From positions 1-64,000 of the forward strand of contig MEPW01000050.1 of NCBI GenBank assembly GCA_001769975.1: a stretch of DNA of 64,000 nucleotides, written 5' to 3'. The notes under the pieces are model-generated. The model saw only the letters and a list, made by a program, of their open reading frames with translations. It did not search any database and was not told where the DNA came from. This DNA comes from Bdellovibrionales bacterium RIFOXYA1_FULL_36_14 (GTDB lineage Bacteria > Bdellovibrionota > Bacteriovoracia > Bacteriovoracales > Bacteriovoracaceae). Positions 1-64,000 of the stretch are shown here, in pieces (the stretch's first letter is position 1; every line of letters begins with the position of its first letter). A program made the translations under genes and the position numbers.

Positions 1-1
1 T

Positions 2-2098
2 CTATTTGAGCCCCAATCTATCTGTGTTATCGGTGCCAGTGATAAAAAAAATAAAATCGGTTATAAAATCATGGAGAATATTAAAAGTGGTGGTTACTTA
101 GGTAAGGTTTATCCCATTAATCCAAACCTTGAAGAGATCCTCGGGTACAAGGTTTATAAAAATATCTCTGATATAAATGAAATTGATGAAATTGATATAG
201 CAGTCATCGCAGTTCCCGAGCCATTGGTATTAAATGCGCTTAAAACCTGCCCCAGTAAAAAAATTAAATATGTATTGGTCATCACTTCGGGTTTTTCGGA
301 AATTGGAAAAAATAAAGAAGAAAAGGATCTGGTCGATTTTGCTCATCAACATAATATAAGGATATTAGGCCCCAATATTTTCGGCCATTTTGTAAACAAA
401 TCAAACATCAATGCGTCCTTTGCATCTAGCAATATCCCTAAGGGGAATGTGGCCTTGATCAGTCAAAGCGGGGCCCTTGGGTCTGCACTTATTGGAGAAA
501 CCGGTGAAGAAAACATAGGTTTATCGGCGATTGTCCCTCTTGGCAATAAATGCGATATAGATGAATCAGACTTGATTGAATATTTACAAAATGATGACTC
601 CACTAAGGTCATCTTGATTTACATGGAAGGAGTTAAAAACGGAGAAAAATTAATTCCGCTCTTAAAAGAAACCACCATGAAAAAACCGGTAATCATTATC
701 AAATCCGGTCGCTCCAAAAAAGGGGCCCAGGCAGCTGCCAGTCACACTGGTTCGCTTTCTGGATCAGATGAAATCTTTCAATCCATTATGAATCAAACGG
801 GAGTTCATCGACCAGAAAATGTTGTACAGGCCCTTCAATGGGCAAAATTTCTGGCCAATACCCCCATGCCTAAAGGCGAAAATACTTTAATTATAACTAA
901 CGGAGGTGGTGTTGGCGTAATGGCGGCGGATGCCTGCGAAAAATACGGTGTCCAGCTGTATGATAATTACAGATCCCTCGAAGAGGCTTTTGCCCCCTAC
1001 GTTCCCGAATTTGGTTCAGTTAAAAATCCTATTGATGTTACTGGTTCAGTAGGAATTGAGGGTTATGAGAAATGCATTGAAGCCGCTGTCAAGCATCCAG
1101 ATATTCATGCCATTTTATGCCTTGGATGTGAGCACGCCTTATTCCAGGAAGAAGCCTTAAAGTCCACCATCGAAAAAGTGCACAATCTCTACGGACACAT
1201 TAAACCTATCCAATATGTTTTTTACGGGGGTAAATCCGTAAAAAGTGCCGCTCGCTATTTAAAATCCAAAGGCATTCCGATGTATTTCGATGTTTATGAT
1301 GCCATTTCTTGTCTTGGTGAACTGTTTAGAACTTATCGTCATCAACAAATCAGGCACACCTTTGAAAGCGATGACTCAGTTGGAATTGAAATTAATTATC
1401 CGGCTATCAGCGATATTTTAAGAGGGGTGCAAAACGATCATCGCCAATTTCTTTTGGCCAATGAATCAAGGGGCCTTATGGAAGCGGCGGGTATTTCAAT
1501 GCCCAAATCCTTTGTTGCCAAAACCGTAGATGAAGCCATCCACTACTTTAAAAAAATTGGAACCACGGTGGTTATGAAAATTGTCTCCAAAGATATTGTA
1601 CATAAAAGCGATGCCGGTGGAGTAAGACTTAATATTGAAAACGAACAAGAACTCATGAACGCTTGGGAAGTTATTATGCTTAATGCGCGAAAATACAGTC
1701 CCCAAGCGGTTATTCGTGGAATTGAAATATGCGAGCAAATAAATCTGGATACCGAAGCCATTATCGGGGGAAGACGAGATTCTAACTACGGTCCAATGCT
1801 CATGTTTGGATCTGGTGGAATTTATGTAGAGATCTTAAAAGATGTGGCTTTTCGCTCCAACACATTCTCCAAAGCAGAAATTCATAATATGCTTAAAGAA
1901 ACCAAACTCTATCCGTTGCTACTAGGCGTTCGGGGTATGGGACCTAAAGATATTGATTCCATTATAGATGTTATCTTACGAGTTGCCTTAATCCTTAAAC
2001 ACTTCAAGCAAATAAGTGACATAGAAATTAATCCGCTGGTAATTTATGAAAAAAATAGTGGAGTTAAAGCGGTGGATGCCAGAATTTTAATTAAATAA
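2..2098 (+). CDS. ADP-forming acetate/acyl-CoA synthetase, fused alpha-beta (5' end cut)
   Basis: Converts acyl-CoA, ADP and phosphate to acid, CoA and ATP, reversibly, in the cytoplasm. The open frame runs back from the first ATG at 71 to the window edge and encodes a CoA-binding Rossmann start (SICVIGAS at about 20-43), so the true start is outside and 71 is internal. In order there are a CoA-binding domain, a succinyl-CoA-synthetase-like region with the phosphohistidine-type motif SHTGSLSGSD (about 740-770), and a C-terminal ATP-grasp half (from about 1490; VVMKIVSKDIVHKSDAGGV). About 698 visible residues match the usual length of about 700 for fused enzymes, so little is missing. The next gene starts 10 bases later behind AAGGAA. 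Substrate cannot be read from sequence; with acyl-CoA genes around it, acetate or short and branched acids are likely. Confidence 0.9.
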   Translation, partial: LFEPQSICVIGASDKKNKIGYKIMENIKSGGYLGKVYPINPNLEEILGYKVYKNISDINEIDEIDIAVIAVPEPLVLNALKTCPSKKIKYVLVITSGFSEIGKNKEEKDLVDFAHQHNIRILGPNIFGHFVNKSNINASFASSNIPKGNVALISQSGALGSALIGETGEENIGLSAIVPLGNKCDIDESDLIEYLQNDDSTKVILIYMEGVKNGEKLIPLLKETTMKKPVIIIKSGRSKKGAQAAASHTGSLSGSDEIFQSIMNQTGVHRPENVVQALQWAKFLANTPMPKGENTLIITNGGGVGVMAADACEKYGVQLYDNYRSLEEAFAPYVPEFGSVKNPIDVTGSVGIEGYEKCIEAAVKHPDIHAILCLGCEHALFQEEALKSTIEKVHNLYGHIKPIQYVFYGGKSVKSAARYLKSKGIPMYFDVYDAISCLGELFRTYRHQQIRHTFESDDSVGIEINYPAISDILRGVQNDHRQFLLANESRGLMEAAGISMPKSFVAKTVDEAIHYFKKIGTTVVMKIVSKDIVHKSDAGGVRLNIENEQELMNAWEVIMLNARKYSPQAVIRGIEICEQINLDTEAIIGGRRDSNYGPMLMFGSGGIYVEILKDVAFRSNTFSKAEIHNMLKETKLYPLLLGVRGMGPKDIDSIIDVILRVALILKHFKQISDIEINPLVIYEKNSGVKAVDARILIK

Positions 2099-2108
2099 GG
2101 AATACTGC

Positions 2109-3149
2109 ATGAAAAAAATTATTTTTGCATCTTTAGTACCAAACGTAGGAAAGACTTCTCTCACCATCGCTTTGTCGAAAAACACCAAGAAAAAAATAGC
2201 CTATATGAAACCTTTAGGAGATCGCATGCGATATTCTCATAAAAAATTATGGGATTACGATGCTGATTTAATTCAATCAACCCTTAAAATGGAAGTTGAA
2301 CCTCAAGATATGACTTTGGGATTTGAACATTCCAAACTTCGTTATATGTATGATGAATATACATTAAAGGAAAAATTAAACAATCAAATTGAAGAGTTTG
2401 AAAAAAATCATGACGTTTTAATCATAGAAGGCGCTAACTATCTCACCCACGGTGCCAGCATTGGCATGAGTGCCCTAAGACTAGCTAAACTCACCGAAGC
2501 CGAACTGGTGATCATCCTAAGAGGCAATGCTGACACTATCATGGATGAGCTTACATTCATTAAATATAATATCGTTGAAACTGGAGTAAATTTTAAAGGT
2601 GTCATACTCAATCAAATTCACGATATGGAAGATATTAAATCCGAAGAAGTCTGTGACACCATCAAAAAACTGGGCATCAAGGTTTTTGGAATTATTCCAT
2701 ACGAAAGCAATTTAAAAACACTCCTTTTAAAACAAATAGCTGATGACCTGCTGGCCACCCCACTATGTGCCGAGCACCACGTATATAAATACATAAAAAA
2801 TATCTATATCGGTTCCATGTCTTTAAATGAAGTAATGAAAAAAGAATATCTAAGCAAAAAAGATAAGCTTTTAATTGTAAGCGGCGATCGTAGCGATATT
2901 ATCGTGGCTTCCATTGAAACTGAAGCATCCGGTATTGTTTTAACTAATAACATTATTCCTCCCAATAACATTATCGCCAATGCCAATGAAAAAAACATTC
3001 CACTGCTTTTAACCAGAGAAGATACTTTTACCGTTGCCAAAAAAATTGATAAAATGGAAGCCTTGCTTTTCAAAAGCGACGAGGAAAAATTTAATATCTT
3101 TGCCAAACTGGTAAAGCAGCACGTAGATATCAAAGCACTTCTTGAATAG
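2109..3149 (+). CDS. BioD-like P-loop / DRTGG-domain protein (Pta N-terminal-like)
   Basis: A 346-residue cytoplasmic protein resembling the N-terminal, non-catalytic part of long phosphotransacetylases (COG0857 type). Residues 1-220 look like a dethiobiotin-synthetase-like P-loop fold, with SLVPNVGKTSLT as the nucleotide-binding loop and LIIEGANYL as the Walker-B-like strand. Residues about 230-340 fit a DRTGG domain (LLIVSGDRSDIIVASIETEASGIVLTN is spread over this part). There is no phosphotransacetylase catalytic domain. It lies 10 bases after the acyl-CoA synthetase gene with its own Shine-Dalgarno (AAGGAA), so the two are almost certainly co-transcribed. Similar proteins occur next to ADP-forming acetyl-CoA synthetases in other prokaryotes. 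A regulatory or nucleotide-sensing role for the synthetase is inference; the true ligand is unknown. Confidence 0.75.
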   Translation: MKKIIFASLVPNVGKTSLTIALSKNTKKKIAYMKPLGDRMRYSHKKLWDYDADLIQSTLKMEVEPQDMTLGFEHSKLRYMYDEYTLKEKLNNQIEEFEKNHDVLIIEGANYLTHGASIGMSALRLAKLTEAELVIILRGNADTIMDELTFIKYNIVETGVNFKGVILNQIHDMEDIKSEEVCDTIKKLGIKVFGIIPYESNLKTLLLKQIADDLLATPLCAEHHVYKYIKNIYIGSMSLNEVMKKEYLSKKDKLLIVSGDRSDIIVASIETEASGIVLTNNIIPPNNIIANANEKNIPLLLTREDTFTVAKKIDKMEALLFKSDEEKFNIFAKLVKQHVDIKALLE

Positions 3150-3175
3150 CTAAAAATTTGCAGGTGCCCAGTAAA

Positions 3176-4336
3176 TTAAAGTTTTTCAATAATCATGGCC
3201 GTAGCTTCACCACCACCAATACAAATGGCCCCCATGCCAAACTTAGCATTTTTTCTTTCCATAGCGTTCATAAGCGTGACCATAATTCTGGTACCTGAAC
3301 ATCCTATAGGGTGGCCAAGGCTTACACCGCCTCCATAAATATTGACTTTATCATGGGAGAGATTAAATTCTTTCATTGCAGCCATCGTAACCACGGCAAA
3401 AGCTTCATTGATTTCAAATAAATCGATATCCTCTTTTTTCATATGAGCTTTATCTAAACATTTTTTTATAGCATTTACCGGAGCAGTCGTGAACCATTCT
3501 GGATCTTGCGAATGACTGGCGTAAGCCACCACTTTAAATTTCGCTTGATTTTTATACTCTTCCCCACCTAAAACAATGGCCGCGGCACCATCGTTTATAG
3601 TTGAAGAGTTAGCTGCAGTAACAGTCCCATTTGGATCAAAGGCTGGCTTCAAGGTCGGTAGTTTGTCAAATTTAACTTTAAACGGCCCTTCATCCTCAAG
3701 CACCGTCAATTCTTCTTTTTTATTTTTAACAATCACGGGTACGATTTCACTTTTAAAGATCCCTTCTTTAATGGCATTTTGGGCCCGCTTAAATGACTCA
3801 ATGGCAAAATCATCCTGCTCTTTTCTACTGAATGAATAATGATTGGCACACTTTTCAGCATATACACCCATAGCAACTTGTCCGTACGGATCAAAAAGTC
3901 CATCATGTTGCATGCTATCTTTCAATTGGCCATCTCCAAAGCGATAACCGTTTCGCCCTTGAGGAATAAAATATGGAGCTGCAGACATATTCTCCATGCC
4001 ACCAGCTACCACTAATTTATTATCTCCCGCTTTGATACTTTGAGCTGCCAATATAATGGTCTTCATTCCTGAACCACAAACTTTATTAATAGTCGTTGCA
4101 CCAACACTTTTGGGAAGACCAGCATAAATCATGGCCTGTCTTGCGGGAGCTTGTCCAAGTCCTGCTTGCACAACATTTCCCATAAAGACTTCATCAATTT
4201 TATTGGCATCGACACCACTTCTTTCTACCGCACCTTTAATGGCCGTTGCCCCCAGCTGTGGCGCTGGCACATTCGCAAGAGTGCCATTAAAACTTCCACT
4301 TGGGGTACGAGCTCCAGATAAAATATAAACGTTCAT
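3176..4336 (-). CDS. atoB: Acetyl-CoA C-acetyltransferase (thiolase)
   Basis: Condenses two acetyl-CoA, or cleaves acetoacetyl-CoA in reverse. At 386 residues it has the normal biosynthetic-thiolase length. The nucleophile Cys87 sits in KVCGSGMKT; the other catalytic residues are in GGGVSLGHPIGCSGTR and the C-terminal CIGGGEA. The start follows GGAAGG on the minus strand. Acetoacetate from the neighbouring leucine pathway genes would be a natural substrate, so a role in finishing leucine or ketone-body breakdown is likely. The upstream carboxyltransferase gene (4404-6191) is on the same strand only 67 bases away and may share its transcript. Confidence 0.93.
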   Translation of the reverse strand: MNVYILSGARTPSGSFNGTLANVPAPQLGATAIKGAVERSGVDANKIDEVFMGNVVQAGLGQAPARQAMIYAGLPKSVGATTINKVCGSGMKTIILAAQSIKAGDNKLVVAGGMENMSAAPYFIPQGRNGYRFGDGQLKDSMQHDGLFDPYGQVAMGVYAEKCANHYSFSRKEQDDFAIESFKRAQNAIKEGIFKSEIVPVIVKNKKEELTVLEDEGPFKVKFDKLPTLKPAFDPNGTVTAANSSTINDGAAAIVLGGEEYKNQAKFKVVAYASHSQDPEWFTTAPVNAIKKCLDKAHMKKEDIDLFEINEAFAVVTMAAMKEFNLSHDKVNIYGGGVSLGHPIGCSGTRIMVTLMNAMERKNAKFGMGAICIGGGEATAMIIEKL

Positions 4337-4403
4337 AAAACCTTCCTTTTTTTTGCTAAGTCTATCGAAATCAATTTGTTATGTCTTTAGTAAATTTAAA
4401 TAT

Positions 4404-6191
4404 CTAATTTGCAAGATAACAAAGCACATCTCCAACGGCAACTCTTTGGCCTTTTTGTACCAAAAGTTTTTCAATAGTTCCATTCCCCGGAGCACCCACG
4501 GGAATTTCCATTTTCATGGATTCAAGAATCACGACTGATTCAGATTCCTTAACGATACTGCCCTCTTTAACATTTATCTTGAAAACAGTGCCCGGCATGG
4601 AAGCACGAATGGGAGTGCCTGCTCCACTGTAATTGGAGTTTGCATCGATGCCCTCCTTAATATCCACCGCATGTTTTTGGCCATTAACGATTATTTGATC
4701 GTTATCAAATTTAACACAATACTTTGCCCCATCTACAGTTACGGTATATTCATCACTCTTTCCAACTTCACTTTTAACTGCACTTGAAGAATTTTTTCTA
4801 ATGGATAGCTCTCCTTGGCCTTTTAAAAAGGCAACCCCTTTTTCTTTGCAGGTTGATACTACGAAAATATTTTCTTCACTCTCTTCCAGATGTGCTTCTT
4901 TTAAGATTTTTTTAGCAGCTTTAACTCCTTTGGATGAATCAGCATCATTTAATTCCAATACAGGTTTTTGGTTTGGTTCAAGTTTTAATTGTTCCCTTGA
5001 TATTGCCACCACTTCTTTATCAGGCTCAACCGGGGTCTTGCCAAAATATCCAAGCACCATCTGGCCATATTGGGGAACAATCTTTTTCCATTTGCCAAAC
5101 ATCACATTATTTAAAGCTTGTTGCACATAAAACTGACTGACTGGAGTCACCGAAGTGCCAAAACCCCCCTTCTCTACGACTTCTTTCATGGCCTTAATCA
5201 TATCGGGGTATTTATCCATAATACCGTTATCTCTCATCATTTGAGTGTTCGCCGTCAACGCTCCGCCGGGCATTGGAGACCATGGAATCAGTGGTTCAAC
5301 TGCCGTTGCTTCTGGAGGTAAAAAATAATCTTTCATACATTCTTTAAAAATTTCTTCAGCGTCTCGAACCTTATCTATATCTACCTCCAATTCATAATTA
5401 GTGCCACGAAGTGCATGCCACATAACAATCACATCTGGTTGACAAGTTCCACCACTTACTGGAGCAAGCGATAAATCAATCGCATCAGCCCCCGCATCCA
5501 GTGCAGCCTGATTAGAGATCACCCCGCACCCGGCGGTTTCATGAGTATGAAAATGAATAAAAGTATTTTCAGGTAAAAGTTTTCTTGCAGCCTTAATTGT
5601 ATTAAAGACCTTGGATGGAACGGCAGTCCCTGAAGCGTCTTTAAAACAAACTGAATCAAAAGGTATATCCTTATCCAGAATTTCTTTTAATGTTCTTAAA
5701 TAAAAATCTGTATCATGCGCACCAGTGCATCCTGGCGGAAGTTCCATAAGCGTTACACAGACCTGGTGGTTTAGTCCTCTATTTTTGATACATTGTCCGG
5801 AATAAATAAGATTGTTGACATCGTTAAGGGCATCAAAATTTCGAATGGTATCAATTCCATGTTTTTTAAAAAGCTTGGCATGTAAATCGATAATATCAGA
5901 GCTTTGTGATTCCAGTCCGACGACATTCACTCCTCTTGCAAGTGTTTGGAGTTGAACACCTGGGCCTACGGTTTTTCTCACCTCATCCATCATTCTAAAG
6001 GCATCCTCGTTGCAGTAGAAATAGAGTGATTGAAAACGGGCGCCGCCACCCACTTCAAAATAATTGATACCAGCATCTTTAGCAGCTTTAAGTGCAGGAA
6101 GAAAATCTTTAGTTAAAACTCTTGCTCCATAAACCGACTGAAAACCATCGCGAAAAGCGGTACACATGAATTTTACTTGCTTTTTTCCCAC
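4404..6191 (-). CDS. Biotin-dependent carboxyltransferase with BCCP domain (OadA/PycB-like)
   Basis: Transfers carboxylate between a keto acid (pyruvate/oxaloacetate type) and biotin. Residues about 5-300 form the HMGL-like TIM-barrel carboxyltransferase, with FRDGFQS near the start, Lys184 in FKDASG and the metal-binding HFHTHETAGCG. The conserved carboxylase region runs to about 460, and a C-terminal biotinyl domain carries ESMKMEI with biotinyl Lys560. The start is GTG, 6 bases after AAGGAG. It has the layout of oxaloacetate decarboxylase alpha or pyruvate carboxylase subunit B. No biotin carboxylase and no Na+-pump beta/gamma subunit lies in the window, so partner and direction of reaction stay open. 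Its BCCP could in principle serve other carboxylase parts, which matters because the MCC alpha subunit nearby appears broken. Confidence 0.85.
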   Translation of the reverse strand: MGKKQVKFMCTAFRDGFQSVYGARVLTKDFLPALKAAKDAGINYFEVGGGARFQSLYFYCNEDAFRMMDEVRKTVGPGVQLQTLARGVNVVGLESQSSDIIDLHAKLFKKHGIDTIRNFDALNDVNNLIYSGQCIKNRGLNHQVCVTLMELPPGCTGAHDTDFYLRTLKEILDKDIPFDSVCFKDASGTAVPSKVFNTIKAARKLLPENTFIHFHTHETAGCGVISNQAALDAGADAIDLSLAPVSGGTCQPDVIVMWHALRGTNYELEVDIDKVRDAEEIFKECMKDYFLPPEATAVEPLIPWSPMPGGALTANTQMMRDNGIMDKYPDMIKAMKEVVEKGGFGTSVTPVSQFYVQQALNNVMFGKWKKIVPQYGQMVLGYFGKTPVEPDKEVVAISREQLKLEPNQKPVLELNDADSSKGVKAAKKILKEAHLEESEENIFVVSTCKEKGVAFLKGQGELSIRKNSSSAVKSEVGKSDEYTVTVDGAKYCVKFDNDQIIVNGQKHAVDIKEGIDANSNYSGAGTPIRASMPGTVFKINVKEGSIVKESESVVILESMKMEIPVGAPGNGTIEKLLVQKGQRVAVGDVLCYLAN

Positions 6192-6309
6192 GGAAGACTC
6201 CTTACATAAATTTAGAACAAATAAACATAACTAATCTTTTCAAATAGGACAACCTTAGATATCATATTTGGATTCGGATATAGTGAAAATAAATCTGAGG
6301 GGGAATGCT

Positions 6310-6894
6310 ATGCAATACACGCTTCTAACGTTCATACTTATCGCTCTCTTAAATGCTTGCGACTTAAGTGACAAAAGCGCAGTCCCTGTGCCATGCAATG
6401 GCAAAAACTATTGTCATATTTATATATCCGAAAATACCACCAAAGGAAACTTGGCAACCTCTGGAAGTGGGATTGAAGCAGCTGATGCGATTTGCACGGC
6501 ATCAAAACCGCCTAATACTGGTAATGTTAAAGCCTTTCTCGTGGACGGAACGACCAGACGTGCTTGCGCTACTGCTGATTGTGACGGTGAACATATTGAT
6601 TGGGTGCTTTCTACCGGTCGAGAATATCGTCGCACCGGAGGCGCCATTGTTATTGGGACTGCTAATATTGATGGTCTGATAGAGTTTAATCTACTGTCTG
6701 CATTTTATCCCACAGCAGGTACTATTTACACCGGTATGAATGCCAATTATACAACTGGTAATGATTGCAGTAATTGGACCAGCACTATGTTTACCGGTGC
6801 TATTGGGGATTTGGAGAGTATAGACTCTGCAGCCATACATGATTCTGATAGTAGCTGCAATAATCTTCACCACCTCCTATGCGTGGAACAATAA
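6310..6894 (+). CDS. DUF1554-type lipoprotein
   Basis: A 194-residue exported protein. The start at 6310 is preferred over an in-frame one at 6268 because it follows GAGGGGG and puts the signal peptide at the N-terminus, ending in the lipobox LLNAC. The body matches the DUF1554 pattern known from Leptospira surface lipoproteins: GIEAADAIC, VKAFLVDGTTRRAC, a WVL segment, TYTG-like repeats, CSNWTS and a C-terminal LLCVEQ. Six or more cysteines suggest disulphides outside the cytoplasm. It sits alone between divergent carboxylase genes (4404-6191 minus, 6988 plus). Function is unknown; surface adhesion or a lectin-like role is only speculation. Confidence 0.75.
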   Translation: MQYTLLTFILIALLNACDLSDKSAVPVPCNGKNYCHIYISENTTKGNLATSGSGIEAADAICTASKPPNTGNVKAFLVDGTTRRACATADCDGEHIDWVLSTGREYRRTGGAIVIGTANIDGLIEFNLLSAFYPTAGTIYTGMNANYTTGNDCSNWTSTMFTGAIGDLESIDSAAIHDSDSSCNNLHHLLCVEQ

Positions 6895-6929
6895 TTTTCT
6901 TTTTAAGAACTTAAAATGTAATTTGCCAC

Positions 6930-6957
6930 TTGTCTTTGACTAGGTTATTTTTATAGC
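6930..6957 (+). promoter_or_regulatory. Possible sigma-70 promoter for mccB
   Basis: TTGTCT at 6930-6935 and TATAGC at 6952-6957 with a 16-base spacer, 30 bases before the mccB start. The match to consensus is moderate and no operator was recognised. Confidence 0.3.
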
Positions 6958-6987
6958 TCTTAAAAAAAACCACCACCTGAGGTAACC

Positions 6988-8613
6988 ATGGATATTATCA
7001 AAACCCAAATTGATCCGAAATGTGAAGCCTATAAAGAAAATCAAGGCTACCACCAGGAAATCAATCATGAACTCAAAGCCAGACTTGCCATTATTAAAAA
7101 GGCCGGTGGACCAAAAAATGTTGAAAGGCACCACTCTCGCGGGAAACTGCTTCCAAGAGAGCGCATCGAAAAAATCTTAGATGAGGGTTCTCCTTTTTTG
7201 GAACTATCATCACTTGCCGCCTTTGAACTCTACGATAATGAAGTTCCCGGAGCAGGCATTGTTACCGGTATCGGAAGAGTACACAATGTCGAATGCATGT
7301 TTGTCGCCAACGATGCCACCGTTAAAGGCGGAACCTATTTTCCCATGACTATCAAAAAACATCTTAGGGCCCAGGAGATTGCCCTGCAAAATAGACTGCC
7401 TTGCATTTATCTGGTGGATTCGGGAGGGGCCTTTCTTCCTATGCAAGATGAAGTGTTTCCAGATAAGGAGCACTTTGGTCGCATCTTTTATAATCAGGCC
7501 CAAATGTCCTCCAAGGGAATTCCTCAAATTGCCGTAGTGCTTGGTTCTTGTACCGCCGGAGGCGCCTACGTCCCTGCCATGAGTGACGAAACTATTATTG
7601 TAAAAGGTAATGGCACCATTTTTCTAGGTGGACCACCGCTTGTAAAAGCGGCTACCGGAGAAGAAGTAACGGCAGAAGAGCTTGGTGGCGCAAGAGTACA
7701 CACCCATGAATCAGGTGTAGCCGATCATTTTGCCGAAAACGAGGAAGATGCGCTGATCATCACCAGAAACATTATAGAAAATTTAAACTATAAATCCTTG
7801 GGTGCTGCTCAAGGGCAAAAAGATACTCATCCGGTTAAAGATCCGCTTTATCCACAAGAAGATTTATATGGGATCGTATCGAAAGACTATCGCAAGCATT
7901 TTGATATTCGTGAAATAATCGCCAGGCTAGTGGATGGTAGCGAGTTTCATGAATTTAAAGAGAGATACGGAACCAACATTGTTTGTGGTTTTGCCCGCAT
8001 TCATGGACACAACGTCGGAATTATTGGCAATAACAACGGCATCATGTTCTCCGAATCAGCACAAAAGGGTGCTCACTTTGTAGAACTTTGTGGACAAAGA
8101 AAAACCCCTCTCATCTTTTTACAAAACATCACCGGTTTTATGGTTGGAAAAAAATATGAATGGGAAGGTATCGCTAAAAATGGGGCCAAGCTGGTAACTG
8201 CTGTATCCACGGTAGCTGTTCCGAAATTCACTATTTTGATTGGTGGCTCTTTTGGTGCCGGGAATTACGGCATGTGTGGACGGGCTTACAATCCTAGATT
8301 TTTATGGATGTGGCCTAATTCCAGAATATCCGTCATGGGCGGTGAACAAGCCGCTAATGTTTTATCCACCGTTAAACAACAGGCCTTAGAAGCTTCCGGA
8401 AAAAAACCTATGACACCTGAAGAAGTGAAAGAATTTCACCGTCCCATTTTAGAAAAATATGAAAAAGAAGGAAGTGCTTACTATTCAACAGCGCGCCTAT
8501 GGGATGATGGAATTATTGATCCACTGCAAACCAGGGATATTTTAGGACTGGCCATTTCAGCTTCTTTAAATGAAGTTATACCAGAGACTAAGTTTGGATT
8601 ATTTAGAATGTAA
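6988..8613 (+). CDS. mccB: 3-methylcrotonyl-CoA carboxylase carboxyltransferase (beta) subunit
   Basis: Transfers carboxylate from biotin to 3-methylcrotonyl-CoA in leucine degradation. At 541 residues it has MCC-beta length. The family signature blocks are nearly intact: [61 protein letters not shown] and the second-half [16 protein letters not shown]. The start follows GAGG. An enoyl-CoA hydratase gene follows after 13 bases and then the remnant of an alpha subunit, so an mcc-type operon is clear. MCC beta works only with a biotin carboxylase and biotin carrier; none intact lies beside it, so either the subunits come from elsewhere or this gene is losing its function. No lesion is seen in it. 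Confidence 0.9.
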
Positions 8614-8626
8614 TTGGGGGAACATC

Positions 8627-9406
8627 ATGAGCGAATTATTTATATTTGAAAAAGATGGACGAGGGGTTGCTACTATCACCTTGAATAGACCTGACATTCA
8701 TAATGCCTTTAATGATGAATTGATCTTGGGGCTAACTAAACTTTTCCACGAATTGGATCGAGATTATTCGGTAAGACTGGTGGTTTTAACTGGTAATGGA
8801 AAATCCTTTTGTGCAGGAGCTGACCTTAATTGGATGAAAAGTATGGTGAATTATTCCGAAGAAGAAAACTTCAAAGATAGTCAAAATCTGGCAAACCTCT
8901 TTTTCACCATTAACCATTGTAAAAAACCGGTCATCGGTAAAATTAATGGAGCCGCGCTTGGTGGTGGATGCGGTCTGGTGGCTGTTTGCGATTTTGTCAT
9001 CACACACTCAAAGGCAAAATTTGGGTTCACCGAAGTAAAACTTGGACTATTGCCTGCCACTATCTCTCCTTTTGTCATTGCTAAAATTGGCCAATCCCAT
9101 GCCAGAGCACTTTTTTTAAGTGGGCATATGTTCAAGGCCAAGCATGCCAAAAAAATTGGCCTAGTTCATAAGGTCGTTGAACCTGAAGAGCTTGAAGAAA
9201 AAACCAATGAAGCCATTAATAATTTCCTGCAAGCGGGACCGTCGGCAGCAATGGCTTCTAAGGCGCTTATTAAAAATGTATTACAAAAAGAAGGTCATGA
9301 TCTGATTGAATATACCTGTAGAGAAATTGCCAAAATCAGAATAAGCAGCGAAGGCCAAGAAGGCATGAATGCCCTCCTTGAAAAACGTAAACCAAACTGG
9401 ATATAA
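8627..9406 (+). CDS. Enoyl-CoA hydratase family, likely methylglutaconyl-CoA hydratase
   Basis: A 259-residue crotonase. The start at 8627 follows GGGGGA; the longer frame from 8570 would overlap mccB and lacks a ribosome site. Oxyanion-hole motifs are SFCAGADLNWM (about residues 60-70) and INGAALGGGCGL (about 105-115). The acid/base region is FTEVKLGLLPATISPFV. It follows mccB by 13 bases. In liu/mcc operons the hydratase in this position turns methylglutaconyl-CoA into HMG-CoA, so that role is the best inference. Generic crotonase activity cannot be excluded. The stop is 3 bases before the mccA remnant. Confidence 0.85.
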   Translation: MSELFIFEKDGRGVATITLNRPDIHNAFNDELILGLTKLFHELDRDYSVRLVVLTGNGKSFCAGADLNWMKSMVNYSEEENFKDSQNLANLFFTINHCKKPVIGKINGAALGGGCGLVAVCDFVITHSKAKFGFTEVKLGLLPATISPFVIAKIGQSHARALFLSGHMFKAKHAKKIGLVHKVVEPEELEEKTNEAINNFLQAGPSAAMASKALIKNVLQKEGHDLIEYTCREIAKIRISSEGQEGMNALLEKRKPNWI

Positions 9407-9409
9407 GAT

Positions 9410-9886
9410 ATGAAAAAAGGCCACACACCTCTTACCAAAGAACAAAAAGCTAAATTAATCGCCGCCTTTTTACTTATAAAAAAGGAAAAATCCCTACAAG
9501 ATAAAAAAGAAAAAGTAACTCCCTGGAAAACCCTCATTGGATTTAGAAACATTTAAAGAGTTGATATGAAAATAAAAATTAATAATGACATTTTGGACTT
9601 TAAAATCATTTCTGGAAAATCAAACGAGGTAAATTTTTTATTTGAAGATGAAATTTTTGCAATATCCAAAGAAGAGTTAATTAAAGAAACTATCATAGCT
9701 TCCTTGAACGATCACCAAATACAAATCAAAGCTTACGATCATGTATTTGAAGTTCAGGAAATAAATGAACAGAGAAATAAGGATCTAAAAATACACTCCC
9801 CTATAGCTAACCACTCAACTCAAATATCCACCCAAGATACTCACATAGTGGCAGCGATCATGAAAGCCTCTCAGGCAAGATTATAA
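9410..9886 (+). pseudogene. Remnant of the MCC alpha (biotin carboxylase) C-terminus, interrupted by an in-frame TAA
   Basis: Two small frames, 9410-9556 (48 aa) and 9566-9886 (106 aa), lie in one reading frame separated by a single TAA at 9554-9556. The first ends in TPWKTLIGFRNI, resembling the SPW..L.GWRLN linker that follows the biotin-carboxylase domain in MCC and propionyl-CoA carboxylase alpha chains. The second begins with short beta strands like the middle (BT) domain. It ends in IHSPIANH...DTHIVAAIMKAS, resembling the APMPG...LLVLEAMKME start of a biotinyl domain, then stops early. The whole biotin-carboxylase domain of about 440 residues is absent. Position after mccB-hydratase fits mccA. 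The reading as a deleted and stopped gene is inference from motif likeness; two genuine small proteins, or a carrier without biotin, remain possible. Confidence 0.5.
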
Positions 9887-9967
9887 GGAGAGTACTTTTT
9901 CATGTAAATACTTTTAATTTACAAAGTTTAAGAAAAGTGTTCCATTTTTTAACCATAAACTGCCCAC

Positions 9968-9985
9968 TTTTAGCATCAGCTAAAA
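9968..9985. repeat. Inverted repeat after the mccA remnant
   Basis: TTTTAGC (9968-9974) pairs perfectly with GCTAAAA (9979-9985) around a 4-base loop. A wider pair, AAAAGTG at 9933 and CACTTTT at 9965, lies beside it. There is no U-tract, so it is at best a weak terminator or mRNA end. The 235 bases between the remnant and the next gene show nothing else. Confidence 0.35.
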
Positions 9986-10121
9986 ATACCACAATTCAAT
10001 GCAAACAAAATAAGTCAATTAATTTCATATGGTTACTCATAACTGCAACATAGAAATATTTTTTTATGCATTCGTGATAGAATTTTATAATAAACACTAG
10101 ATAAAAAACCAAGGATCTTTT

Positions 10122-12362
10122 ATGAAAAAAAATAACGGATATATTGCACTTAGTATGGCAGTCCTCGTAGGTGCTGCGGTTATGGGAGCCGTTATTTATC
10201 TGGCCAGTCAAGGTAGTATGAAATCCAAGCAATTTGTCGGAGAAATTCAAAAAGACCAGATGGATGGTATATTGAAACTATATGTAACACAAACTGCAGC
10301 TGTGTTCCGTGCAGAGCTTTACAAAGGTGTGAACCCGGCAAATCCGTCTGGTTATGGTTATCATAAAGAAGTCCGACCAAATGATGAACCGACAATCAAG
10401 CCGCGTCCAAAACCTACTGTTACACCATCATCAAAATCTCCAGGAAATGTGAAACCAAAAATCTATCCCACATCAGCATTTTTTACAACACCAAGGGCGC
10501 TATTCCAAAAAGCTGCATCCCTATTTGCTTCTTTTTCAATCTTCCAAGCAATGGCGTCCCCCGCATTACCCATAACCAATAATGACTTTGAAACTTCTCA
10601 AACGGATTTTAAATGTCTCGCCAATCCGGATGTAAATAATCCGGCTCATCGTTATGTTGAGCCCAATCCACCAGCAGGTAAAACAATCGTCTATACTTGC
10701 AAGGAAATACCGCCACGTACCAAAGGCGCTGTTATAACCGCCTATTTTCTAGAAAAGAACAACGTGAATCAGGACATGTTCGCCACAGCTTTTGTGTCTT
10801 ATCAACTTCCCATCGGTAAAGTTATTACCAGCAAAGGGAACTATATCAAAAGAACCAATAAATTAGTCCCCGAAATTGATTCTCTTTCTCCGTTAAGTTT
10901 TGACAATACCCTAAATCCCGATCTGAATAATATTTACTTGCACGATTTGATTCAAACTACTAATAGTGCGAATTTCGATGATAAACAGTTTCTTAAAATT
11001 TACCTGAATGATAAAACTGTTATACAAATTGGACCAGACAGTGAATTTTATTTTAAAAAGTTTCTCTTTCAAAAAGTTAATGAACGTTCAACTTTGTATA
11101 AACTTATAAAGGGATCTATACAAGTTTTATATGCGAACAAAAACAACAACGAAGAAATGATAATTGAAACACCTTCTGTTGCCTTAGGAGTTCGAGGTAC
11201 TGAATATAAGCTGCAAGTTAGAGAAACCAATCGAGCCTATCATGTAACCATGGATGTTATTTCAGGGCAAGTGGCAGTATTTGAACACGGTAACACATTA
11301 ATTAAAACAGTTCTTCCTGGTGAAACATTTAATCATTACCAAGCAAAAAATCAAACCACTGGCAGTCACGCTAATGGCTCAGTCAGGACTTTTGAAAAAA
11401 ATAATTTTTATAACGTACTTCCTATACCGACTCCAGCGACAACTACTCCTGGCTCATATGCCAGTGAAAACGATATCATCTTAGAAAAAATTTCCACAAT
11501 AAATGAACTCCTCCATATAAGAAAAGAAAATCTACTGCTTTATGGTTACTTTCATAATGCCTCTAGAGATCCTTCTCAAATTTATTTTCAACACATAAAA
11601 GCTGCAGGAGGTTGGGGGGAATATTATAAATTAATAAGACCATCTCTTATCAATGAACCGCTCTTTATCCCCAATAAAGCACAATACGGCGGAATGAGCT
11701 TTCCTATTGGCCAAAGTCCAGTGCCAAAAAGCTTTGAGATAGCCATGATGTCACCCAATGGATTCGATTCCATCTACGACATCAATCTCAACTTTGCGTT
11801 AGTTTACGATCAAAATTACTCTAATAACTCCTTTCTTTTAATTTATCCTGCCGAAAGCTTGGACTCATTGGCCAATCGATTTGTACCTGGGCCTTATACA
11901 GAGATTCAAAATTATATTATGCTGAGTCCACTACCTGGTTTAAAATTAAATAATGGTGATATAGTTGGATGTGGCACAGGCTCATCCCCCTGTGATGATA
12001 TAGGCTCCCTACGGGCACAAATACCAAGTGACTACGAAGCCAGCCGCTTAATTATATTCAATGGCGACCAACGCACCATTACTCCTTGGCCACCAAAACC
12101 GAAGCCAGTGGCGACCGCAGCACCCGCACCTGTTGACAACAAAGGCAGTAGTAAAGACACTGGTAGTAGTAGTAAAAAAAGTAGCAAAAAATCTACACCT
12201 AAAGCCACACCTACACCTATACCTACGGTATGCAGAGAACTTCATCATAAGAAATGCGCTCCCGGTGGCTACGAAGGAGACTGCTTCGAACCCGAGTGCC
12301 CATCCTGTAGGGGAATAAGTCATGAAGTATCAAATGTGGTAATCGGAACAGTTTGCCAATAA
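10122..12362 (+). CDS. FecR-domain protein with pilin-like N-terminus and Cys-rich tail
   Basis: A 746-residue envelope protein of unknown role. The N-terminus (NNGYIALSMAVLVGAAVMGAV) resembles a class III/PilX-like prepilin or a plain membrane anchor. A proline/threonine-rich stretch follows at about 88-115. Residues about 285-410 form a FecR-like domain: DKTVIQIGPDSEFYF, LIKGSIQVLYA, ETPSVALGVRGTEY and ISGQVAVFE. After a domain without recognisable relatives (about 450-640) there is a low-complexity PKP/SSKKSSKK/TPTPIP linker and a short cysteine-rich end with about seven Cys. FecR domains outside TonB systems often bind surface polymers or act in envelope signalling. No sigma factor or TonB receptor lies nearby, so classic FecR regulation is unlikely. 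It is convergent with the minus-strand gene at 12394. Confidence 0.7.
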   Translation: MKKNNGYIALSMAVLVGAAVMGAVIYLASQGSMKSKQFVGEIQKDQMDGILKLYVTQTAAVFRAELYKGVNPANPSGYGYHKEVRPNDEPTIKPRPKPTVTPSSKSPGNVKPKIYPTSAFFTTPRALFQKAASLFASFSIFQAMASPALPITNNDFETSQTDFKCLANPDVNNPAHRYVEPNPPAGKTIVYTCKEIPPRTKGAVITAYFLEKNNVNQDMFATAFVSYQLPIGKVITSKGNYIKRTNKLVPEIDSLSPLSFDNTLNPDLNNIYLHDLIQTTNSANFDDKQFLKIYLNDKTVIQIGPDSEFYFKKFLFQKVNERSTLYKLIKGSIQVLYANKNNNEEMIIETPSVALGVRGTEYKLQVRETNRAYHVTMDVISGQVAVFEHGNTLIKTVLPGETFNHYQAKNQTTGSHANGSVRTFEKNNFYNVLPIPTPATTTPGSYASENDIILEKISTINELLHIRKENLLLYGYFHNASRDPSQIYFQHIKAAGGWGEYYKLIRPSLINEPLFIPNKAQYGGMSFPIGQSPVPKSFEIAMMSPNGFDSIYDINLNFALVYDQNYSNNSFLLIYPAESLDSLANRFVPGPYTEIQNYIMLSPLPGLKLNNGDIVGCGTGSSPCDDIGSLRAQIPSDYEASRLIIFNGDQRTITPWPPKPKPVATAAPAPVDNKGSSKDTGSSSKKSSKKSTPKATPTPIPTVCRELHHKKCAPGGYEGDCFEPECPSCRGISHEVSNVVIGTVCQ

Positions 12363-12393
12363 CTTGAAGGTTAAACTAAATAGCTCCAGAGCT

Positions 12394-13530
12394 TTAATTC
12401 CACTCAGGAGGATATTTCTGTCCGGGTTGCTCTCCAAATTTTTGTTTAAGTTTGGCAAGGCCCGGACGAGCAAAGTGCATATGTCCTTCTTTGACGGTTC
12501 TACCATTAATAATAACTTCACTTCGCAAACGTTTACCCATGGTTTTTTCGAGCTGCTGACCAAGGGTGATCACTCGGTCAATATCATACCCCGTCTCAAT
12601 GCCCATTTCGTGTAATTGCACTAGCGTATCTTCCATACAAACCAGACCGACATAGCGGGGGTCTTTATAGTAATACTCTCCAGTCCCGGGTACTGGACAA
12701 TCATCGAGAAAGTTGGCCGGCTGTCCTCCGAGTCCTCCCAGAGTTGCTTCAAAATTAGAAACCCCAGCTTGCAAGGCTGCTAAAATGGAAGCCGAGGCCA
12801 TGCGTTTGGTTTCATGAAAATGAGCAATTTGCTTATGGGGATTATCGACTGCATCCATGATCATAGAAAAATAACGATATACTTGGGGTGCTGAAGCAGA
12901 ACCATCATGATCAGCATGTTCAACATCATTAGCACCAATGGAAAACCATCGCTTGGTAAACTCCACCGCTTCTTTCATATCCGTCGCTCCACCGATTGGA
13001 CTCCCCCAAATCGTGGATACCGTACCACACATTTTAATTCCGGCATCATTACATTTTTTTATCGCTCGTTCGGCTTCTTTCCAATAATCAGGTAGTGTTG
13101 TACCCGAATTAGCAAAGTGATGTTCTTCCTCAGTGGAAACCATCATCAAGACTCTATCTGGTCCCACCCCTTTTTGTTTTAATTCAATGGCCTTCTCCAC
13201 CGCTTTTTCTCGAATGGTCACCGCCGTAAAACAAATGTCTTTAAGATTTATCCCGCGTTTTTCACATTTCTTTTTAAAAACATCGCCTTTAAAGTAAGCC
13301 AAAATCTCTTCGGCGTCGGAAAACTGGGGCATTAAAAAACTACTACCCAGATTCGTTACTTCAATATGTCGGCATCCAGCAAAAATCATTTCTTCGGCAT
13401 AATATATTTTTGCTCTGGTAGATACAAATTTTTCCTCATGTTGGAAACCATCACGAATAGTTATATCGCCCACATGGACTTTCTTGGGCATTCTCTTAAA
13501 AATATTCCACATATCCATTTCTGTTTTCAT
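12394..13530 (-). CDS. HMG-CoA-lyase-like (DRE-TIM metallolyase) protein
   Basis: A 378-residue TIM-barrel lyase, longer than the usual HMG-CoA lyase of about 300. The N-terminal DITIRDGFQHEE supplies the DRE-type metal and base residues, and HFHETKRMA the metal histidines. The catalytic loop is unusual. Canonical enzymes read GLGGCPYAPGASGN, with an essential Cys. Here it reads GLGGQPANFLDD then CPVPGTGEYYYKD, so Cys is replaced by Gln at the usual place, while a CP.PG motif appears nine residues later within an expanded loop. The end, CMEDTLVQLHEMGIETGYD, is HMGL-like. The start follows AAGGA. With isovaleryl-CoA dehydrogenase just upstream on the same strand, cleavage of HMG-CoA to acetoacetate and acetyl-CoA is likely, but another acyl substrate is possible. 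Confidence 0.75.
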   Translation of the reverse strand: MKTEMDMWNIFKRMPKKVHVGDITIRDGFQHEEKFVSTRAKIYYAEEMIFAGCRHIEVTNLGSSFLMPQFSDAEEILAYFKGDVFKKKCEKRGINLKDICFTAVTIREKAVEKAIELKQKGVGPDRVLMMVSTEEEHHFANSGTTLPDYWKEAERAIKKCNDAGIKMCGTVSTIWGSPIGGATDMKEAVEFTKRWFSIGANDVEHADHDGSASAPQVYRYFSMIMDAVDNPHKQIAHFHETKRMASASILAALQAGVSNFEATLGGLGGQPANFLDDCPVPGTGEYYYKDPRYVGLVCMEDTLVQLHEMGIETGYDIDRVITLGQQLEKTMGKRLRSEVIINGRTVKEGHMHFARPGLAKLKQKFGEQPGQKYPPEWN

Positions 13531-13581
13531 GCACTTTTCCTTTTTAGTAATTATGTGTCGAACTTACAGCACTTTTTACAA

Positions 13582-14727
13582 CTACCTTGGCATCGCTTCA
13601 CGTAAAAGTGTTTTCGCAATAATCATCACCATTACTTCGTTGGTTCCGGCCCCGATTTCATTGAGTTTGTTATCTCGAAGGAATCGCTCCAGTGGAAATT
13701 CTCTGGAATACCCCATCCCACCATGCAACTGGATGGCATCCAGGCAAATTTGAGTAGTCAATCTCGGTAAGGCCAATTTGATCTGTGCCGCGACCACTCT
13801 CCCCTTGTTACCATTATCGTAATCTTTGCAAACCGAATAGAGAAAATGTTTCATCATCTCGACATTGGTCGACATGTCTGCAATTATTTTTTGCATCATT
13901 TGAAATTGACCAATGGTTTTTCCAAATTGCTTTCTTTCGTTAGCATATTTCAAACACATATCAAGACATGCTCGCGCGATCCCCAGAGAGATTCCAGAAA
14001 TAGTAATGCGCTCCAGTTCTAAATTTTTCATCATGTGATATATTGAGTCCCCTTCTTCGCCAACTCTGTTTTTTAGAGGAACTTTGGCATTTTCAAAGAC
14101 CAGCTCTCCGGTAGGAGAAGCCCTCATTCCCATTTTGTGAAGTGAATTAGAAAAATAAAAACCAGGTGTTCCTTTTTCCACAATAAAGGTAGTTAAATCT
14201 TTTTTGCCATCACCGGTACGGGTATAAGTATAGGCCACATCAGCGTATTCAGCATTAGTGATCCACATTTTACTTCCGTTTAGAAAATAGTAATCACCAT
14301 CTCTTTTGGCCCTGGTTTGCATGCCCACTGCATCTGAACCAAAGTCTGGTTCAGTCATGGCCATACAACCGATGTGTTCCCCGGTGATTAGTTTTGGTAG
14401 GTACTTTTCTTTTTGTTCAGGACTTGCATTATTTTGAATATTGTTTACACACAATATAGTGTGTGCCAGATAACTGAGCGTACTTGAAGCACAAGCATAA
14501 CCAAATTCATCCATCACAATAGTTGCCGCCGTTGCCCCAAGACCTGAACCACCGTACTCGGGATCTGCAGTAATCCCAAGCAAACCCAACTCTCCCATTT
14601 TCTTAAAGGCACCTATATTGAATTTTTCTTCTTCATCGTGTTCGGTCGCTACAGGGGCCAATTCATTAAGAGCAAAATCACGTACCATTTTTTGTAATTC
14701 ACGCTCTTCATCGTTAAAAAACCACAT
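13582..14727 (-). CDS. ivd: Isovaleryl-CoA dehydrogenase-type acyl-CoA dehydrogenase
   Basis: FAD enzyme that oxidises isovaleryl-CoA to 3-methylcrotonyl-CoA and passes electrons to ETF. The chosen start (MWFFNDEERELQ) follows GAAGGA and gives 381 residues; the longer frame from 14841 adds 38 residues without homology character. The FAD signature MAMTEPDFGSDA is at about 123-134. In most acyl-CoA dehydrogenases the catalytic Glu lies in a C-terminal YEGT motif. Here that site is GAGTNE with Ala360, while Glu239 sits in LELERI, exactly the arrangement known for isovaleryl-CoA dehydrogenase. This makes the substrate call more than generic. The HMGL-like gene follows 51 bases downstream on the same strand. 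Confidence 0.85.
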   Translation of the reverse strand: MWFFNDEERELQKMVRDFALNELAPVATEHDEEEKFNIGAFKKMGELGLLGITADPEYGGSGLGATAATIVMDEFGYACASSTLSYLAHTILCVNNIQNNASPEQKEKYLPKLITGEHIGCMAMTEPDFGSDAVGMQTRAKRDGDYYFLNGSKMWITNAEYADVAYTYTRTGDGKKDLTTFIVEKGTPGFYFSNSLHKMGMRASPTGELVFENAKVPLKNRVGEEGDSIYHMMKNLELERITISGISLGIARACLDMCLKYANERKQFGKTIGQFQMMQKIIADMSTNVEMMKHFLYSVCKDYDNGNKGRVVAAQIKLALPRLTTQICLDAIQLHGGMGYSREFPLERFLRDNKLNEIGAGTNEVMVMIIAKTLLREAMPR

Positions 14728-14913
14728 AATAAATCCTTCGGAAAGAGTTGATAAAAACCACGTGATACTAACAACAGAATTGATATCTTGACAATAAAAA
14801 CAGGAAATCTTTATTGATCTGTAAAAATATTCACAACACAATTATCTTATTCACTTGAATCTCAACCATTCAATCGATTAAAATCTTATCAACTTAAAAA
14901 TTGGAAAATTCTA

Positions 14914-15825
14914 ATGAGTAGCAGCGATCACTTCATAAATCAAAGTTATAAAAAACATGCTCTGTCTTTTGAAAATTATCAACGAGGGGCAAGCAAAGAA
15001 GAAAAAGCAAAGAAATGGCTGTTACAGGATAATGCTGGTTTTTGGCGACTGCAGCGTATGCAAAAACTTGTACAACCAATTTTACAAAGCGATCCTAATT
15101 CGACATGGGTAACTATCGGTGATGGACGATTTGGATTGGATGCCCAATATATCCTCAATAACGGATGCTCATGCCTGGCCACCGATATATCAGACACTCT
15201 TTTAATTGAAGCCAAGCAAAACAATCTTATCCCCGATTTTCAAGTTGAAAATGCTGAATCATTATCCTTTAGCAATAATCAATTTGATTATGCTTTTTGC
15301 AAGGAAGCTTTTCATCATTTTCCAAGGCCACTTATTGCCCTTTACGAAATGTTACGTGTCTCTAAAAAGGCCATTGTCTTAATTGAACCAAACGATCCAC
15401 TTTCCACGCCCACCCTACTTAAAATCTTATTTTATCACTTTAAAAAAATGCTTAAATACGTTCTAAAAAAAGACCTTAGTGAACATCACTATGAAGAAGT
15501 GGGCAATTATATTTATAAACTATCACTCAAAGAAATCACTAAAATTGCCATTGCCCAAAATTTCAGCACTATCGCCATAAAAGGAATTAATGATCTCTAT
15601 ATAAATGAGCTTGAAAACGAAAGTTTGGCAGAAAATGGCCCGTTACTGAAAAAAACTAAAAGAAAAATTTTTTTATACGACTTGTTGTGTTTACTCGGTC
15701 TTCAAGATCATTTGCTTATTTCGGTGGTTATGTTTAAACACCCACCTTCCAAAGCTACTATTGAAGCGCTCGTTAAACATAAATACACACTAAATCACTT
15801 GCCGCAAAATCCGCACATGAAATAA
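14914..15825 (+). CDS. Class I SAM-dependent methyltransferase
   Basis: A 303-residue cytoplasmic protein. A Methyltransf_11-like core covers residues about 60-160. WVTIGDGRFGLDA is a modified glycine-rich motif I; the acidic CLATDISDTLL follows it. Further on are ENAESLSFSNNQFDYAFCKEAFHHF (motifs II-III, split over about 25 residues) and AIVLIEPNDP. The C-terminal half is less conserved. It stands alone, convergent with etfA, 15 bases apart. The substrate cannot be told; small molecules, lipids or sugars are all possible. Ribosome site is weak. Confidence 0.75.
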   Translation: MSSSDHFINQSYKKHALSFENYQRGASKEEKAKKWLLQDNAGFWRLQRMQKLVQPILQSDPNSTWVTIGDGRFGLDAQYILNNGCSCLATDISDTLLIEAKQNNLIPDFQVENAESLSFSNNQFDYAFCKEAFHHFPRPLIALYEMLRVSKKAIVLIEPNDPLSTPTLLKILFYHFKKMLKYVLKKDLSEHHYEEVGNYIYKLSLKEITKIAIAQNFSTIAIKGINDLYINELENESLAENGPLLKKTKRKIFLYDLLCLLGLQDHLLISVVMFKHPPSKATIEALVKHKYTLNHLPQNPHMK

Positions 15826-15840
15826 CTTCGTCACAAATTT

Positions 15841-16797
15841 TTACAAAATCTTTTTTAATTCCTCAGTCAGTGCTGGCACAACTTTGAAAAGATCCCCTAC
15901 GATCCCATAATCAGCTTTTTCAAATATGGGCGCTTGCGGATCTGTATTAATGGCCACAATTATTTTGGATGTTCGCATCCCTGCTAAATGTTGAATGGCC
16001 CCAGAAATTCCACAAGCAATATATAAGCTTGGAGATACTACTTTGCCGGTTTGACCGACTTGCATAGAGTGAGGTGCTTCCCCCGCATCGACGAGTGCTC
16101 TAGATGCACCCACCGTCGCGCCTAAGACATCCGCTAATGCATTGATAATGGGAAAGTTGTCTTTAGACTTAAGACCTCTTCCTGCAGAAACAATAATATT
16201 GGCCTCCGTTAAATCTGGCCTATCAGATTTAGATTTAACCATATCTTTAATTATTGCTTTAATTTCACAAGCAATTGCCGCAATATCATTTTTCTTTCCA
16301 GCACCTTTGTTGGTTGGATCACTCATCCCTAGGGCATTGGGACGAACTGTAATAAAATGAGGCTTGCCTCCAAGAAATTCAACCTGGGCAAGACACTTCC
16401 CCGCAAACATTGGCCGTATTCCTTTAAACTGCTCTCCCTCAAATGAAAAATTGACCACTTCCGAAATCATCCCCGCACCAAACATACCAGCTAGTCTGGG
16501 CATAACATCCTTTCCCATCGAAGTTGATCCACTAAAAACAAAATCATATCCATTGGTTTCAATAAGTTTCTTTAAGCTATCAGCATATCCTTCGGGAGAA
16601 TACTTTTCTAGATGACTGCCTTTAACAACATGAATATTAATAGCACCATATTCTGCTAATTTTTTTTCTGATTCAGATCCGATATCACCCACCACACAGA
16701 CATCCACTTGGTGTGAAGATAATCTTCCCAGAATCTCTAAAGCAACATTTTTGATATTGCCGTTGTTATGTTCTGTAAAAACTAGTATTTTTGCCAT
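15841..16797 (-). CDS. etfA: Electron transfer flavoprotein alpha subunit
   Basis: FAD-binding half of the ETF that accepts electrons from acyl-CoA dehydrogenases. 318 residues. The C-terminal FAD domain shows SAGRGLKSKDNF, GATVGASRALVDAGEAP, QVGQTGKVVSPSLYIACGISGAIQH and INTDPQAPIFEKADYGIVGDLF, all standard EtfA blocks. It is last in the fadI-fadJ-etfB-etfA run and starts 9 bases after etfB. The membrane Fe-S protein at 23245-25266 is the probable re-oxidant. Confidence 0.95.
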   Translation of the reverse strand: MAKILVFTEHNNGNIKNVALEILGRLSSHQVDVCVVGDIGSESEKKLAEYGAINIHVVKGSHLEKYSPEGYADSLKKLIETNGYDFVFSGSTSMGKDVMPRLAGMFGAGMISEVVNFSFEGEQFKGIRPMFAGKCLAQVEFLGGKPHFITVRPNALGMSDPTNKGAGKKNDIAAIACEIKAIIKDMVKSKSDRPDLTEANIIVSAGRGLKSKDNFPIINALADVLGATVGASRALVDAGEAPHSMQVGQTGKVVSPSLYIACGISGAIQHLAGMRTSKIIVAINTDPQAPIFEKADYGIVGDLFKVVPALTEELKKIL

Positions 16798-16806
16798 TTG
16801 ATCCCC

Positions 16807-17598
16807 CTAAATTACTTTTGCTTCATTACGAAGTAGGCTCGCTACATCGCTTACCACTTTTTGAATATTTTTTTCATCCATAGCTTCGAATTTTTTTCCC
16901 TTAGGTTTTTCAGGCGGTAAAGATACGTTTGAGTACTTTATTTTGCGATCAGCTTCACTAACACCAACTTCGCTTAATGGATATTGAGCAAGCGGCTTTT
17001 TTTTAGCCTTCATAATTCCTGGAAGGGAGGCATATCTGGGTTGATTGAGCCCCTTGGTTACAGACACCACACACGGAGTATTTACGCTGTAAACTTCAAT
17101 AGATCCACCTTCAATTTCTCTTTTTAAAGTTAGTGCATTTCCTTGCCATTCAAAACTGTTTACCACGCTGACAGAAGGCAGATTTAACATTTGGGCGAGA
17201 ATTTGAGGTACTTGAGAACAATCATCATCAACGGCCTGTTTTCCACATAAGATAAGATCGGGTTGCTTACCAAGTTTTTCAATGGCGCCTTTTAAGGCCT
17301 TGGCTATCATAAATGAATCAAGATTATCAGGAGATTCCACCAACACGGCATCATCGGCCCCCATGGCCATGGCCGTTCTTAAGGTTTCCGCAGAAGCTTG
17401 CACTGATCCTACACGCATCACTGTTATATTCGCTGAAGCATCTTTGCCTTTAATCAACAAGGCTTGCTCAACGGCAAATTCATCATAAGGATTCATCACC
17501 CATTTTACTTGTTTGGTTTCAATATATATTTTATCTGCACTTGGCACAACTTTTGTTTCCGTATCCGGAACTTGTTTTACACATACAAAAATATTCAT
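16807..17598 (-). CDS. etfB: Electron transfer flavoprotein beta subunit
   Basis: AMP-binding half of ETF, 263 residues. Family blocks seen include MNIFVCVKQVPDTETKV, VMNPYDEFAVEQAL, MAMGADDAVLVES, LILCGKQAVDDDCSQVPQILA and the recognition-loop region LNQPRYASLPGIMKAKKKPL, which contacts acyl-CoA dehydrogenases. It lies 14 bases downstream of fadJ and 9 bases upstream of etfA, so it belongs to the beta-oxidation operon. No bifurcation-specific extra FAD site can be judged by eye. Confidence 0.95.
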   Translation of the reverse strand: MNIFVCVKQVPDTETKVVPSADKIYIETKQVKWVMNPYDEFAVEQALLIKGKDASANITVMRVGSVQASAETLRTAMAMGADDAVLVESPDNLDSFMIAKALKGAIEKLGKQPDLILCGKQAVDDDCSQVPQILAQMLNLPSVSVVNSFEWQGNALTLKREIEGGSIEVYSVNTPCVVSVTKGLNQPRYASLPGIMKAKKKPLAQYPLSEVGVSEADRKIKYSNVSLPPEKPKGKKFEAMDEKNIQKVVSDVASLLRNEAKVI

Positions 17599-17612
17599 CT
17601 GTTCACCCCTTT

Positions 17613-19751
17613 TTAATTATAGAAGTTTTTATTATGCGCCACCATATCTTGCAAATATTGACTTGGCTTAAAACGATTACTAGAAACCTTTACTTCAAGT
17701 TCTTTCAAATCAGCAAGTATTTTATTTAATCCAACATTATCTGCATATTTTAATAGTCCTCCTCTAAATGGAGGAAAACCCAGTCCGAAAATAACCCCAA
17801 TATCAATCGTGCTGGCATGTTCAGCAATTTTATCTTGTAAAGCATAAGTTGCTTCATTAATCATGGGAAGAATCAATCTTTTTTGTATATCTTCCTCCGC
17901 TATTTTACAACTTTTATTAGGGCAAAGTTTTTTTAGCTCTTCATTTATACCTAACTGTTTGCCCTGTTCGTTATAATAGTAAAAACCTTTATGATTTTTC
18001 TTTCCAAGAAATCCTGCTTGAACAATATTATGTAAAAGATCCGAAAATTTGCAACGTTCTCCCAATTGTCCGTAAATGACTTCAGAGACATGAACGGCTA
18101 CGTCAAATCCCACTTCATCTAAAAGTCGACCAGGCCCCATTGGCATACCAAATGAGAGTATCGCCCGGTCTAATTGTTCAACCGAACACCCCTCTTCCAA
18201 CAACCACACCGTCTCGCTTAAAAAAGGGGTTAGTATTCTATTGACTAAAAAACCCGGGCCATCGTTTACAATAATAGGGGTCTTTTTAACTGCCAGCGCC
18301 CATGCATGCATTTGTTTAACCACTTCTTCACTTACTTTACTATGGGTGATAATTTCCACTAGAGGCATCATATTCACTGGATTAAAAAAATGCAGCCCTA
18401 AAAAACGCTCGGGTCTTTTTAATCCCTCACACATTTTCTCAATAGAAATAGAAGAAGTGTTAGAAGTAATAATTGCATCTTCCCTAACATAATTTTCCAG
18501 TTCCTTGAACACGGCTTTTTTTAAATCGATTTTTTCCACAACCGCTTCAATCACTAAATCCACACTCTTAAAACAGCTATAGTCAAGTGTGGGAGAAATT
18601 GATCTTTGTTTTCGTTGAAATTCCTCTTCGGTCATGTGTTTCTTCTTAACACTCTTTGAAAAAACTGAAGAAGCTTGGCTAAGCCCCAGTTCCAAAGCCT
18701 CTTTATTAACATCCTTTAATAGCGGAGACATGTAGTTATCAGCAAGTAACCAAGCGATCCCTCCCCCCATAGTTCCAGCTCCCAAAACAGCACCTTTTTT
18801 TATTTTTTTTACCCGGTCTTGTACTGGTTCAGCCTTATATTTTTTAGTTCCTTCTACCAAAAAGAAAATGTGTCTTAAATTTTTAGATTGTTCGCTTAAA
18901 GCCAGTTGGGTAAACCCTGCAGCTTCTTTAGCAAGACCTGTCTTCCTATTGCACGAACTACCAGCTTCCATCACGCTTAAAATCTTAAGTGGGGCTTGAT
19001 AAAATCCTTTGGTCTTTTCCAACACGGATTCCCTGGCCTTTTTAAAAATAAATTTTCTAACCACCAGTTGTTTCATGATCATTTTTTCCAAGACTTCACT
19101 TCGTTTAAGTTTTTTAGCGCTTGAAAATAATTGGGATTTGGCCATCTCCAGTAATTTCTCTTTGGCATAGACTTCATCTGCTAGGCCCATTCTTTTGGCT
19201 TTTTTTGCTCTAACATTACTGCCGGTTAAAATTAAATCGAGCGCATTAGGAATACCGATTCGTCTAGGGAGCCTATAAGTACCACCAAGACCTGGTAATA
19301 AACCCAGTTTTACTTCCGGCAAAGCGAGCACAGTATTATCTGATTCACTTACTAAAATTTTATCACAGGTTAAAGCCAGCTCCAACCCACCGCCCATACA
19401 AACACCATCAATACAGGCAACTTTAGGAATTTTAAGGTCCTCAATCATGTTAAAGATAGTATGCCCCTCTTCCACGGTTCTTAAAATTTCTGCTTCACTT
19501 TGAAGGGAAGAAATAAGATTAATGTCAACCCCCGCTAAAAAACATCCTGGAGTCAGCGAATGTAAAATAACTCCCGTAATTTTTTTTCCTTCAACTTCTT
19601 TCTTAATTATCTCAAAAACCTCTCTTAATTCCGTAAGGGTAAGTTTATCAAGTACATTCATTTTTTTTGAACTATTGAATCCAAAACCTATATAGGCGAT
19701 CTTATCTTTTAGTTCATATAATATTTTTTCAAAATTCATTTTTGTCTCCAC
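17613..19751 (-). CDS. fadJ: Fatty-acid oxidation complex alpha: enoyl-CoA hydratase / 3-hydroxyacyl-CoA dehydrogenase
   Basis: A 712-residue two-domain enzyme doing steps 2 and 3 of beta-oxidation. The N-terminal crotonase domain (1-200) has FLAGVDINLI, CMGGGLELALTC and LPEVKLGLLPGLGGT. The NAD-binding dehydrogenase domain starts near 315 with AVLGAGTMGGGIA. It continues through SNTSSISIEKM and HFFNPVNMMPLVEI (catalytic His) to GPGFLVNRI and a second C-terminal half. It ends one base before the fadI start codon on the minus strand, so translation is coupled. Length and order equal FadB/FadJ; the fadI-like thiolase partner favours the FadIJ type. Confidence 0.92.
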   Translation of the reverse strand: METKMNFEKILYELKDKIAYIGFGFNSSKKMNVLDKLTLTELREVFEIIKKEVEGKKITGVILHSLTPGCFLAGVDINLISSLQSEAEILRTVEEGHTIFNMIEDLKIPKVACIDGVCMGGGLELALTCDKILVSESDNTVLALPEVKLGLLPGLGGTYRLPRRIGIPNALDLILTGSNVRAKKAKRMGLADEVYAKEKLLEMAKSQLFSSAKKLKRSEVLEKMIMKQLVVRKFIFKKARESVLEKTKGFYQAPLKILSVMEAGSSCNRKTGLAKEAAGFTQLALSEQSKNLRHIFFLVEGTKKYKAEPVQDRVKKIKKGAVLGAGTMGGGIAWLLADNYMSPLLKDVNKEALELGLSQASSVFSKSVKKKHMTEEEFQRKQRSISPTLDYSCFKSVDLVIEAVVEKIDLKKAVFKELENYVREDAIITSNTSSISIEKMCEGLKRPERFLGLHFFNPVNMMPLVEIITHSKVSEEVVKQMHAWALAVKKTPIIVNDGPGFLVNRILTPFLSETVWLLEEGCSVEQLDRAILSFGMPMGPGRLLDEVGFDVAVHVSEVIYGQLGERCKFSDLLHNIVQAGFLGKKNHKGFYYYNEQGKQLGINEELKKLCPNKSCKIAEEDIQKRLILPMINEATYALQDKIAEHASTIDIGVIFGLGFPPFRGGLLKYADNVGLNKILADLKELEVKVSSNRFKPSQYLQDMVAHNKNFYN

Positions 19752-19752
19752 C

Positions 19753-21048
19753 TTATCGCTTTAAATTTTCAATAATCATGGCACCACCTTGACCGCCACC
19801 TATACAAAGAGAAGCGATACCATAGCGACCTTTTCTTTTCATGAGTTCATGAAGTAGGGTAACCACAATTCGAGAACCAGAAGATCCCACAGGATGTCCA
19901 AGGGCAATTCCACCGCCGTTGGGATTTAAATTGTCCTCATTAATCTCTCCCCAAACGGAATCGAGACCAAAAAAATCCGCTACTTTTTTTTCTTTCATAC
20001 CTCTTAATACAGTAATAATTTGAGCCGAGAAAGCCTCGTTAATTTCAAAAAGGTCCATATCTGATAATTTCAATCCACTTCTTTTAAATGCCCCATCCAT
20101 GGCCAAAATTGGGCCAGCTCCCATGCGCTCGGGCTCCAAACCATGAAAATGCCAATTAATAATTTGGGCCAAAGGTTCTAGATGATATTTTTTAACGGCA
20201 TCTTCGCTGGCCAGCAATAAACATGAGCCACCATCCGTAATCGGACAGGCATTACCAACAGTCACCGTCCCCGCTTTTTTATCAAAGAAGGGTTTCATTT
20301 TAGAAAGCCCGGCCACGGTGGAATCTTCCCTAAAGCCTTTATCTTCATAAAGTATCCTATCAAGTTTTTTTCCATAAATAAGGGGGACAATCTCATCTTT
20401 AAAACGACCACTTTTAGTTGCTTGCGCTGCTCGCTGATGACTACGATTAGCAAATTCATCCTGCTCATTTCTCGTGATACCAAAGTCCCTGGCCAGAATT
20501 TCCGCGGTCATTCCCATATTGACGTTAGCAAAAGGGTCAGTCAGTGCCTTTTGAATGGCTATGATTGGTACTAAAAAGCTAGGTCGAAACGTCATTAATG
20601 CACTTAATTTTTGCACAGGCGTTCTGGCCTTGAAAAGATCGGTAAAAAGCTTGGTCATTTTTTTATTAAACAAAAGTGGGATATTCGACATGGACTCCAC
20701 GCCGCCGGCAAAGATTAGATGATCTCTTTGGCTGGCGATTCTTATAGAGGCTTGCGCCAAGGCTTCCATGCCAGCTGCACAATTACGATGAACCGTACAC
20801 CCCGGCACTTTTTTATGTAGTCCAGCTTCAAGACCTATCACTCTACCAATGTTAGGATAATCAACCGGGTTACCAACACAACCAAAAATAACTTCATCAA
20901 TAACATCATTGGGTAATCCTAGTTTGTCCATAATATGTCGAATCAGGTAATGTCCCAGAAATGGTGCCTGAACATCTTTGAGTTCCATTCCGGCTTTAGC
21001 CTGGGGAGTTCTCTTAGCTTCTACAATGAAGACAGGGTTTAAATTCAT
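19753..21048 (-). CDS. fadI: Acetyl-CoA acyltransferase (3-ketoacyl-CoA thiolase, FadI type)
   Basis: Thiolytic cleavage of 3-ketoacyl-CoA, the last beta-oxidation step. At 431 residues it has FadI length, and the middle segment with KKMTKL...KARTPVQKLSAL parallels FadI rather than shorter FadA. The nucleophile Cys90 is in HRNCAAGMEA; GGGIALGHPVGSSGSR and CIGGGQGGAM hold the other active-site residues. It is first in the operon, with fadJ, etfB and etfA following. The 192-base divergent space to the acyl-CoA dehydrogenase at 21241 must hold promoters for both; I see no clear FadR or PsrA-like palindrome in it. Confidence 0.92.
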   Translation of the reverse strand: MNLNPVFIVEAKRTPQAKAGMELKDVQAPFLGHYLIRHIMDKLGLPNDVIDEVIFGCVGNPVDYPNIGRVIGLEAGLHKKVPGCTVHRNCAAGMEALAQASIRIASQRDHLIFAGGVESMSNIPLLFNKKMTKLFTDLFKARTPVQKLSALMTFRPSFLVPIIAIQKALTDPFANVNMGMTAEILARDFGITRNEQDEFANRSHQRAAQATKSGRFKDEIVPLIYGKKLDRILYEDKGFREDSTVAGLSKMKPFFDKKAGTVTVGNACPITDGGSCLLLASEDAVKKYHLEPLAQIINWHFHGLEPERMGAGPILAMDGAFKRSGLKLSDMDLFEINEAFSAQIITVLRGMKEKKVADFFGLDSVWGEINEDNLNPNGGGIALGHPVGSSGSRIVVTLLHELMKRKGRYGIASLCIGGGQGGAMIIENLKR

Positions 21049-21240
21049 GAATTCTCCTTAAATATTTAAGTAGGATAAAAAGCATCGGTTAATGATAAAA
21101 CTAATTAAAAGATTTTTGCAATAAAAACCCCCCTATTAAATGCTTACAGTAAAAATAAATTTCTTTTAAGGGTGATCACAATCCATTTTTATTTTATAAT
21201 AACTTTAATACTAACTTTTTTAGATTAAAGGATTGATCTG

Positions 21241-23013
21241 ATGAATTTTTACTCCGACGAAAAAGAATGGCAATGGCTTTTTAAATCGGCCATAGACTGG
21301 AAAACCATTATCCCCCTTTACTTTCCAACTTTTCCCACAGAAGAAGGCTTAAACTCTCCCGAAGAGGTTATTGCATTCTTAGAAGAGCTGTTATCTCAAA
21401 CTGGTGAATGGACTGCCAATGCAGTTTGCAATCGTGCCAAGGAAATGGATAAACATCACGCCGGTCATGTGGAAAACGGAAAAACCATCCCCAACGAATA
21501 CTTAAATGCCTTATATCGGGAATGTGTTGAGCTTGGCGTCTTTGGCTTAAGTGTACCCAAAAAATACGGAGGGATGGCACTGCCTTTTGCCATGAACTTA
21601 ACCTTATTCGCCCAGATTTCTCGGGCCTGCTTATCTTCTTGCACGCAAATTGCCTTTTTTACTTCCATCGCTGATATGTTAGATCGTTTTGGTCCAGCCG
21701 AGTTCAAGGACAAATATATACCACAAATTATAAGCGGTGAAATCTCAGGAGCAATGTGCCTGACCGAACCCGGAGCTGGAAGTGACGTAGGGGCCATTCG
21801 TACCTCCGCTATATTGCAAGAAAACGGTACCTATAGAATAAGTGGAACTAAAGCCTTTATCACCAATGGTGGTGGAGGCCTGGGGTATGTTTTAGCACGG
21901 ATCAAAGGGGAACCTGAAGGCTTAGAAGGGATTTCTATGTTCTTTGTTGAACAGGACATCGTAGGAGAAAATGGAGAAAAAATCCAAAATTACAAAGTTA
22001 CTAAAAATGAAGATAAAATGGGACTCCATGGCTCCTTTACTTGCGAAATCGTATATGAAAACTCTTTAGGATATCTAGTTGGTGAAAAAAATATGGGTTT
22101 TCAATATATGCTTCATTTAATGAACGAAGCCAGACTGGCCGTAGCACTTCAGGCCCTTGGTACCATCGAAGGATCACTCCATTATGCCAAAGCATATGCT
22201 GAGGAAAGAATTCAATTTGGTGTTCCTTTGGTGGAGCTCCCCCTTTACCGAAGAAATTTACAAGACTATGAGACTGAAAGGGATGCGCTTCGCGCATTAA
22301 TCGTAGATACCATTAGCCATTATGATATTTTTCAAAAACTGGATCAAATGCAAAAAGATGGTAAAGAATTATCTAAGGAAGATAAAAAATTATTGAAAGA
22401 TGCTTACCTATGGACCAGAAAGAGAACTCCTCTCGTTAAGTACTATGCGTGTGAAGCAGCCACCAATTTATCTCAGCGGGCCATTCAGATGCTGGGTGGA
22501 TATGGATTTATGGAAGAGTATTCGGTGGGGAGATATCATCGTGACAGTTTTGCTCCCCTTCTTTACGAAGGCACCAGTCAAGTGCAAGCGCTTATGGCAT
22601 TAAAAGATATAGTCAAGTACGCGATCAAAGATCCCAGCCGGTTTTTTGCTAATATTTTCTTTAAACATCCAATTGGCGCCATCATCAACAAAGAAAGCGA
22701 AACAACCAAAAGATATACCACCTATCACTACATTTTTAAAAAACGCTTTATTAAATTGCTTATCAAATGTTTAAAACCACAAATGGGAAAAATATTTAAT
22801 CCTAAAGCGTGGATGGAAATGGAAAGAGTTAATATCCTCATGGCCCACGCAGAAACAGTCTGCCAGGCTTTAAGTTATATGGAAACTCTCCGAGTGCTTT
22901 GCTATCATGCCAACAAAGATGAACAAAGACGCACCCTTTTTGTGAGATATGAAAAGTTGATTGCCCCAAGGTTGGAAGCTATTTATAAAGATTGGTCCAT
23001 GGAAGTGGAATAA
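21241..23013 (+). CDS. Acyl-CoA dehydrogenase, 590-residue type
   Basis: First step of fatty-acid oxidation; FAD-dependent. An N-terminal extension of about 80 residues comes before the dehydrogenase domains. CLTEPGAGSDVGA is the FAD block (about residue 176), KMGLHGSFTCEI follows, and the active-site Glu is in the canonical place, LLYEGTSQVQALM. The C-terminal 110 residues form an extra helical domain typical of large prokaryotic acyl-CoA dehydrogenases. The start follows AAGGA. It is divergent from the fadI operon and faces the ETF-oxidoreductase gene, so it likely feeds electrons into the neighbouring EtfAB. Chain-length preference is not readable. Confidence 0.9.
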   Translation: MNFYSDEKEWQWLFKSAIDWKTIIPLYFPTFPTEEGLNSPEEVIAFLEELLSQTGEWTANAVCNRAKEMDKHHAGHVENGKTIPNEYLNALYRECVELGVFGLSVPKKYGGMALPFAMNLTLFAQISRACLSSCTQIAFFTSIADMLDRFGPAEFKDKYIPQIISGEISGAMCLTEPGAGSDVGAIRTSAILQENGTYRISGTKAFITNGGGGLGYVLARIKGEPEGLEGISMFFVEQDIVGENGEKIQNYKVTKNEDKMGLHGSFTCEIVYENSLGYLVGEKNMGFQYMLHLMNEARLAVALQALGTIEGSLHYAKAYAEERIQFGVPLVELPLYRRNLQDYETERDALRALIVDTISHYDIFQKLDQMQKDGKELSKEDKKLLKDAYLWTRKRTPLVKYYACEAATNLSQRAIQMLGGYGFMEEYSVGRYHRDSFAPLLYEGTSQVQALMALKDIVKYAIKDPSRFFANIFFKHPIGAIINKESETTKRYTTYHYIFKKRFIKLLIKCLKPQMGKIFNPKAWMEMERVNILMAHAETVCQALSYMETLRVLCYHANKDEQRRTLFVRYEKLIAPRLEAIYKDWSMEVE

Positions 23014-23038
23014 AAAAAGGGAGGTTTTAAAGCCTCCC
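23012..23038 (-). terminator. Intrinsic terminator, best on the minus strand
   Basis: GGGAGG (23019-23024) pairs with CCTCCC (23033-23038). The plus-strand A-run at 23012-23018 becomes a U-tract right after the hairpin for minus-strand transcripts. It would end the transcript of 23245-25266 and lies at the stop of the dehydrogenase gene; on the plus strand no U-run follows. Confidence 0.7.
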
Positions 23039-23097
23039 TCATTGTAAGTTGTAATAAATCCGACAGGAAAAGGATATCAGATTTATTAAGACGACGT

Positions 23098-23115
23098 TAA
23101 TATCCAGGGATATTA
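23098..23115. repeat. Perfect 8+2+8 palindrome
   Basis: TAATATCC and GGATATTA around AG. A second inverted repeat, AATAAATC/GATTTATT, lies at 23053-23087. The 231 bases between two convergent genes hold these structures and no open frame of note. They could be a regulator site, RNA structure or chance in AT-rich DNA. Confidence 0.45.
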
Positions 23116-23244
23116 TAGTCAATAGTCCTATGTTAGTCGGGTATTTCTTAAACCTTTGAAAATTCAAAAATATATAGAATAATTTTTTATATATTTCTAC
23201 GACTCATCAGGTTGGCGCGGCGAATCTAAGAGTTTTTGTTTAAT

Positions 23245-25266
23245 TTAAAAAACTGACCTCGCCACAATAAGTGCGACATCTTCAATCGGAAGTTCCTTAG
23301 TTTGATCGCAATCACCCTTTTTAGAATTAAAATTAGTCCAACAATAAAAGCATGCGGTCGAAAGTCTTTGGGCATCCATCGAGGCAATATCTTTCATTCT
23401 ATTTTTGCATAGATCCTCTCCTTCAGGGAGCTCATACCACATATTTCCACCACCCATGCCACAGCAAAGTGATGTATCTTTTGATCTTGGCATTTCTCTT
23501 AATTTAAGACCCGGAATAGCATTTAAAACCTCACGAACAGGTTCGTATCCGCCGTGATGTCTACCAAGATAGCAGGGATCATGATAGGTAATCTCCTCAT
23601 TGATGGGATTATTTGGTGTCAATTTTCCAAGCTTAATTAAATCACTTAGTAGTTCGGTATGATGAACTACTTCGAAATTAAATTCTTTATCAATTTTTTT
23701 ATATTCTTTACCTATCGTGTGCAACCCATGCGGACATGTCACAACAATCTTTTTAAATTTATAGCTCTTGAAAATTTCGATATTAGCTAAAGCCAGTTCA
23801 TAAAAAGAATATTCATCCCCTACTCTTCGTACAACATCTCCGCAACACTTTTCACTTTCACCAAGAACGGCAAAGCTAACATCTGCTTTTTTCAAAAGTT
23901 CACAGAAGGTTTTAGTTACTTTTTGGGCATCCGTATCATAAGATCCAGCGCAACCTACATAATAGAGATATTCAACTTCTACATTTGGATCCGCCACTGG
24001 AATATTTTGTCCGTCCGCCCATCTAAAGCGTTCACTTTCTCCAATACCCCATGGGTTTGAATTCACTTTTATATTATTTATAGTGTTAGCAGCATCTGGA
24101 TGAACTTCAGCCAAAGTTAAAACCTTATAGCGCTTAAGTTCCATGATAAGTTTGACATGCTCAATCTGAACGGGGCATTCCTCCATGCAAGCGCCACAGG
24201 TAGTACAAGCATCTAGTTCGTTAAATTCATAAAGTGGAAGCTCTCCCCAAATCTCACAATCATCTACCCCGGCGTGTTTAAGCTTTAAAGCAGCATCTCT
24301 AAGTTTCGTAATAATTAATTTTGGATCAAGCTTTTTTCCTGCTAAATTTGCTGGGCATTTTTGCGTACATCTTCCACATTCAACGCAACTGAGTAAATCT
24401 AGCCGATTTTTCATAGTGGTTTCATTAAATTTTGCAAGGCCAAAGGTCTCAGCGTTTTCATTTTCAAAATTCATGGGTTCCAATATCGCTCCCAATTTTT
24501 GAGGAGTTAAAAAACTGTTAAGCGCGGCCATAAGAATATGGATAAATTTACTATACCCAAGCGAAGCAATAAAACCCATAGTCAGGAACATATGCACTAT
24601 CCAAATCACCTGATGGATAAGCTTCCATTGGCCCATTTCCAAGTTAAACATGTTAAACACGTATGCACAAAAATAGCCAATAGGAGACCAATACATTTCA
24701 TCCATTGGCATATTTGTACCAAGTATCCTGATTCCTTCCAGCCAAAAACCTGTTTTAACCACCAAAATTAAAAAAACGTACATAAGCAATTCTTGATTTG
24801 GTTTGGAAGATTTCAAGTAATCTGGCTTTTTTATATATCTTCTATAAAACGCAAACAAGATAGCTATAAGAATAAAAAGACCGGCCATATCCGCCATAAA
24901 AGAGATGACAATATAAACAAGACCTTTAAATATCTCAATTTTAAAATCCATGTGAATCATAACTAGAGTGGTAGCTATAACCAGAATTATAAAACCATAA
25001 TAAATGGCACCATGAAAAAGTCCCACACTTTTAACTCTGGGTACTTTTCCTTGTAAAAATAAAACTTTAAAAACATCTATCCAGTTAAACTGGCCTCTAT
25101 ATAATTCTTTGAAATCTTTTTTATGGGTGACAAATTGGTACTTGGAATAAACTCCCTTTAAAAAAATTCCTACAGATATTATAAATGATAAATACATGCA
25201 ATATATAAACCATGCCGGAACATTCCAGGCAATTTCGCGGGTCGCAGTTAAAAAACTGTCGCTCAT
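23245..25266 (-). CDS. Membrane Fe-S oxidoreductase, probable ETF:(mena)quinone oxidoreductase
   Basis: 673 residues. The first 260 contain about six membrane segments of NarI/cytochrome-b-like type with histidines in helices (LFHGAIYYGF, VMIHMDF, LIHQVIWIVHMF), likely haem ligands. Then come two 4Fe-4S binding motifs, CVECGRCTQKCP (about 295) and CTTCGACMEECP (about 360), and two CCG cysteine domains: EKCCGDVVRRVGD with an upstream YVGCAGS, and LCCGMGGGNMW with YHDPCYLGRHHG. This is the heterodisulphide-reductase-like architecture shown in fatty-acid oxidisers to carry electrons from ETF to menaquinone. The nearby etfAB, fadIJ and acyl-CoA dehydrogenase genes fit that job. Quinone type is inferred. 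Confidence 0.85.
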   Translation of the reverse strand: MSDSFLTATREIAWNVPAWFIYCMYLSFIISVGIFLKGVYSKYQFVTHKKDFKELYRGQFNWIDVFKVLFLQGKVPRVKSVGLFHGAIYYGFIILVIATTLVMIHMDFKIEIFKGLVYIVISFMADMAGLFILIAILFAFYRRYIKKPDYLKSSKPNQELLMYVFLILVVKTGFWLEGIRILGTNMPMDEMYWSPIGYFCAYVFNMFNLEMGQWKLIHQVIWIVHMFLTMGFIASLGYSKFIHILMAALNSFLTPQKLGAILEPMNFENENAETFGLAKFNETTMKNRLDLLSCVECGRCTQKCPANLAGKKLDPKLIITKLRDAALKLKHAGVDDCEIWGELPLYEFNELDACTTCGACMEECPVQIEHVKLIMELKRYKVLTLAEVHPDAANTINNIKVNSNPWGIGESERFRWADGQNIPVADPNVEVEYLYYVGCAGSYDTDAQKVTKTFCELLKKADVSFAVLGESEKCCGDVVRRVGDEYSFYELALANIEIFKSYKFKKIVVTCPHGLHTIGKEYKKIDKEFNFEVVHHTELLSDLIKLGKLTPNNPINEEITYHDPCYLGRHHGGYEPVREVLNAIPGLKLREMPRSKDTSLCCGMGGGNMWYELPEGEDLCKNRMKDIASMDAQRLSTACFYCWTNFNSKKGDCDQTKELPIEDVALIVARSVF

Positions 25267-25494
25267 TATTTGCTCCTTAAATAATATTTAGAAGTGATGG
25301 TTATTTGACAATACTTAATTGAATAAATCAAGTATTTTTTAAAAATCATCCTTATATCTTGCAGATAGGACGTTTGATTAATTCAAATATCATAAATTTT
25401 TTTTTGCCGATTAGCTAATTGGTATCAATGATTAGTTTTTATAAACCGATGAAAGAAAGTGTCATCTGTACTTTGGGGCCAAATAGGAGCTTTT

Positions 25495-26427
25495 ATGAAA
25501 AAACAAATTCTTCATTCGTTAAACAGTTTACTGCTCATTTCGCTATTAACGTCTTGTACTTCTGGTTATAAATTTAAAACTCCCGAATCTATAGAAAACA
25601 AAATGGCCCGTTATAAAAACAAAAGTGATTATTTGGGAAGCACTCCTAAATTTCATGTTATGAATATGAACACTGAAAGCTTTAAAAGTAATCGATCCAG
25701 AACTCCTGCGTCCCACCTCATGAATCAAGCGGGCACTCAAATTCAAAATGAGCCGACCTCGACTAGCTATAAAAATACTTATTTCATGCTGTTACTTTCT
25801 CAATATGAAACCCTAACTGGACTGACTGGGAACTCTCAACAAATAATCGATGTATGCCCGGGATTTCATTCTACTATAGTTGAATTGCGCAACCATATTC
25901 GCCATAACGAAACTACTACAACTAATAATATTATTAATCTCAATTTTTCGTTAGACACCGCTGCTTGGAATGAAGAATATTTAGCGCTTTTCCCAGAGCT
26001 AATGTTGCCACTTTCTTTTGGGGAAAACCAACCAACCTTAGCCGATATAATAAAACAAAATAAAGTAGCTGATTTTAAGCAAGCTGAAAGTCTGGTCAAA
26101 CAGGCCATTGACACTCATTCCATGAAATTATACAAGGAATTGGAATATTTATGTGAAAACGGAACAAGCTCTAATTATTATAAATTTGAAAATTTACTCT
26201 CCGGTATTGACCAAAAGAAAAACTTTATCCCTATCAAGCTACATGCTTCCATCTTATTTAAAACTACTATTTTCTCCAATATGATTCTTATCAATTCCTT
26301 ATTATATCAAAAGGATCAAAGATCAATCGCCTCTTATGATTCATCAAACTCCAATACCAGCATCGTGGATCAACTCGATTTAGGCTGGATCAAAACTTAT
26401 TTGAAAGAAATGAATAAAAGAAAATAA
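25495..26427 (+). CDS. Lipoprotein of unknown function
   Basis: The start at 25495 (after TAGGAGC) is chosen over 25459 because it begins MKKQILHSLNSLLLISLLTSC, a clean lipoprotein signal with lipobox LLTSC. The mature 290-residue part is polar, rich in Asn, Ser and Thr, with a single further pair of Cys (DVCPGFH and YLCENGTSS). I recognise no domain. It is convergent with the bamB-like gene and alone on its strand. The 228-base space upstream is very AT-rich and must contain its promoter and that of the divergent oxidoreductase. Confidence 0.7.
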   Translation: MKKQILHSLNSLLLISLLTSCTSGYKFKTPESIENKMARYKNKSDYLGSTPKFHVMNMNTESFKSNRSRTPASHLMNQAGTQIQNEPTSTSYKNTYFMLLLSQYETLTGLTGNSQQIIDVCPGFHSTIVELRNHIRHNETTTTNNIINLNFSLDTAAWNEEYLALFPELMLPLSFGENQPTLADIIKQNKVADFKQAESLVKQAIDTHSMKLYKELEYLCENGTSSNYYKFENLLSGIDQKKNFIPIKLHASILFKTTIFSNMILINSLLYQKDQRSIASYDSSNSNTSIVDQLDLGWIKTYLKEMNKRK

Positions 26428-26469
26428 AAAGTGCCCTTTGGGTAGAGCTAAGAATTGGTCTAGCAACTA

Positions 26470-27585
26470 CTAGCGATAAACATATAAGCGATAACGTGAT
26501 GAATAGACCGCCAATATCCCGTTAGCTGCCGCCACATCACCAAATACTGATGAATTAACATGTCCTAGATGTTTGCTCTCGATGAGATCAAAAGTTTTAG
26601 AATTTAAAATACTGACATGGCCTCTGCTGGTCGTCACAACTAAATATTCTTTCCATAAAATTATGTTCGTTATACCGCCCACATTGAGATTAATTTTCTT
26701 AATAATCTCTAAATTTAAATCCGTTAATATAAGTTCTCCATCAAAAGTTCCAAATAGATATTTATCCCCTAATAATAGGGGCGGTCTGGATGGTGAAAAA
26801 TCCCCTTGCCTTAAGACGGCTCCAGTGGATGCTTCTAACATATAAATCGGGCCTGCCAGCGAATTGATGTATAGACGGTTGTTTAATATCACGGGAGTGT
26901 TGTCTACATCCACAAACTTGGTACTGGTAGAAAGCTTCTTTTCCCATTGCAAGACACCATCTTCCAGAGAAATATTCACCAGATAACCATCTGCGAACCC
27001 AACATAAATTTTATTATTCCAAATTAATGGTTTAGACGATCTTTGTAAGGTGGTTAGATGAGGAACGGATCTTTTGTAGGCCCAAAATATTTTGCCAGTC
27101 TCAATGTCAAAGCTGGTAATCTGATAATTTCTAAGGTGAACAACCGCCATCCCGTTATGCACGACCACTTCTGATTCGATAGATGCCCCTAAGTCAACGG
27201 CATACTTTATTTTACCAGTTAAATAGTGCCTCGAGTATAAGCGACCAAGATTGGTCCCATAAACAATTTGATCCTTGTAAACCATGGGGGTCGCATGATA
27301 TGCACCTTTGTCATTTTCTTTCCACAAAACTTTACCAGTTTGGGCATCATAAGCGATCATTTGTCCTTTTCCACTACCAACAAATAGCATTCCTGAATGC
27401 AGTAGTGGTGAACTTAAATTTATAGGGAGATTGCCCGAATCGTATTGTGGGTCAAGATTTTTACTCCAGGCATGTCTAAGTATTATCTTTTTATCAATTT
27501 GTGAATCATGTGATACTAAATTGAATTTCTCGCTCAAAGCACATGAACAAAATAGGACAACCAGCAGTGGTAAAAAAAATCTCAT
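26470..27585 (-). CDS. bamB: BamB-like PQQ-repeat beta-propeller lipoprotein
   Basis: 371 residues with lipobox LFCSC near residue 15 and repeated WD/PQQ-type blades: IAYDAQTGKVLWKEND, YSRHYLTGKIKYAVD, SFDIETGKIFWAYKR, NISLEDGVLQWEKKL and MLEASTGAVLRQGD. This is the layout of BamB, the accessory lipoprotein of the outer-membrane protein assembly machine. The gene directly follows a YfgM-like gene and lies downstream of der, the same association seen in enterobacteria (yfgM-bamB-der), which supports the call. PQQ-binding enzymes are much longer. Confidence 0.85.
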   Translation of the reverse strand: MRFFLPLLVVLFCSCALSEKFNLVSHDSQIDKKIILRHAWSKNLDPQYDSGNLPINLSSPLLHSGMLFVGSGKGQMIAYDAQTGKVLWKENDKGAYHATPMVYKDQIVYGTNLGRLYSRHYLTGKIKYAVDLGASIESEVVVHNGMAVVHLRNYQITSFDIETGKIFWAYKRSVPHLTTLQRSSKPLIWNNKIYVGFADGYLVNISLEDGVLQWEKKLSTSTKFVDVDNTPVILNNRLYINSLAGPIYMLEASTGAVLRQGDFSPSRPPLLLGDKYLFGTFDGELILTDLNLEIIKKINLNVGGITNIILWKEYLVVTTSRGHVSILNSKTFDLIESKHLGHVNSSVFGDVAAANGILAVYSSRYRLYVYR

Positions 27586-27607
27586 GTTTGGTATACTCCA
27601 ACGTTAT

Positions 27608-28276
27608 TTAGTTCATGTCGTTTAAATACAGTTTTGCAATTTTGGCAAAGTTCGAATCACTAAAATGATCCACTACATATTTGAAATTAATCATCGCATC
27701 TTCTTTTTTACCCATCTTTAAATAAATTCTTCCTAAATCAAGATAGACTTTGGATTCTAATAATTTTACCGATGAAGAATTCATTTTTTTCAAGTAAGTC
27801 ACGGCATTTTCTAAATCATTGGAATCCTCATAAACGACCGCTAACCGATGATTGAGAAACCATGCCACGAAGGGATTACTACCTTTCAATTCGTTATGGG
27901 ATTTTTCCAGAATTTCTTTCGCAAAATTAAGTTCTCCTCTCTCTATAAAAAGATCTGCGGACTGAATACTTAAGGTTAAAGTTCCACTATACGATCCCGT
28001 CACTTTAAGAAGGTTGGCAAACTTATCGACGTAATCCTTACCCTCAATCTTTTTTTCTTCCAATTGCTTGAAGGTATTTTTTTCAAAATCATAAACGACT
28101 TGAGACATCTCTTGTTGCTGTTTTTCTGACATATTACTAGTAACACCCCAAAGGATTACGCCCAGGAATATCGCAATAATCACGGAAATTACGAATACTT
28201 TGTTTCTCGCAACAAATTGCCCGATCTCTGTTCTATTTAACTCCTCGTCAACATAGCTCATCATTTTATTAGACAT
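27608..28276 (-). CDS. YfgM-like membrane-anchored TPR protein
   Basis: 222 residues. A cytoplasmic start (about 28 residues), one membrane helix (VFVISVIIAIFLGVILWGV), then a periplasmic helical domain with TPR-like repeats (LAVVYEDSNDLENAVTYLKKM; YLDLGRIYLKMGKKEDAMINF). YfgM in E. coli is an ancillary translocon and chaperone partner at the inner membrane. The bamB-like gene lies 22 bases downstream. The start follows AAGGGG. Confidence 0.8.
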   Translation of the reverse strand: MSNKMMSYVDEELNRTEIGQFVARNKVFVISVIIAIFLGVILWGVTSNMSEKQQQEMSQVVYDFEKNTFKQLEEKKIEGKDYVDKFANLLKVTGSYSGTLTLSIQSADLFIERGELNFAKEILEKSHNELKGSNPFVAWFLNHRLAVVYEDSNDLENAVTYLKKMNSSSVKLLESKVYLDLGRIYLKMGKKEDAMINFKYVVDHFSDSNFAKIAKLYLNDMN

Positions 28277-28339
28277 AGGTTCCCCTTGATATTCATCTTA
28301 AGTTTATTTATGCTGAATTTTATTTGACTTCACCACTAG

Positions 28340-28368
28340 TTGTCAAAAATACTTCACGATTGTATCCT
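28340..28368 (+). promoter_or_regulatory. Sigma-70-like promoter for the gene at 28414
   Basis: TTGTCA (28340-28345), 17-base spacer, TATCCT (28363-28368), about 45 bases before the start codon. Confidence 0.45.
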
Positions 28369-28413
28369 ATTATTTGGAAATGCCAAATAACCCCGTTTAA
28401 CTAGGAAGGTATT

Positions 28414-28914
28414 ATGTTTTTTAAAAAATACGTTTTTTTGATTCTTTTATCACTTATAACCTTATCCTCCGTAAGTTTTAGTACTGAAAAAGATGAACGC
28501 CTAGGACTTGGCACGACCAACCAACTGGCCACAGATCTTCCGGCCATATCCCTCAAACTGCAAAAATCACCATCCTTAGCGGTAGGAGCCCTGTTTGGAT
28601 TTGACACCAATGAAAACACAGGCGGTTGGGGTGCTGGTTTAAAGTTTTATCGAAATTTTATTGATGAATCTCAATTAACTTTCTATGGTTCCATACTCGC
28701 CGCATTGTTAAATAAAAAACATGTCACTTCGAGTGGTGACTCTAAAACTGGGTTCCAACTGGACTTCACCATGGGAACGGAGTTTCATTTTACAGGGCTA
28801 GAAAGCCTAGGATTTAGTTTTGAATTCGGATTATCGTTTGAAAAGATCACCGATTTTGTCGTAAAAACCGTCGGTCATAGCTTTTTGACGGCAGGAGTTC
28901 ACTTCTATTTTTAA
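28414..28914 (+). CDS. Small outer-membrane beta-barrel-type protein
   Basis: 166 residues with a signal peptide (KKYVFLILLSLITLSSVSFS). The mature part is made of alternating strands rich in Gly and aromatics (AVGALFGFDT, GWGAGLKFYRNF, LGFSFEFGLSF) and ends AGVHFYF. The terminal Phe and alternation are typical of proteins inserted by the BAM complex. No family is recognised. The gene after it (28976) has similar character, so the two may form a small operon of surface proteins. Confidence 0.65.
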   Translation: MFFKKYVFLILLSLITLSSVSFSTEKDERLGLGTTNQLATDLPAISLKLQKSPSLAVGALFGFDTNENTGGWGAGLKFYRNFIDESQLTFYGSILAALLNKKHVTSSGDSKTGFQLDFTMGTEFHFTGLESLGFSFEFGLSFEKITDFVVKTVGHSFLTAGVHFYF

Positions 28915-28975
28915 ATACAAGCAACTCAAATATGGTATCGACATCAAGCATAATTAGACGTTAAAATAATTATTA

Positions 28976-29776
28976 ATGACAAAAAGATTATTAGTTTATT
29001 TAATCCTATTTCTGATACCTTGCGTTCCATCATATGCCCAATATGATGAAGGTGAAATGATTGAAGCTAACGTATTTGACGATGACCTCGATGTCGGTGG
29101 AGATATCTTTAGCGACTTCAACGAAGACTTGGAAACTGCTAAAGTCACAGAATTCGAACGCTATTATCGATATGGAAGATTTTTTTCGTTCAATTTAGGC
29201 TTAGGCGTTACCATGTTTGATGGCAATCGAGGTTATGCCTACGAAAATCAACTCCCCTCCTATTCACTCTCCTTTACTTTTTTTCAAAATTTCAGGGTAG
29301 CTTATGGTCTAGGAGTAGCCTTTTCCAAGCATCATATGTTTCTACCTGATCCAACTAGAGGACATACCCCTGCGGGAGGCTCGAACGGCCCGGGTTTTGT
29401 CGACGTGAGCATGCTGCGAACGTTTTTTTCTTCAAGGTACTATCTGGATACTGCCGATCTCGGTACTGCGATAACCTACTCCAACCCTTACGTAATCGGA
29501 AGGATTGAATATTGGTATTTAACGAATAAATTTATTGACCAAAGCGCAACCCCTGATGATAGTGGCGGTGGACTAGGTTTTGGTCTGGGATTTGGATTGG
29601 AATTTCCAATAAAACTTAAGGAATCCTTCCTAGGAGTTGAATTCCTTTTTCACACAGTCAATTTTCACGACAAATTCACTAACGCTTACCAGGCCCGCAA
29701 TGATGGGGAATTTGGTTACGAAGATATGAGCGGTAACGCCTGGTCTACCACCATCAACTATATTATCTCTTGGTAG
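28976..29776 (+). CDS. Outer-membrane beta-barrel-type protein
   Basis: 266 residues. Signal peptide ends near CVPSYAQ. An acidic segment (DDDLDVGGDIFSDFNEDLE) is followed by barrel-like strands (FFSFNLGLGVTMF, FRVAYGLGVAF, GLGFGLGFGLEF) and a C-terminal TTINYIISW, whose final aromatic fits an outer-membrane insertion signal. Family unknown. Its 3' end overlaps the minus-strand der gene by 14 bases, so the two transcripts converge. Confidence 0.6.
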   Translation: MTKRLLVYLILFLIPCVPSYAQYDEGEMIEANVFDDDLDVGGDIFSDFNEDLETAKVTEFERYYRYGRFFSFNLGLGVTMFDGNRGYAYENQLPSYSLSFTFFQNFRVAYGLGVAFSKHHMFLPDPTRGHTPAGGSNGPGFVDVSMLRTFFSSRYYLDTADLGTAITYSNPYVIGRIEYWYLTNKFIDQSATPDDSGGGLGFGLGFGLEFPIKLKESFLGVEFLFHTVNFHDKFTNAYQARNDGEFGYEDMSGNAWSTTINYIISW

Positions 29777-31493
29777 GTGAATCCTTCTTGGAAGGATGAG
29801 CTCTTTTTTCCAAATCACTACTAGTTCTAAAAATTAAATGAATGGGTGCATTTTTAAGATCAAAACTATCCCTAATGCCATTTTTTAAATACCGTTTGTA
29901 ATTTTCCGGTATACCTTTTGATCTATTCGTAAATAGTAAAAAGGTAGGAGGGTTGGCCTTGATCATAGAAGAATATTTCACTTTTAATCGTTTACCACCG
30001 GTATTGGTGATCACGATTGAATTTTTATCCACCAATTCACTTATGGTTTGATTAACTGCACTAGTTGGTATTCTTTTATTTCTAATAAGTATAGTTTCCA
30101 CCAATACCTTTTTAAATTTGCCGATGTGCTGTTTATATTTTGCCGACAATGGCACAATATCGCAAAACTCAAGCCACGGAATGTTATTTCTTAACTCATC
30201 AATCCACAGTTTCTTGTCTTTTGGCGTTTTTAATTTTTCACTAACCAGATCTATCTTGTTAATGGCCAAAATCACGGATTTCCCTTTTTCTAAAGCAATA
30301 TCCACTAATCTTTGGTCTTGATGATTAATGCCTTTAACGGCATCAATTAAATAAACCACTACATCAGCATGAGTAATAGCACTGAGGGATCTATAAACTG
30401 ATTGCTCTTCGACAAAATCGTCGATGGATTTTTGTCGTCTAATTCCGGCGGTATCAATTAAATGAATGGTTCTCCAATAATTGCCTTCGACTTTTTTCTC
30501 TTCTGGCATTGCTTCGGTTTTCTCGGTTAAATCCAATTGAGTTTCATCCACAAATACTTTTTCATAAATCTCTTGAGAGATATCTTTATCGCTGGAATGA
30601 TTTTGTACATATTGGGAATTATTTTTTTGATAATCTTGATAGTCACTAATCAACTGATCAGTTTTCTCTCCCCAGCTCATTTTTTGATCCAACAAATTAG
30701 CTTCTTTATCAAAATATAAATCAAAAAAACCTTCAATGGGATCAACGGTAGTTCCCGGAATATCACTCACCAACGCCCGAGGCGCACCAATCAAACAATT
30801 AAGTAGAGTTGATTTGCCCGCATTAGGTCCTCCAACCAAGGCCACTTTGGAAACCACCTTTTCTCTGGGGGTAACCCCAATTTGCAATCTGGGCATATTA
30901 GATTCATTATTAAGTACTCTTTTTTCCAGTTCAATAACTTCTTGTTGAATCCTCATGGCCAGTTCATCAGTTCCTCTTTTATGGGCCGCTGAAATCATAA
31001 AAATATCATCAATGTCCACTCCCAACGTATAAAAATCCGCTTCATCTCCCATCTGTTTGTCTGAATCATATTTATTAATCACCAGCCAGAATTTCTTCTT
31101 TTTCATTCTCAGATAGTCAATGATACTTTTATCAATAGGAATAGGGCCTTCTCGCACATCCACCACAAACAACACCATATCGCTTTCATCAATAGCAAGC
31201 TTGGCGTGGTCAATCATGATATTGAAAAACTTAAAATTTCTTTTTTCTTTTTCAGTTTTGCTGGGCTCATTTATTTTTTCTAAATAAAATCCACCCGTAT
31301 CTATCAAAATGACTTCTCGCGGAGACTCATGATTGATCAAATCAAATTTCGCAAAACCATAATGCCGGTCTCTAGTTACGCCGGGTAAATCGTGGGTAAT
31401 ATTTTTGCTATCTCGTTTAATCAATCTATTATAGACGGTACTTTTACCGACGTTTGGTCTACCTATAATTGAAACTACCATTGATCTTTCCAT
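29763..31493 (-). CDS. der: GTPase Der (EngA) with a large insertion in the second G domain
   Basis: Double GTPase for 50S ribosome assembly. G domain 1 has GRPNVGKSTVYN, DTGGFYL and NKYD; G domain 2 has GGPNAGKSTLLN, PGTTVDP, DTAGIRRQ and NKID. A KH-like end follows (GGKRLKVKY, PTFLLFTN). Der is normally about 440-490 residues; this one is about 576. The excess lies between TTVDP and DTAG of domain 2, where about 85 residues, rich in Asp, Gln, Asn and Lys, replace the normal 20-25. The start at 31493 follows GGGGAAG; an ATG at 31529 would overlap era by 16 bases and has no good ribosome site. Confidence 0.92.
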   Translation of the reverse strand: MERSMVVSIIGRPNVGKSTVYNRLIKRDSKNITHDLPGVTRDRHYGFAKFDLINHESPREVILIDTGGFYLEKINEPSKTEKEKRNFKFFNIMIDHAKLAIDESDMVLFVVDVREGPIPIDKSIIDYLRMKKKKFWLVINKYDSDKQMGDEADFYTLGVDIDDIFMISAAHKRGTDELAMRIQQEVIELEKRVLNNESNMPRLQIGVTPREKVVSKVALVGGPNAGKSTLLNCLIGAPRALVSDIPGTTVDPIEGFFDLYFDKEANLLDQKMSWGEKTDQLISDYQDYQKNNSQYVQNHSSDKDISQEIYEKVFVDETQLDLTEKTEAMPEEKKVEGNYWRTIHLIDTAGIRRQKSIDDFVEEQSVYRSLSAITHADVVVYLIDAVKGINHQDQRLVDIALEKGKSVILAINKIDLVSEKLKTPKDKKLWIDELRNNIPWLEFCDIVPLSAKYKQHIGKFKKVLVETILIRNKRIPTSAVNQTISELVDKNSIVITNTGGKRLKVKYSSMIKANPPTFLLFTNRSKGIPENYKRYLKNGIRDSFDLKNAPIHLIFRTSSDLEKRAHPSKKDSPTKR

Positions 31494-31513
31494 TTTACTT
31501 CCCCAGTCAAATT

Positions 31514-32482
31514 TTATCGACTTCTCCATACTCTGTTAGAATCGACTGCTCGATGCAATCCAATTGACTCCAGCACATAATTATTTTTAGACCAACCGGG
31601 GGTAACCTTGACATGCAAATTCAAGTTAACCTGGCAGCCCAACATTTCTTCAATTTTTGCTCTTGATTTGGTTCCAATTTCTTTAATAACCGCGCCTTGC
31701 TTACCCACCACAATCCCTCTTTGACTTGGGCGATTAACAATAATGGAGGCGGCAATATGTACGATTGGTTTGGCAAGCGTTTCATCCTCTCTGCCATCTT
31801 GAAACTCTTCTACCACCACCGCAATTTCGTAAGGCAGTTCTTCATTCAAAAGTAAAAAAGCTTGTTCTCTGATATATTCCGTTACAAAAAACCTTTCATT
31901 TTTATTGGAAACATCTCCATCTGGGTAAAGATGGTAGCCCGTCTTTGCTTCATCACAAATGGCACCAGTTAACAGGTGTATATTTTCTCCATTTTTTGAG
32001 CTAATTGAAAAATATTTTTCAATTTTAGGAATCAACTGTTTACCCGCATTGAAAATTTCCAAAAGCAATTCATCGCTTATTTTTACCAGATCGTTTTTAG
32101 TAAAAATAAGCCAGGTCTTATCCAACTCAAATTTCAAGGTTTCTTTAATTGAATTAAGCTGGGGCATAACATCACTAGTTAAATCAATTAATATAAAATT
32201 AAGGTCAACACCCTCACACCCCTCTCTAGCTTGTTCGTTTAATCGTTTATTGAACTCTTTATTACTTTTATGTATCCCGGGAGTATCTACTAACACCACT
32301 TCCGTTTTATCAATATTAAACACACAATGAAATTTGTTCCGAGTGGTTTGGGGTTTATGAGTTACTACCGACAACTCCGTTCCTATTAAATAATTAATCA
32401 ATGAACTTTTGCCAGCATTTGGAACACCCAATACCGAAATCATAATTGATTTATTACTTGGATGCTGATGTTTTAATAACAT
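31514..32482 (-). CDS. era: GTPase Era
   Basis: Ribosome-biogenesis GTPase that binds the 16S rRNA 3' end. 322 residues. G motifs: GVPNAGKSSLIN, TTRNKF, DTPGIHKS and TKNDL. The C-terminal KH domain has GIVVGKQGAVIKEIGTKSRAKIEE. A perfect AAGGAG lies 6 bases before the ATG, inside the end of rnc; the genes overlap by 29 bases. The rnc-era order is conserved across proteobacteria. Confidence 0.96.
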   Translation of the reverse strand: MLLKHQHPSNKSIMISVLGVPNAGKSSLINYLIGTELSVVTHKPQTTRNKFHCVFNIDKTEVVLVDTPGIHKSNKEFNKRLNEQAREGCEGVDLNFILIDLTSDVMPQLNSIKETLKFELDKTWLIFTKNDLVKISDELLLEIFNAGKQLIPKIEKYFSISSKNGENIHLLTGAICDEAKTGYHLYPDGDVSNKNERFFVTEYIREQAFLLLNEELPYEIAVVVEEFQDGREDETLAKPIVHIAASIIVNRPSQRGIVVGKQGAVIKEIGTKSRAKIEEMLGCQVNLNLHVKVTPGWSKNNYVLESIGLHRAVDSNRVWRSR

Positions 32483-33311
32483 GTTTATCTCCTTCTAAAT
32501 AAAGCTTTTTCTTTAATACTTGGTAAGCCAACTCTCTTTCAATCTGTTTTTTAGCGGGTCCTATTCTGGTCAGAACGATTTTATTATCAATCATTAAATC
32601 AACTTTATACTGTCGATCTTCCGTCTCAATATTTTGATACTGTGGAAGTCCTTTTCCAAGCGCAACCGTCAACTCTTGCAATCTTGATTTAGGATCAAAC
32701 TCATCGAGAGCATCATCGGTTATATAATCTGCCTTAAATTGTTCCTGATATAAATTCAAAATAGTCGAAAAAACTTTTTGGGCCCCTGCGAATCCAGAAT
32801 CTTGAAAAATTCCTCCGATCAAAGACTCAAAGGCGTCGGATAGCACCGACGATTTTACATACCCCTTGGTATGTAATTCCCCCTTGCCCAGTAAAATAAT
32901 GTGGGAAAGGTCTAATATGTTGGAAAGTAGAACTAATGAAAGTTCATTGACTAAAGCACTTCTCAGTTTAGATAACTTACCTTCTTGAAAACTTGGATAA
33001 GTTTTAATCAGTGAATCAGCTATAAGCAGATCGATGACTGCATCTCCTAGATATTCTAAGCGTTGATTGCTTTCTAACTTTAATTCTGGAAATTCATTAG
33101 TAAGCGAGGGGTGAGTAATCGACATTAAAAAAAGTTCAAAATTATTAAATTGATAATCAATTTTTTGTAGTAAATTTTTAGTGGATGAATGATTTAAAAT
33201 AAAATCTAAAAGAACTTCTCGGGAACAATCCTTTTTATCCGTAATGAATTCAATAAATTCCACGGACAAAAATAAATCCCTTTTGTTTTGGTTACAGGTC
33301 GTCTTTTGCAC
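32454..33311 (-). CDS. rnc: Ribonuclease III
   Basis: Double-strand-specific RNase, 285 residues. The signature NQRLEYLGDAVIDLL contains the catalytic acidic residues, with the second set in SDAFESLIGGIFQDSG. A C-terminal dsRNA-binding domain begins about residue 200 (DPKSRLQELTVALGKGLPQY). About 45 N-terminal residues before the first conserved helix are longer than usual, so the start may lie downstream. It is first in an rnc-era-der run. The divergent gene on the plus strand begins 157 bases away. Confidence 0.93.
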   Translation of the reverse strand: MQKTTCNQNKRDLFLSVEFIEFITDKKDCSREVLLDFILNHSSTKNLLQKIDYQFNNFELFLMSITHPSLTNEFPELKLESNQRLEYLGDAVIDLLIADSLIKTYPSFQEGKLSKLRSALVNELSLVLLSNILDLSHIILLGKGELHTKGYVKSSVLSDAFESLIGGIFQDSGFAGAQKVFSTILNLYQEQFKADYITDDALDEFDPKSRLQELTVALGKGLPQYQNIETEDRQYKVDLMIDNKIVLTRIGPAKKQIERELAYQVLKKKLYLEGDKHVIKTSASK

Positions 33312-33467
33312 TTTCGGCTCACATATATAAATTGTCTATTGACGCATGTATCAAATCTTTTAAGGAAAAACAAGGAAACTCTTTTCACTTGTATAATGTA
33401 CGGGGTACTTGTATTATTCCTTGGCAAACCCTGTAAAAATTACTTGATTAGAGGAGCGGCTTTTTCC

Positions 33468-34463
33468 ATGCTGGAAGATAAATTCGGACATTTTTTTGAA
33501 TTAGAGCGAAAATTTGTGAGCAAACTGGATAAAGAAGGGCTAAGTCGAAACACCGTCAAAAACTACAAGACCGATTTAGACTGCTTTAATAAATTCCTCC
33601 GAGCTTCCCAGTCACCTTTTGATTTGAATAATTTAACCACCGATCTGGCACAAAAATACAACGATTTTCTAAACCAAAAACTAAATTCCGACAATTCCAA
33701 AAGACGACGCATTCAAACTCTTCGAATTTTTCTTGATTTTTTAGTAGGACAAAGCATTATTTTGACCAACCCCGTACGTAATCTTCAATCTTCTCCCAAA
33801 TTTCTGGATATTCCAAGGCCTACCCCCTTTAGTGATATTAAAACTCTCTGGACTTATCTTCTCGAAGAAAAAGAAAGTAGTGACGAAATGATTAAGTTAC
33901 TGGCCCAGAGAAATCAAATTATCTTACTATTGATCTTTGGTGCTGGCCTTAAGGTTTCTGATCTCTCTCATTTAAAAGAAAAACAAATTTTTATCGACGC
34001 CTCTCCTCGGGTCATGCTGACTCCTTTTAAAAGAGAACCCTATACTATTCCTCTTCCACCAATTTTTGCTTCTATTTTTTTAGAGTATGGTGAATCACTG
34101 AGCAACTTCAAAAAGAAATCCGGGCTTACCTTCGATGAATTACTCTTTAATGCCAACCCCTATCAAATCATCTCAGGCGGCTTATCCCCCAGAGGTCTTG
34201 AACTTATATTTGAAGAATTTAGAAAAAAACTAGTGCTTCAGCTTACTCCCAAATCTTTGCGCCAAGCCTGTATCTTTAAATGGCTCGCTCAAAATAAAAA
34301 AGATAACATCATCAAAGAGTGGATGGGGGTTTCATCTGCCTATAGCTTGAAGCTTTATAAAGATCATGCCACAAATAACCTCTATAGTGATCAATTTTTA
34401 GAAGAAATGTATCTCAACTTGAAACGCCGAAGAACTCCAACGATTTCCACTAATTTATTATAA
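33468..34463 (+). CDS. XerC/XerD-like tyrosine recombinase with altered active site
   Basis: 331 residues with the two-domain phage-integrase fold: a SAM-like core-binding domain (KEGLSRNTVKNYKTDLDCFNKF) and a catalytic domain. The start at 33468 follows GAGGAG; the frame continues upstream to 33288 without ribosome site. Expected active-site residues are changed. The first Arg (GLRVSEL) is Lys162 in GAGLKVSDL. In HxLRH the first His is Lys262, Arg265 is kept and the last position is Gln266. The LLGH His is Val288. The nucleophile Tyr297 is present. It is probably a divergent DNA-binding or weakly active relative rather than the dif-site resolvase. No integrase cargo, att repeats or phage genes are nearby. 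Confidence 0.8.
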   Translation: MLEDKFGHFFELERKFVSKLDKEGLSRNTVKNYKTDLDCFNKFLRASQSPFDLNNLTTDLAQKYNDFLNQKLNSDNSKRRRIQTLRIFLDFLVGQSIILTNPVRNLQSSPKFLDIPRPTPFSDIKTLWTYLLEEKESSDEMIKLLAQRNQIILLLIFGAGLKVSDLSHLKEKQIFIDASPRVMLTPFKREPYTIPLPPIFASIFLEYGESLSNFKKKSGLTFDELLFNANPYQIISGGLSPRGLELIFEEFRKKLVLQLTPKSLRQACIFKWLAQNKKDNIIKEWMGVSSAYSLKLYKDHATNNLYSDQFLEEMYLNLKRRRTPTISTNLL

Positions 34464-34475
34464 TTATTCCTTGGT

Positions 34476-35312
34476 TTACTGAAAACTCTCATCTAACTTA
34501 TTTCGATAATCTCTAACACTTTCCGTTTCAGATTCTTTAGTCAGGGGTATATAATCTTGTGGTCTAGTTTCCACAGGTAGCCCCATATCCAAATCTGAGA
34601 ACCAGCGATCCATGGTCTGATCTCTTTTTTCCACTAAATAAAAATCAAGATCCTTTTCTAACTGGTCAAGGTGGAATACCAGTTCTTTTTGCAAATTAAA
34701 TTGTTCTTGCCTTTTCAGTTGCAAATTATCAATGGCTTCTTGTTTTTGTCTTTTAAGTCTAAGAATTTCTTTGTCATATTCTGCTGCCACGGAAACGCTT
34801 TTTTGATCAAATCCCCACAAGAAATCATTTACATTGTTAAGCTGGTTAAATAAATCTGATTTGCGCTCTAGCAACGTCTTGCGGTGAGCACTAGCTTGCC
34901 TTACTCTTTCACTTAAAACTTCAGACTTAAAGCGTAGCACAGAGCCTCGTCTGAAATATTCATTATTTGCCAGACAAGATGTAATATCTGCCACATAAAT
35001 AACAAAATATTTCTCTTCAACACTTCTTACAAATCCTTGGCATCTCTTATTAACTTTGGTTTGATTGATGGTAAATTCCACCATGTCTCCAATGCGAAAG
35101 AGCCTGGTATTTTTGGTTCCTGACTCCACCTTGAAAATACGGGTAGTCTCGTCCCTATCAGTTACTCTCCCTTTAAAAAATGAGTAATCAAATGTAGGGT
35201 CATAAAATGAGTCTTTCGGAGGAACCAAATGCTCAGAAATATCAGCCTCTCGCGAGAAGGTTACCCCTTGGTATAAAAAACTGACGAATAAAAAAACCAG
35301 GACTTTTTTCAT
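34476..35312 (-). CDS. Exported coiled-coil protein, unknown function
   Basis: The start at 35312 (MKKVLVFLFVSFLYQGVTFS) gives a clear signal peptide; the frame opens 8 codons earlier. Residues about 40-120 look like a small beta domain (FKGRVTDRDE, LFRIGDMVEFTINQ, YFVIYVADITSC) with one Cys pair. Residues about 130-230 form a charged helix likely to coil (EYDKEILRLKRQKQEAID, ELVFHLDQLEKDLDFYL). No family recognised. It is convergent with the Xer-like gene and divergent from transaldolase. Periplasmic location is inferred. Confidence 0.65.
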   Translation of the reverse strand: MKKVLVFLFVSFLYQGVTFSREADISEHLVPPKDSFYDPTFDYSFFKGRVTDRDETTRIFKVESGTKNTRLFRIGDMVEFTINQTKVNKRCQGFVRSVEEKYFVIYVADITSCLANNEYFRRGSVLRFKSEVLSERVRQASAHRKTLLERKSDLFNQLNNVNDFLWGFDQKSVSVAAEYDKEILRLKRQKQEAIDNLQLKRQEQFNLQKELVFHLDQLEKDLDFYLVEKRDQTMDRWFSDLDMGLPVETRPQDYIPLTKESETESVRDYRNKLDESFQ

Positions 35313-35428
35313 GCTTATATTATGAATCCAATTCATAGATATTTCGAGTTTAATTTTAAGTCGATATCTCTTTTCTAAACTTAAAAACCTTGGTATTAGC
35401 TTATAAACTGAAATCGAAGGAGTAAATA

Positions 35429-36073
35429 ATGCAAATATTTATAGATACAGGCTCTTTGGAAGAAATTAAAGAAGCTGCCACTTTTGGAATTGTTGATGGT
35501 GTTACCACCAATCCTTCACTGATCGCAAAAACTGGTAAATCAAGAGATGAAATAATCAATGAAATTGTAAAGATAATTGATGGGCCAATTTCTGCCGAGG
35601 TTATATCAACTGATAGCCAGGGTATGATTGAAGAAGGGAAAATGCTTTCTAAAATTCATAAAAATGTCACTATTAAAGTTCCGATGACCATTGAGGGTAT
35701 CAAAGCTTGTAAGTGGTTTTCAGACAATAAAATCAAGACCAACGTCACGCTAGTTTTTTCGTCAAATCAAGCTTTGCTGGCCGCTAAAGCTGGAGCGACT
35801 TACGTATCACCGTTTATCGGACGACTTGATGACATTGGACATGACGGCATGAATTTAATTGAGGAAATTAGACAGGTATTCGACAATTATGCATTTCCGA
35901 CTCAAATTCTGGCTGCTTCCATTCGACATCCTGACCACGTCAGAGTGGCTTCTATGTTAGGTGCCGATGTTGCCACTATTCCTTTTGACGTCTTAAAAAA
36001 ACTTTATAATCATGTTCTTACCGATAAGGGTGTAGAGGCTTTTTTAAAAGATTATAAAAAATCAATTAGTTAA
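35429..36073 (+). CDS. tal: Transaldolase (small, TalC/Fsa type)
   Basis: Transfers dihydroxyacetone units between sugar phosphates in the pentose phosphate pathway. 214 residues, the compact family. [26 protein letters not shown] and the Schiff-base Lys83 in [10 protein letters not shown] are seen, then [15 protein letters not shown]. The start follows GAAGGAG. It is a single-gene unit divergent from 34476-35312. Confidence 0.93.
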
Positions 36074-36184
36074 TATTTAAAAAATATCATCTACTTTTTC
36101 AAATATTAAAATATTTTAAGTCAATTTATTTGCTTGATTGCCGATCAGTTGTTGATGTTATTCGTCGATCAACCAGAGGCCCTA

Positions 36185-37003
36185 ATGCCAAAATTGACTC
36201 TACTCCTTGTGATCTTAGCCGTATGTTGCGCCTGTCTTGAAATGGAATCCAAGCAAGCTAATCATTCTTCTAATTTACCATCAAGTGGCTATGAAAAGGC
36301 TAACATCAGGTGGAGTAATGATTTGGTCTCAACCAATAATCTTAATCTGAAGATATCATCAGATTTTTCTAATAACGAAAAAACTGACGTAGTTGAGATC
36401 ATTAAAACATGGAATCAAGCGCACGAGGATTTATCATTTTTAAACGAAGCCCTTGAGGTGACTCCCAATCTCAATACAAATGATCTCAATGCTTATCGCG
36501 ATAGCGTACAAGGTATATATAAATCCTATAGTTGGTTCGAAGAATTAAGCAGCTCTGCTTTAGGAGTTACCCAATTTTATGCTACGAGAAGAAATGTTGG
36601 AATGGATAATGAGTATTTGGAAATTCTCCATGCTGATATCATTCTTAATTATAAAGACTATAATTATGATTCTAGTGCCAAGAATTATTCGGGATATGAC
36701 TTGTACTCCGTCATCCTGCATGAAATGGGGCATTTTTTAGGATTAAAACATACTCAACACGTAGAAGATGTTATGGCTCCTTATTTGGATACTGACGAAC
36801 TTAAGCATACTTTAAGCGCCAACGACATTTATCTGCTTAACAGTCTCTATACCAAAACCATTTCTTCACTTTCAACAAAAAAAGCAATCTCTCCATCTTC
36901 AGTCACAAATAGTAATGATGAAATCATTCGTGGTATTATTGAATTGCTTCCATGCGGTTGTCAGCATAGACGATTTGAAATAATAAAAGGGCCAATCTAT
37001 TAA
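36185..37003 (+). CDS. Matrixin-type zinc metalloprotease lipoprotein
   Basis: 272 residues. The start at 36185 gives a signal peptide with a Cys at about residue 18 (VCCAC) that can serve as lipobox; the frame runs upstream to 36134. The zinc site HEMGHFLGLKH (HExxHxxGxxH) is followed by the Met-turn-like VMAPYLD, the hallmark of metzincins such as matrixins. The first half (IRWSNDLVSTNNLNLKISSDFS...IKTWNQAHED) resembles the pro/peptidase_M10 start in bacterial relatives. It would cut proteins at the cell surface or periplasm. Its stop codon lies in the loop of a terminator for the opposing ribosomal operon. Confidence 0.8.
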   Translation: MPKLTLLLVILAVCCACLEMESKQANHSSNLPSSGYEKANIRWSNDLVSTNNLNLKISSDFSNNEKTDVVEIIKTWNQAHEDLSFLNEALEVTPNLNTNDLNAYRDSVQGIYKSYSWFEELSSSALGVTQFYATRRNVGMDNEYLEILHADIILNYKDYNYDSSAKNYSGYDLYSVILHEMGHFLGLKHTQHVEDVMAPYLDTDELKHTLSANDIYLLNSLYTKTISSLSTKKAISPSSVTNSNDEIIRGIIELLPCGCQHRRFEIIKGPIY

Positions 37004-37013
37004 ACTGGCCCTT
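36983..37013 (-). terminator. Intrinsic terminator of infC-rpmI-rplT
   Basis: AAGGGCCA (36987-36994) pairs perfectly with TGGCCCTT (37006-37013). On the minus strand it is followed by TTTTATTATTT. It lies 32 bases after the rplT stop and inside the last codons of the convergent protease gene. Confidence 0.8.
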
Positions 37014-37044
37014 CACCGTAAAACTTAAAATTAAAATTAAAAAT

Positions 37045-37389
37045 TTATTTAACTTGATTAAAGATAGCTTTAAATCCGTTAAAATCTGTCGCAGCAATTT
37101 CCGCCAGCATCTTTCTATTGATATTGATGCCTTTATTTTTCAAAGCATGCATAAATTTAGAATAAGATGAATCTAGAATTCGAACAGCTGCTCCAATTCT
37201 AATAATCCAAAGTTTTCTCATATCACGCTTTAAGAGTCTTCTTGAAATATATGCATAATGAAGTGCTCTTTTAACAGTCTCAGCAGTCCAGCAGTAATGT
37301 CTACTTCTATCAAAGTGAAAACCTTTCGCCAGTTTTCTAACTTTGTTTCTTCTTCTTCTCGCTTTAAATCCTCTTCTAACTCGTGCCAT
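37045..37389 (-). CDS. rplT: Ribosomal protein L20
   Basis: 114 residues, the usual size. Starts MARVRRGFKARRRRNKVRK and contains FHFDRSRHYC and LWIIRIGAAVR, all standard. Binds 23S rRNA in early 50S assembly and in many bacteria represses its own operon. The start follows AAGGAG. It is last in the infC-rpmI-rplT unit; the 84 bases to rpmI contain a small hairpin (GCAT/ATGC) of unknown meaning. Confidence 0.97.
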   Translation of the reverse strand: MARVRRGFKARRRRNKVRKLAKGFHFDRSRHYCWTAETVKRALHYAYISRRLLKRDMRKLWIIRIGAAVRILDSSYSKFMHALKNKGININRKMLAEIAATDFNGFKAIFNQVK

Positions 37390-37473
37390 TGTATATCTCC
37401 TTATGATTGCGAAAAACTAGGGGGCATTTTCATGCGCTTTTGGTCCCAGACTTCAGCAAATTTATAATACTCT

Positions 37474-37671
37474 CTACTTGTAAGGAATAAGCATTTTTAC
37501 TCTTACTTCATCAGCCACATGAACTAAGCCAGCTTTTCCCAGATTTTTTTTCATCTTATGTGCTTTCTTAGTTAGTATATGACGAAGTCCTTGCTTTCTT
37601 CTCTTAATTCGACCAGTTCCTGTCACAGAAAATCTCTTCGCAGCCGCTCTTTTAGTTTTCATTTTTGGCAT
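37474..37671 (-). CDS. rpmI: Ribosomal protein L35
   Basis: 65 residues, starting [14 protein letters not shown] behind AAGGAG; the frame opens 8 codons earlier without meaning. [22 protein letters not shown] is the conserved core, split here over the middle. Second gene of the infC operon. Confidence 0.95.
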
Positions 37672-37766
37672 CTTGTGCTCCTTAATGATTATCAATAATC
37701 CAACATGTAGTATCGCTTTTGAAACCCAGTATTTCTACCAGCTTATCATTGCCTTGTAAATACTTA

Positions 37767-38354
37767 TTACAATACTTCACTTTTGGTTTCTTTCAATTTC
37801 TGCAATTCGCCAATTTTTTTCTTGTCTGGGGCAACAATCGTTATAATTCTATTTCCCAATTTTTTGGGTTCAGATTCAATTAATCCACCAAATTCTATTA
37901 CTTTAGTAATAATGTCGTGGAATTTGACCATTCCCTGATCCATATAGGCCATTTCTCGGCCTCTAAACTGCATAACCATCTTAACTTTGTCACCTTCAAT
38001 AATAAATTGATTAATTTTTTTAAGTTTTACTCCTAAATCATGGGTCTCAATGTTCGGCCTAAACTGAATTTCTTTCAATTGAATAACAACTTGTTTTTTC
38101 TTTGCTTCTTGAACTTTCTTTTGTTGAATATATTTATATTTGCCATAATCCATTAACTTCACTACCGGAGGATTGGCAGTAGGTGCGATTAGAATGAGAT
38201 CAAGCCCTGTTTCATACGATAGTTGTCTGGCACGCTCCATGGAAACAACACCATATTGCTCCTCTCCTTCCGTCGCTAATCGGCATTCTTGAATTCTTAT
38301 CTCATCATTTAATAATGGTCTGTCGATTTTTCCTAACCCTTTGCGTTCTTTAAT
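37767..38354 (-). CDS. infC: Translation initiation factor IF-3, ATT start
   Basis: Prevents subunit joining and checks start codons on the 30S subunit. 195 residues with the N-domain (LNDEIRIQECRL), the linker (KYKYIQQKKVQEAKKKQ) and the C-domain (EIQFRPNIETHDLGVKLKKI, VKMVMQFRGREMAY). No ATG begins the gene. GGAGG at 38364-38360 is followed after 5 bases by ATT (38354-38352) in frame; a TTG at 38366 would lie inside the Shine-Dalgarno. ATT is the known infC start used for autoregulation by IF-3, so I take it as the true start. Confidence 0.95.
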   Translation of the reverse strand: MKERKGLGKIDRPLLNDEIRIQECRLATEGEEQYGVVSMERARQLSYETGLDLILIAPTANPPVVKLMDYGKYKYIQQKKVQEAKKKQVVIQLKEIQFRPNIETHDLGVKLKKINQFIIEGDKVKMVMQFRGREMAYMDQGMVKFHDIITKVIEFGGLIESEPKKLGNRIITIVAPDKKKIGELQKLKETKSEVL

Positions 38355-38364
38355 AATTGCCTCC
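38352..38364 (-). promoter_or_regulatory. Strong Shine-Dalgarno plus ATT start of infC
   Basis: GGAGG, 5-base spacer, ATT. The rare start codon lets IF-3 discriminate against its own mRNA in known cases. The pairing of a full-strength ribosome site with a non-canonical codon decides the start here. Confidence 0.8.
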
Positions 38365-38413
38365 AAATGAAAAATGTTTGTAATACTGCCTATTTAAATA
38401 CCCTAATTTATGC

Positions 38414-38443
38414 AAAAAAAAAAGATTTTTTCTAGGCGATCTT
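38414..38443 (-). terminator. Weak terminator after folE
   Basis: On the minus strand AAGAT...ATCTT (38443-38422) is followed by a run of about ten U. The stem is only 5 base pairs, so efficiency is doubtful. Confidence 0.4.
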
Positions 38444-38455
38444 GGAAAGATTACA

Positions 38456-39037
38456 CTATGAATGAATAAGTGTCATCAATTCTTGTCTAGTTGATACTTG
38501 ATCTAGAAAACATCCGTTAAGTGATGAAGTGACCATTATCGAGTTTTGTTTTTCCACTCCCCGACTGGTCATGCAAAAATGCTGAGCCTCGATAATACAG
38601 GCTGCCCCCTTCGCTTCTAACCTTTGCATAAGGGATTCCGTAACTTGGTTACCAATTCTCTCTTGAATTTGTAATCTTCGTGAAAAGTGCTCAAGTAACC
38701 TTGCTAGTTTCGAGATACCCACAACTTTTTTGTTTGGAATATAAGCAATATGGGCCTTGCCAAAAAAAGGCAATAGATGATGCTCACAGGTAGAATAAAA
38801 TTCAATGTTCTTAAGAAGAATAATTTGGTTATAGGGAATCACATTATCTTCTTTAAATGTTTTGAAACAATCATCTAAATTTGAATTATAACCACCATAG
38901 AGTTTATCCCATGATTTGATAACTCTTCTGGGTGTTTCTTGCAAACCCTCCCTATGCGGGTTTTCTCCCAGGTATTCAAACATACTCCCGATTAATTTTT
39001 TTATTTTATCACTATCACCGCTAAAACCTATATCCAT
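38456..39037 (-). CDS. folE: GTP cyclohydrolase I
   Basis: First enzyme of folate synthesis. 193 residues. CEHHLLPFFGKAHIAYIP holds the zinc Cys/His and substrate residues; GAACIIEAQHFCMTSRGV supplies the second zinc Cys. The ATG at 39037 comes one base after the plsB-like stop and about six bases after AGAGG; a GTG three codons earlier would overlap. Translational coupling to the upstream acyltransferase gene is likely although the functions are unrelated. Confidence 0.95.
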   Translation of the reverse strand: MDIGFSGDSDKIKKLIGSMFEYLGENPHREGLQETPRRVIKSWDKLYGGYNSNLDDCFKTFKEDNVIPYNQIILLKNIEFYSTCEHHLLPFFGKAHIAYIPNKKVVGISKLARLLEHFSRRLQIQERIGNQVTESLMQRLEAKGAACIIEAQHFCMTSRGVEKQNSIMVTSSLNGCFLDQVSTRQELMTLIHS

Positions 39038-39038
39038 T

Positions 39039-40802
39039 CTAAACACCTCTAATATTAAAACTTAATTGATCAAGAAGAAGGTTTTCCCAGCTTAAAAGCA
39101 TTGTGTCAAACGCCTCTGTATCTTTTATATGATAAACCCCATTTTCCATTATCAAATATTTTTGGTGGGTAAAATATTGCATACTATTTTTCATCACTGG
39201 CATGGAAAAACTTTCAGAAAAAGTAATAACTCGATTAATTCCTCTTTGCCAACTATAGACTTCCTTAGATTTTTTCCAATAATCTTCTAATTTAAATTCT
39301 GCCATTTCAGTATGCAAAGCTTTAATGGTTAGGGCCGATATATAATAAGCCTCATGAATATACATCATAGATTTAGAAAAAATTCCAATTTTCATTATAA
39401 CATTATAAAAATCCCGGGCCGAAAGGGTTAAGACTTCATCATAACTGGTTAATGCTTTACCCGTACACCACTCAATCAGAGCTTTTGCCTCAAGTACAAA
39501 TTCTTTCACAGTGGGAAGGTAAAACTCATACTTCATATGTTTTCTCTGTGATAACAAAAATCTTCTAAGACCTGAAACATCAGTGATCGAACCATTAAAT
39601 AAATTAATCCAAGCAATATTTAAAATCCAGGGGGTGAGGAAATGATGAAGGATACTATTTTTAAAATAAAGCATTTCTTTTCTACAATTTACATTAACGG
39701 CATAAAAAACATGACCTAAGTTTTCTTCGCCAATGACATCAAATTTTTTATTATTCAAAAATAAATCAATTGAATCTTCCAAGGTTCTTTCTAATTTGGC
39801 TTCTCGCAAGGTATCCACGATTGGGATATTAAAAACTTCACAGTAATGGACAATGGATTTTGCCTTGGCAAAGATCTCATCCCATTTCAGCGCACCAGTT
39901 GGTTCATCAAGCATAATTAATGCTAAAAGCGAAGAAGGTGTTACCAAAATATTATTGCCCACTTCTCTAAAACAGTTGAATGCCAGAGTCTGGATATTTT
40001 TTTTAGAATTTTCCAAATGAGGTGGGTCAACCGGCTGACCAAGTCTGATATGAACACTCCCCATTCTATAGGCAAAAATTTTAAAAATTTTAAAGAGTCT
40101 AAAAAAGCTCTCTTTATGTTTTTTAGCTCCATCTAATTCTCGAGCGAGAGAACTAGTTTCAGGGACATATTCATGAACAATACTTACCGGGATAAATTTC
40201 AGTGGTTTTTGGTGATCACTGCTTAAGGCATCATGGGCCTCCAAAAGCATTTGATAGAGACCATATCTAGGTGACATAAGCTTACCTGACCGACTCCGAC
40301 CACCTTCAAAGAAAAACTCAATTGGATAGCCCTTATATAGCAAAAAATAAAGATAAGCTTCCAAAGTCAATTTATATAAAATATCGCTACCAAAACTTCT
40401 ACGAATAAAAAAGCAGCCACACCAGCGAAACAATGTTCCCAGTAGTGGGATATTGAGGTTAATTCCTCCTGCCACAAATACCGGAAACTTAAATTTTTTA
40501 TAAATAATATAATTTAAGGCCACATAATCAGCATGAGATTGATGATTAGGAACTAGGACGACATGGTTGTTGGAAACAAGCTTTTCAAGATCATAATCAA
40601 CCACGGTGTCGATGTTAATACCTTCATAAAGATGAATGAAGGTGGTATCTATAAAATGAACTAGTAAACGAGCAACCTTTTCAGAAAACTGAGCTTTGAT
40701 CTCGTCAACAATTTTGATAACTTTTTCTTGTTCTTCAATCTTACCCCGAACGCGATCTTTTAATTTTGGATATGAAAGAACTATTTCATATATTTCTTTC
40801 AT
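39039..40802 (-). CDS. plsB: PlsB-like glycerol-3-phosphate acyltransferase
   Basis: Acylates glycerol-3-phosphate at the inner membrane, the first step of phospholipid synthesis. 587 residues, shorter than enterobacterial PlsB (about 800). Acyltransferase motifs in order: NHQSHADY with His87 and Asp92 (HX4D), GGINLNIPLLGTLFRWCGCFFIRRS, FFEGGRSRSGK and FIPVSIVHEYVPE. The long C-terminal half is helical. It lies between the IMPDH-like gene (14 bases) and folE (adjacent). Ribosome site is weak, suggesting coupling to the preceding gene. Confidence 0.85.
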   Translation of the reverse strand: MKEIYEIVLSYPKLKDRVRGKIEEQEKVIKIVDEIKAQFSEKVARLLVHFIDTTFIHLYEGINIDTVVDYDLEKLVSNNHVVLVPNHQSHADYVALNYIIYKKFKFPVFVAGGINLNIPLLGTLFRWCGCFFIRRSFGSDILYKLTLEAYLYFLLYKGYPIEFFFEGGRSRSGKLMSPRYGLYQMLLEAHDALSSDHQKPLKFIPVSIVHEYVPETSSLARELDGAKKHKESFFRLFKIFKIFAYRMGSVHIRLGQPVDPPHLENSKKNIQTLAFNCFREVGNNILVTPSSLLALIMLDEPTGALKWDEIFAKAKSIVHYCEVFNIPIVDTLREAKLERTLEDSIDLFLNNKKFDVIGEENLGHVFYAVNVNCRKEMLYFKNSILHHFLTPWILNIAWINLFNGSITDVSGLRRFLLSQRKHMKYEFYLPTVKEFVLEAKALIEWCTGKALTSYDEVLTLSARDFYNVIMKIGIFSKSMMYIHEAYYISALTIKALHTEMAEFKLEDYWKKSKEVYSWQRGINRVITFSESFSMPVMKNSMQYFTHQKYLIMENGVYHIKDTEAFDTMLLSWENLLLDQLSFNIRGV

Positions 40803-40816
40803 AATTACAACCGATG

Positions 40817-41878
40817 TTATTTAAGTCCATGAGGTCTTGACTCATGGGCCCCTGCTAATGTCATTTCCATGAATAAAGAATTTTCATACATATCCGAAAT
40901 ATTCTCACATCCCATATAAGTCATCCCGGACCTTATTCCACCAATGAGTTCCCATACCACATCTTTCACACTACCTTTACATGGTATATAAGTCGATTCA
41001 CCTTCAGCTGCCATCCCTTTGGGTAGTTCACCTCTCCAAGAAATTTGCGCACTTTTACTGGCCATTCCCCGATAAAGCTTCATTCCTTTTTTGATTTCTC
41101 CGGGTGTTTCAAGCGTTCCTGATAAAAGTGATCCAAGCATGACTGAGTCTGCTCCACACGCCAAAGCTTTAATAATATCTCCCGAGTTGGTTATTCCACC
41201 ATCGGCAATCACCGGAACACCGTATTGGCGAGCTTTCTCAACGGATAGACTTATCGCGGTTAACTGAGGTACACCATGTCCGGTTATTATACGGGTCGTG
41301 CACATAGAGCCAGGGCCAATGCCAACTTTGACTGCATCCGCGCCATGGTCAATCATTCGAGTTACCCCATCGCCCGTGGCCACATTTCCAGTTATCACAT
41401 CTATTTGGGGATAATTTTTTTTAACGTAATCTAGAGTTTCCATAAGCATAATGGAATCACCATGTGCAATATCAATTGTGAGTATTAAAGCACCAGCTTC
41501 AACTAATAGATCTGCTCTTTTTTTACCATCTTCTTTAACTCCGATAGAGGCACACACGGGAGTATTTATTTTTTTTTCTTTTTGTGCTTTTAATACATTT
41601 TTAATGATTTCTACTTGTTCTTCTGGATTCATAAACCGGTGTAAAATACCAATTCCGCCAAGTTCTGCCATGGCAATAAGCATATCAGTTTCAGTTATCG
41701 TGTCCATATTGGCTGAAATAACTGGAATATCGAGTGCATAATTCTTAGTAATTTTTGTTTTTAAATTTGGATATCTTCTGGATGAAATTTCAGAAAACCT
41801 GGGTACAAGCAAAACATCATTAAACGTCAGCCCTTTTTGTCGTCTTACAATATCTCTTGCTGAAAAAATTAACTCCAT
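40817..41878 (-). CDS. IMP dehydrogenase / GMP reductase family enzyme without CBS domains
   Basis: 353 residues, against about 490 for typical IMPDH; the CBS pair between the first strands and the catalytic core is absent. The catalytic Cys is in [15 protein letters not shown], preceded by IDIAHGDS and followed by [27 protein letters not shown]. After the flap, [10 protein letters not shown] and AAEGES resemble GMP reductase, and the IMPDH Arg-Tyr pair is not seen where expected. The C-terminal end [10 protein letters not shown], however, resembles IMPDH. It may be a CBS-less IMPDH or a GMP reductase; I leave the symbol blank. ATG at 41878 has AGGA 8 bases upstream. Confidence 0.85.
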
Positions 41879-41893
41879 CAATCAAATCCTGGT

Positions 41894-43564
41894 TTAGTTT
41901 TCCAAATTCATATTAATTCTGCATAATGTCTGAGCAATGTTAAAAATATGCCCTCTGATTTTTCGCAACGAGATAACCATATCAGAATAGACCAGTACCG
42001 TTGAGGGGGACATAGATTTTGACTTAGACAGCTCTTCTAAGTATTTCTCTCTAACTTCCTGGGAAATTGCCTTTAATTCCTCTGAGATACCCGTAAACTT
42101 ACTTAGATCCATTATCATTTGCTTTTCAAAACTGTTTAACATCAACTTGTAGTAATCCCAGACCCTATCATAAAATTCAACAAACTCTTTCCTAATCAGC
42201 CCTGAATCATGATTATCAGTGATCAGTCTATTTTTATAAATAGCCACTTTCTCCAGATAATCCGTTATACTTTCCAGTTCATCAATTATGCGTGAAAACC
42301 CTTGGGCTTCAAATGATTGACCGACAGTGAGTTTTTGCTCCATTATTTTACAAATATAAAAGATCAATTGATTTTGCACAACATCTGCGTCCTGCTCAAT
42401 TTGCTTGAGTGTAGCAAGCTCTTTACTTAGATTTTTTTTATCATCAAACAAGTAATGTCGACATTGATCAAACATGAAATCAACATTTAAAGCGAACTTC
42501 TTGATTTCTTTATACGTTATGATCAAAGCATTGGATGGTAACATTTCATAATTAGCATTCGAAAAATCGTCAGGACTATCTTCTTTGTCATCAGAAAAAG
42601 AAATATTTTTCCGCAGTAAAATCGAAATGGGTTTTAAAAATATTAAGCTACAAGCACCCACGATAACATTGATCACCAAATATCCTGCAAAAAGCTGAAG
42701 ACCAAATAATGCATAAAAATTATCCAGCGAATGCATGCGGGGTACGACACTTTCAATCAATCCCACCAGCTCATCTAAAAAGATGATGCTCACTACAGAT
42801 ACTAAAACATTGAAAATAAAATTAGCATAGGTCACAACTTTGATCTTGGATTTTGCTCCACCAATATGAATAGTACTATAGGAAAAACCGATGTTAGTGC
42901 CAATCACTAGACAAAGAGCTGTGGCCATATCCACAAAACCAGTTTTACCCATCACTACGGCAAGCAACAAAATTAAAATTGGTTTTTGAAACAAAATGGT
43001 AATAATTATTCCAAGCAACAAATAGAGCAGAATAAATAAATAATTGTAGTTATTGATCATTACACCAAATAATTCCAGGTTGGATCCTAGTGGCATAATA
43101 ATGCTTAGAAATAATTGAATCGACCAAAAAATAATTCCGTATCCCATAATCATACGGCAAATACTTTTTAAATTAGCTTGATTGAACCATGAGGAAAAGA
43201 ACATACCTCCGGCAATCATCAGCTGGGGGAAGAACCCCAGGTCAATAGACATGACTAGCACTACAATGCTTTGCCCCAGCAAGCCTCCCAAAAAAACAAA
43301 ATTACCAAGAACTTTATCTGCCATGCGAATCGATACATATTTGGTCAAAACCTGATTGAAATGACTAATATTTTGAAACATAATCGACGTATTAAACCCC
43401 GAAAGAAAAGCATTCAATCTTTTTTTATTTGCAGTATTGGTAAGACGACCAAAGAGATCCCCTGATAAAAAATAAAAGGTATCAGCTACCAATCCCAGCC
43501 CCCAACATAGCACGGCAAAACTTCCCAAGAAGTAAGGTAATAGTTTCATCTCACTTAGCATCAT
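41894..43564 (-). CDS. Na+/Pi-cotransporter-family membrane protein with PhoU-like tail
   Basis: 556 residues. The first 330 hold about nine membrane segments with two NptA/PNaS-type repeats. The usual QSSSA motifs are degenerate (SIMFQNISHF and GQSIVVLVMS), but ALCLVIGTNIGFSYSTIHIGG matches the GANIGTT repeat. The cytoplasmic end (about 370-556) is helical and PhoU-like (ATLKQIEQDADVVQNQLI, RIIDELESITDYLEKVAIYKN). Proteins of this build move phosphate or regulate phosphate flux. With both QSSS motifs changed, transport cannot be assumed. The start follows AAGGA. It lies 12 bases upstream of the IMPDH-like gene. Confidence 0.75.
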   Translation of the reverse strand: MMLSEMKLLPYFLGSFAVLCWGLGLVADTFYFLSGDLFGRLTNTANKKRLNAFLSGFNTSIMFQNISHFNQVLTKYVSIRMADKVLGNFVFLGGLLGQSIVVLVMSIDLGFFPQLMIAGGMFFSSWFNQANLKSICRMIMGYGIIFWSIQLFLSIIMPLGSNLELFGVMINNYNYLFILLYLLLGIIITILFQKPILILLLAVVMGKTGFVDMATALCLVIGTNIGFSYSTIHIGGAKSKIKVVTYANFIFNVLVSVVSIIFLDELVGLIESVVPRMHSLDNFYALFGLQLFAGYLVINVIVGACSLIFLKPISILLRKNISFSDDKEDSPDDFSNANYEMLPSNALIITYKEIKKFALNVDFMFDQCRHYLFDDKKNLSKELATLKQIEQDADVVQNQLIFYICKIMEQKLTVGQSFEAQGFSRIIDELESITDYLEKVAIYKNRLITDNHDSGLIRKEFVEFYDRVWDYYKLMLNSFEKQMIMDLSKFTGISEELKAISQEVREKYLEELSKSKSMSPSTVLVYSDMVISLRKIRGHIFNIAQTLCRINMNLEN

Positions 43565-43736
43565 TTTTAATCCTTCTAAACATGTTTTTTCTTATTAACA
43601 TTTCAGATAAATTAATACAATTGATAAGTTTTTTAAGATCTCTTTTGATTATTATGTTATCTTGCTTATACTAAAAGTTATTGTTGACAAGTATCTTTTT
43701 TTTTTGTTGAAATCTAAAGTTACTTCAGGATCAAAA

Positions 43737-44645
43737 ATGCTAAGTTGTCTAAATATCTACAATATGCCCCCGGTTGAATTACCTCGAAACGTATTTGAAG
43801 GTTTTTTTACCATCACTACCTGCCAAAGAACCCTGATCGTCGGTTTGGAGGACATTAAACACCACATGGGCCCTAACGTTATGCATATTAAAGGCAGCGA
43901 AGCCTATGGATACCTGCTAGAAACCATTACTGGTCTTAAAAGCCAGGTGCTTGCAGAAAGTGAAATAGTCTGCCAATTTAAAAGTGCTTTCAAATCCTAT
44001 TTAGAAACCACCAAAAGAGATGGTCGCCTTATCACTATTTTGGAAAAATTATTCAAAGACAATAAGGACATTCGAAGTTTATTTTTAAAAAATATTGGTC
44101 AGCAATCATACACTGGAATCAGCAAAAAGATTTTACTCAATAAATCCTCCTACAACGAGGTTCTAATTTTAGGCTCCGGAACCTTGGCCCAAGCGTTAAT
44201 TAAACTGCTTTCTAAAAAATTTAAAATATTTTTAAGCGCTAGAAACCTGCAAAAAGTTGATGAACTGAAAAGACAGTTTCATTTTCAACAAATTCCTTGG
44301 CCGATGATTGAAGAATTTAAAAAAATTCCCAATATACTGTCCACCATCGGAGCGTATAAAACTTACTTTGACGATTCCTTTTTTATTGATTGGAACAACA
44401 TTCATCATGCCAAAGGAATTTTTATTGATTTAGGTTCCCCTTCCACGATCCAAACCAGTCTCATGATCAACGATGGCGTCTACAGACTGTTTAATATTTT
44501 TAATGAGTGCAAAGCCTTGAGTCAGGAAAAAGAACTCCAAATTATCAACGCCAAAAATGCAATCAAAGATATAGTAGATAAAAGAATGAAATATTTTGAC
44601 ATATCCCTACTTAATAACAATAAGGAATTTCTTCTTGGTTTATAA
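43737..44645 (+). CDS. hemA: Glutamyl-tRNA reductase, short divergent form
   Basis: Reduces glutamyl-tRNA to glutamate-1-semialdehyde, first step of the C5 haem route. The catalytic Cys29 is in TITTCQRTLIV (canonical STCNRTEIY). GYLLETITGLKSQVLAESEIVCQFKSAF matches the GL.S.VLGE.QI.GQ block. A NADPH-binding stretch is VLILGSGTLAQALIKLLS. At 302 residues against about 420, it lacks about 20 N-terminal residues before the Cys and most of the C-terminal dimerisation helices. The start at 43737 has AGGA upstream; the frame opens at 43662. The downstream hem genes make the identity firm despite divergence. Confidence 0.88.
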   Translation: MLSCLNIYNMPPVELPRNVFEGFFTITTCQRTLIVGLEDIKHHMGPNVMHIKGSEAYGYLLETITGLKSQVLAESEIVCQFKSAFKSYLETTKRDGRLITILEKLFKDNKDIRSLFLKNIGQQSYTGISKKILLNKSSYNEVLILGSGTLAQALIKLLSKKFKIFLSARNLQKVDELKRQFHFQQIPWPMIEEFKKIPNILSTIGAYKTYFDDSFFIDWNNIHHAKGIFIDLGSPSTIQTSLMINDGVYRLFNIFNECKALSQEKELQIINAKNAIKDIVDKRMKYFDISLLNNNKEFLLGL

Positions 44646-46173
44646 AATCGGAAGCCGCAAGAGTTTGCTTGCTAAAACTCAAAGCGAACAAATCAAAACC
44701 ATCCTAGAGACTCAAACGACCTCTTCGTTTGAAATGGTTTTTATTACCACTCAAGGCGATCAGGACCAACATACTCCTTTGTGGCAGATGGAAATCAATA
44801 ATATATTTACCCGTGAACTTGATCATGCTTTAGTTGATAAGCAAACCGATCTTAACATTCACTCATTTAAGGATCTTGGTTTACAAAGACCTCCAGCGCT
44901 CACCATTGGAGCACTCACAAAAAGATCTCTTCCTCATGATATCCTACTTATCAAAAATCAAACGATCAAAGACCTATTTAATAATAAATTACCTTCGCTT
45001 AAAATTGGCACCAGTTCTCCACGCCGCACCAGCAATATCAACCGACATCTCAAAAACCTTCTATCCTACCAAGGTAAATTAAGCGTTTCCTCTCTCCGGG
45101 GCAATGTCAATTCACGAATCGAAAAACTTCAAAATGGTGAATTTGACTGTATCATCCTAGCAATGGCAGGGCTGGAACGATTGGCCATGGATACTAGTGC
45201 CCGTAAACAACTTACATTGCTTTTAAGAGATCTTAATTTTCTTATTTTACCAATCTCTCTTTTTCCCGGAGCAGCCGGCCAAGGAACCCTAGCTGTCGAA
45301 ATCAGGCAATCCAGTGAGAAACATCTTTCGCCAATCTTGGCCAGCATTCATGATCCCGCCAGCGCTTTAGAAGTCACCAAAGAAAGAGAAGCCTTTGCTC
45401 ATTATGGGGGTGGTTGTCATTTACCGGTTGGTATTTTTGTAAAAAAATTTGAAAAAAGCTTTATTCATTGTCATCAAGGTTTTCATCAAGACCAAGAAAT
45501 CAATATTCTAAAATTAGATATGGAAAGAAATAGACCAATAAACTCTCCATATATCTTTATCGGACAAACTCGTGAGGGCCAAACGCCTGCTCTTAAGAAC
45601 CGGGAATTTATATTCAATCGCTTATTAAGTTACCAAACTATCCCGTACAACGGCTCCTTAAATAACAATATTGTTATAACTTCCAATAACGTTTTAAGTG
45701 CTATTAACTTTGAAAAATTTGATCCCACCACCCTTTGGACTTCGGGACTGCACTCTATGCAAACGATGTTTAAAAGAAAGTGTTGGGTCAATGGCACAGG
45801 GGATTTTCTAGGAGAAGAAGGACTCCTCGACTTTAAAAATTCCCTTTTTGTAAATATTTTTCTAAAAGATTTAGCATGGTCGTATCTAACCAATGATGAA
45901 TCGAAATCAACTCTTGGACCATCTATTCCAACTTACACGAGAATTACCAATACCGTCTCTACTCAATATCTTGAACAAATAGAGAAAACTCAAATTTTTT
46001 ACTGGATGAGTTTTTATCAATATGAGGCTTATCTAAAAATAGCCCCAGGAATTGCCTCTAAGTGCCACTGCTGTGGTATGGGAAAAACATATAAACACTT
46101 TAAAGAAAGAAATATTCCTGCTATACCATTTATTAACTTGAATGAATTTTACCAATGGCTGGATGAAAAATAA
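44635..46173 (+). CDS. hemC: Porphobilinogen deaminase fused to a uroporphyrinogen-III synthase-like domain
   Basis: The N-terminal half (1-275) is HemC: YKIGSRKSLLAKTQS, NIHSFKDLGLQ (catalytic Asp), GTSSPRRTSNI, LRGNVNSRIEKL, GAAGQGTLAVE and GGGCHLPVGIF, whose Cys carries the dipyrromethane cofactor. The second half (about 340-512) is HemD-like in layout (NIVITSNNVLSAI, TLWTSGLHSMQTMFKR, IFYWMSFYQYEAYL, CHCCGMGKTYKHFKERNI) but divergent. Together they would make uroporphyrinogen III from porphobilinogen. Start is TTG at 44635, 8 bases after AAGGA, overlapping hemA by 11 bases; an upstream TTG at 44596 lacks a ribosome site. Confidence 0.88.
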   Translation: MVYKIGSRKSLLAKTQSEQIKTILETQTTSSFEMVFITTQGDQDQHTPLWQMEINNIFTRELDHALVDKQTDLNIHSFKDLGLQRPPALTIGALTKRSLPHDILLIKNQTIKDLFNNKLPSLKIGTSSPRRTSNINRHLKNLLSYQGKLSVSSLRGNVNSRIEKLQNGEFDCIILAMAGLERLAMDTSARKQLTLLLRDLNFLILPISLFPGAAGQGTLAVEIRQSSEKHLSPILASIHDPASALEVTKEREAFAHYGGGCHLPVGIFVKKFEKSFIHCHQGFHQDQEINILKLDMERNRPINSPYIFIGQTREGQTPALKNREFIFNRLLSYQTIPYNGSLNNNIVITSNNVLSAINFEKFDPTTLWTSGLHSMQTMFKRKCWVNGTGDFLGEEGLLDFKNSLFVNIFLKDLAWSYLTNDESKSTLGPSIPTYTRITNTVSTQYLEQIEKTQIFYWMSFYQYEAYLKIAPGIASKCHCCGMGKTYKHFKERNIPAIPFINLNEFYQWLDEK

Positions 46174-46184
46174 GGAGAACACCA

Positions 46185-47456
46185 ATGTGGGAACATGTAG
46201 AGCTTTTTGATATATCCAAAGACCTCGTACCTGGTGGGGTTCATTCGCCGGTTCGAAGCTTCAAGGGTCTCAAATCTACTCCGCGATTTATTGAATCGGC
46301 TGAAGGTGCTTACTTACAAGACGTTGAAAAAAAAACCTATATTGATTTTTGCATGAGTTTTGGACCTTTAATATTAGGTCATAAGGATGAAGATGTTAAA
46401 GAGGAAGCAATGTGTGCTCTTAACAAAGGTTGGACTTATGGTGCCTGTGAACCCTACTCATTAGAACTTGCTGAATTTATCGTTGATAATATCTCCTTCA
46501 TTGAGCAAATTAGGTTTGTTAATTCTGGTACTGAAGCCGTCATGACAGCCATTAGGTTGGCCCGGGCCCATACGGAACGTGATAAAATAATTAAATTCAA
46601 TGGATGCTACCACGGTCACACTGACTCTATGTTAATCAAAGCTGGTTCGGGAGTCCAAAATATTTCAGAGACTTCTTCTAAGGGTATACCACAATCCATC
46701 GCTAACGATACCATCGTGTTTGAACTGGGAGATGAAGAGCAAATTAAAACGTATATGAAAAAACACGGTAAAGAAGTTGCCGCTATTATCATTGAACCAC
46801 TTCCTGCAAACTGTGGATTATTACCACAAAAAAAGGAGTTCCTAACCTTTTTGAGGGAGGAAACCACCAAATACAACGCACTTTTGATCTTTGATGAAGT
46901 CATCACCGGTTTTAGAGTTGCTTTTGGTGGTATGAGCGCTAAGCTTGGGATTATTCCTGACTTAGTCACCTATGGTAAAATAATTGGAGGAGGCTTTCCG
47001 GTAGGTGCGGTAGCCGGACCTAAAAAGATCATGCTTAATCTTGCGCCGGTGGGTAACGTCTATCAGGCAGGAACTTTATCTGCCAATCCAGTCGCTATGG
47101 TGGCGGGACTTAAAACCCTCCAAAAGCTAGAACCTAGTGCTTACGATCAACTTAGCAAATATTCCGCCAATATCACCACCATCTTGAATCAATGGCTGCA
47201 AAAATACCAAAACGGTCGATACAAAATGTTTTCCATTGTTAGGGAAGATTCCCTGTTTTGGATCACTCCCAAAGAAAATATTACCCGGGCCTGCGATATT
47301 CCAAGCGACCTAAGCGAAGAGTTCAGTCCGTTATTTGAAAGCATGTTAGCACACGGAATCTATCTGGCGCCTAGCGCCTACGAAATAGGCTTTATTTCCC
47401 TGGCCCACAATAACAGTGTTTGCAATCAACTTAGCAAAAGACTTTGGAATAACTAA
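46185..47456 (+). CDS. hemL: Glutamate-1-semialdehyde 2,1-aminomutase
   Basis: PLP enzyme making 5-aminolevulinate. 423 residues. VPGGVHSPVRSF, FVNSGTEAVMTAIRLAR, KFNGCYHGHTDSMLIKAGSG, LIFDEVITGFRV and the PLP lysine in LVTYGKIIGGGFPVGA are all standard. The start follows AAGGAG; it is 11 bases after hemCD, and its stop overlaps the hemE start (TAATG). Confidence 0.97.
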   Translation: MWEHVELFDISKDLVPGGVHSPVRSFKGLKSTPRFIESAEGAYLQDVEKKTYIDFCMSFGPLILGHKDEDVKEEAMCALNKGWTYGACEPYSLELAEFIVDNISFIEQIRFVNSGTEAVMTAIRLARAHTERDKIIKFNGCYHGHTDSMLIKAGSGVQNISETSSKGIPQSIANDTIVFELGDEEQIKTYMKKHGKEVAAIIIEPLPANCGLLPQKKEFLTFLREETTKYNALLIFDEVITGFRVAFGGMSAKLGIIPDLVTYGKIIGGGFPVGAVAGPKKIMLNLAPVGNVYQAGTLSANPVAMVAGLKTLQKLEPSAYDQLSKYSANITTILNQWLQKYQNGRYKMFSIVREDSLFWITPKENITRACDIPSDLSEEFSPLFESMLAHGIYLAPSAYEIGFISLAHNNSVCNQLSKRLWNN

Positions 47457-48475
47457 TGGGACTTTTTGAAAATAGAAACACCCAACTTCCGCTTTGGTTT
47501 ATGAGACAGGCCGGCAGATATCATAAACACTATCAAAAATTTAAAACACAATATAGTTTTGAAACATTATGTAAAACCCCTGAACTTGCCTGCGAAGTAA
47601 CCCTCGGTCCAGTCAATGATTTTAATTTTGATGCCGCTATCCTTTTTTCAGATATCCTTTTTCCCTTGGAAAGACTGGGTATGGGGCTTACCTTTGATCC
47701 TGCTCCAACACTTTCCAAAAAAATTTTAAATGCTCATGATGTTAATTTACTTCAACCAATTTCCTCACCAGATGAGTTTTATCTTTTTCAAAAAAAAGCA
47801 CTCACTCTCATTAAAGAAAAATTATCCCCCAATAAGACCCTGATTGGTTTTGTAGGAGCTCCTTTTACTCTTTATACTTATGCCTGCGAGGGTAGTCACT
47901 CTGGAAATCTAATTAACGCCAAAGCTGGGTTATATAATGGTACTTTTAAAGCTTTTTCAAAACTTATTATAAGTGAGCTTTTGGCAAATATGTCGGTTCA
48001 AGCAACTGCACCCCTTGATGCGATGGCCATTTTTGATACTGCAGCTGGAGAATTATCTTTACAAGATTATGAACGCTTTATTATCCCCATGAATAAACAA
48101 CTCACCAAAAGTTTTAAAGAATTTTTTCCATACGTAAAAATCATTTATTACTCCAAACACACTAACCTCGATTACCTCAAAAAAATTAATGATAATAATA
48201 TTGATGTGCTGGGGATCGATTGGAGAATCAACATGGCCGATGCACTAAATGAATTTGCATCACAATATTACGTACAAGGAAACATCGACCCAACTTGGCT
48301 AACTCTATCCCAAGAACATTTGAAAAGTAATCTTGATATATACATGAATCGCACTTTAAGAAAAACCACAAATTTACATAAGTGGATTTTTGGTTTAGGC
48401 CACGGAGTGCTTAAAGAAACACCTGAAGAAAATGTCAAATTCGTAAGCAATTATATTAAAAACTACCAGTTTTAA
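47456..48475 (+). CDS. hemE: Uroporphyrinogen decarboxylase
   Basis: Removes four acetate carboxyls to form coproporphyrinogen III. 339 residues. The signature MRQAGRYHKHYQKF near residue 17 holds the substrate Arg residues; FSDILFPLERLGMGL, GFVGAPFTLYTY and NIDP at the end of the barrel are conserved. It shares a base with the hemL stop. It is last in hemA-hemCD-hemL-hemE; hemB, hemH and the rest are elsewhere. Confidence 0.96.
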   Translation: MGLFENRNTQLPLWFMRQAGRYHKHYQKFKTQYSFETLCKTPELACEVTLGPVNDFNFDAAILFSDILFPLERLGMGLTFDPAPTLSKKILNAHDVNLLQPISSPDEFYLFQKKALTLIKEKLSPNKTLIGFVGAPFTLYTYACEGSHSGNLINAKAGLYNGTFKAFSKLIISELLANMSVQATAPLDAMAIFDTAAGELSLQDYERFIIPMNKQLTKSFKEFFPYVKIIYYSKHTNLDYLKKINDNNIDVLGIDWRINMADALNEFASQYYVQGNIDPTWLTLSQEHLKSNLDIYMNRTLRKTTNLHKWIFGLGHGVLKETPEENVKFVSNYIKNYQF

Positions 48476-48478
48476 TTA

Positions 48479-48637
48479 TTAATTCGTAGATTCACGTACG
48501 CTTGGATCAACAACTTTACAATTTTCACAGGAAGGAATTTTTTTGGTAGCATTAGTTTTTTTACTCACTTGAGCAACCACTAAAAAGCTGCTTAGAACTA
48601 ACCCTAAAAAAGCAAAAATCACTATTATCTTTTTCAT
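48479..48637 (-). CDS. 52-residue secreted CxxC peptide (copy A)
   Basis: Begins MKKIIVIFAFLGLVLSSFLVVA, a textbook signal peptide with likely cleavage after Ala22. It leaves a 30-residue mature peptide containing SCENCKVVDPSVRESTN at its end. Cys37 and Cys40 form a CxxC. AAAGGGGG lies just upstream of the ATG. It begins 25 bases after copy B (48663-48821), so both are likely on one transcript. The two align over 52 residues with no gap and share SSFLV.A, C.NCKVV and STN at the stop. That shared frame, length and ribosome site make it a real gene despite its size. No known family; the hemE stop is 3 bases away on the other strand. Confidence 0.7.
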   Translation of the reverse strand: MKKIIVIFAFLGLVLSSFLVVAQVSKKTNATKKIPSCENCKVVDPSVRESTN

Positions 48638-48662
48638 CTAAGCCCCCTTTGCAATGCTGCTA

Positions 48663-48821
48663 TTAATTTGTCGATATACCATTTTGAAGCCTGACAACTT
48701 TACAATTTATGCAATCAGGTGGACCTTTCGGAGAATCAGGGTTCGCTCGTTCTTTAGCAAAAACCAAAAAACTACTGGAAACTAACATCAAAAATATTCC
48801 TAAAATTATCAGTCTTTTCAT
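48663..48821 (-). CDS. 52-residue secreted CxxC peptide (copy B)
   Basis: Begins MKRLIILGIFLMLVSSSFLVFA with probable cleavage after Ala22. The mature 30 residues run through a Pro-rich stretch (NPDSPKGPPD) to CINCKVVRLQNGISTN. Cys37 and Cys40 are at exactly the positions of copy A. GAGGG precedes the ATG. Upstream, a TTGCAA-17-TAATAA could be a promoter at about 48850-48880. Role unknown: secreted signal, thiol-redox or metal-binding peptide are possibilities, none shown. Confidence 0.7.
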   Translation of the reverse strand: MKRLIILGIFLMLVSSSFLVFAKERANPDSPKGPPDCINCKVVRLQNGISTN

Positions 48822-48956
48822 TCAACCCTCTAAAAATAAAAATCATTAACTAAATTTCATTATTAATACTCAAGGAGCCCTTTTGCAATATTTTAGCCAA
48901 ACTATATAGTAATTCTTACAATCGTTATTTTCGCAACTGTACAACAATACATTCAG

Positions 48957-48992
48957 CTCTGGGCGTTATCTTACATTAACCCAGAACCAGAG
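48957..48992. repeat. Alternative inverted repeats upstream of the peptide pair
   Basis: CTCTGG (48957-48962) can pair with CCAGAG (48987-48992), or TCTGGG (48958-48963) with CCCAGA (48980-48985). The 297 bases from 48822 to 49118 between divergent genes hold this, a possible promoter and scraps resembling the peptide-gene ends (minus strand, about 48895-48955 and 49025-49075). No further intact frame was found. Confidence 0.4.
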
Positions 48993-49118
48993 GTAGCATT
49001 TTGCCTTTTTAGCTATCCCTCTTGTGCACCTCGCAATGCTTCATTATTTACTTGCATCACTTTTGACATATACCATCATTTTGGTGATAATGCTTAAACC
49101 TCTAACCTAAGTAATTCT

Positions 49119-50012
49119 ATGAAAAAAATATTTAGTTTTAAAATTCTTGCTCATAAAAAAGCCATCTTAACCCTACTCATTTTTCACTTCCTGCTTTATG
49201 CCTTTTTTGGCTGGTGGAAATCGGGAATCCCGAAATTCGAAATTAACCCAGGCGCCACCAGTAGCTCTAATAGCACTATCCATTTTGTAAAAACCTTAAA
49301 TTCACTGATTCATAATGAGTTGGAGCATGGCTGGTTACCGAATGACTTTTTTCTCTCTCCAACCAAACTTTTAATAGATAATAGGCCTAATTTTCAAATT
49401 GGAGTATTAACTATAATTAGACATAGTGTCCGCGTTCTTCGTGACAACTTAAGCCGACAAAGAACTACCGATGAGATAAACCCTTTTGTTAATAAAGCTT
49501 TTTCCTATATAAGCAACGATTACGAAAAATTACTACTGCCAAGTTTTGAAAGCCGGATGCATGAGACCATTGATCATCTGGATATTTTTTTAAAAAATTA
49601 TGAAGCTAATTTAACTAATGCCAACTATTATCCGAGAAGTGACAACTTAATCCAGGTTTTTGATCAATATATTTCAGAACTTGGAAGTCTTAATAATAAA
49701 CTACTCTCCGGTGATACCAGTTATTTTTCCAGTGATGATTTATTTTATCTGGTCAAAGGCACTAATTATGCCCTGTACTCTGTTTTGCACGCTATCTTGA
49801 AAGATTTCAAAACTGTTTTAGAAGAAAAGAAATGTATGCCACTGATGCAAGAAACCATCTCCCGCATAAAACAAAGTGATTTCGATCCAATTATCGTAGT
49901 AAGCGGAGATAACGAAAGTCTACTGGCCAACCACTTAATTCAACTGGCCGGTATTACTTCCGATGTAAGGCAGAAACTTAAATCACTAAATGTAATGTTG
50001 GATAAAAATTAG
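49119..50012 (+). CDS. DUF2333-family membrane-anchored protein
   Basis: 297 residues. One N-terminal membrane helix (AILTLLIFHFLLYAFFGWW) anchors a helical periplasmic domain. The blocks TLNSLIHNELEHGWLPNDFFLSP (split), LIDNRPNFQIGVLTIIRHSVRVLRDNLSRQR and LLPSFESRMHE match the DUF2333 pattern found in gamma-proteobacteria. No function is known. It stands alone, convergent with the aldehyde oxidoreductase gene. The ribosome site is weak. Confidence 0.75.
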   Translation: MKKIFSFKILAHKKAILTLLIFHFLLYAFFGWWKSGIPKFEINPGATSSSNSTIHFVKTLNSLIHNELEHGWLPNDFFLSPTKLLIDNRPNFQIGVLTIIRHSVRVLRDNLSRQRTTDEINPFVNKAFSYISNDYEKLLLPSFESRMHETIDHLDIFLKNYEANLTNANYYPRSDNLIQVFDQYISELGSLNNKLLSGDTSYFSSDDLFYLVKGTNYALYSVLHAILKDFKTVLEEKKCMPLMQETISRIKQSDFDPIIVVSGDNESLLANHLIQLAGITSDVRQKLKSLNVMLDKN

Positions 50013-50030
50013 TTTTAATTTTAAAAAAAT

Positions 50031-51758
50031 CTAAATTCTATCTCTTATAGCATTATATTCATTAAGCATAATCTGCAAATCTTCTCTAGAAAGCGCTGCA
50101 CCCTCTGCCGTTTTCTCTTCTAAAAATCTTTTGGGAAGAGTATCGGTTTCTGGACCAAGTCCTTCTCGATGATTAAACTTTCTAGTCATCTGGGTGATGT
50201 TGTTGGCAATATCTTGCAACTCTTCCTTAGTATATTTAAACCCCATAGTCCCTTCAATTAGCATGGCAAGCTCATTCCACAAAATAAAATCACGGTAAAA
50301 ACGACACAGAATCATACTATCAAAAAGGGCGGCCCGATCTTCATAATCAATATGTAAAAGTGCCTTTCCTTGAATTTGATTGGGACTCATTTGTCCTGAG
50401 AGCTCAGCTTTATAAAAAGTTCCTCTTAAATGACATGCTCCTCTTGGAGAGGTGGCATAAGATAATCCCATCCCTTTTAGAACTCTTGGATCAAATCCGC
50501 CGGGTTCCAGTCCTTTTACATGTATCGCAATATCTTCCAGGCCAAGTTTTTCGCTGGCCGGTTTAATTCCATCAGCTAAAATATTTCCAAAACCTTCACG
50601 GTTGGCTATCATGTTAAAGAGTGTGGCAATTTTTTCTGGCTGATTATAATCAATCGCAAAATCGCTTTTACCTTTTTTATAAGCTTCGGTGGCAAAACCA
50701 GCCAGATTCCCCGCACTCATAGTATCGATTCCCAGCTTGTCACATAAATCATTAAGGTAAGCGACTTCTTCCAAGCTATCGAGTTCATTTAATCCACCAA
50801 TCGCATAGATGGTTTCAAATTCCGGGCCTTCTAGTTCAAGTCCTTTGTGCTTGCCATGAAGAATTTTGGATTTCTTCGTACATTTTAAAAAGCAAGGAGG
50901 ACAGGACATTGATTCAAGTTCAAAATTCTCTTGCATATGAATCGCAGAAATATTTTTCCATTTTTCGTGGTACCCTTTGCTCCAATATCTAGTAGGAAAG
51001 CATTTTTGCATATTAAGAACTTCTACTTGCATAGGAGTACCAAGTTTTTGATAGCGAGGAGTTACCGGGGATTCTTTTCCAATTTTACTTACTATCAGAT
51101 TAAGCTGCTTTAACATTTCTTGATTATGCACCGGTGTTTTTTTATTGCCGCAAAAAACAATTCCTTTGATATTTTTTGAACCAAGTACTGCCCCCATTCC
51201 ACCTCGTCCAATACTTCGATAAATATCAGACTTTATAGCTGCACAGGCCACTAGATTTTCACCAGCAGGACCGATGGTCATGGCACCAGATCCTGAGGGA
51301 GATTGTTCCAGCATATATTTTTCGGCTTCGTTGGTAAGCTTGCCTTTTAAATCTTTTGCGCTTTTGAATTCAACTTTATTTTCTTCTAAAACCAGATAGG
51401 TTAAATCCTTTGCTTTGCCTTTTAAAATAATGGCATCCACCCCAATACCTTTAATTTTAGGTGCCAGATTTCCTCCGCAATAACTTTCTCCATATCCATT
51501 AGTAGCTGGACTTTTAGAAATTACCGCATATCGATTTTGTCCCCACACATTGGTAGTGGTAGCAGGTCCTGTGACAATAATAAAAAGATTATCCGGTGAG
51601 AGTGGATGAGTATTCTTTTTCAGTCTTTCCGTTAATAAATAAATACCAAGGCCTTTGCCCCCTAAATATTTCCGGTAAATATTTTCATCTAATTTTTCGT
51701 ATTCACATTTTTGATTGCTTAAATCGATGGTTAGAATTTTTCCCCACATTCCCTTCAT
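50031..51758 (-). CDS. Aldehyde ferredoxin oxidoreductase (tungsten/pterin enzyme)
   Basis: Oxidises aldehydes to acids with ferredoxin, or reduces acids in reverse, using a tungsto-bispterin and a 4Fe-4S cluster. 575 residues. The N-terminal pterin domain has GGKGLGIYLL, NRYAVISKSPATNGYGES and GRGGMGAVLGSKNIK. Cluster cysteines are in SCPPCFLKCTKKS (CxxCxxxC), with the fourth in MILCRFYRD. Further pterin contacts are in GLEPGGFDPRVLKGMGLSYATSPRGACHL. The start follows AAGGAAGGG. The enzyme is oxygen-sensitive in known cases and unexpected beside an oxidative beta-oxidation set. No molybdopterin or ferredoxin gene is in the window. Confidence 0.9.
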   Translation of the reverse strand: MKGMWGKILTIDLSNQKCEYEKLDENIYRKYLGGKGLGIYLLTERLKKNTHPLSPDNLFIIVTGPATTTNVWGQNRYAVISKSPATNGYGESYCGGNLAPKIKGIGVDAIILKGKAKDLTYLVLEENKVEFKSAKDLKGKLTNEAEKYMLEQSPSGSGAMTIGPAGENLVACAAIKSDIYRSIGRGGMGAVLGSKNIKGIVFCGNKKTPVHNQEMLKQLNLIVSKIGKESPVTPRYQKLGTPMQVEVLNMQKCFPTRYWSKGYHEKWKNISAIHMQENFELESMSCPPCFLKCTKKSKILHGKHKGLELEGPEFETIYAIGGLNELDSLEEVAYLNDLCDKLGIDTMSAGNLAGFATEAYKKGKSDFAIDYNQPEKIATLFNMIANREGFGNILADGIKPASEKLGLEDIAIHVKGLEPGGFDPRVLKGMGLSYATSPRGACHLRGTFYKAELSGQMSPNQIQGKALLHIDYEDRAALFDSMILCRFYRDFILWNELAMLIEGTMGFKYTKEELQDIANNITQMTRKFNHREGLGPETDTLPKRFLEEKTAEGAALSREDLQIMLNEYNAIRDRI

Positions 51759-51824
51759 ATAACCCTTCCTTTATTTTGTTTGGAAAGACTATCATAACAA
51801 AGAGAAAGTGCTTAGCCAATTAGC

Positions 51825-52283
51825 TTATAAATCCTCCAACCAAACTCCGGCGCCTGCTATCCATCCTAATTGCCCACCACACTTTTTAACAAATGATGTT
51901 TTGGGGGTTGGTTTTTCAGCACTGGGCTTGGTCCATTTATGATCAACCCATCCACCTTTAGCTTCACCTTTGGCCTTTTTATCAAACTCCACAAACAATA
52001 AAACACCATCAGGGTCCTTATTATCGGTTAAGGGTTGGCCATCCAATCTTGGTTTTATCGGGTGTACCACCATTATTAGATTAGAATCTTGAACCCAGAC
52101 ATAGTTTCCTTCACAAAACCTTAAATTTTTTTTGATGTAATCAATCGCTGTCTTTCCCTCTTTTTCTATTTTAGCACAAGCATCCCCCACCGCCTTTACA
52201 GCATCTTCTTTCTTACATTTGGTTTGAGCAAAAAGATTTATTGAACCAACCAATAGGCTAATAATTATCAATATACGGACCAT
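51825..52283 (-). CDS. Secreted single-Cache-domain protein
   Basis: 152 residues. Signal peptide ends near NLFAQ. The rest matches the sCache_2 pattern: IEKEGKTAIDYIKK, NYVWVQDSNLIMVVHPIKPRLDGQPLTDNKDPDGVLLFVEF, GGWVDHKW (these blocks are spread over residues 40-115) and GWIAGAGVWLEDL at the end. Cache domains bind small molecules; here there is no kinase or chemotaxis part attached, so it may act as a periplasmic binding partner. Four Cys suggest disulphides. The AOR gene lies downstream, 66 bases away on the same strand. Confidence 0.82.
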   Translation of the reverse strand: MVRILIIISLLVGSINLFAQTKCKKEDAVKAVGDACAKIEKEGKTAIDYIKKNLRFCEGNYVWVQDSNLIMVVHPIKPRLDGQPLTDNKDPDGVLLFVEFDKKAKGEAKGGWVDHKWTKPSAEKPTPKTSFVKKCGGQLGWIAGAGVWLEDL

Positions 52284-52405
52284 AATATTCCTCCTTCATT
52301 AGAAACAGATCTCAATTTTAAGTATAAGATTGTTGTTAATAAACACAACTTTTAAAACATGAGTAACTCTTGTCCGTATAAACAAAATTCAAGAATTATT
52401 TGATG

Positions 52406-52436
52406 TTTACAGGCCACCTAAATGATGGCCTGTAAA
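52406..52436. terminator. Strong hairpin downstream of the EF-G-like gene
   Basis: TTTACAGGCCA (52406-52416) pairs perfectly with TGGCCTGTAAA (52426-52436) over 11 bases with a 9-base loop, 15 bases after the stop of the EF-G-like gene. No U-tract follows on the minus strand, so it may be an mRNA 3' stabiliser or a partial terminator. Confidence 0.55.
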
Positions 52437-52451
52437 TTTATAAGAATAAGA

Positions 52452-54584
52452 TTATTTTTCTTCTTGAGAAGCTGCGTATTCTTCTGCCAATTTGTTTTGT
52501 AGATCCCCAGGAACAGTTGCATATTCAGCAAATTCCAGACTAAACGCCGCCCGACCTTGAGTAATTGACTTGAGTGATGTGGAATACTTATACATTTCCG
52601 CTAAAGGAGCTTTCGCTTTAACTACTTGAAAATTGTTTTTTGAATCAATTCCCTGAATTACTGACCTCCGTCCTTGTAAATCACCCATAACATCACCAAC
52701 TAAATCTTCCGGAACCAAGACTTCTACACTGCAAATGGGCTCTAAGAGTTTGGGTTTAGCTTTCAAGAAGGCATCTTTAAATGCCATTCTTCCTGCAATT
52801 TTAAATGCCATATCATTTGAGTCAACTGGATGCATTTTTCCATCATAAATAGCTACCGCCACATCACGGGCATACGATCCAGTAATAGGTCCCTCTTCCA
52901 TCTTTTCCATAATCCCTTTTAAAATGGATGGAATATATCTAGCATCAATAACTCCACCTACAATACAATTGAAAAAGCATAGTTTTCCACCCCATGGTAG
53001 TTCTTGAATGTCTTTTGATCTAACATTGAGTCCTGCAGGGTTTGGCATATCTTCAAAATAAGGTAATACCCGCATATGTACCTCACCAAATTGACCAGCA
53101 CCACCTGATTGTTTTTTATGCCTATAACTAGCATTAGCTTCCATTTGAATGGTTTCACGATATGGGATCCTAGGCTTAATATAACTAGTTTTAATTTTGT
53201 CAAAGTGATCAAGCTTCCATCTGCAAAGATCAAGTTGTAATTCGCCTTGTCCCTTTACAATTAATTGCTTTAATTCTTTCGAAAACTCCACGGTAAAAGT
53301 AGGATCTTCCTCAGCCATTTCCCGCAGAGATACCACCATTTTTTCAGAATCATTTTTACTTTCAGCCTCAATTGCCATTTCTATTCTGGGGCCTGGAAAA
53401 TTGATCGGAGCAACTTCCAAATATGATCCCTTTTTGGCGAGAACATCATTAGTCTTTATAGATTTTAATTTAACCGCAGCCCCCATATCACCAGCTACGA
53501 GTGTGTCCACCGCTTGTCGGTTTTTCCCATCCATTACAAAAATCTGGTTAAGCTTTTCACCATCATTCGACCTGATATTAACCAGCTCAGATCCGGCATT
53601 TATTTTACCCGAAAGAACCTTAAAATAAGATACTTTTCCCAGGAACGGATCAATCAAAGTCTTATAGAAAAAAAGCACCGTTTCGTTGCTATCACTACAT
53701 ACAATGTCTTTTCCGTCTTTAGTTTTTTCCGGAGGAAGCTCAGAAGTAGATGGAGTAGTGGTGGCAATAAACTCAATTATTCTTTCCACTCCCATATTGT
53801 ATTTAGCTGAGGCACAAAAGATTGGATATAAATCTTTATTTAATATGCCGGCTTTTAAACCATTGATAATTTGCTCTGGACTAAGTGTACCTTCTGCAAA
53901 ATAAATTTCCATCAATTTTTCGTCTGACTCGGCAACCTTCTCAATAAATTCATTACGCATCTCTTCAGCTTTATCTTTCAAATTAGCTGGGATCTCTTTT
54001 TTCTCAGGCTTTGCTCCACCTTGAGTATAAACGTACATACACATTTCAACCAAATCGATAATCGAATTAAAATTTTCCCCCTCATTTACTGGAAATTGAA
54101 AGACTGTCGCTTTTAAACCAAATCTTTCTTTAAGAGTTTTTACCGCATGATCAAACTGACTTTTTGAATGATCCAATTGATTCATAATAAAGGCAAGTGG
54201 GCGACCAAGTCCTTCAATTTTATTCCAAAGGACTTCATGGGCAACTTCAAGTCCATGTTGAGCATTAACTGTCATTACACAAGTATCCATAACTCGAAGA
54301 GATGAAATAACTTCTCCCACAAAATCATCAATACCTGGGGCGTCGATTATATTAATTTTATAATCCTTCCAAACGGTATGAAGTGAAGTTGCACACACAG
54401 AGTTTCCTCTTTCATGCTCAATATCATGGTAATCTGATACAGTATTTTTCTCTTCAACACTTCCACATCTTTTAATTAATCCGCCCTGAAAATGCATAGT
54501 TTCTGCAAGTGTCGTTTTGCCTGACTTCGGGGGGCCAATTAAAATAATATTTTTGATAAACTTGTTGTCGCTATAAACCTTCAT
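52452..54584 (-). CDS. EF-G-like translational GTPase (EF-G2 type)
   Basis: 710 residues with the full five-domain EF-G layout. G1 is GPPKSGKTTLAE (canonical GHVDAGKT), ERGNSV covers switch I, G3 is DAPGID and G4 is NQLD instead of NKxD. Domain IV has YRHKKQSGGAGQFGEVHMRV. The changed G1 and G4 motifs place it among EF-G-like proteins rather than the housekeeping factor, which would also normally sit with rpsL, rpsG and tuf. Its role may be stress translation or ribosome handling. The start follows AAAGGGAG. The downstream hairpin probably ends its message. Confidence 0.85.
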   Translation of the reverse strand: MKVYSDNKFIKNIILIGPPKSGKTTLAETMHFQGGLIKRCGSVEEKNTVSDYHDIEHERGNSVCATSLHTVWKDYKINIIDAPGIDDFVGEVISSLRVMDTCVMTVNAQHGLEVAHEVLWNKIEGLGRPLAFIMNQLDHSKSQFDHAVKTLKERFGLKATVFQFPVNEGENFNSIIDLVEMCMYVYTQGGAKPEKKEIPANLKDKAEEMRNEFIEKVAESDEKLMEIYFAEGTLSPEQIINGLKAGILNKDLYPIFCASAKYNMGVERIIEFIATTTPSTSELPPEKTKDGKDIVCSDSNETVLFFYKTLIDPFLGKVSYFKVLSGKINAGSELVNIRSNDGEKLNQIFVMDGKNRQAVDTLVAGDMGAAVKLKSIKTNDVLAKKGSYLEVAPINFPGPRIEMAIEAESKNDSEKMVVSLREMAEEDPTFTVEFSKELKQLIVKGQGELQLDLCRWKLDHFDKIKTSYIKPRIPYRETIQMEANASYRHKKQSGGAGQFGEVHMRVLPYFEDMPNPAGLNVRSKDIQELPWGGKLCFFNCIVGGVIDARYIPSILKGIMEKMEEGPITGSYARDVAVAIYDGKMHPVDSNDMAFKIAGRMAFKDAFLKAKPKLLEPICSVEVLVPEDLVGDVMGDLQGRRSVIQGIDSKNNFQVVKAKAPLAEMYKYSTSLKSITQGRAAFSLEFAEYATVPGDLQNKLAEEYAASQEEK

Positions 54585-54758
54585 AAAACTCCCTTTATTT
54601 TAGATGCTTAACGATATTAAAATTTACAACATTTTTTAAAAAAACAAGTATTACCTATATAATAATGATGGGCAACCGAAAAATTTTTTTTTTAGAATTT
54701 TGATGACCAAAAGTATTCACCCATCACCCAAACAGCAAGTTCGCAGTCGCATTGCGAC

Positions 54759-54776
54759 AATAAGTACTGACTTATT
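54759..54776. repeat. Perfect 7-bp inverted repeat in a divergent promoter region
   Basis: AATAAGT (54759-54765) and ACTTATT (54770-54776), with a GTCGC/GCGAC repeat just before it (54746-54758). They lie in the 285 bases between the EF-G-like gene and the small gene at 54870, a place suited to a regulator. No protein partner is known. Confidence 0.4.
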
Positions 54777-54869
54777 CTTAACATAAAAATTACTTATATT
54801 TAATTGAATGACTAATGGTTTCCTGATATTCTAAATTTAAGGAAGTCTTAGTAAACAAGGAGGTTCTTA

Positions 54870-55106
54870 TTGTTTAAATCCAATCTGACACAAACTCTTT
54901 ACCAACACTTCATTTCATCTCATTTAAATGAAAAATTTATGACCGAAGTAACTACCAACTCCATTCCATCCTTTGTTTACGTAGATGGGGTCCAGATAAA
55001 GCTTATGGCGGGATACTACAAAAAAAACATCTCCCGACAAAATACCCTCTACCCCACCAACACTAACCCTAAAGATCTTGAAATAGTTTTTTTTGATAAT
55101 GACTGA
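54870..55106 (+). CDS. Small protein of unknown function, TTG start
   Basis: 78 residues. There is no ATG at the front; a perfect AAGGAGG (54857-54863) precedes TTG at 54870 by 6 bases, which fixes the start. The sequence has no signal peptide or membrane segment. It contains SIPSFVYVDGVQIKLMAGYYKK and ends in the acidic EIVFFDND. No family recognised. The PilZ gene follows after about 80 bases on the same strand. Confidence 0.6.
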   Translation: MFKSNLTQTLYQHFISSHLNEKFMTEVTTNSIPSFVYVDGVQIKLMAGYYKKNISRQNTLYPTNTNPKDLEIVFFDND

Positions 55107-55186
55107 TTAAGACTTTAAATCTATTTGGCAAACGAGCGATTTAAAAGTTATAATCGCACATATGATTACTTACGTAGGAGGAATCA

Positions 55187-55498
55187 ATGGATAATTTCAC
55201 AGAAAGAAGGCAAACCAAAAGAATTAAAACCAATAAAAAGTTAAGAATCTATTCAAGCGTTTCAAGAGTCCCCTATACCGTCGATATTTCTGATATTTCT
55301 ATGCGAGGTGCCTCAGTAAAAACTAAATTCCTCCCCACTCTCGATGAGGTTATTACTTTTGAAGCCATTGATAATTATGTACAACGACTTCACTTTGGCA
55401 ATGCCAGGGTTCGCTGGGTCAAAGATTCTCAAAATATTGGTGATAGCGGCTTTGGTATCGAATTTGACGATGATTTTCCTCTCGAAGCTATAAACTAA
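55187..55498 (+). CDS. PilZ-domain protein
   Basis: 103 residues, a single PilZ domain. The c-di-GMP site is RRQTKR near the start plus DISMRGASVK at about 35, followed by NARVRWVKD and GFGIEFDDDF at the end. It would bind cyclic di-GMP in the cytoplasm and act on a partner protein. The start follows GGAGGA. No cyclase or phosphodiesterase is in the window, so the partner is unknown. Confidence 0.88.
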   Translation: MDNFTERRQTKRIKTNKKLRIYSSVSRVPYTVDISDISMRGASVKTKFLPTLDEVITFEAIDNYVQRLHFGNARVRWVKDSQNIGDSGFGIEFDDDFPLEAIN

Positions 55499-55653
55499 TC
55501 TAACACTTTTTTTAAAAAAACACCTTTCGTTAAAAATCAACAAATGTTCTATTGATTTTCTATAACTATCTGATATGGTTTGTGGGAAAAAAATTAACCA
55601 GATTTTGACATTAGTTTAATGGATTCTAAACATTACTAATAAGGGGTCGCAAG

Positions 55654-56739
55654 ATGAAATATAAGCACTTAAATGTTAGACCAAAAGCGCTCGAAGCTTT
55701 AAAACACTACAACCTTCCAAAGGGCCCACTTGGTTTTGGTAAATACTCTACTCCCATTATGATCGTTTGTGATTATGCTGATGGGAAATGGGGTGAATTA
55801 AAGCTGGCACCCTTTGCTTTTCTAAATTTATTACCAACCGCAAAAGTTTTTCATTATGCACAAGAAGTATTTGAAGGCATGAAAGCCTATAGAGTTGATG
55901 GAAAAGGACCTTATCTTTTTAGGCCTGATAAAAATTTTGAACGATTTAATCTTTCCTGTAAACGAATGGCCATTCCTGAAATCCCCAGAGAATATTTCAT
56001 GGAAGCCATTCAGGCGATCACCGCATATTCTGCAGAATTTATTCCTCAAAAAACGGGTGAATCCCTTTATCTACGACCATTCACTATCGCTACTGAAGAA
56101 AGCCTGGGCATTAAACCATCTGAGAAATATAAATTTGTTGTGGTAGCTTGTCCATCGGACGCATATTTTACCAAAGGTACGGTCCCGGTCATGATCGAAA
56201 GACAAGCAGCCCGCGCCGGAATGGGCGGCACCGGTAATGCTAAAACCGGTGGCAATTATGCAGCCAGTTTGATTTCAGCTATTGAGGCCAAAGAGAGAGG
56301 ATATCTTATGACTCTTTGGCTTGACTCTCTAGAAAAAAGATATGTTGAAGAACTTTCTGGCATGAATTTCTTCTGTATCATTAACGGTGAACTTTGGACT
56401 CCGGCCTTGACCGAAACTATTTTGGTAGGAATCACTCGAGATTCTATCATCCATTTAGCAAAAGATATGGGGCTTAAAGTTCATGAAGAAAGAATTGATA
56501 TTACCGAACTCATAACCAGTATCAAAAACAATGAGTGCACAGAAGCCTTTGCTTGCGGCACCGCCGCCATTATTTCTCCGATAGAGTGTCTTGGTGAAAA
56601 TCATGGCACCAGATATACCTTCAGAGACCAAGGTGGCAATATTTCCTTGAAATTACGTCAACGTCTTCTTGATATTCAAGAAGGACGGTATCAAGCACCA
56701 GAAGGTTGGTTAGTAAAAGTCGACTTACCACAATTATAA
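55654..56739 (+). CDS. ilvE: Branched-chain amino acid aminotransferase
   Basis: Interconverts leucine, isoleucine and valine with their keto acids. 361 residues, the longer eukaryote-like BCAT size. FHYAQEVFEGMKAYR, the PLP lysine Lys197 in NAKTGGNYAASL, LWLDSLEKRYVEELSGMNFF and FACGTAAIISPI are all BCAT blocks. The start follows AAGGGG. It could feed leucine into the degradation genes at 6988-14727 as well as serve synthesis. The phosphohexomutase gene follows 52 bases later. Confidence 0.93.
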   Translation: MKYKHLNVRPKALEALKHYNLPKGPLGFGKYSTPIMIVCDYADGKWGELKLAPFAFLNLLPTAKVFHYAQEVFEGMKAYRVDGKGPYLFRPDKNFERFNLSCKRMAIPEIPREYFMEAIQAITAYSAEFIPQKTGESLYLRPFTIATEESLGIKPSEKYKFVVVACPSDAYFTKGTVPVMIERQAARAGMGGTGNAKTGGNYAASLISAIEAKERGYLMTLWLDSLEKRYVEELSGMNFFCIINGELWTPALTETILVGITRDSIIHLAKDMGLKVHEERIDITELITSIKNNECTEAFACGTAAIISPIECLGENHGTRYTFRDQGGNISLKLRQRLLDIQEGRYQAPEGWLVKVDLPQL

Positions 56740-56791
56740 TTGCTTTTTTCCACCGAATAGAAGAAAATCTCTAAAAAATTCTGGAGGCTAT

Positions 56792-58546
56792 GTGGACACA
56801 GATATTTTAAAACGAGCCCGCGATTGGGCCAGTAATAATTATTTTAGTAAAGAATCAAGACAAGAAATTCAAAAACTACTGGATCAAAACGACCATAAAG
56901 AACTAACCGAACGATTTTATAAATCGATGGAATTTGGAACTGGTGGTATAAGAGGAATTATCGGTGCCGGCCATAATCGTATGAACGTCTATAATGTGCG
57001 AAAAGCTACTCAGGCAATGAGTGATGTCTTAAATAAAACATTTGATCACCCCAGCGTTGCTATCAGCTACGATTCAAGAAATTATTCCTTTGAATTTGCC
57101 AAAGAAACTGCCTCGGTTTTTACAGCTAACAATATAAGAGTTTATCTTTATAAAAGACTCAACCCGGTGGCCCTTCTCTCGTTTGCGGTCAGACATTTTA
57201 ATGCAAGCGCAGGAGTCATGATTACGGCCAGCCACAATCCACCAGAATATAATGGCTACAAAGCTTATTGGAATGATGGGGCCCAGGTTATTCCTCCATA
57301 TGACCAAAATATCATTGATGCTTATAATGCTATTTATGATTATGCCTCTATCAAATCCATGAATTTTGAACAAGCACTCAAAAGCGAACTTATAAGATGG
57401 ATTGAAGAAGATATTGAAAATATTTACTTTGAAAAAGTATTAGCTAAAACTATCCGACCGGAACTCATTAAAAAGAATGCAGATCTTTTAAAGGTCGTTT
57501 ACACCCCCATTCACGGGACTGGATTAGTTCCATGTACCACCATCTTGCAAAAGTTGGGTTTTAAAAACGTTTTGGTAGTTAAAGAACAAACTACTTATGA
57601 TGGAAATTTTCCTACCGTAAAAAGTCCCAATCCGGAAAATGCCGAAGCTCTTAAGATGGCCGTTGATTTATTAAATAGAGAAAACGCTGACTTTGCGATA
57701 GGTACCGATCCTGATGATGATCGCATAGGGGTGGCCATCAAACATCAAAACCAAATTCATTATCTGTCTGGCAATCAGCTGGGAACACTCATGCTCCACT
57801 ATATTATAACCGGATTGTTAGACACAAAAAAAATGCCTTCCAAACCCTATATAGTAAAAACTATAGTCACCACAAGGCTGCAAGATAAGATTGCCCATCA
57901 CTTTAACGTACACGTTGAAAATACGCTGACCGGCTTTAAGTGGATTTGTGGAAAAATGAAAGAGATTGAAGAAACCAAACAAGGCCAAACTTTTTTATTT
58001 GGCACAGAAGAATCTTTCGGTTTCTTAAATCACGATATGGTAAGAGACAAGGATGGGTGCGCGCCAGTTGCCCTACTTTGCGAAATGGCCCTCTATTATA
58101 AATTAAAAAATATGACTTTGATCGATGCCTTGGATGCAATTTATACAGAGTTTGGTTTTCATCATGAAGATTTACTCAATCTTAATTATCTGGGAAAAGA
58201 AGGATCGGAAAAAATTAAAAGAATTATGAAACTATTTAGAGAAAATACGCCGAAATCTTTTGCAGGTGAAAAACTTATTGCCTTAGAAGACTATAATATA
58301 CCTCAAAAGATCTGCTTACAGACACATAAAATTACCAGTCTAAATATTCCTAAAAGTGATGTCCTGGGATTTTATTTTGCATCAGGCAATATTCTTTATT
58401 GCAGACCCAGCGGAACTGAACCCAAAATAAAATTCTACACGATGATTAAAGAAACCGAAGGTACACTTAATACTATGAAAGATAATGCCAAAAGAAAAAC
58501 CAAAGAATTAATTCAATTTATAAAAGAAAAAGCGGATCAAGCATGA
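56792..58546 (+). CDS. Phosphoglucomutase / phosphomannomutase family
   Basis: 584 residues, the size of PgcA-type alpha-phosphoglucomutases. Catalytic Ser147 is in MITASHNPPEYNGYK, the metal loop is GTDPDDDRIG, the sugar-binding loop FGTEESFGFL and the phosphate loop CRPSGTEPKIKFY. The start is GTG, 4 bases after GGAGG; an ATG two bases earlier is out of frame. The stop overlaps the queC ATG. Substrate (glucose or mannose phosphates, or phosphoribose) is not certain. Confidence 0.9.
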   Translation: MDTDILKRARDWASNNYFSKESRQEIQKLLDQNDHKELTERFYKSMEFGTGGIRGIIGAGHNRMNVYNVRKATQAMSDVLNKTFDHPSVAISYDSRNYSFEFAKETASVFTANNIRVYLYKRLNPVALLSFAVRHFNASAGVMITASHNPPEYNGYKAYWNDGAQVIPPYDQNIIDAYNAIYDYASIKSMNFEQALKSELIRWIEEDIENIYFEKVLAKTIRPELIKKNADLLKVVYTPIHGTGLVPCTTILQKLGFKNVLVVKEQTTYDGNFPTVKSPNPENAEALKMAVDLLNRENADFAIGTDPDDDRIGVAIKHQNQIHYLSGNQLGTLMLHYIITGLLDTKKMPSKPYIVKTIVTTRLQDKIAHHFNVHVENTLTGFKWICGKMKEIEETKQGQTFLFGTEESFGFLNHDMVRDKDGCAPVALLCEMALYYKLKNMTLIDALDAIYTEFGFHHEDLLNLNYLGKEGSEKIKRIMKLFRENTPKSFAGEKLIALEDYNIPQKICLQTHKITSLNIPKSDVLGFYFASGNILYCRPSGTEPKIKFYTMIKETEGTLNTMKDNAKRKTKELIQFIKEKADQA

Positions 58547-59235
58547 CAGAAAAATCAAAGGAATTAGCTATTGTTCTAGTCAGTGGTGGTATGGACTCGT
58601 TAGTAACCGCCGCTATCGCTAACACCATGTACGAAAATCTGGCTTTCCTACACCTAAATTACGGACAAAAAACTGAACAAAAAGAGCATAGTTCATTTCA
58701 TAAAATTGCTGATTTTTACAAGGTTCCATCTAAACTTAGAAAAATAATCAACGTGGATTATTTTACTCACATTGGTGGTAGTTCCTTAACCGATGATAAA
58801 ATTGAAGTGAGTGATTACAAAGGAACTTCGCAAGACATTCCTAATAGCTATGTCCCTTTTCGCAACACCCATATCGTGGCCATGGCTGTTAGTTGGGGAG
58901 AAGTTATAGGTGCCAAAAAAATTTTTATTGGAGCAGTTTACGAAGATTCCAGTGGATATCCCGACTGTCGTCCCAGTTATATTAAGGCCCTCAATCAATT
59001 AATCAAAGAAGGGACTAAAAAAGGTGACATTGAAGTTATAACTCCAGTTATTCATATGAAAAAATCTGAAATAGTTAAAAAAGCTATTGAACTTAAGGCA
59101 CCCTTAGAATTAAGTTGGTCTTGCTATAAAAATGAAGATCGTGCTTGTGGAAAATGTGACTCTTGTATGCTTCGCCTCAAAGGATTTCACGAAGCAGGAC
59201 TCATTGATCCCATTGCCTACGAAATAACGACGTAA
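58543..59235 (+). CDS. queC: 7-cyano-7-deazaguanine synthase
   Basis: Makes preQ0 for queuosine tRNA modification with ATP and ammonia. 230 residues. VSGGMDSLV is the PP-loop; the Zn cysteines are in WSCYKNEDRACGKCDSCMLR at the end; YVPFRNTHIVAMA and YPDCRPSYI are conserved. It overlaps the phosphohexomutase stop by 4 bases (ATGA). queD, queE and queF are not in the window. Confidence 0.95.
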   Translation: MTEKSKELAIVLVSGGMDSLVTAAIANTMYENLAFLHLNYGQKTEQKEHSSFHKIADFYKVPSKLRKIINVDYFTHIGGSSLTDDKIEVSDYKGTSQDIPNSYVPFRNTHIVAMAVSWGEVIGAKKIFIGAVYEDSSGYPDCRPSYIKALNQLIKEGTKKGDIEVITPVIHMKKSEIVKKAIELKAPLELSWSCYKNEDRACGKCDSCMLRLKGFHEAGLIDPIAYEITT

Positions 59236-59266
59236 CTTTAAGAAGGAAAGTTGCGGTAAGCACATC

Positions 59267-61486
59267 TTATTCTCGTAGTTTAAAAAGATACGAACCGCTA
59301 AAATCTCTAACTAGCTCAAAGTAAGTTTTGTTGTCAAAAAATTTTTGCAGTCCCAGCGTTTGATACCTATGTATTTCAGTTGCACCGATAAATATATAAT
59401 TAACTGCTCCTGCGCGAAGTAATTTAAATGCCAGCGACGCATCTTTAGTATTATATATTGTTTCAAGCGATTTAACTTTATTCAAGGCTACCTGGTAAGC
59501 AGTTCCTCGAAGCATAACATGATTAGGCCAGCCGATGTAGGTTGGAAGACCTGTGAATTTGCTTATGCGAAGAGTCTCTAAATCAAACGGTTTTTCACCG
59601 ACAGCTTCTAATATGATAGGGGTTCCTTTAATGTTCTTATTTATCCATTGAATAGCTTCATAGGCTCCTTTATCCCACTTTACGTAAGCAGAAAGTGGAT
59701 CCAAAGAAAATTTATCGTTAAGCTTATAAAAGGAATAACTCAGTAATACTGAACCTATGGTTCCAATTACTATAAAAATCATTAACGAAAAAGACCAAAT
59801 CAGGTACTTTAAATTTTTAATTTTAAACTGACTGTTCAGTATTCGAGCTGGTAACCGAAGAAGAATCACCGCACATATTGCAAACCAAATCCAAACATTA
59901 TTAAGCGTTTTAAAAATTGTATTAAGTCTATCCATAAAATAAAGATGTTCTGCTAAAAAAATAAAAGTGAGTGCAACCAGAAGTAACTTAAAAGAAAAAT
60001 TTAGATAATAATGAAAATCATCTTTAGAGGCCCATAAAATATTTATCGTGATCATTGCTATCAAACAAAAAATAATTATGTCATTGAAAATCATTTTTTT
60101 AGCAACAACTTGGAAAAGAGCAAATGTTGCAAGTGCTAAGGGAAGTGATATCCATTTATTGATTCTAAATTTAGTTCTTTTCATATGGAAAAAATAAAAT
60201 AGGAAAATAAGGAAGATGATATTAAACCAAGTTCCCAAATACATGTAGTAATTACCAATATGATTAAGTTTATCAACTACAAAACCAAAATCTACACTTG
60301 TTCCGGTTCGAAGAATCTGCAACATTGGCAAATACAAAATAACCGTTACGACAAAGAGGATAATTAAATAAAGCAAAGTTTTATATTCCTTAAATATATT
60401 TTTATCTAAGGAAACAAACCACATGATCATAATTGAATAAATTAAAAAATCCCAGCCATTAAATCCAATTAGGCTCCCCCATACAAGCGCGAGGAAAAAA
60501 TAGAAAACATATTGAGCATATTTCATAGACTTTATGTAAGGATCCCTCACTAGATATACAAAAGTTAAAAGTACAATAGTTATGGGATAAGCAAAAACAT
60601 GTGGGTGTAAATCCTTAAAGATAAATGACCAGAAGGGATATTCGGCAAACGATCCATTTTCAAAGACTCTGGTCGTGTACCAAAAATGATCTTTGGGAAA
60701 ATTTACCAATTTTAAATAAAAGGCTGCCCAGTTAGAGCTACATATTACAAAGATTGCCCCTCCAATCGCTAGCACACGTTGCTTAGTGACCCACCTAAAT
60801 AAACTATAAAGCGAAGTCACCATTAGTGCGGGCAGGGTGGCGGCAACGACTGTATAACCAACAGTATTAGAAAGATTCAACATTTTTAAAAAACCTGCAT
60901 AACAATAATATCCCCAATAATAATATTTCATCACGACATCCGGGGACCAATTATCAAAAATCGGAAAATAATCTCTTCTAATTAGATATGAAAGCAGAGA
61001 TAAATCCATGCTTTTTTCACCCCAACTGGAATCAGGGTAGAGTGAATGTAAAACTAAAAAAGCAATAAAAGTATATTGGAATAGAGAATCTTGAATGAGT
61101 ATCTCTTTAAAGGCAGATTCATTAAAAATGAGAATATCTTTTTTTGATGCAAGATAATAACCACCGATAGAAAGAAAAATAAAAAATAGAAAAACGCTCC
61201 ATACAAAGCTCGGGGAAAAAAAGAGGATTTTAAATTGAGGGATAAGCCAGATTATATAAGTAAAAGCCACTAAAAAAAATACTCTTAGAGTTCCCAGGAA
61301 GATTAGAGAACGACCTTGTAGCAAGCATGAAAGCCAAGGGTGCAATAGATAAGCACTCCACTGAAACATATACATCCAAGCGATGATTTTAAGTAATGCA
61401 AAAAAATCTACATTAAAAAAAAATGTATTAAAAAATATAATTAAAATGATTGGGATAAAAATACAAAAAACAAGGTATTTTTTCAT
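59267..61486 (-). CDS. DUF2298 (YYY) multi-pass membrane protein
   Basis: 739 residues with about fourteen membrane segments. Conserved DUF2298 blocks: SWGEKSMDLSLLSYLIRRDYFPIFDNWSPD, MKYYYWGYYCYAGFL and AEYPFWSFIFKDLHPHVFAYP (each split by a few variable residues). The C-terminal part (from about 610) is a soluble tail with the INKNIKGTPIILEA segment. The family resembles GT-C glycosyltransferases, with aspartates in the first loop. It starts directly after the pyrD stop, with no gap, so translation is coupled. A lipid-linked sugar transfer role is plausible but unproven. Confidence 0.78.
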   Translation of the reverse strand: MKKYLVFCIFIPIILIIFFNTFFFNVDFFALLKIIAWMYMFQWSAYLLHPWLSCLLQGRSLIFLGTLRVFFLVAFTYIIWLIPQFKILFFSPSFVWSVFLFFIFLSIGGYYLASKKDILIFNESAFKEILIQDSLFQYTFIAFLVLHSLYPDSSWGEKSMDLSLLSYLIRRDYFPIFDNWSPDVVMKYYYWGYYCYAGFLKMLNLSNTVGYTVVAATLPALMVTSLYSLFRWVTKQRVLAIGGAIFVICSSNWAAFYLKLVNFPKDHFWYTTRVFENGSFAEYPFWSFIFKDLHPHVFAYPITIVLLTFVYLVRDPYIKSMKYAQYVFYFFLALVWGSLIGFNGWDFLIYSIMIMWFVSLDKNIFKEYKTLLYLIILFVVTVILYLPMLQILRTGTSVDFGFVVDKLNHIGNYYMYLGTWFNIIFLIFLFYFFHMKRTKFRINKWISLPLALATFALFQVVAKKMIFNDIIIFCLIAMITINILWASKDDFHYYLNFSFKLLLVALTFIFLAEHLYFMDRLNTIFKTLNNVWIWFAICAVILLRLPARILNSQFKIKNLKYLIWSFSLMIFIVIGTIGSVLLSYSFYKLNDKFSLDPLSAYVKWDKGAYEAIQWINKNIKGTPIILEAVGEKPFDLETLRISKFTGLPTYIGWPNHVMLRGTAYQVALNKVKSLETIYNTKDASLAFKLLRAGAVNYIFIGATEIHRYQTLGLQKFFDNKTYFELVRDFSGSYLFKLRE

Positions 61487-62542
61487 TTATCTTTTTGCGT
61501 CTTTAATATTTTCTAGTAATTCATTGAGATTGTTTATTTTATTTTTTAACAGGACCCGATCAATTTCATTTTTAAAGTCCTGTAATATGCCGGGACCTTG
61601 ATAAACAAATGACGTGTAAATTTGAATCAACTTACCACCCATTTTCCAATGTTCCCATATATCATCAAATGAAAAGATTCCACCGACCGCAATCATTTGC
61701 ATATGATCAACTTCTTTAATTCTATCCATCACAAATTTTCTTACCATTTTTGATTTATCGCGCAGCAATTTTCCGGATATGCCCCCCTTGCCTCGTTGCT
61801 CCATAATGGTTGTATTGGTCGCTATAATTCCTGATAACCCAAATTCCTTGGCCACTTCTATCGTATTTTCCAAATCTTTAAAATCCTGATCTGGTGAAAT
61901 TTTTAAATAGAGTGATCGAGGGGTCTTTTTGCGCCCCTTCTCTAATTCACTAAATATCTCTCTTAAAAATTCCTTACCTAGTAATTCTCTCAGTCCTGGA
62001 GTATTAGGAGAAGAGACATTTACCACTAAATAATCGACCACTCCGGCAAACTTGTCATACAATATCCGGTAATCTCCGGCAGCATCTTCGCGAGAAGTTA
62101 ATTTATTTTTCCCAATATTAATCCCTAAACTTTTGCCATTTCTATTGGCACCTACAACATTTTGATAAACCAATTCCGCCCCAAGATTATTAAAACCCAT
62201 GGAGTTTCGAAAACTCTCTTCACTTGGATAACGCCATAGTCGTGGTTTTTCGTTACCGATTTGAAATTTAGGTGTGACCGTACCGATTTCCACAGCACCA
62301 AAATTTAGTTTGGTAAAAAAACTGATAGCCTTGCCGTTTTCATCAAAACCCGCAGCTAGCCCCACCGGAAAATCCCATTTATTTCCGTTGACTTCTAATC
62401 CATATTTAGCAAAATCGTTAGGAAAATTCCAAAGATTAGCAAGGCCCGGCATTTGTTCAAATGTGCTTAGTGCAAAATTATGCACAAACTCCGGATCAAA
62501 TTTAAAAGCCATCTTCTTAAATAAATTATAAAAAATACTCAC
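61487..62542 (-). CDS. pyrD: Dihydroorotate dehydrogenase (quinone, class 2)
   Basis: Oxidises dihydroorotate to orotate at the inner membrane with quinone. 351 residues, class-2 length with the N-terminal membrane-binding helix (FYNLFKKMAFKFDPEFVHNF). VGLAAGFDENGKAI, FGAVEIGTVTPKFQIGNEKPRLWR, NSMGFNN, GINIGKNK, VVNVSSPNTPGLRELL (the class-2 catalytic Ser region) and IIATNTTI are seen. The start is GTG at 62542 with a weak ribosome site. A GTG plus the tight fit to the lipoprotein gene upstream suggests coupling. Confidence 0.95.
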   Translation of the reverse strand: MSIFYNLFKKMAFKFDPEFVHNFALSTFEQMPGLANLWNFPNDFAKYGLEVNGNKWDFPVGLAAGFDENGKAISFFTKLNFGAVEIGTVTPKFQIGNEKPRLWRYPSEESFRNSMGFNNLGAELVYQNVVGANRNGKSLGINIGKNKLTSREDAAGDYRILYDKFAGVVDYLVVNVSSPNTPGLRELLGKEFLREIFSELEKGRKKTPRSLYLKISPDQDFKDLENTIEVAKEFGLSGIIATNTTIMEQRGKGGISGKLLRDKSKMVRKFVMDRIKEVDHMQMIAVGGIFSFDDIWEHWKMGGKLIQIYTSFVYQGPGILQDFKNEIDRVLLKNKINNLNELLENIKDAKR

Positions 62543-62562
62543 TTATAAACTCATTTCTTTAA

Positions 62563-63510
62563 TTAATATAGTTGGACATAGTCGCCCTCTAACACAGAGC
62601 CACCTGAGTGTAGTATTGCTACTGATCCATCTTCACCAAAATAATCAATAACCTCTATGGTACCTTTAACATGACCTTTGCTAACGCCAATCAGCGCACC
62701 AGTCTCTGGATCATAAATTTCAGTTCCTTCAGTCATCACTTTTAAAACATCCCCAACATTAATACCACTTAATCTACCTGCATTAATAAAAATTTTATTG
62801 CTAATAATCTTAGCAACCCGTCCCACCCAATCATATTTAGCAGCCACTTCGACGACTTTGGGAATAATTTTACGAGCAGCAATTTTCGCCGAATATCTCA
62901 GCAAATTTCTTCGGTAATCAAGTTGTCCCTCTCGTTCGGTTCGAAAAAAACGGTAAGTGCTATCATCCGCATAGCCCTTGACGATTTCTGTAAAAATTTC
63001 TTTGTTTGAACTTATATCAAAAATTCGAACTTCCAAGCTAGTTTCTGTATAGGCTTTAACTTTTCTGACAAGTCCTATTTCATCAGCCTTTTCCCTGATC
63101 CTGGCATCAATAATCCGGCCATACATAACAAAGTTCACTCCATTTATTTTAGCTTCTCGAGACATTTGTGCCAATTTCTGGCCTCCTCCCACATATATCT
63201 CTTTGGATGTTCCAAATGTTTTATTGGCAACTGTATCTAAAATAAATTCTTTAGTACGACCAAGTTCATTGGTTAGTTCCTGAGTTGTAATAATGGCAAG
63301 ATCATCACCGCCGTAAGGAGCTTCATTAAAAAAAGCAAGAAGTGCCACCTTTTTTCTCACGCTGTCAGAAAACATTGCCGCACTATTTTGATAACCAAGA
63401 CCTTTTTTCCCTTCTTCTTTGGTTTTAAAATTTCTTTTTACCACGGGACTCGAACAAGCAAATATAAAAAATAAGCATAATAAAGAAATTGAACTGATTT
63501 TTTTCATCAT
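62563..63510 (-). CDS. FlgT/CsgG-like lipoprotein
   Basis: 315 residues from the ATG at 63510 (SD AGGT); the frame opens at 63537 and would overlap the preceding gene. The signal peptide ends in the lipobox IFACS. Residues about 50-210 resemble the ABD-like fold of CsgG/LpoB/FlgT proteins (KKVALLAFFNEAP, VNFVMYGRIIDARIREK, SLEVRIFDISSNKEIF). Residues about 225-315 are FlgT C-terminal-like (GRVAKIISNKIFINAGRLSGINVGDVL; GVSKGHVKGTIEVIDYFG, split by variable residues). It is probably a periplasmic envelope protein linked to flagella or another outer-membrane assembly. No flagellar gene is in view. Confidence 0.7.
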   Translation of the reverse strand: MMKKISSISLLCLFFIFACSSPVVKRNFKTKEEGKKGLGYQNSAAMFSDSVRKKVALLAFFNEAPYGGDDLAIITTQELTNELGRTKEFILDTVANKTFGTSKEIYVGGGQKLAQMSREAKINGVNFVMYGRIIDARIREKADEIGLVRKVKAYTETSLEVRIFDISSNKEIFTEIVKGYADDSTYRFFRTEREGQLDYRRNLLRYSAKIAARKIIPKVVEVAAKYDWVGRVAKIISNKIFINAGRLSGINVGDVLKVMTEGTEIYDPETGALIGVSKGHVKGTIEVIDYFGEDGSVAILHSGGSVLEGDYVQLY

Positions 63511-63514
63511 AATA

Positions 63515-64000
63515 TTACCTGCTTTTGGTTTCACCACTATCTTCTTCCGAAGTCGTAATCAACTTTAAAACGTAGGGATTATCATCATCTACAAATGTAA
63601 TTAATTTGGAAGTACTTATCCGATTATTTTTAAGTCCTGATAGAAATTTTTTTAAGTCTTCGGTAGCCCCCTGATAAGAAAGCAAAATTTGGCCTTTGTC
63701 GCCAACGTATGATTCAAGAGTCGGACGTAATTGAAACCGCGCCCCCTTGTTAACCAGTTCTTCATTAAAAGAAAGAATATCCTTCACAGAGGAAATATTT
63801 TGCAACTCCAACGTAATTTTATTTTCTTCATTAATTAAGGAACTGATTTTTTTTGATTCAGCACCTAGATTCCCAAGCGGAAGATTGTAAGTATAACTGG
63901 CAACAGATGAGGCAAAACCACTTATTTCATCCATAAAATATTGTTTTTTTTCAATGGGAAAATCATAATGACCGACAATCTCTCCGGACATTAAATCCTT
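63515..64000 (-). CDS. Protein upstream of the FlgT-like lipoprotein, start probably outside
   Basis: The frame reaches the right edge with KDL before the first ATG at 63991; AAGGA lies 4 bases before that ATG but there is no signal peptide, so I treat it as the C-terminal 160 or so residues of a longer protein. ILLSYQGATEDLKKFLSGLKNN with the following strand resembles the small alpha/beta domains of FlgT or curli-type outer-membrane proteins, which fits the next gene. It ends in a charged EEDSGETKSR tail. The stop lies 5 bases before the ATG of the lipoprotein gene. Confidence 0.5.
   Translation of the reverse strand, partial: KDLMSGEIVGHYDFPIEKKQYFMDEISGFASSVASYTYNLPLGNLGAESKKISSLINEENKITLELQNISSVKDILSFNEELVNKGARFQLRPTLESYVGDKGQILLSYQGATEDLKKFLSGLKNNRISTSKLITFVDDDNPYVLKLITTSEEDSGETKSR

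Follow-up and report, generated by a model that had tools for sequence, protein, structure and literature searches.

Gram-positive pro-peptide pheromones (Phr, PapR, NprX; RRNPP) are made as Sec pre-peptides of about 40 to 50 aa with short active tails, and class IIb two-peptide or Sec-dependent bacteriocins are encoded by tandem genes for similar small exported peptides. Within the phylum Bdellovibrionota, the closest described protein is Bd0108 from the hit locus of Bdellovibrio bacteriovorus, which is small, Sec-exported, and intrinsically disordered, carries a C56-C59 disulfide in a CxxC motif, binds the periplasmic protein Bd0109 weakly, and controls pili and the switch between predatory and free-living states (PMC4267844). 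For comparison with this protein, we relied on the NCBIfam model NF053838 together with PMC4267844 and PMC3818213.

The window analyzed here, a 64,000-nt stretch of the genome of Bdellovibrionales bacterium RIFOXYA1_FULL_36_14, carries on its minus strand two previously unlisted genes, pepA (48663..48821) and pepB (48479..48637), of a length that typically escapes annotation. Read from the sequence, the pair has exactly the coordinates, strand, lengths, and 25-nt spacing that an earlier note on this DNA had proposed. Each gene comprises 52 codons with an ATG start and, as that note had also stated, a good Shine-Dalgarno sequence: AGAGGG for pepA (48826..48831, minus strand; GAGAGGA in the sister genome) and AAAGGGGG for pepB (48643..48650, minus strand, within the gap; AAAGGGAG in the sister genome). 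The predicted exported products, MKRLIILGIFLMLVSSSFLVFA followed by KERANPDSPKGPPDCINCKVVRLQNGISTN for pepA and MKKIIVIFAFLGLVLSSFLVVA followed by QVSKKTNATKKIPSCENCKVVDPSVRESTN for pepB, share one layout, in which a signal peptide leads into a hydrophilic tail that contains one P-x-C-x-N-C-K-V motif and terminates in STN. The CxxC at residues 37 and 40, the common C-x-N-C-K-V-V, and the STN end described in the note are indeed present in both peptides. Cleavage is predicted after Ala22, judging from the A/V-x-A site that precedes it and from a signal peptide recognized by eye and by hydropathy; this alanine is invariant in pepA, pepB, and their same-genus orthologs. The mature peptides would have ∼30 residues and a mean hydropathy of about −1. 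A lipobox Cys at +1 of the signal peptide, the mark of a lipoprotein, is absent near the cleavage region of pepA, pepB, the pepB ortholog, and the sister-genus copy, while the pepA ortholog has a single Cys16 without a canonical lipobox. A Pfam VKOR match of pepB (E = 0.014; 16 bits against a cut-off of 27.5) was rejected as a coincidence of a membrane helix and Cys.

The two peptides align end to end without gaps, with 46% of pepA residues identical and a BLOSUM62 score of 97 against a shuffle mean of 20.7 (0/5,000 shuffles); their mature halves alone score 44 against 19.5 (1/5,000). Their likeness is thus not due to chance, which bears out the note's view of a duplication. Searching the whole source genome with either peptide returned the other copy at an E value of about 1e-6 and no third copy, in an assembly that is about 86% complete.

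Both genes recur in the same order, orientation, and context in a metagenome-assembled genome of the same genus, Bdellovibrionales bacterium RIFOXYC1_FULL_37_79 (G001; contig C22, MEQB01000022.1; locus L038 denotes positions 72000-88000 of this contig). Here, pepA′ (L038:7150-7302) and pepB′ (L038:6965-7123) are separated by 26 nt and encode 50 and 52 aa, respectively, so that the strict conservation of length suggested by the note applies to three of the four genus copies. The STN end is kept in all four, yet a probable relative in the sister genus (see below) ends in …TNNLG. The pepB pair differs at 25 nucleotides with a dN/dS of 0.12 and the pepA pair at 40 nucleotides with a dN/dS of 0.33, falling to 0.19 in the mature part; the core of pepA, residues 29 to 43 (DSPKGPPDCINCKVV), has accumulated six synonymous and no non-synonymous changes, and is better conserved than the signal half. 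When substitutions were randomized, so few amino acid changes without a stop arose in 0/20,000 sets for pepB and in 0.2% for pepA; 62 to 69% of random sets would create a stop codon, none of which is seen in the orthologs. One might argue that ORFs so tiny and AT-rich, and without a family match, are spurious or decaying pseudogenes, but the two intact orthologs, the absence of stops, the retained ribosome-binding sites, and a dN/dS well below 1 refute this idea, to which we attach a negligible probability. Because of the intact orthologs, the low dN/dS, and the randomization result, we conclude that pepA and pepB are real protein-coding genes under purifying selection, and that both paralogs are older than the split of the two species. 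The homologue search and the substitution ratio were checks the earlier note itself had named; the lack of homologues and the frameshifts that would have spoken against it did not turn up, and its argument from conserved frame to function is borne out by a synonymous bias in both copies.

A search beyond the genus pointed to one further candidate, a 51-aa ORF MNRLVLVVGIAAIVLIGILVFVDYSGRAVGDIKRHPACENCRVSDGTNNLG (…KRHPACENCRVSDGTNN…) in a genome of the sister genus (G022), which is preceded by GGAG before its ATG, shares the start and hydrophobic N-terminus of pepA and pepB, and has CENCRV with cysteines at positions 38 and 41. Its mature part scores 51 against mature pepB, compared with 16.7 ± 3.8 in shuffles (0/5,000), a match that was selected from many genomes and draws its independent support from guaB linkage and clade membership. 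The ORF sits just upstream of guaB and of the gene for a GPAT-like acyltransferase, and in the window this gene pair is found downstream of pepB, on pepB's own strand (guaB at 40817..41881, 6.6 kb away; the acyltransferase at 39039-40802). By our estimate, a random place falls in such a 7-kb stretch of a 3- to 4-Mb genome about 0.2% of the time. In addition, a guaB tree groups the three carrier genomes (G000, G001, and G022) in a single clade (support 97/95), as expected for a trait inherited once. We therefore consider the sister-genus gene a probable, though not proven, homologue of pepA and pepB. This copy has a long hydrophobic segment without an obvious A-x-A site. The invariant part of the family is a hydrophobic N-terminus (signal or anchor helix) together with P-x-C-x-N-C-[KR]-V, set within an otherwise hydrophilic tail for which no structure is predicted.

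Profile searches with full-length and mature-only models in 129 family and 369 phylum genomes yielded, G022 excepted, only weak signal-peptide matches or ORFs without a signal. The DNA pattern for P-x-C-x-N-C-[KR/QH]-V matched in eight other genomes of the family, no more than its reversed control did, and the match in G022 alone belongs to a short ORF that begins with a hydrophobic stretch. Likewise, when synteny was used to search 30 relatives upstream of guaB, nothing convincing emerged besides the sister genus, and viral contigs, phages, plasmids, Pfam, NCBIfam, PHROGs, PADLOC, and the PDB held no credible match to the peptides. With 369 Bdellovibrionota genomes, Pfam, NCBIfam, phages, plasmids, and the PDB yielding no additional member, the family, as far as sequence searches reach, is confined to one clade, a property the earlier reader could not have known from the window.

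How, then, does this family compare with Bd0108, a parallel that the note had missed? Both belong to the same phylum and are Sec-exported, with a signal of about 22 residues (assigned by eye and hydropathy in pepA and pepB), no known domain, a short mature tail, disordered in Bd0108 and presumed to be so in the peptides, and exactly one CxxC. However, Bd0108 is longer (about 97 to 101 aa versus 52), has CxEC where the peptides have CxNC[KR]V, and is encoded next to the RHS-like Bd0109, whereas the duplicated peptide genes have hemE and a DUF2333 gene as neighbors. Against NF053838, pepA reached only an E value of 0.093 (13.2 bits against a cut-off of 40, and over residues 1 to 25, i.e., the signal peptide), and pepB gave no match. 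The true Bd0108 homologues that we retrieved have a signal, a low-complexity tail, and, in almost every case, exactly one CxxC, and their NPGxDPNEA and CxEC motifs are absent from pepA and pepB. Mature-part alignments with these homologues mostly fell within the shuffle range, the best pairing with a CxxC homologue being matched by 16/1,000 shuffles. Membership in the Bd0108 family was therefore rejected, given the failed family model and the lack of consistent similarity in the mature parts; common ancestry is not demonstrable, the likeness being one of layout, and by this analogy the peptides may work like Bd0108. Bd0108 proper was not detected above the cut-off in the sampled genomes of this bacterial family, and G000 and G001 gave no match at all. 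Among the Bd0108 homologues of genus g65 (L166-L185), two Cys in a CxxC are nearly always the only ones; the homologue at L183 (G147) runs across two frames and contains an in-frame TAA, and that at L185 has lost the CxxC spacing.

The immediate surroundings of the peptide genes are sparse. The operon contains the two peptide genes and nothing else; hemE, encoding uroporphyrinogen decarboxylase (47456..48475, plus strand; Pfam 7.6e-80), converges on pepB and is context outside the system. On the other side, a gene for a DUF2333 protein (PF10095; 49119..50012, plus strand; Pfam 2.9e-30), with one N-terminal membrane segment and the rest presumably periplasmic, is transcribed divergently from pepA. 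The 297-nt intergenic region between them (48822..49118), presumed to hold the promoters, retains several blocks between the two species (CATTGCGAGGTGC-CAAG, GGCAAAATG-TACCT, GATTGTAAGAATT, and TTGGCTAAAATATTGCAAAA) and carries a promoter-like TTGACA-17-GATAAT for the DUF2333 gene (49063-49091, plus strand); going by this sequence conservation, it is possibly a shared promoter/operator region for pepA and DUF2333. A structured RNA upstream of pepA was rejected, as positions 48822-49118 have no Rfam match and their predicted folding is not unusual (z = −0.88).

Of 369 Bdellovibrionota genomes, exactly three encode DUF2333, and these are the three peptide carriers, although in G022 it lies on a different contig from the peptide gene. 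This co-occurrence is suggestive of a link, yet we rejected it as proof of partnership, the three carriers being sister lineages whose kinship alone can explain it; DUF2333 was possibly gained laterally by this clade long ago. In G022, the DUF2333 gene (L129:603-1526) precedes two SPFH/band-7 genes, and the gene divergent from it (L129:29-409, minus strand) specifies a secreted, Cys-containing protein distinct from the peptides, 126 aa long, with three repeats ending in C-[VI]-N-x-N-F and no Pfam match. Small exported Cys proteins thus adjoin DUF2333 in both genera.

In the sister genome, a streptosactin-like cassette (L038:3899-6946, plus strand) lies between hemE and pepB′, comprising a 37-aa Cys-containing precursor MNEIKFANKDELLKSSSTVEGGSCHCQSGSCGGGRML, a radical-SAM/SPASM maturase, and an ABC exporter. 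The best NCBIfam match of the maturase is GggB (6e-50), albeit far below the cut-off, and of 59 genomes searched, only this one has the maturase, which is absent from the window genome and 57 others. Like the streptosactin-type sactipeptide locus (gggABC), the peptide locus offers a small Cys-containing peptide gene nearby; pepA and pepB are unlike that system in sequence and export route. A link between the peptides and this radical-SAM RiPP cassette was rejected: the window genome has the peptides and lacks the cassette, and hence the peptides do not depend on it.

AlphaFold2 predicted for both pepA and pepB an N-terminal helix to residue 26-29 and nothing confident beyond it (mean pLDDT, 67.3 for pepB, modeled alone, and 65.9 for pepA, modeled with an alignment); as very small proteins model poorly, a missing predicted fold is weak evidence of disorder. 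In a diderm, Sec export brings a peptide to the periplasm and not to the medium. Because this route ends there, and because the pair has no linked gene for a receptor, protease, exporter, or immunity function in either gene context, we favor stand-alone envelope peptides. In the mechanism that we propose, Sec would move the peptides across the inner membrane, where they would be cleaved after Ala22 or, as the sister-genus copy suggests, kept as single-pass anchors. The two cysteines would close a CxNC disulfide loop in the oxidizing periplasm, and the disordered tail might act as in Bd0108, by low-affinity docking of its loop-bearing segment onto an envelope protein. The tails of pepA and pepB, each conserved within its ortholog pair and different from one another, would be consistent with two partners or with two sites. 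The DUF2333 protein encoded divergently from pepA, with a soluble domain expected in the same compartment, would be the first candidate. The best explanation we can offer, by analogy, is thus a bicistronic operon whose two paralogous products, members of a small family specific to this clade, are Sec-exported envelope peptides with an oxidized CxNC loop in a disordered tail docking on a partner; we tentatively assign a probability of about 0.4 to this reading as a whole.

Other readings share much of this evidence. Instead of docking, CxNC and the following Lys/Arg might bind a soft metal (Cu, Zn, or Fe) or cycle between thiol and disulfide without any protein partner. The CxxC with its flanks makes up precisely the invariant core, CxxC-[KR] is reminiscent of the thioredoxin-type motif CGPCK, and a tetrapyrrole gene cluster adjoins the peptides. 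However, hemE is merely convergent and absent from the sister-genus locus, neither gene context has an adjoining metal-responsive or metal-transport gene, His/Met ligands are not conserved, and no thioredoxin fold is predicted, leaving a metal or redox role somewhat unlikely. Alternatively, the helix could be the working part, with the peptides regulating an inner-membrane complex as small single-pass membrane proteins and the CxNC tail serving as a periplasmic sensor or cross-link. The predicted helix and the long hydrophobic segment of the sister-genus copy with no evident A-x-A would suit this, yet Ala22 is invariant in the genus copies with small residues at −3, and the tail core of pepA is better conserved than its signal half; we consider it unlikely.

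A pheromone role, in which the tails of exported pro-peptides would be processed and sensed and two copies would mean two signals, appears equally doubtful. The pre-peptide size, a duplication with divergent tails that are each conserved between species, and the STN shared by four genus copies are in keeping with it. Set against RRNPP pheromones, though, the peptides have a CxxC, a diderm host whose Sec route leads to the periplasm only, and no conserved active C-terminus beyond STN, which itself follows the most variable residues and is lost in the sister genus. No RRNPP-type cytoplasmic receptor gene is present at the window or the sister-genus locus, and a histidine kinase, processing protease, or exporter is likewise not adjacent. 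A two-peptide, Sec-dependent toxin or bacteriocin against competitors or prey would be in line with two exported peptides of similar size and mostly cationic character encoded in tandem, a predatory phylum, and the unrelated RiPP cassette at the same locus in the sister genome, but we regard it as very improbable: differing from class IIb bacteriocins, the operon has no immunity gene or dedicated exporter, the peptides have no double-glycine leader and hydrophilic mature parts, no bacteriocin family matches, and selection has been purifying and not diversifying. Indeed, neither gene context places a receptor, protease, dedicated exporter, or immunity gene beside the peptides, which disfavors a quorum-sensing or bacteriocin cassette. 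Of the functions floated in the earlier note (a signal, a redox or metal ligand, or a toxin-like effector), the classical signal and the toxin are weakened on these grounds while the redox or metal ligand keeps its place; right about the genes and their family-like duplication, the note was reasonable but unspecific about function.

Either way, pepA and pepB constitute a narrow, new family within a general class already known, that of small exported CxxC peptides, and a case in which a conserved, duplicated tiny gene with a probable sister-genus relative could be documented from sequence evolution alone. If their action were Bd0108-like, envelope regulation by exported disordered CxxC peptides would be a recurrent theme in Bdellovibrionota and not the peculiarity of one locus. 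In its boldest form, which we think improbable, this disulfide-looped, disordered P-x-C-x-N-C-[KR]-V family, duplicated in one genus, would be a Bd0108-type envelope or pilus regulator in a lineage without detected Bd0108, and hence a case in which exported disordered CxxC peptides had evolved into switches a second time, independently, within the predatory phylum.

Elsewhere in the window, the hem cluster contains a 525-aa ORF (44596-46173) that reads like hydroxymethylbilane synthase (HemC) with an extra C-terminal part, maybe uroporphyrinogen-III-synthase-like, and whose upstream end overlaps a hemA-like ORF.
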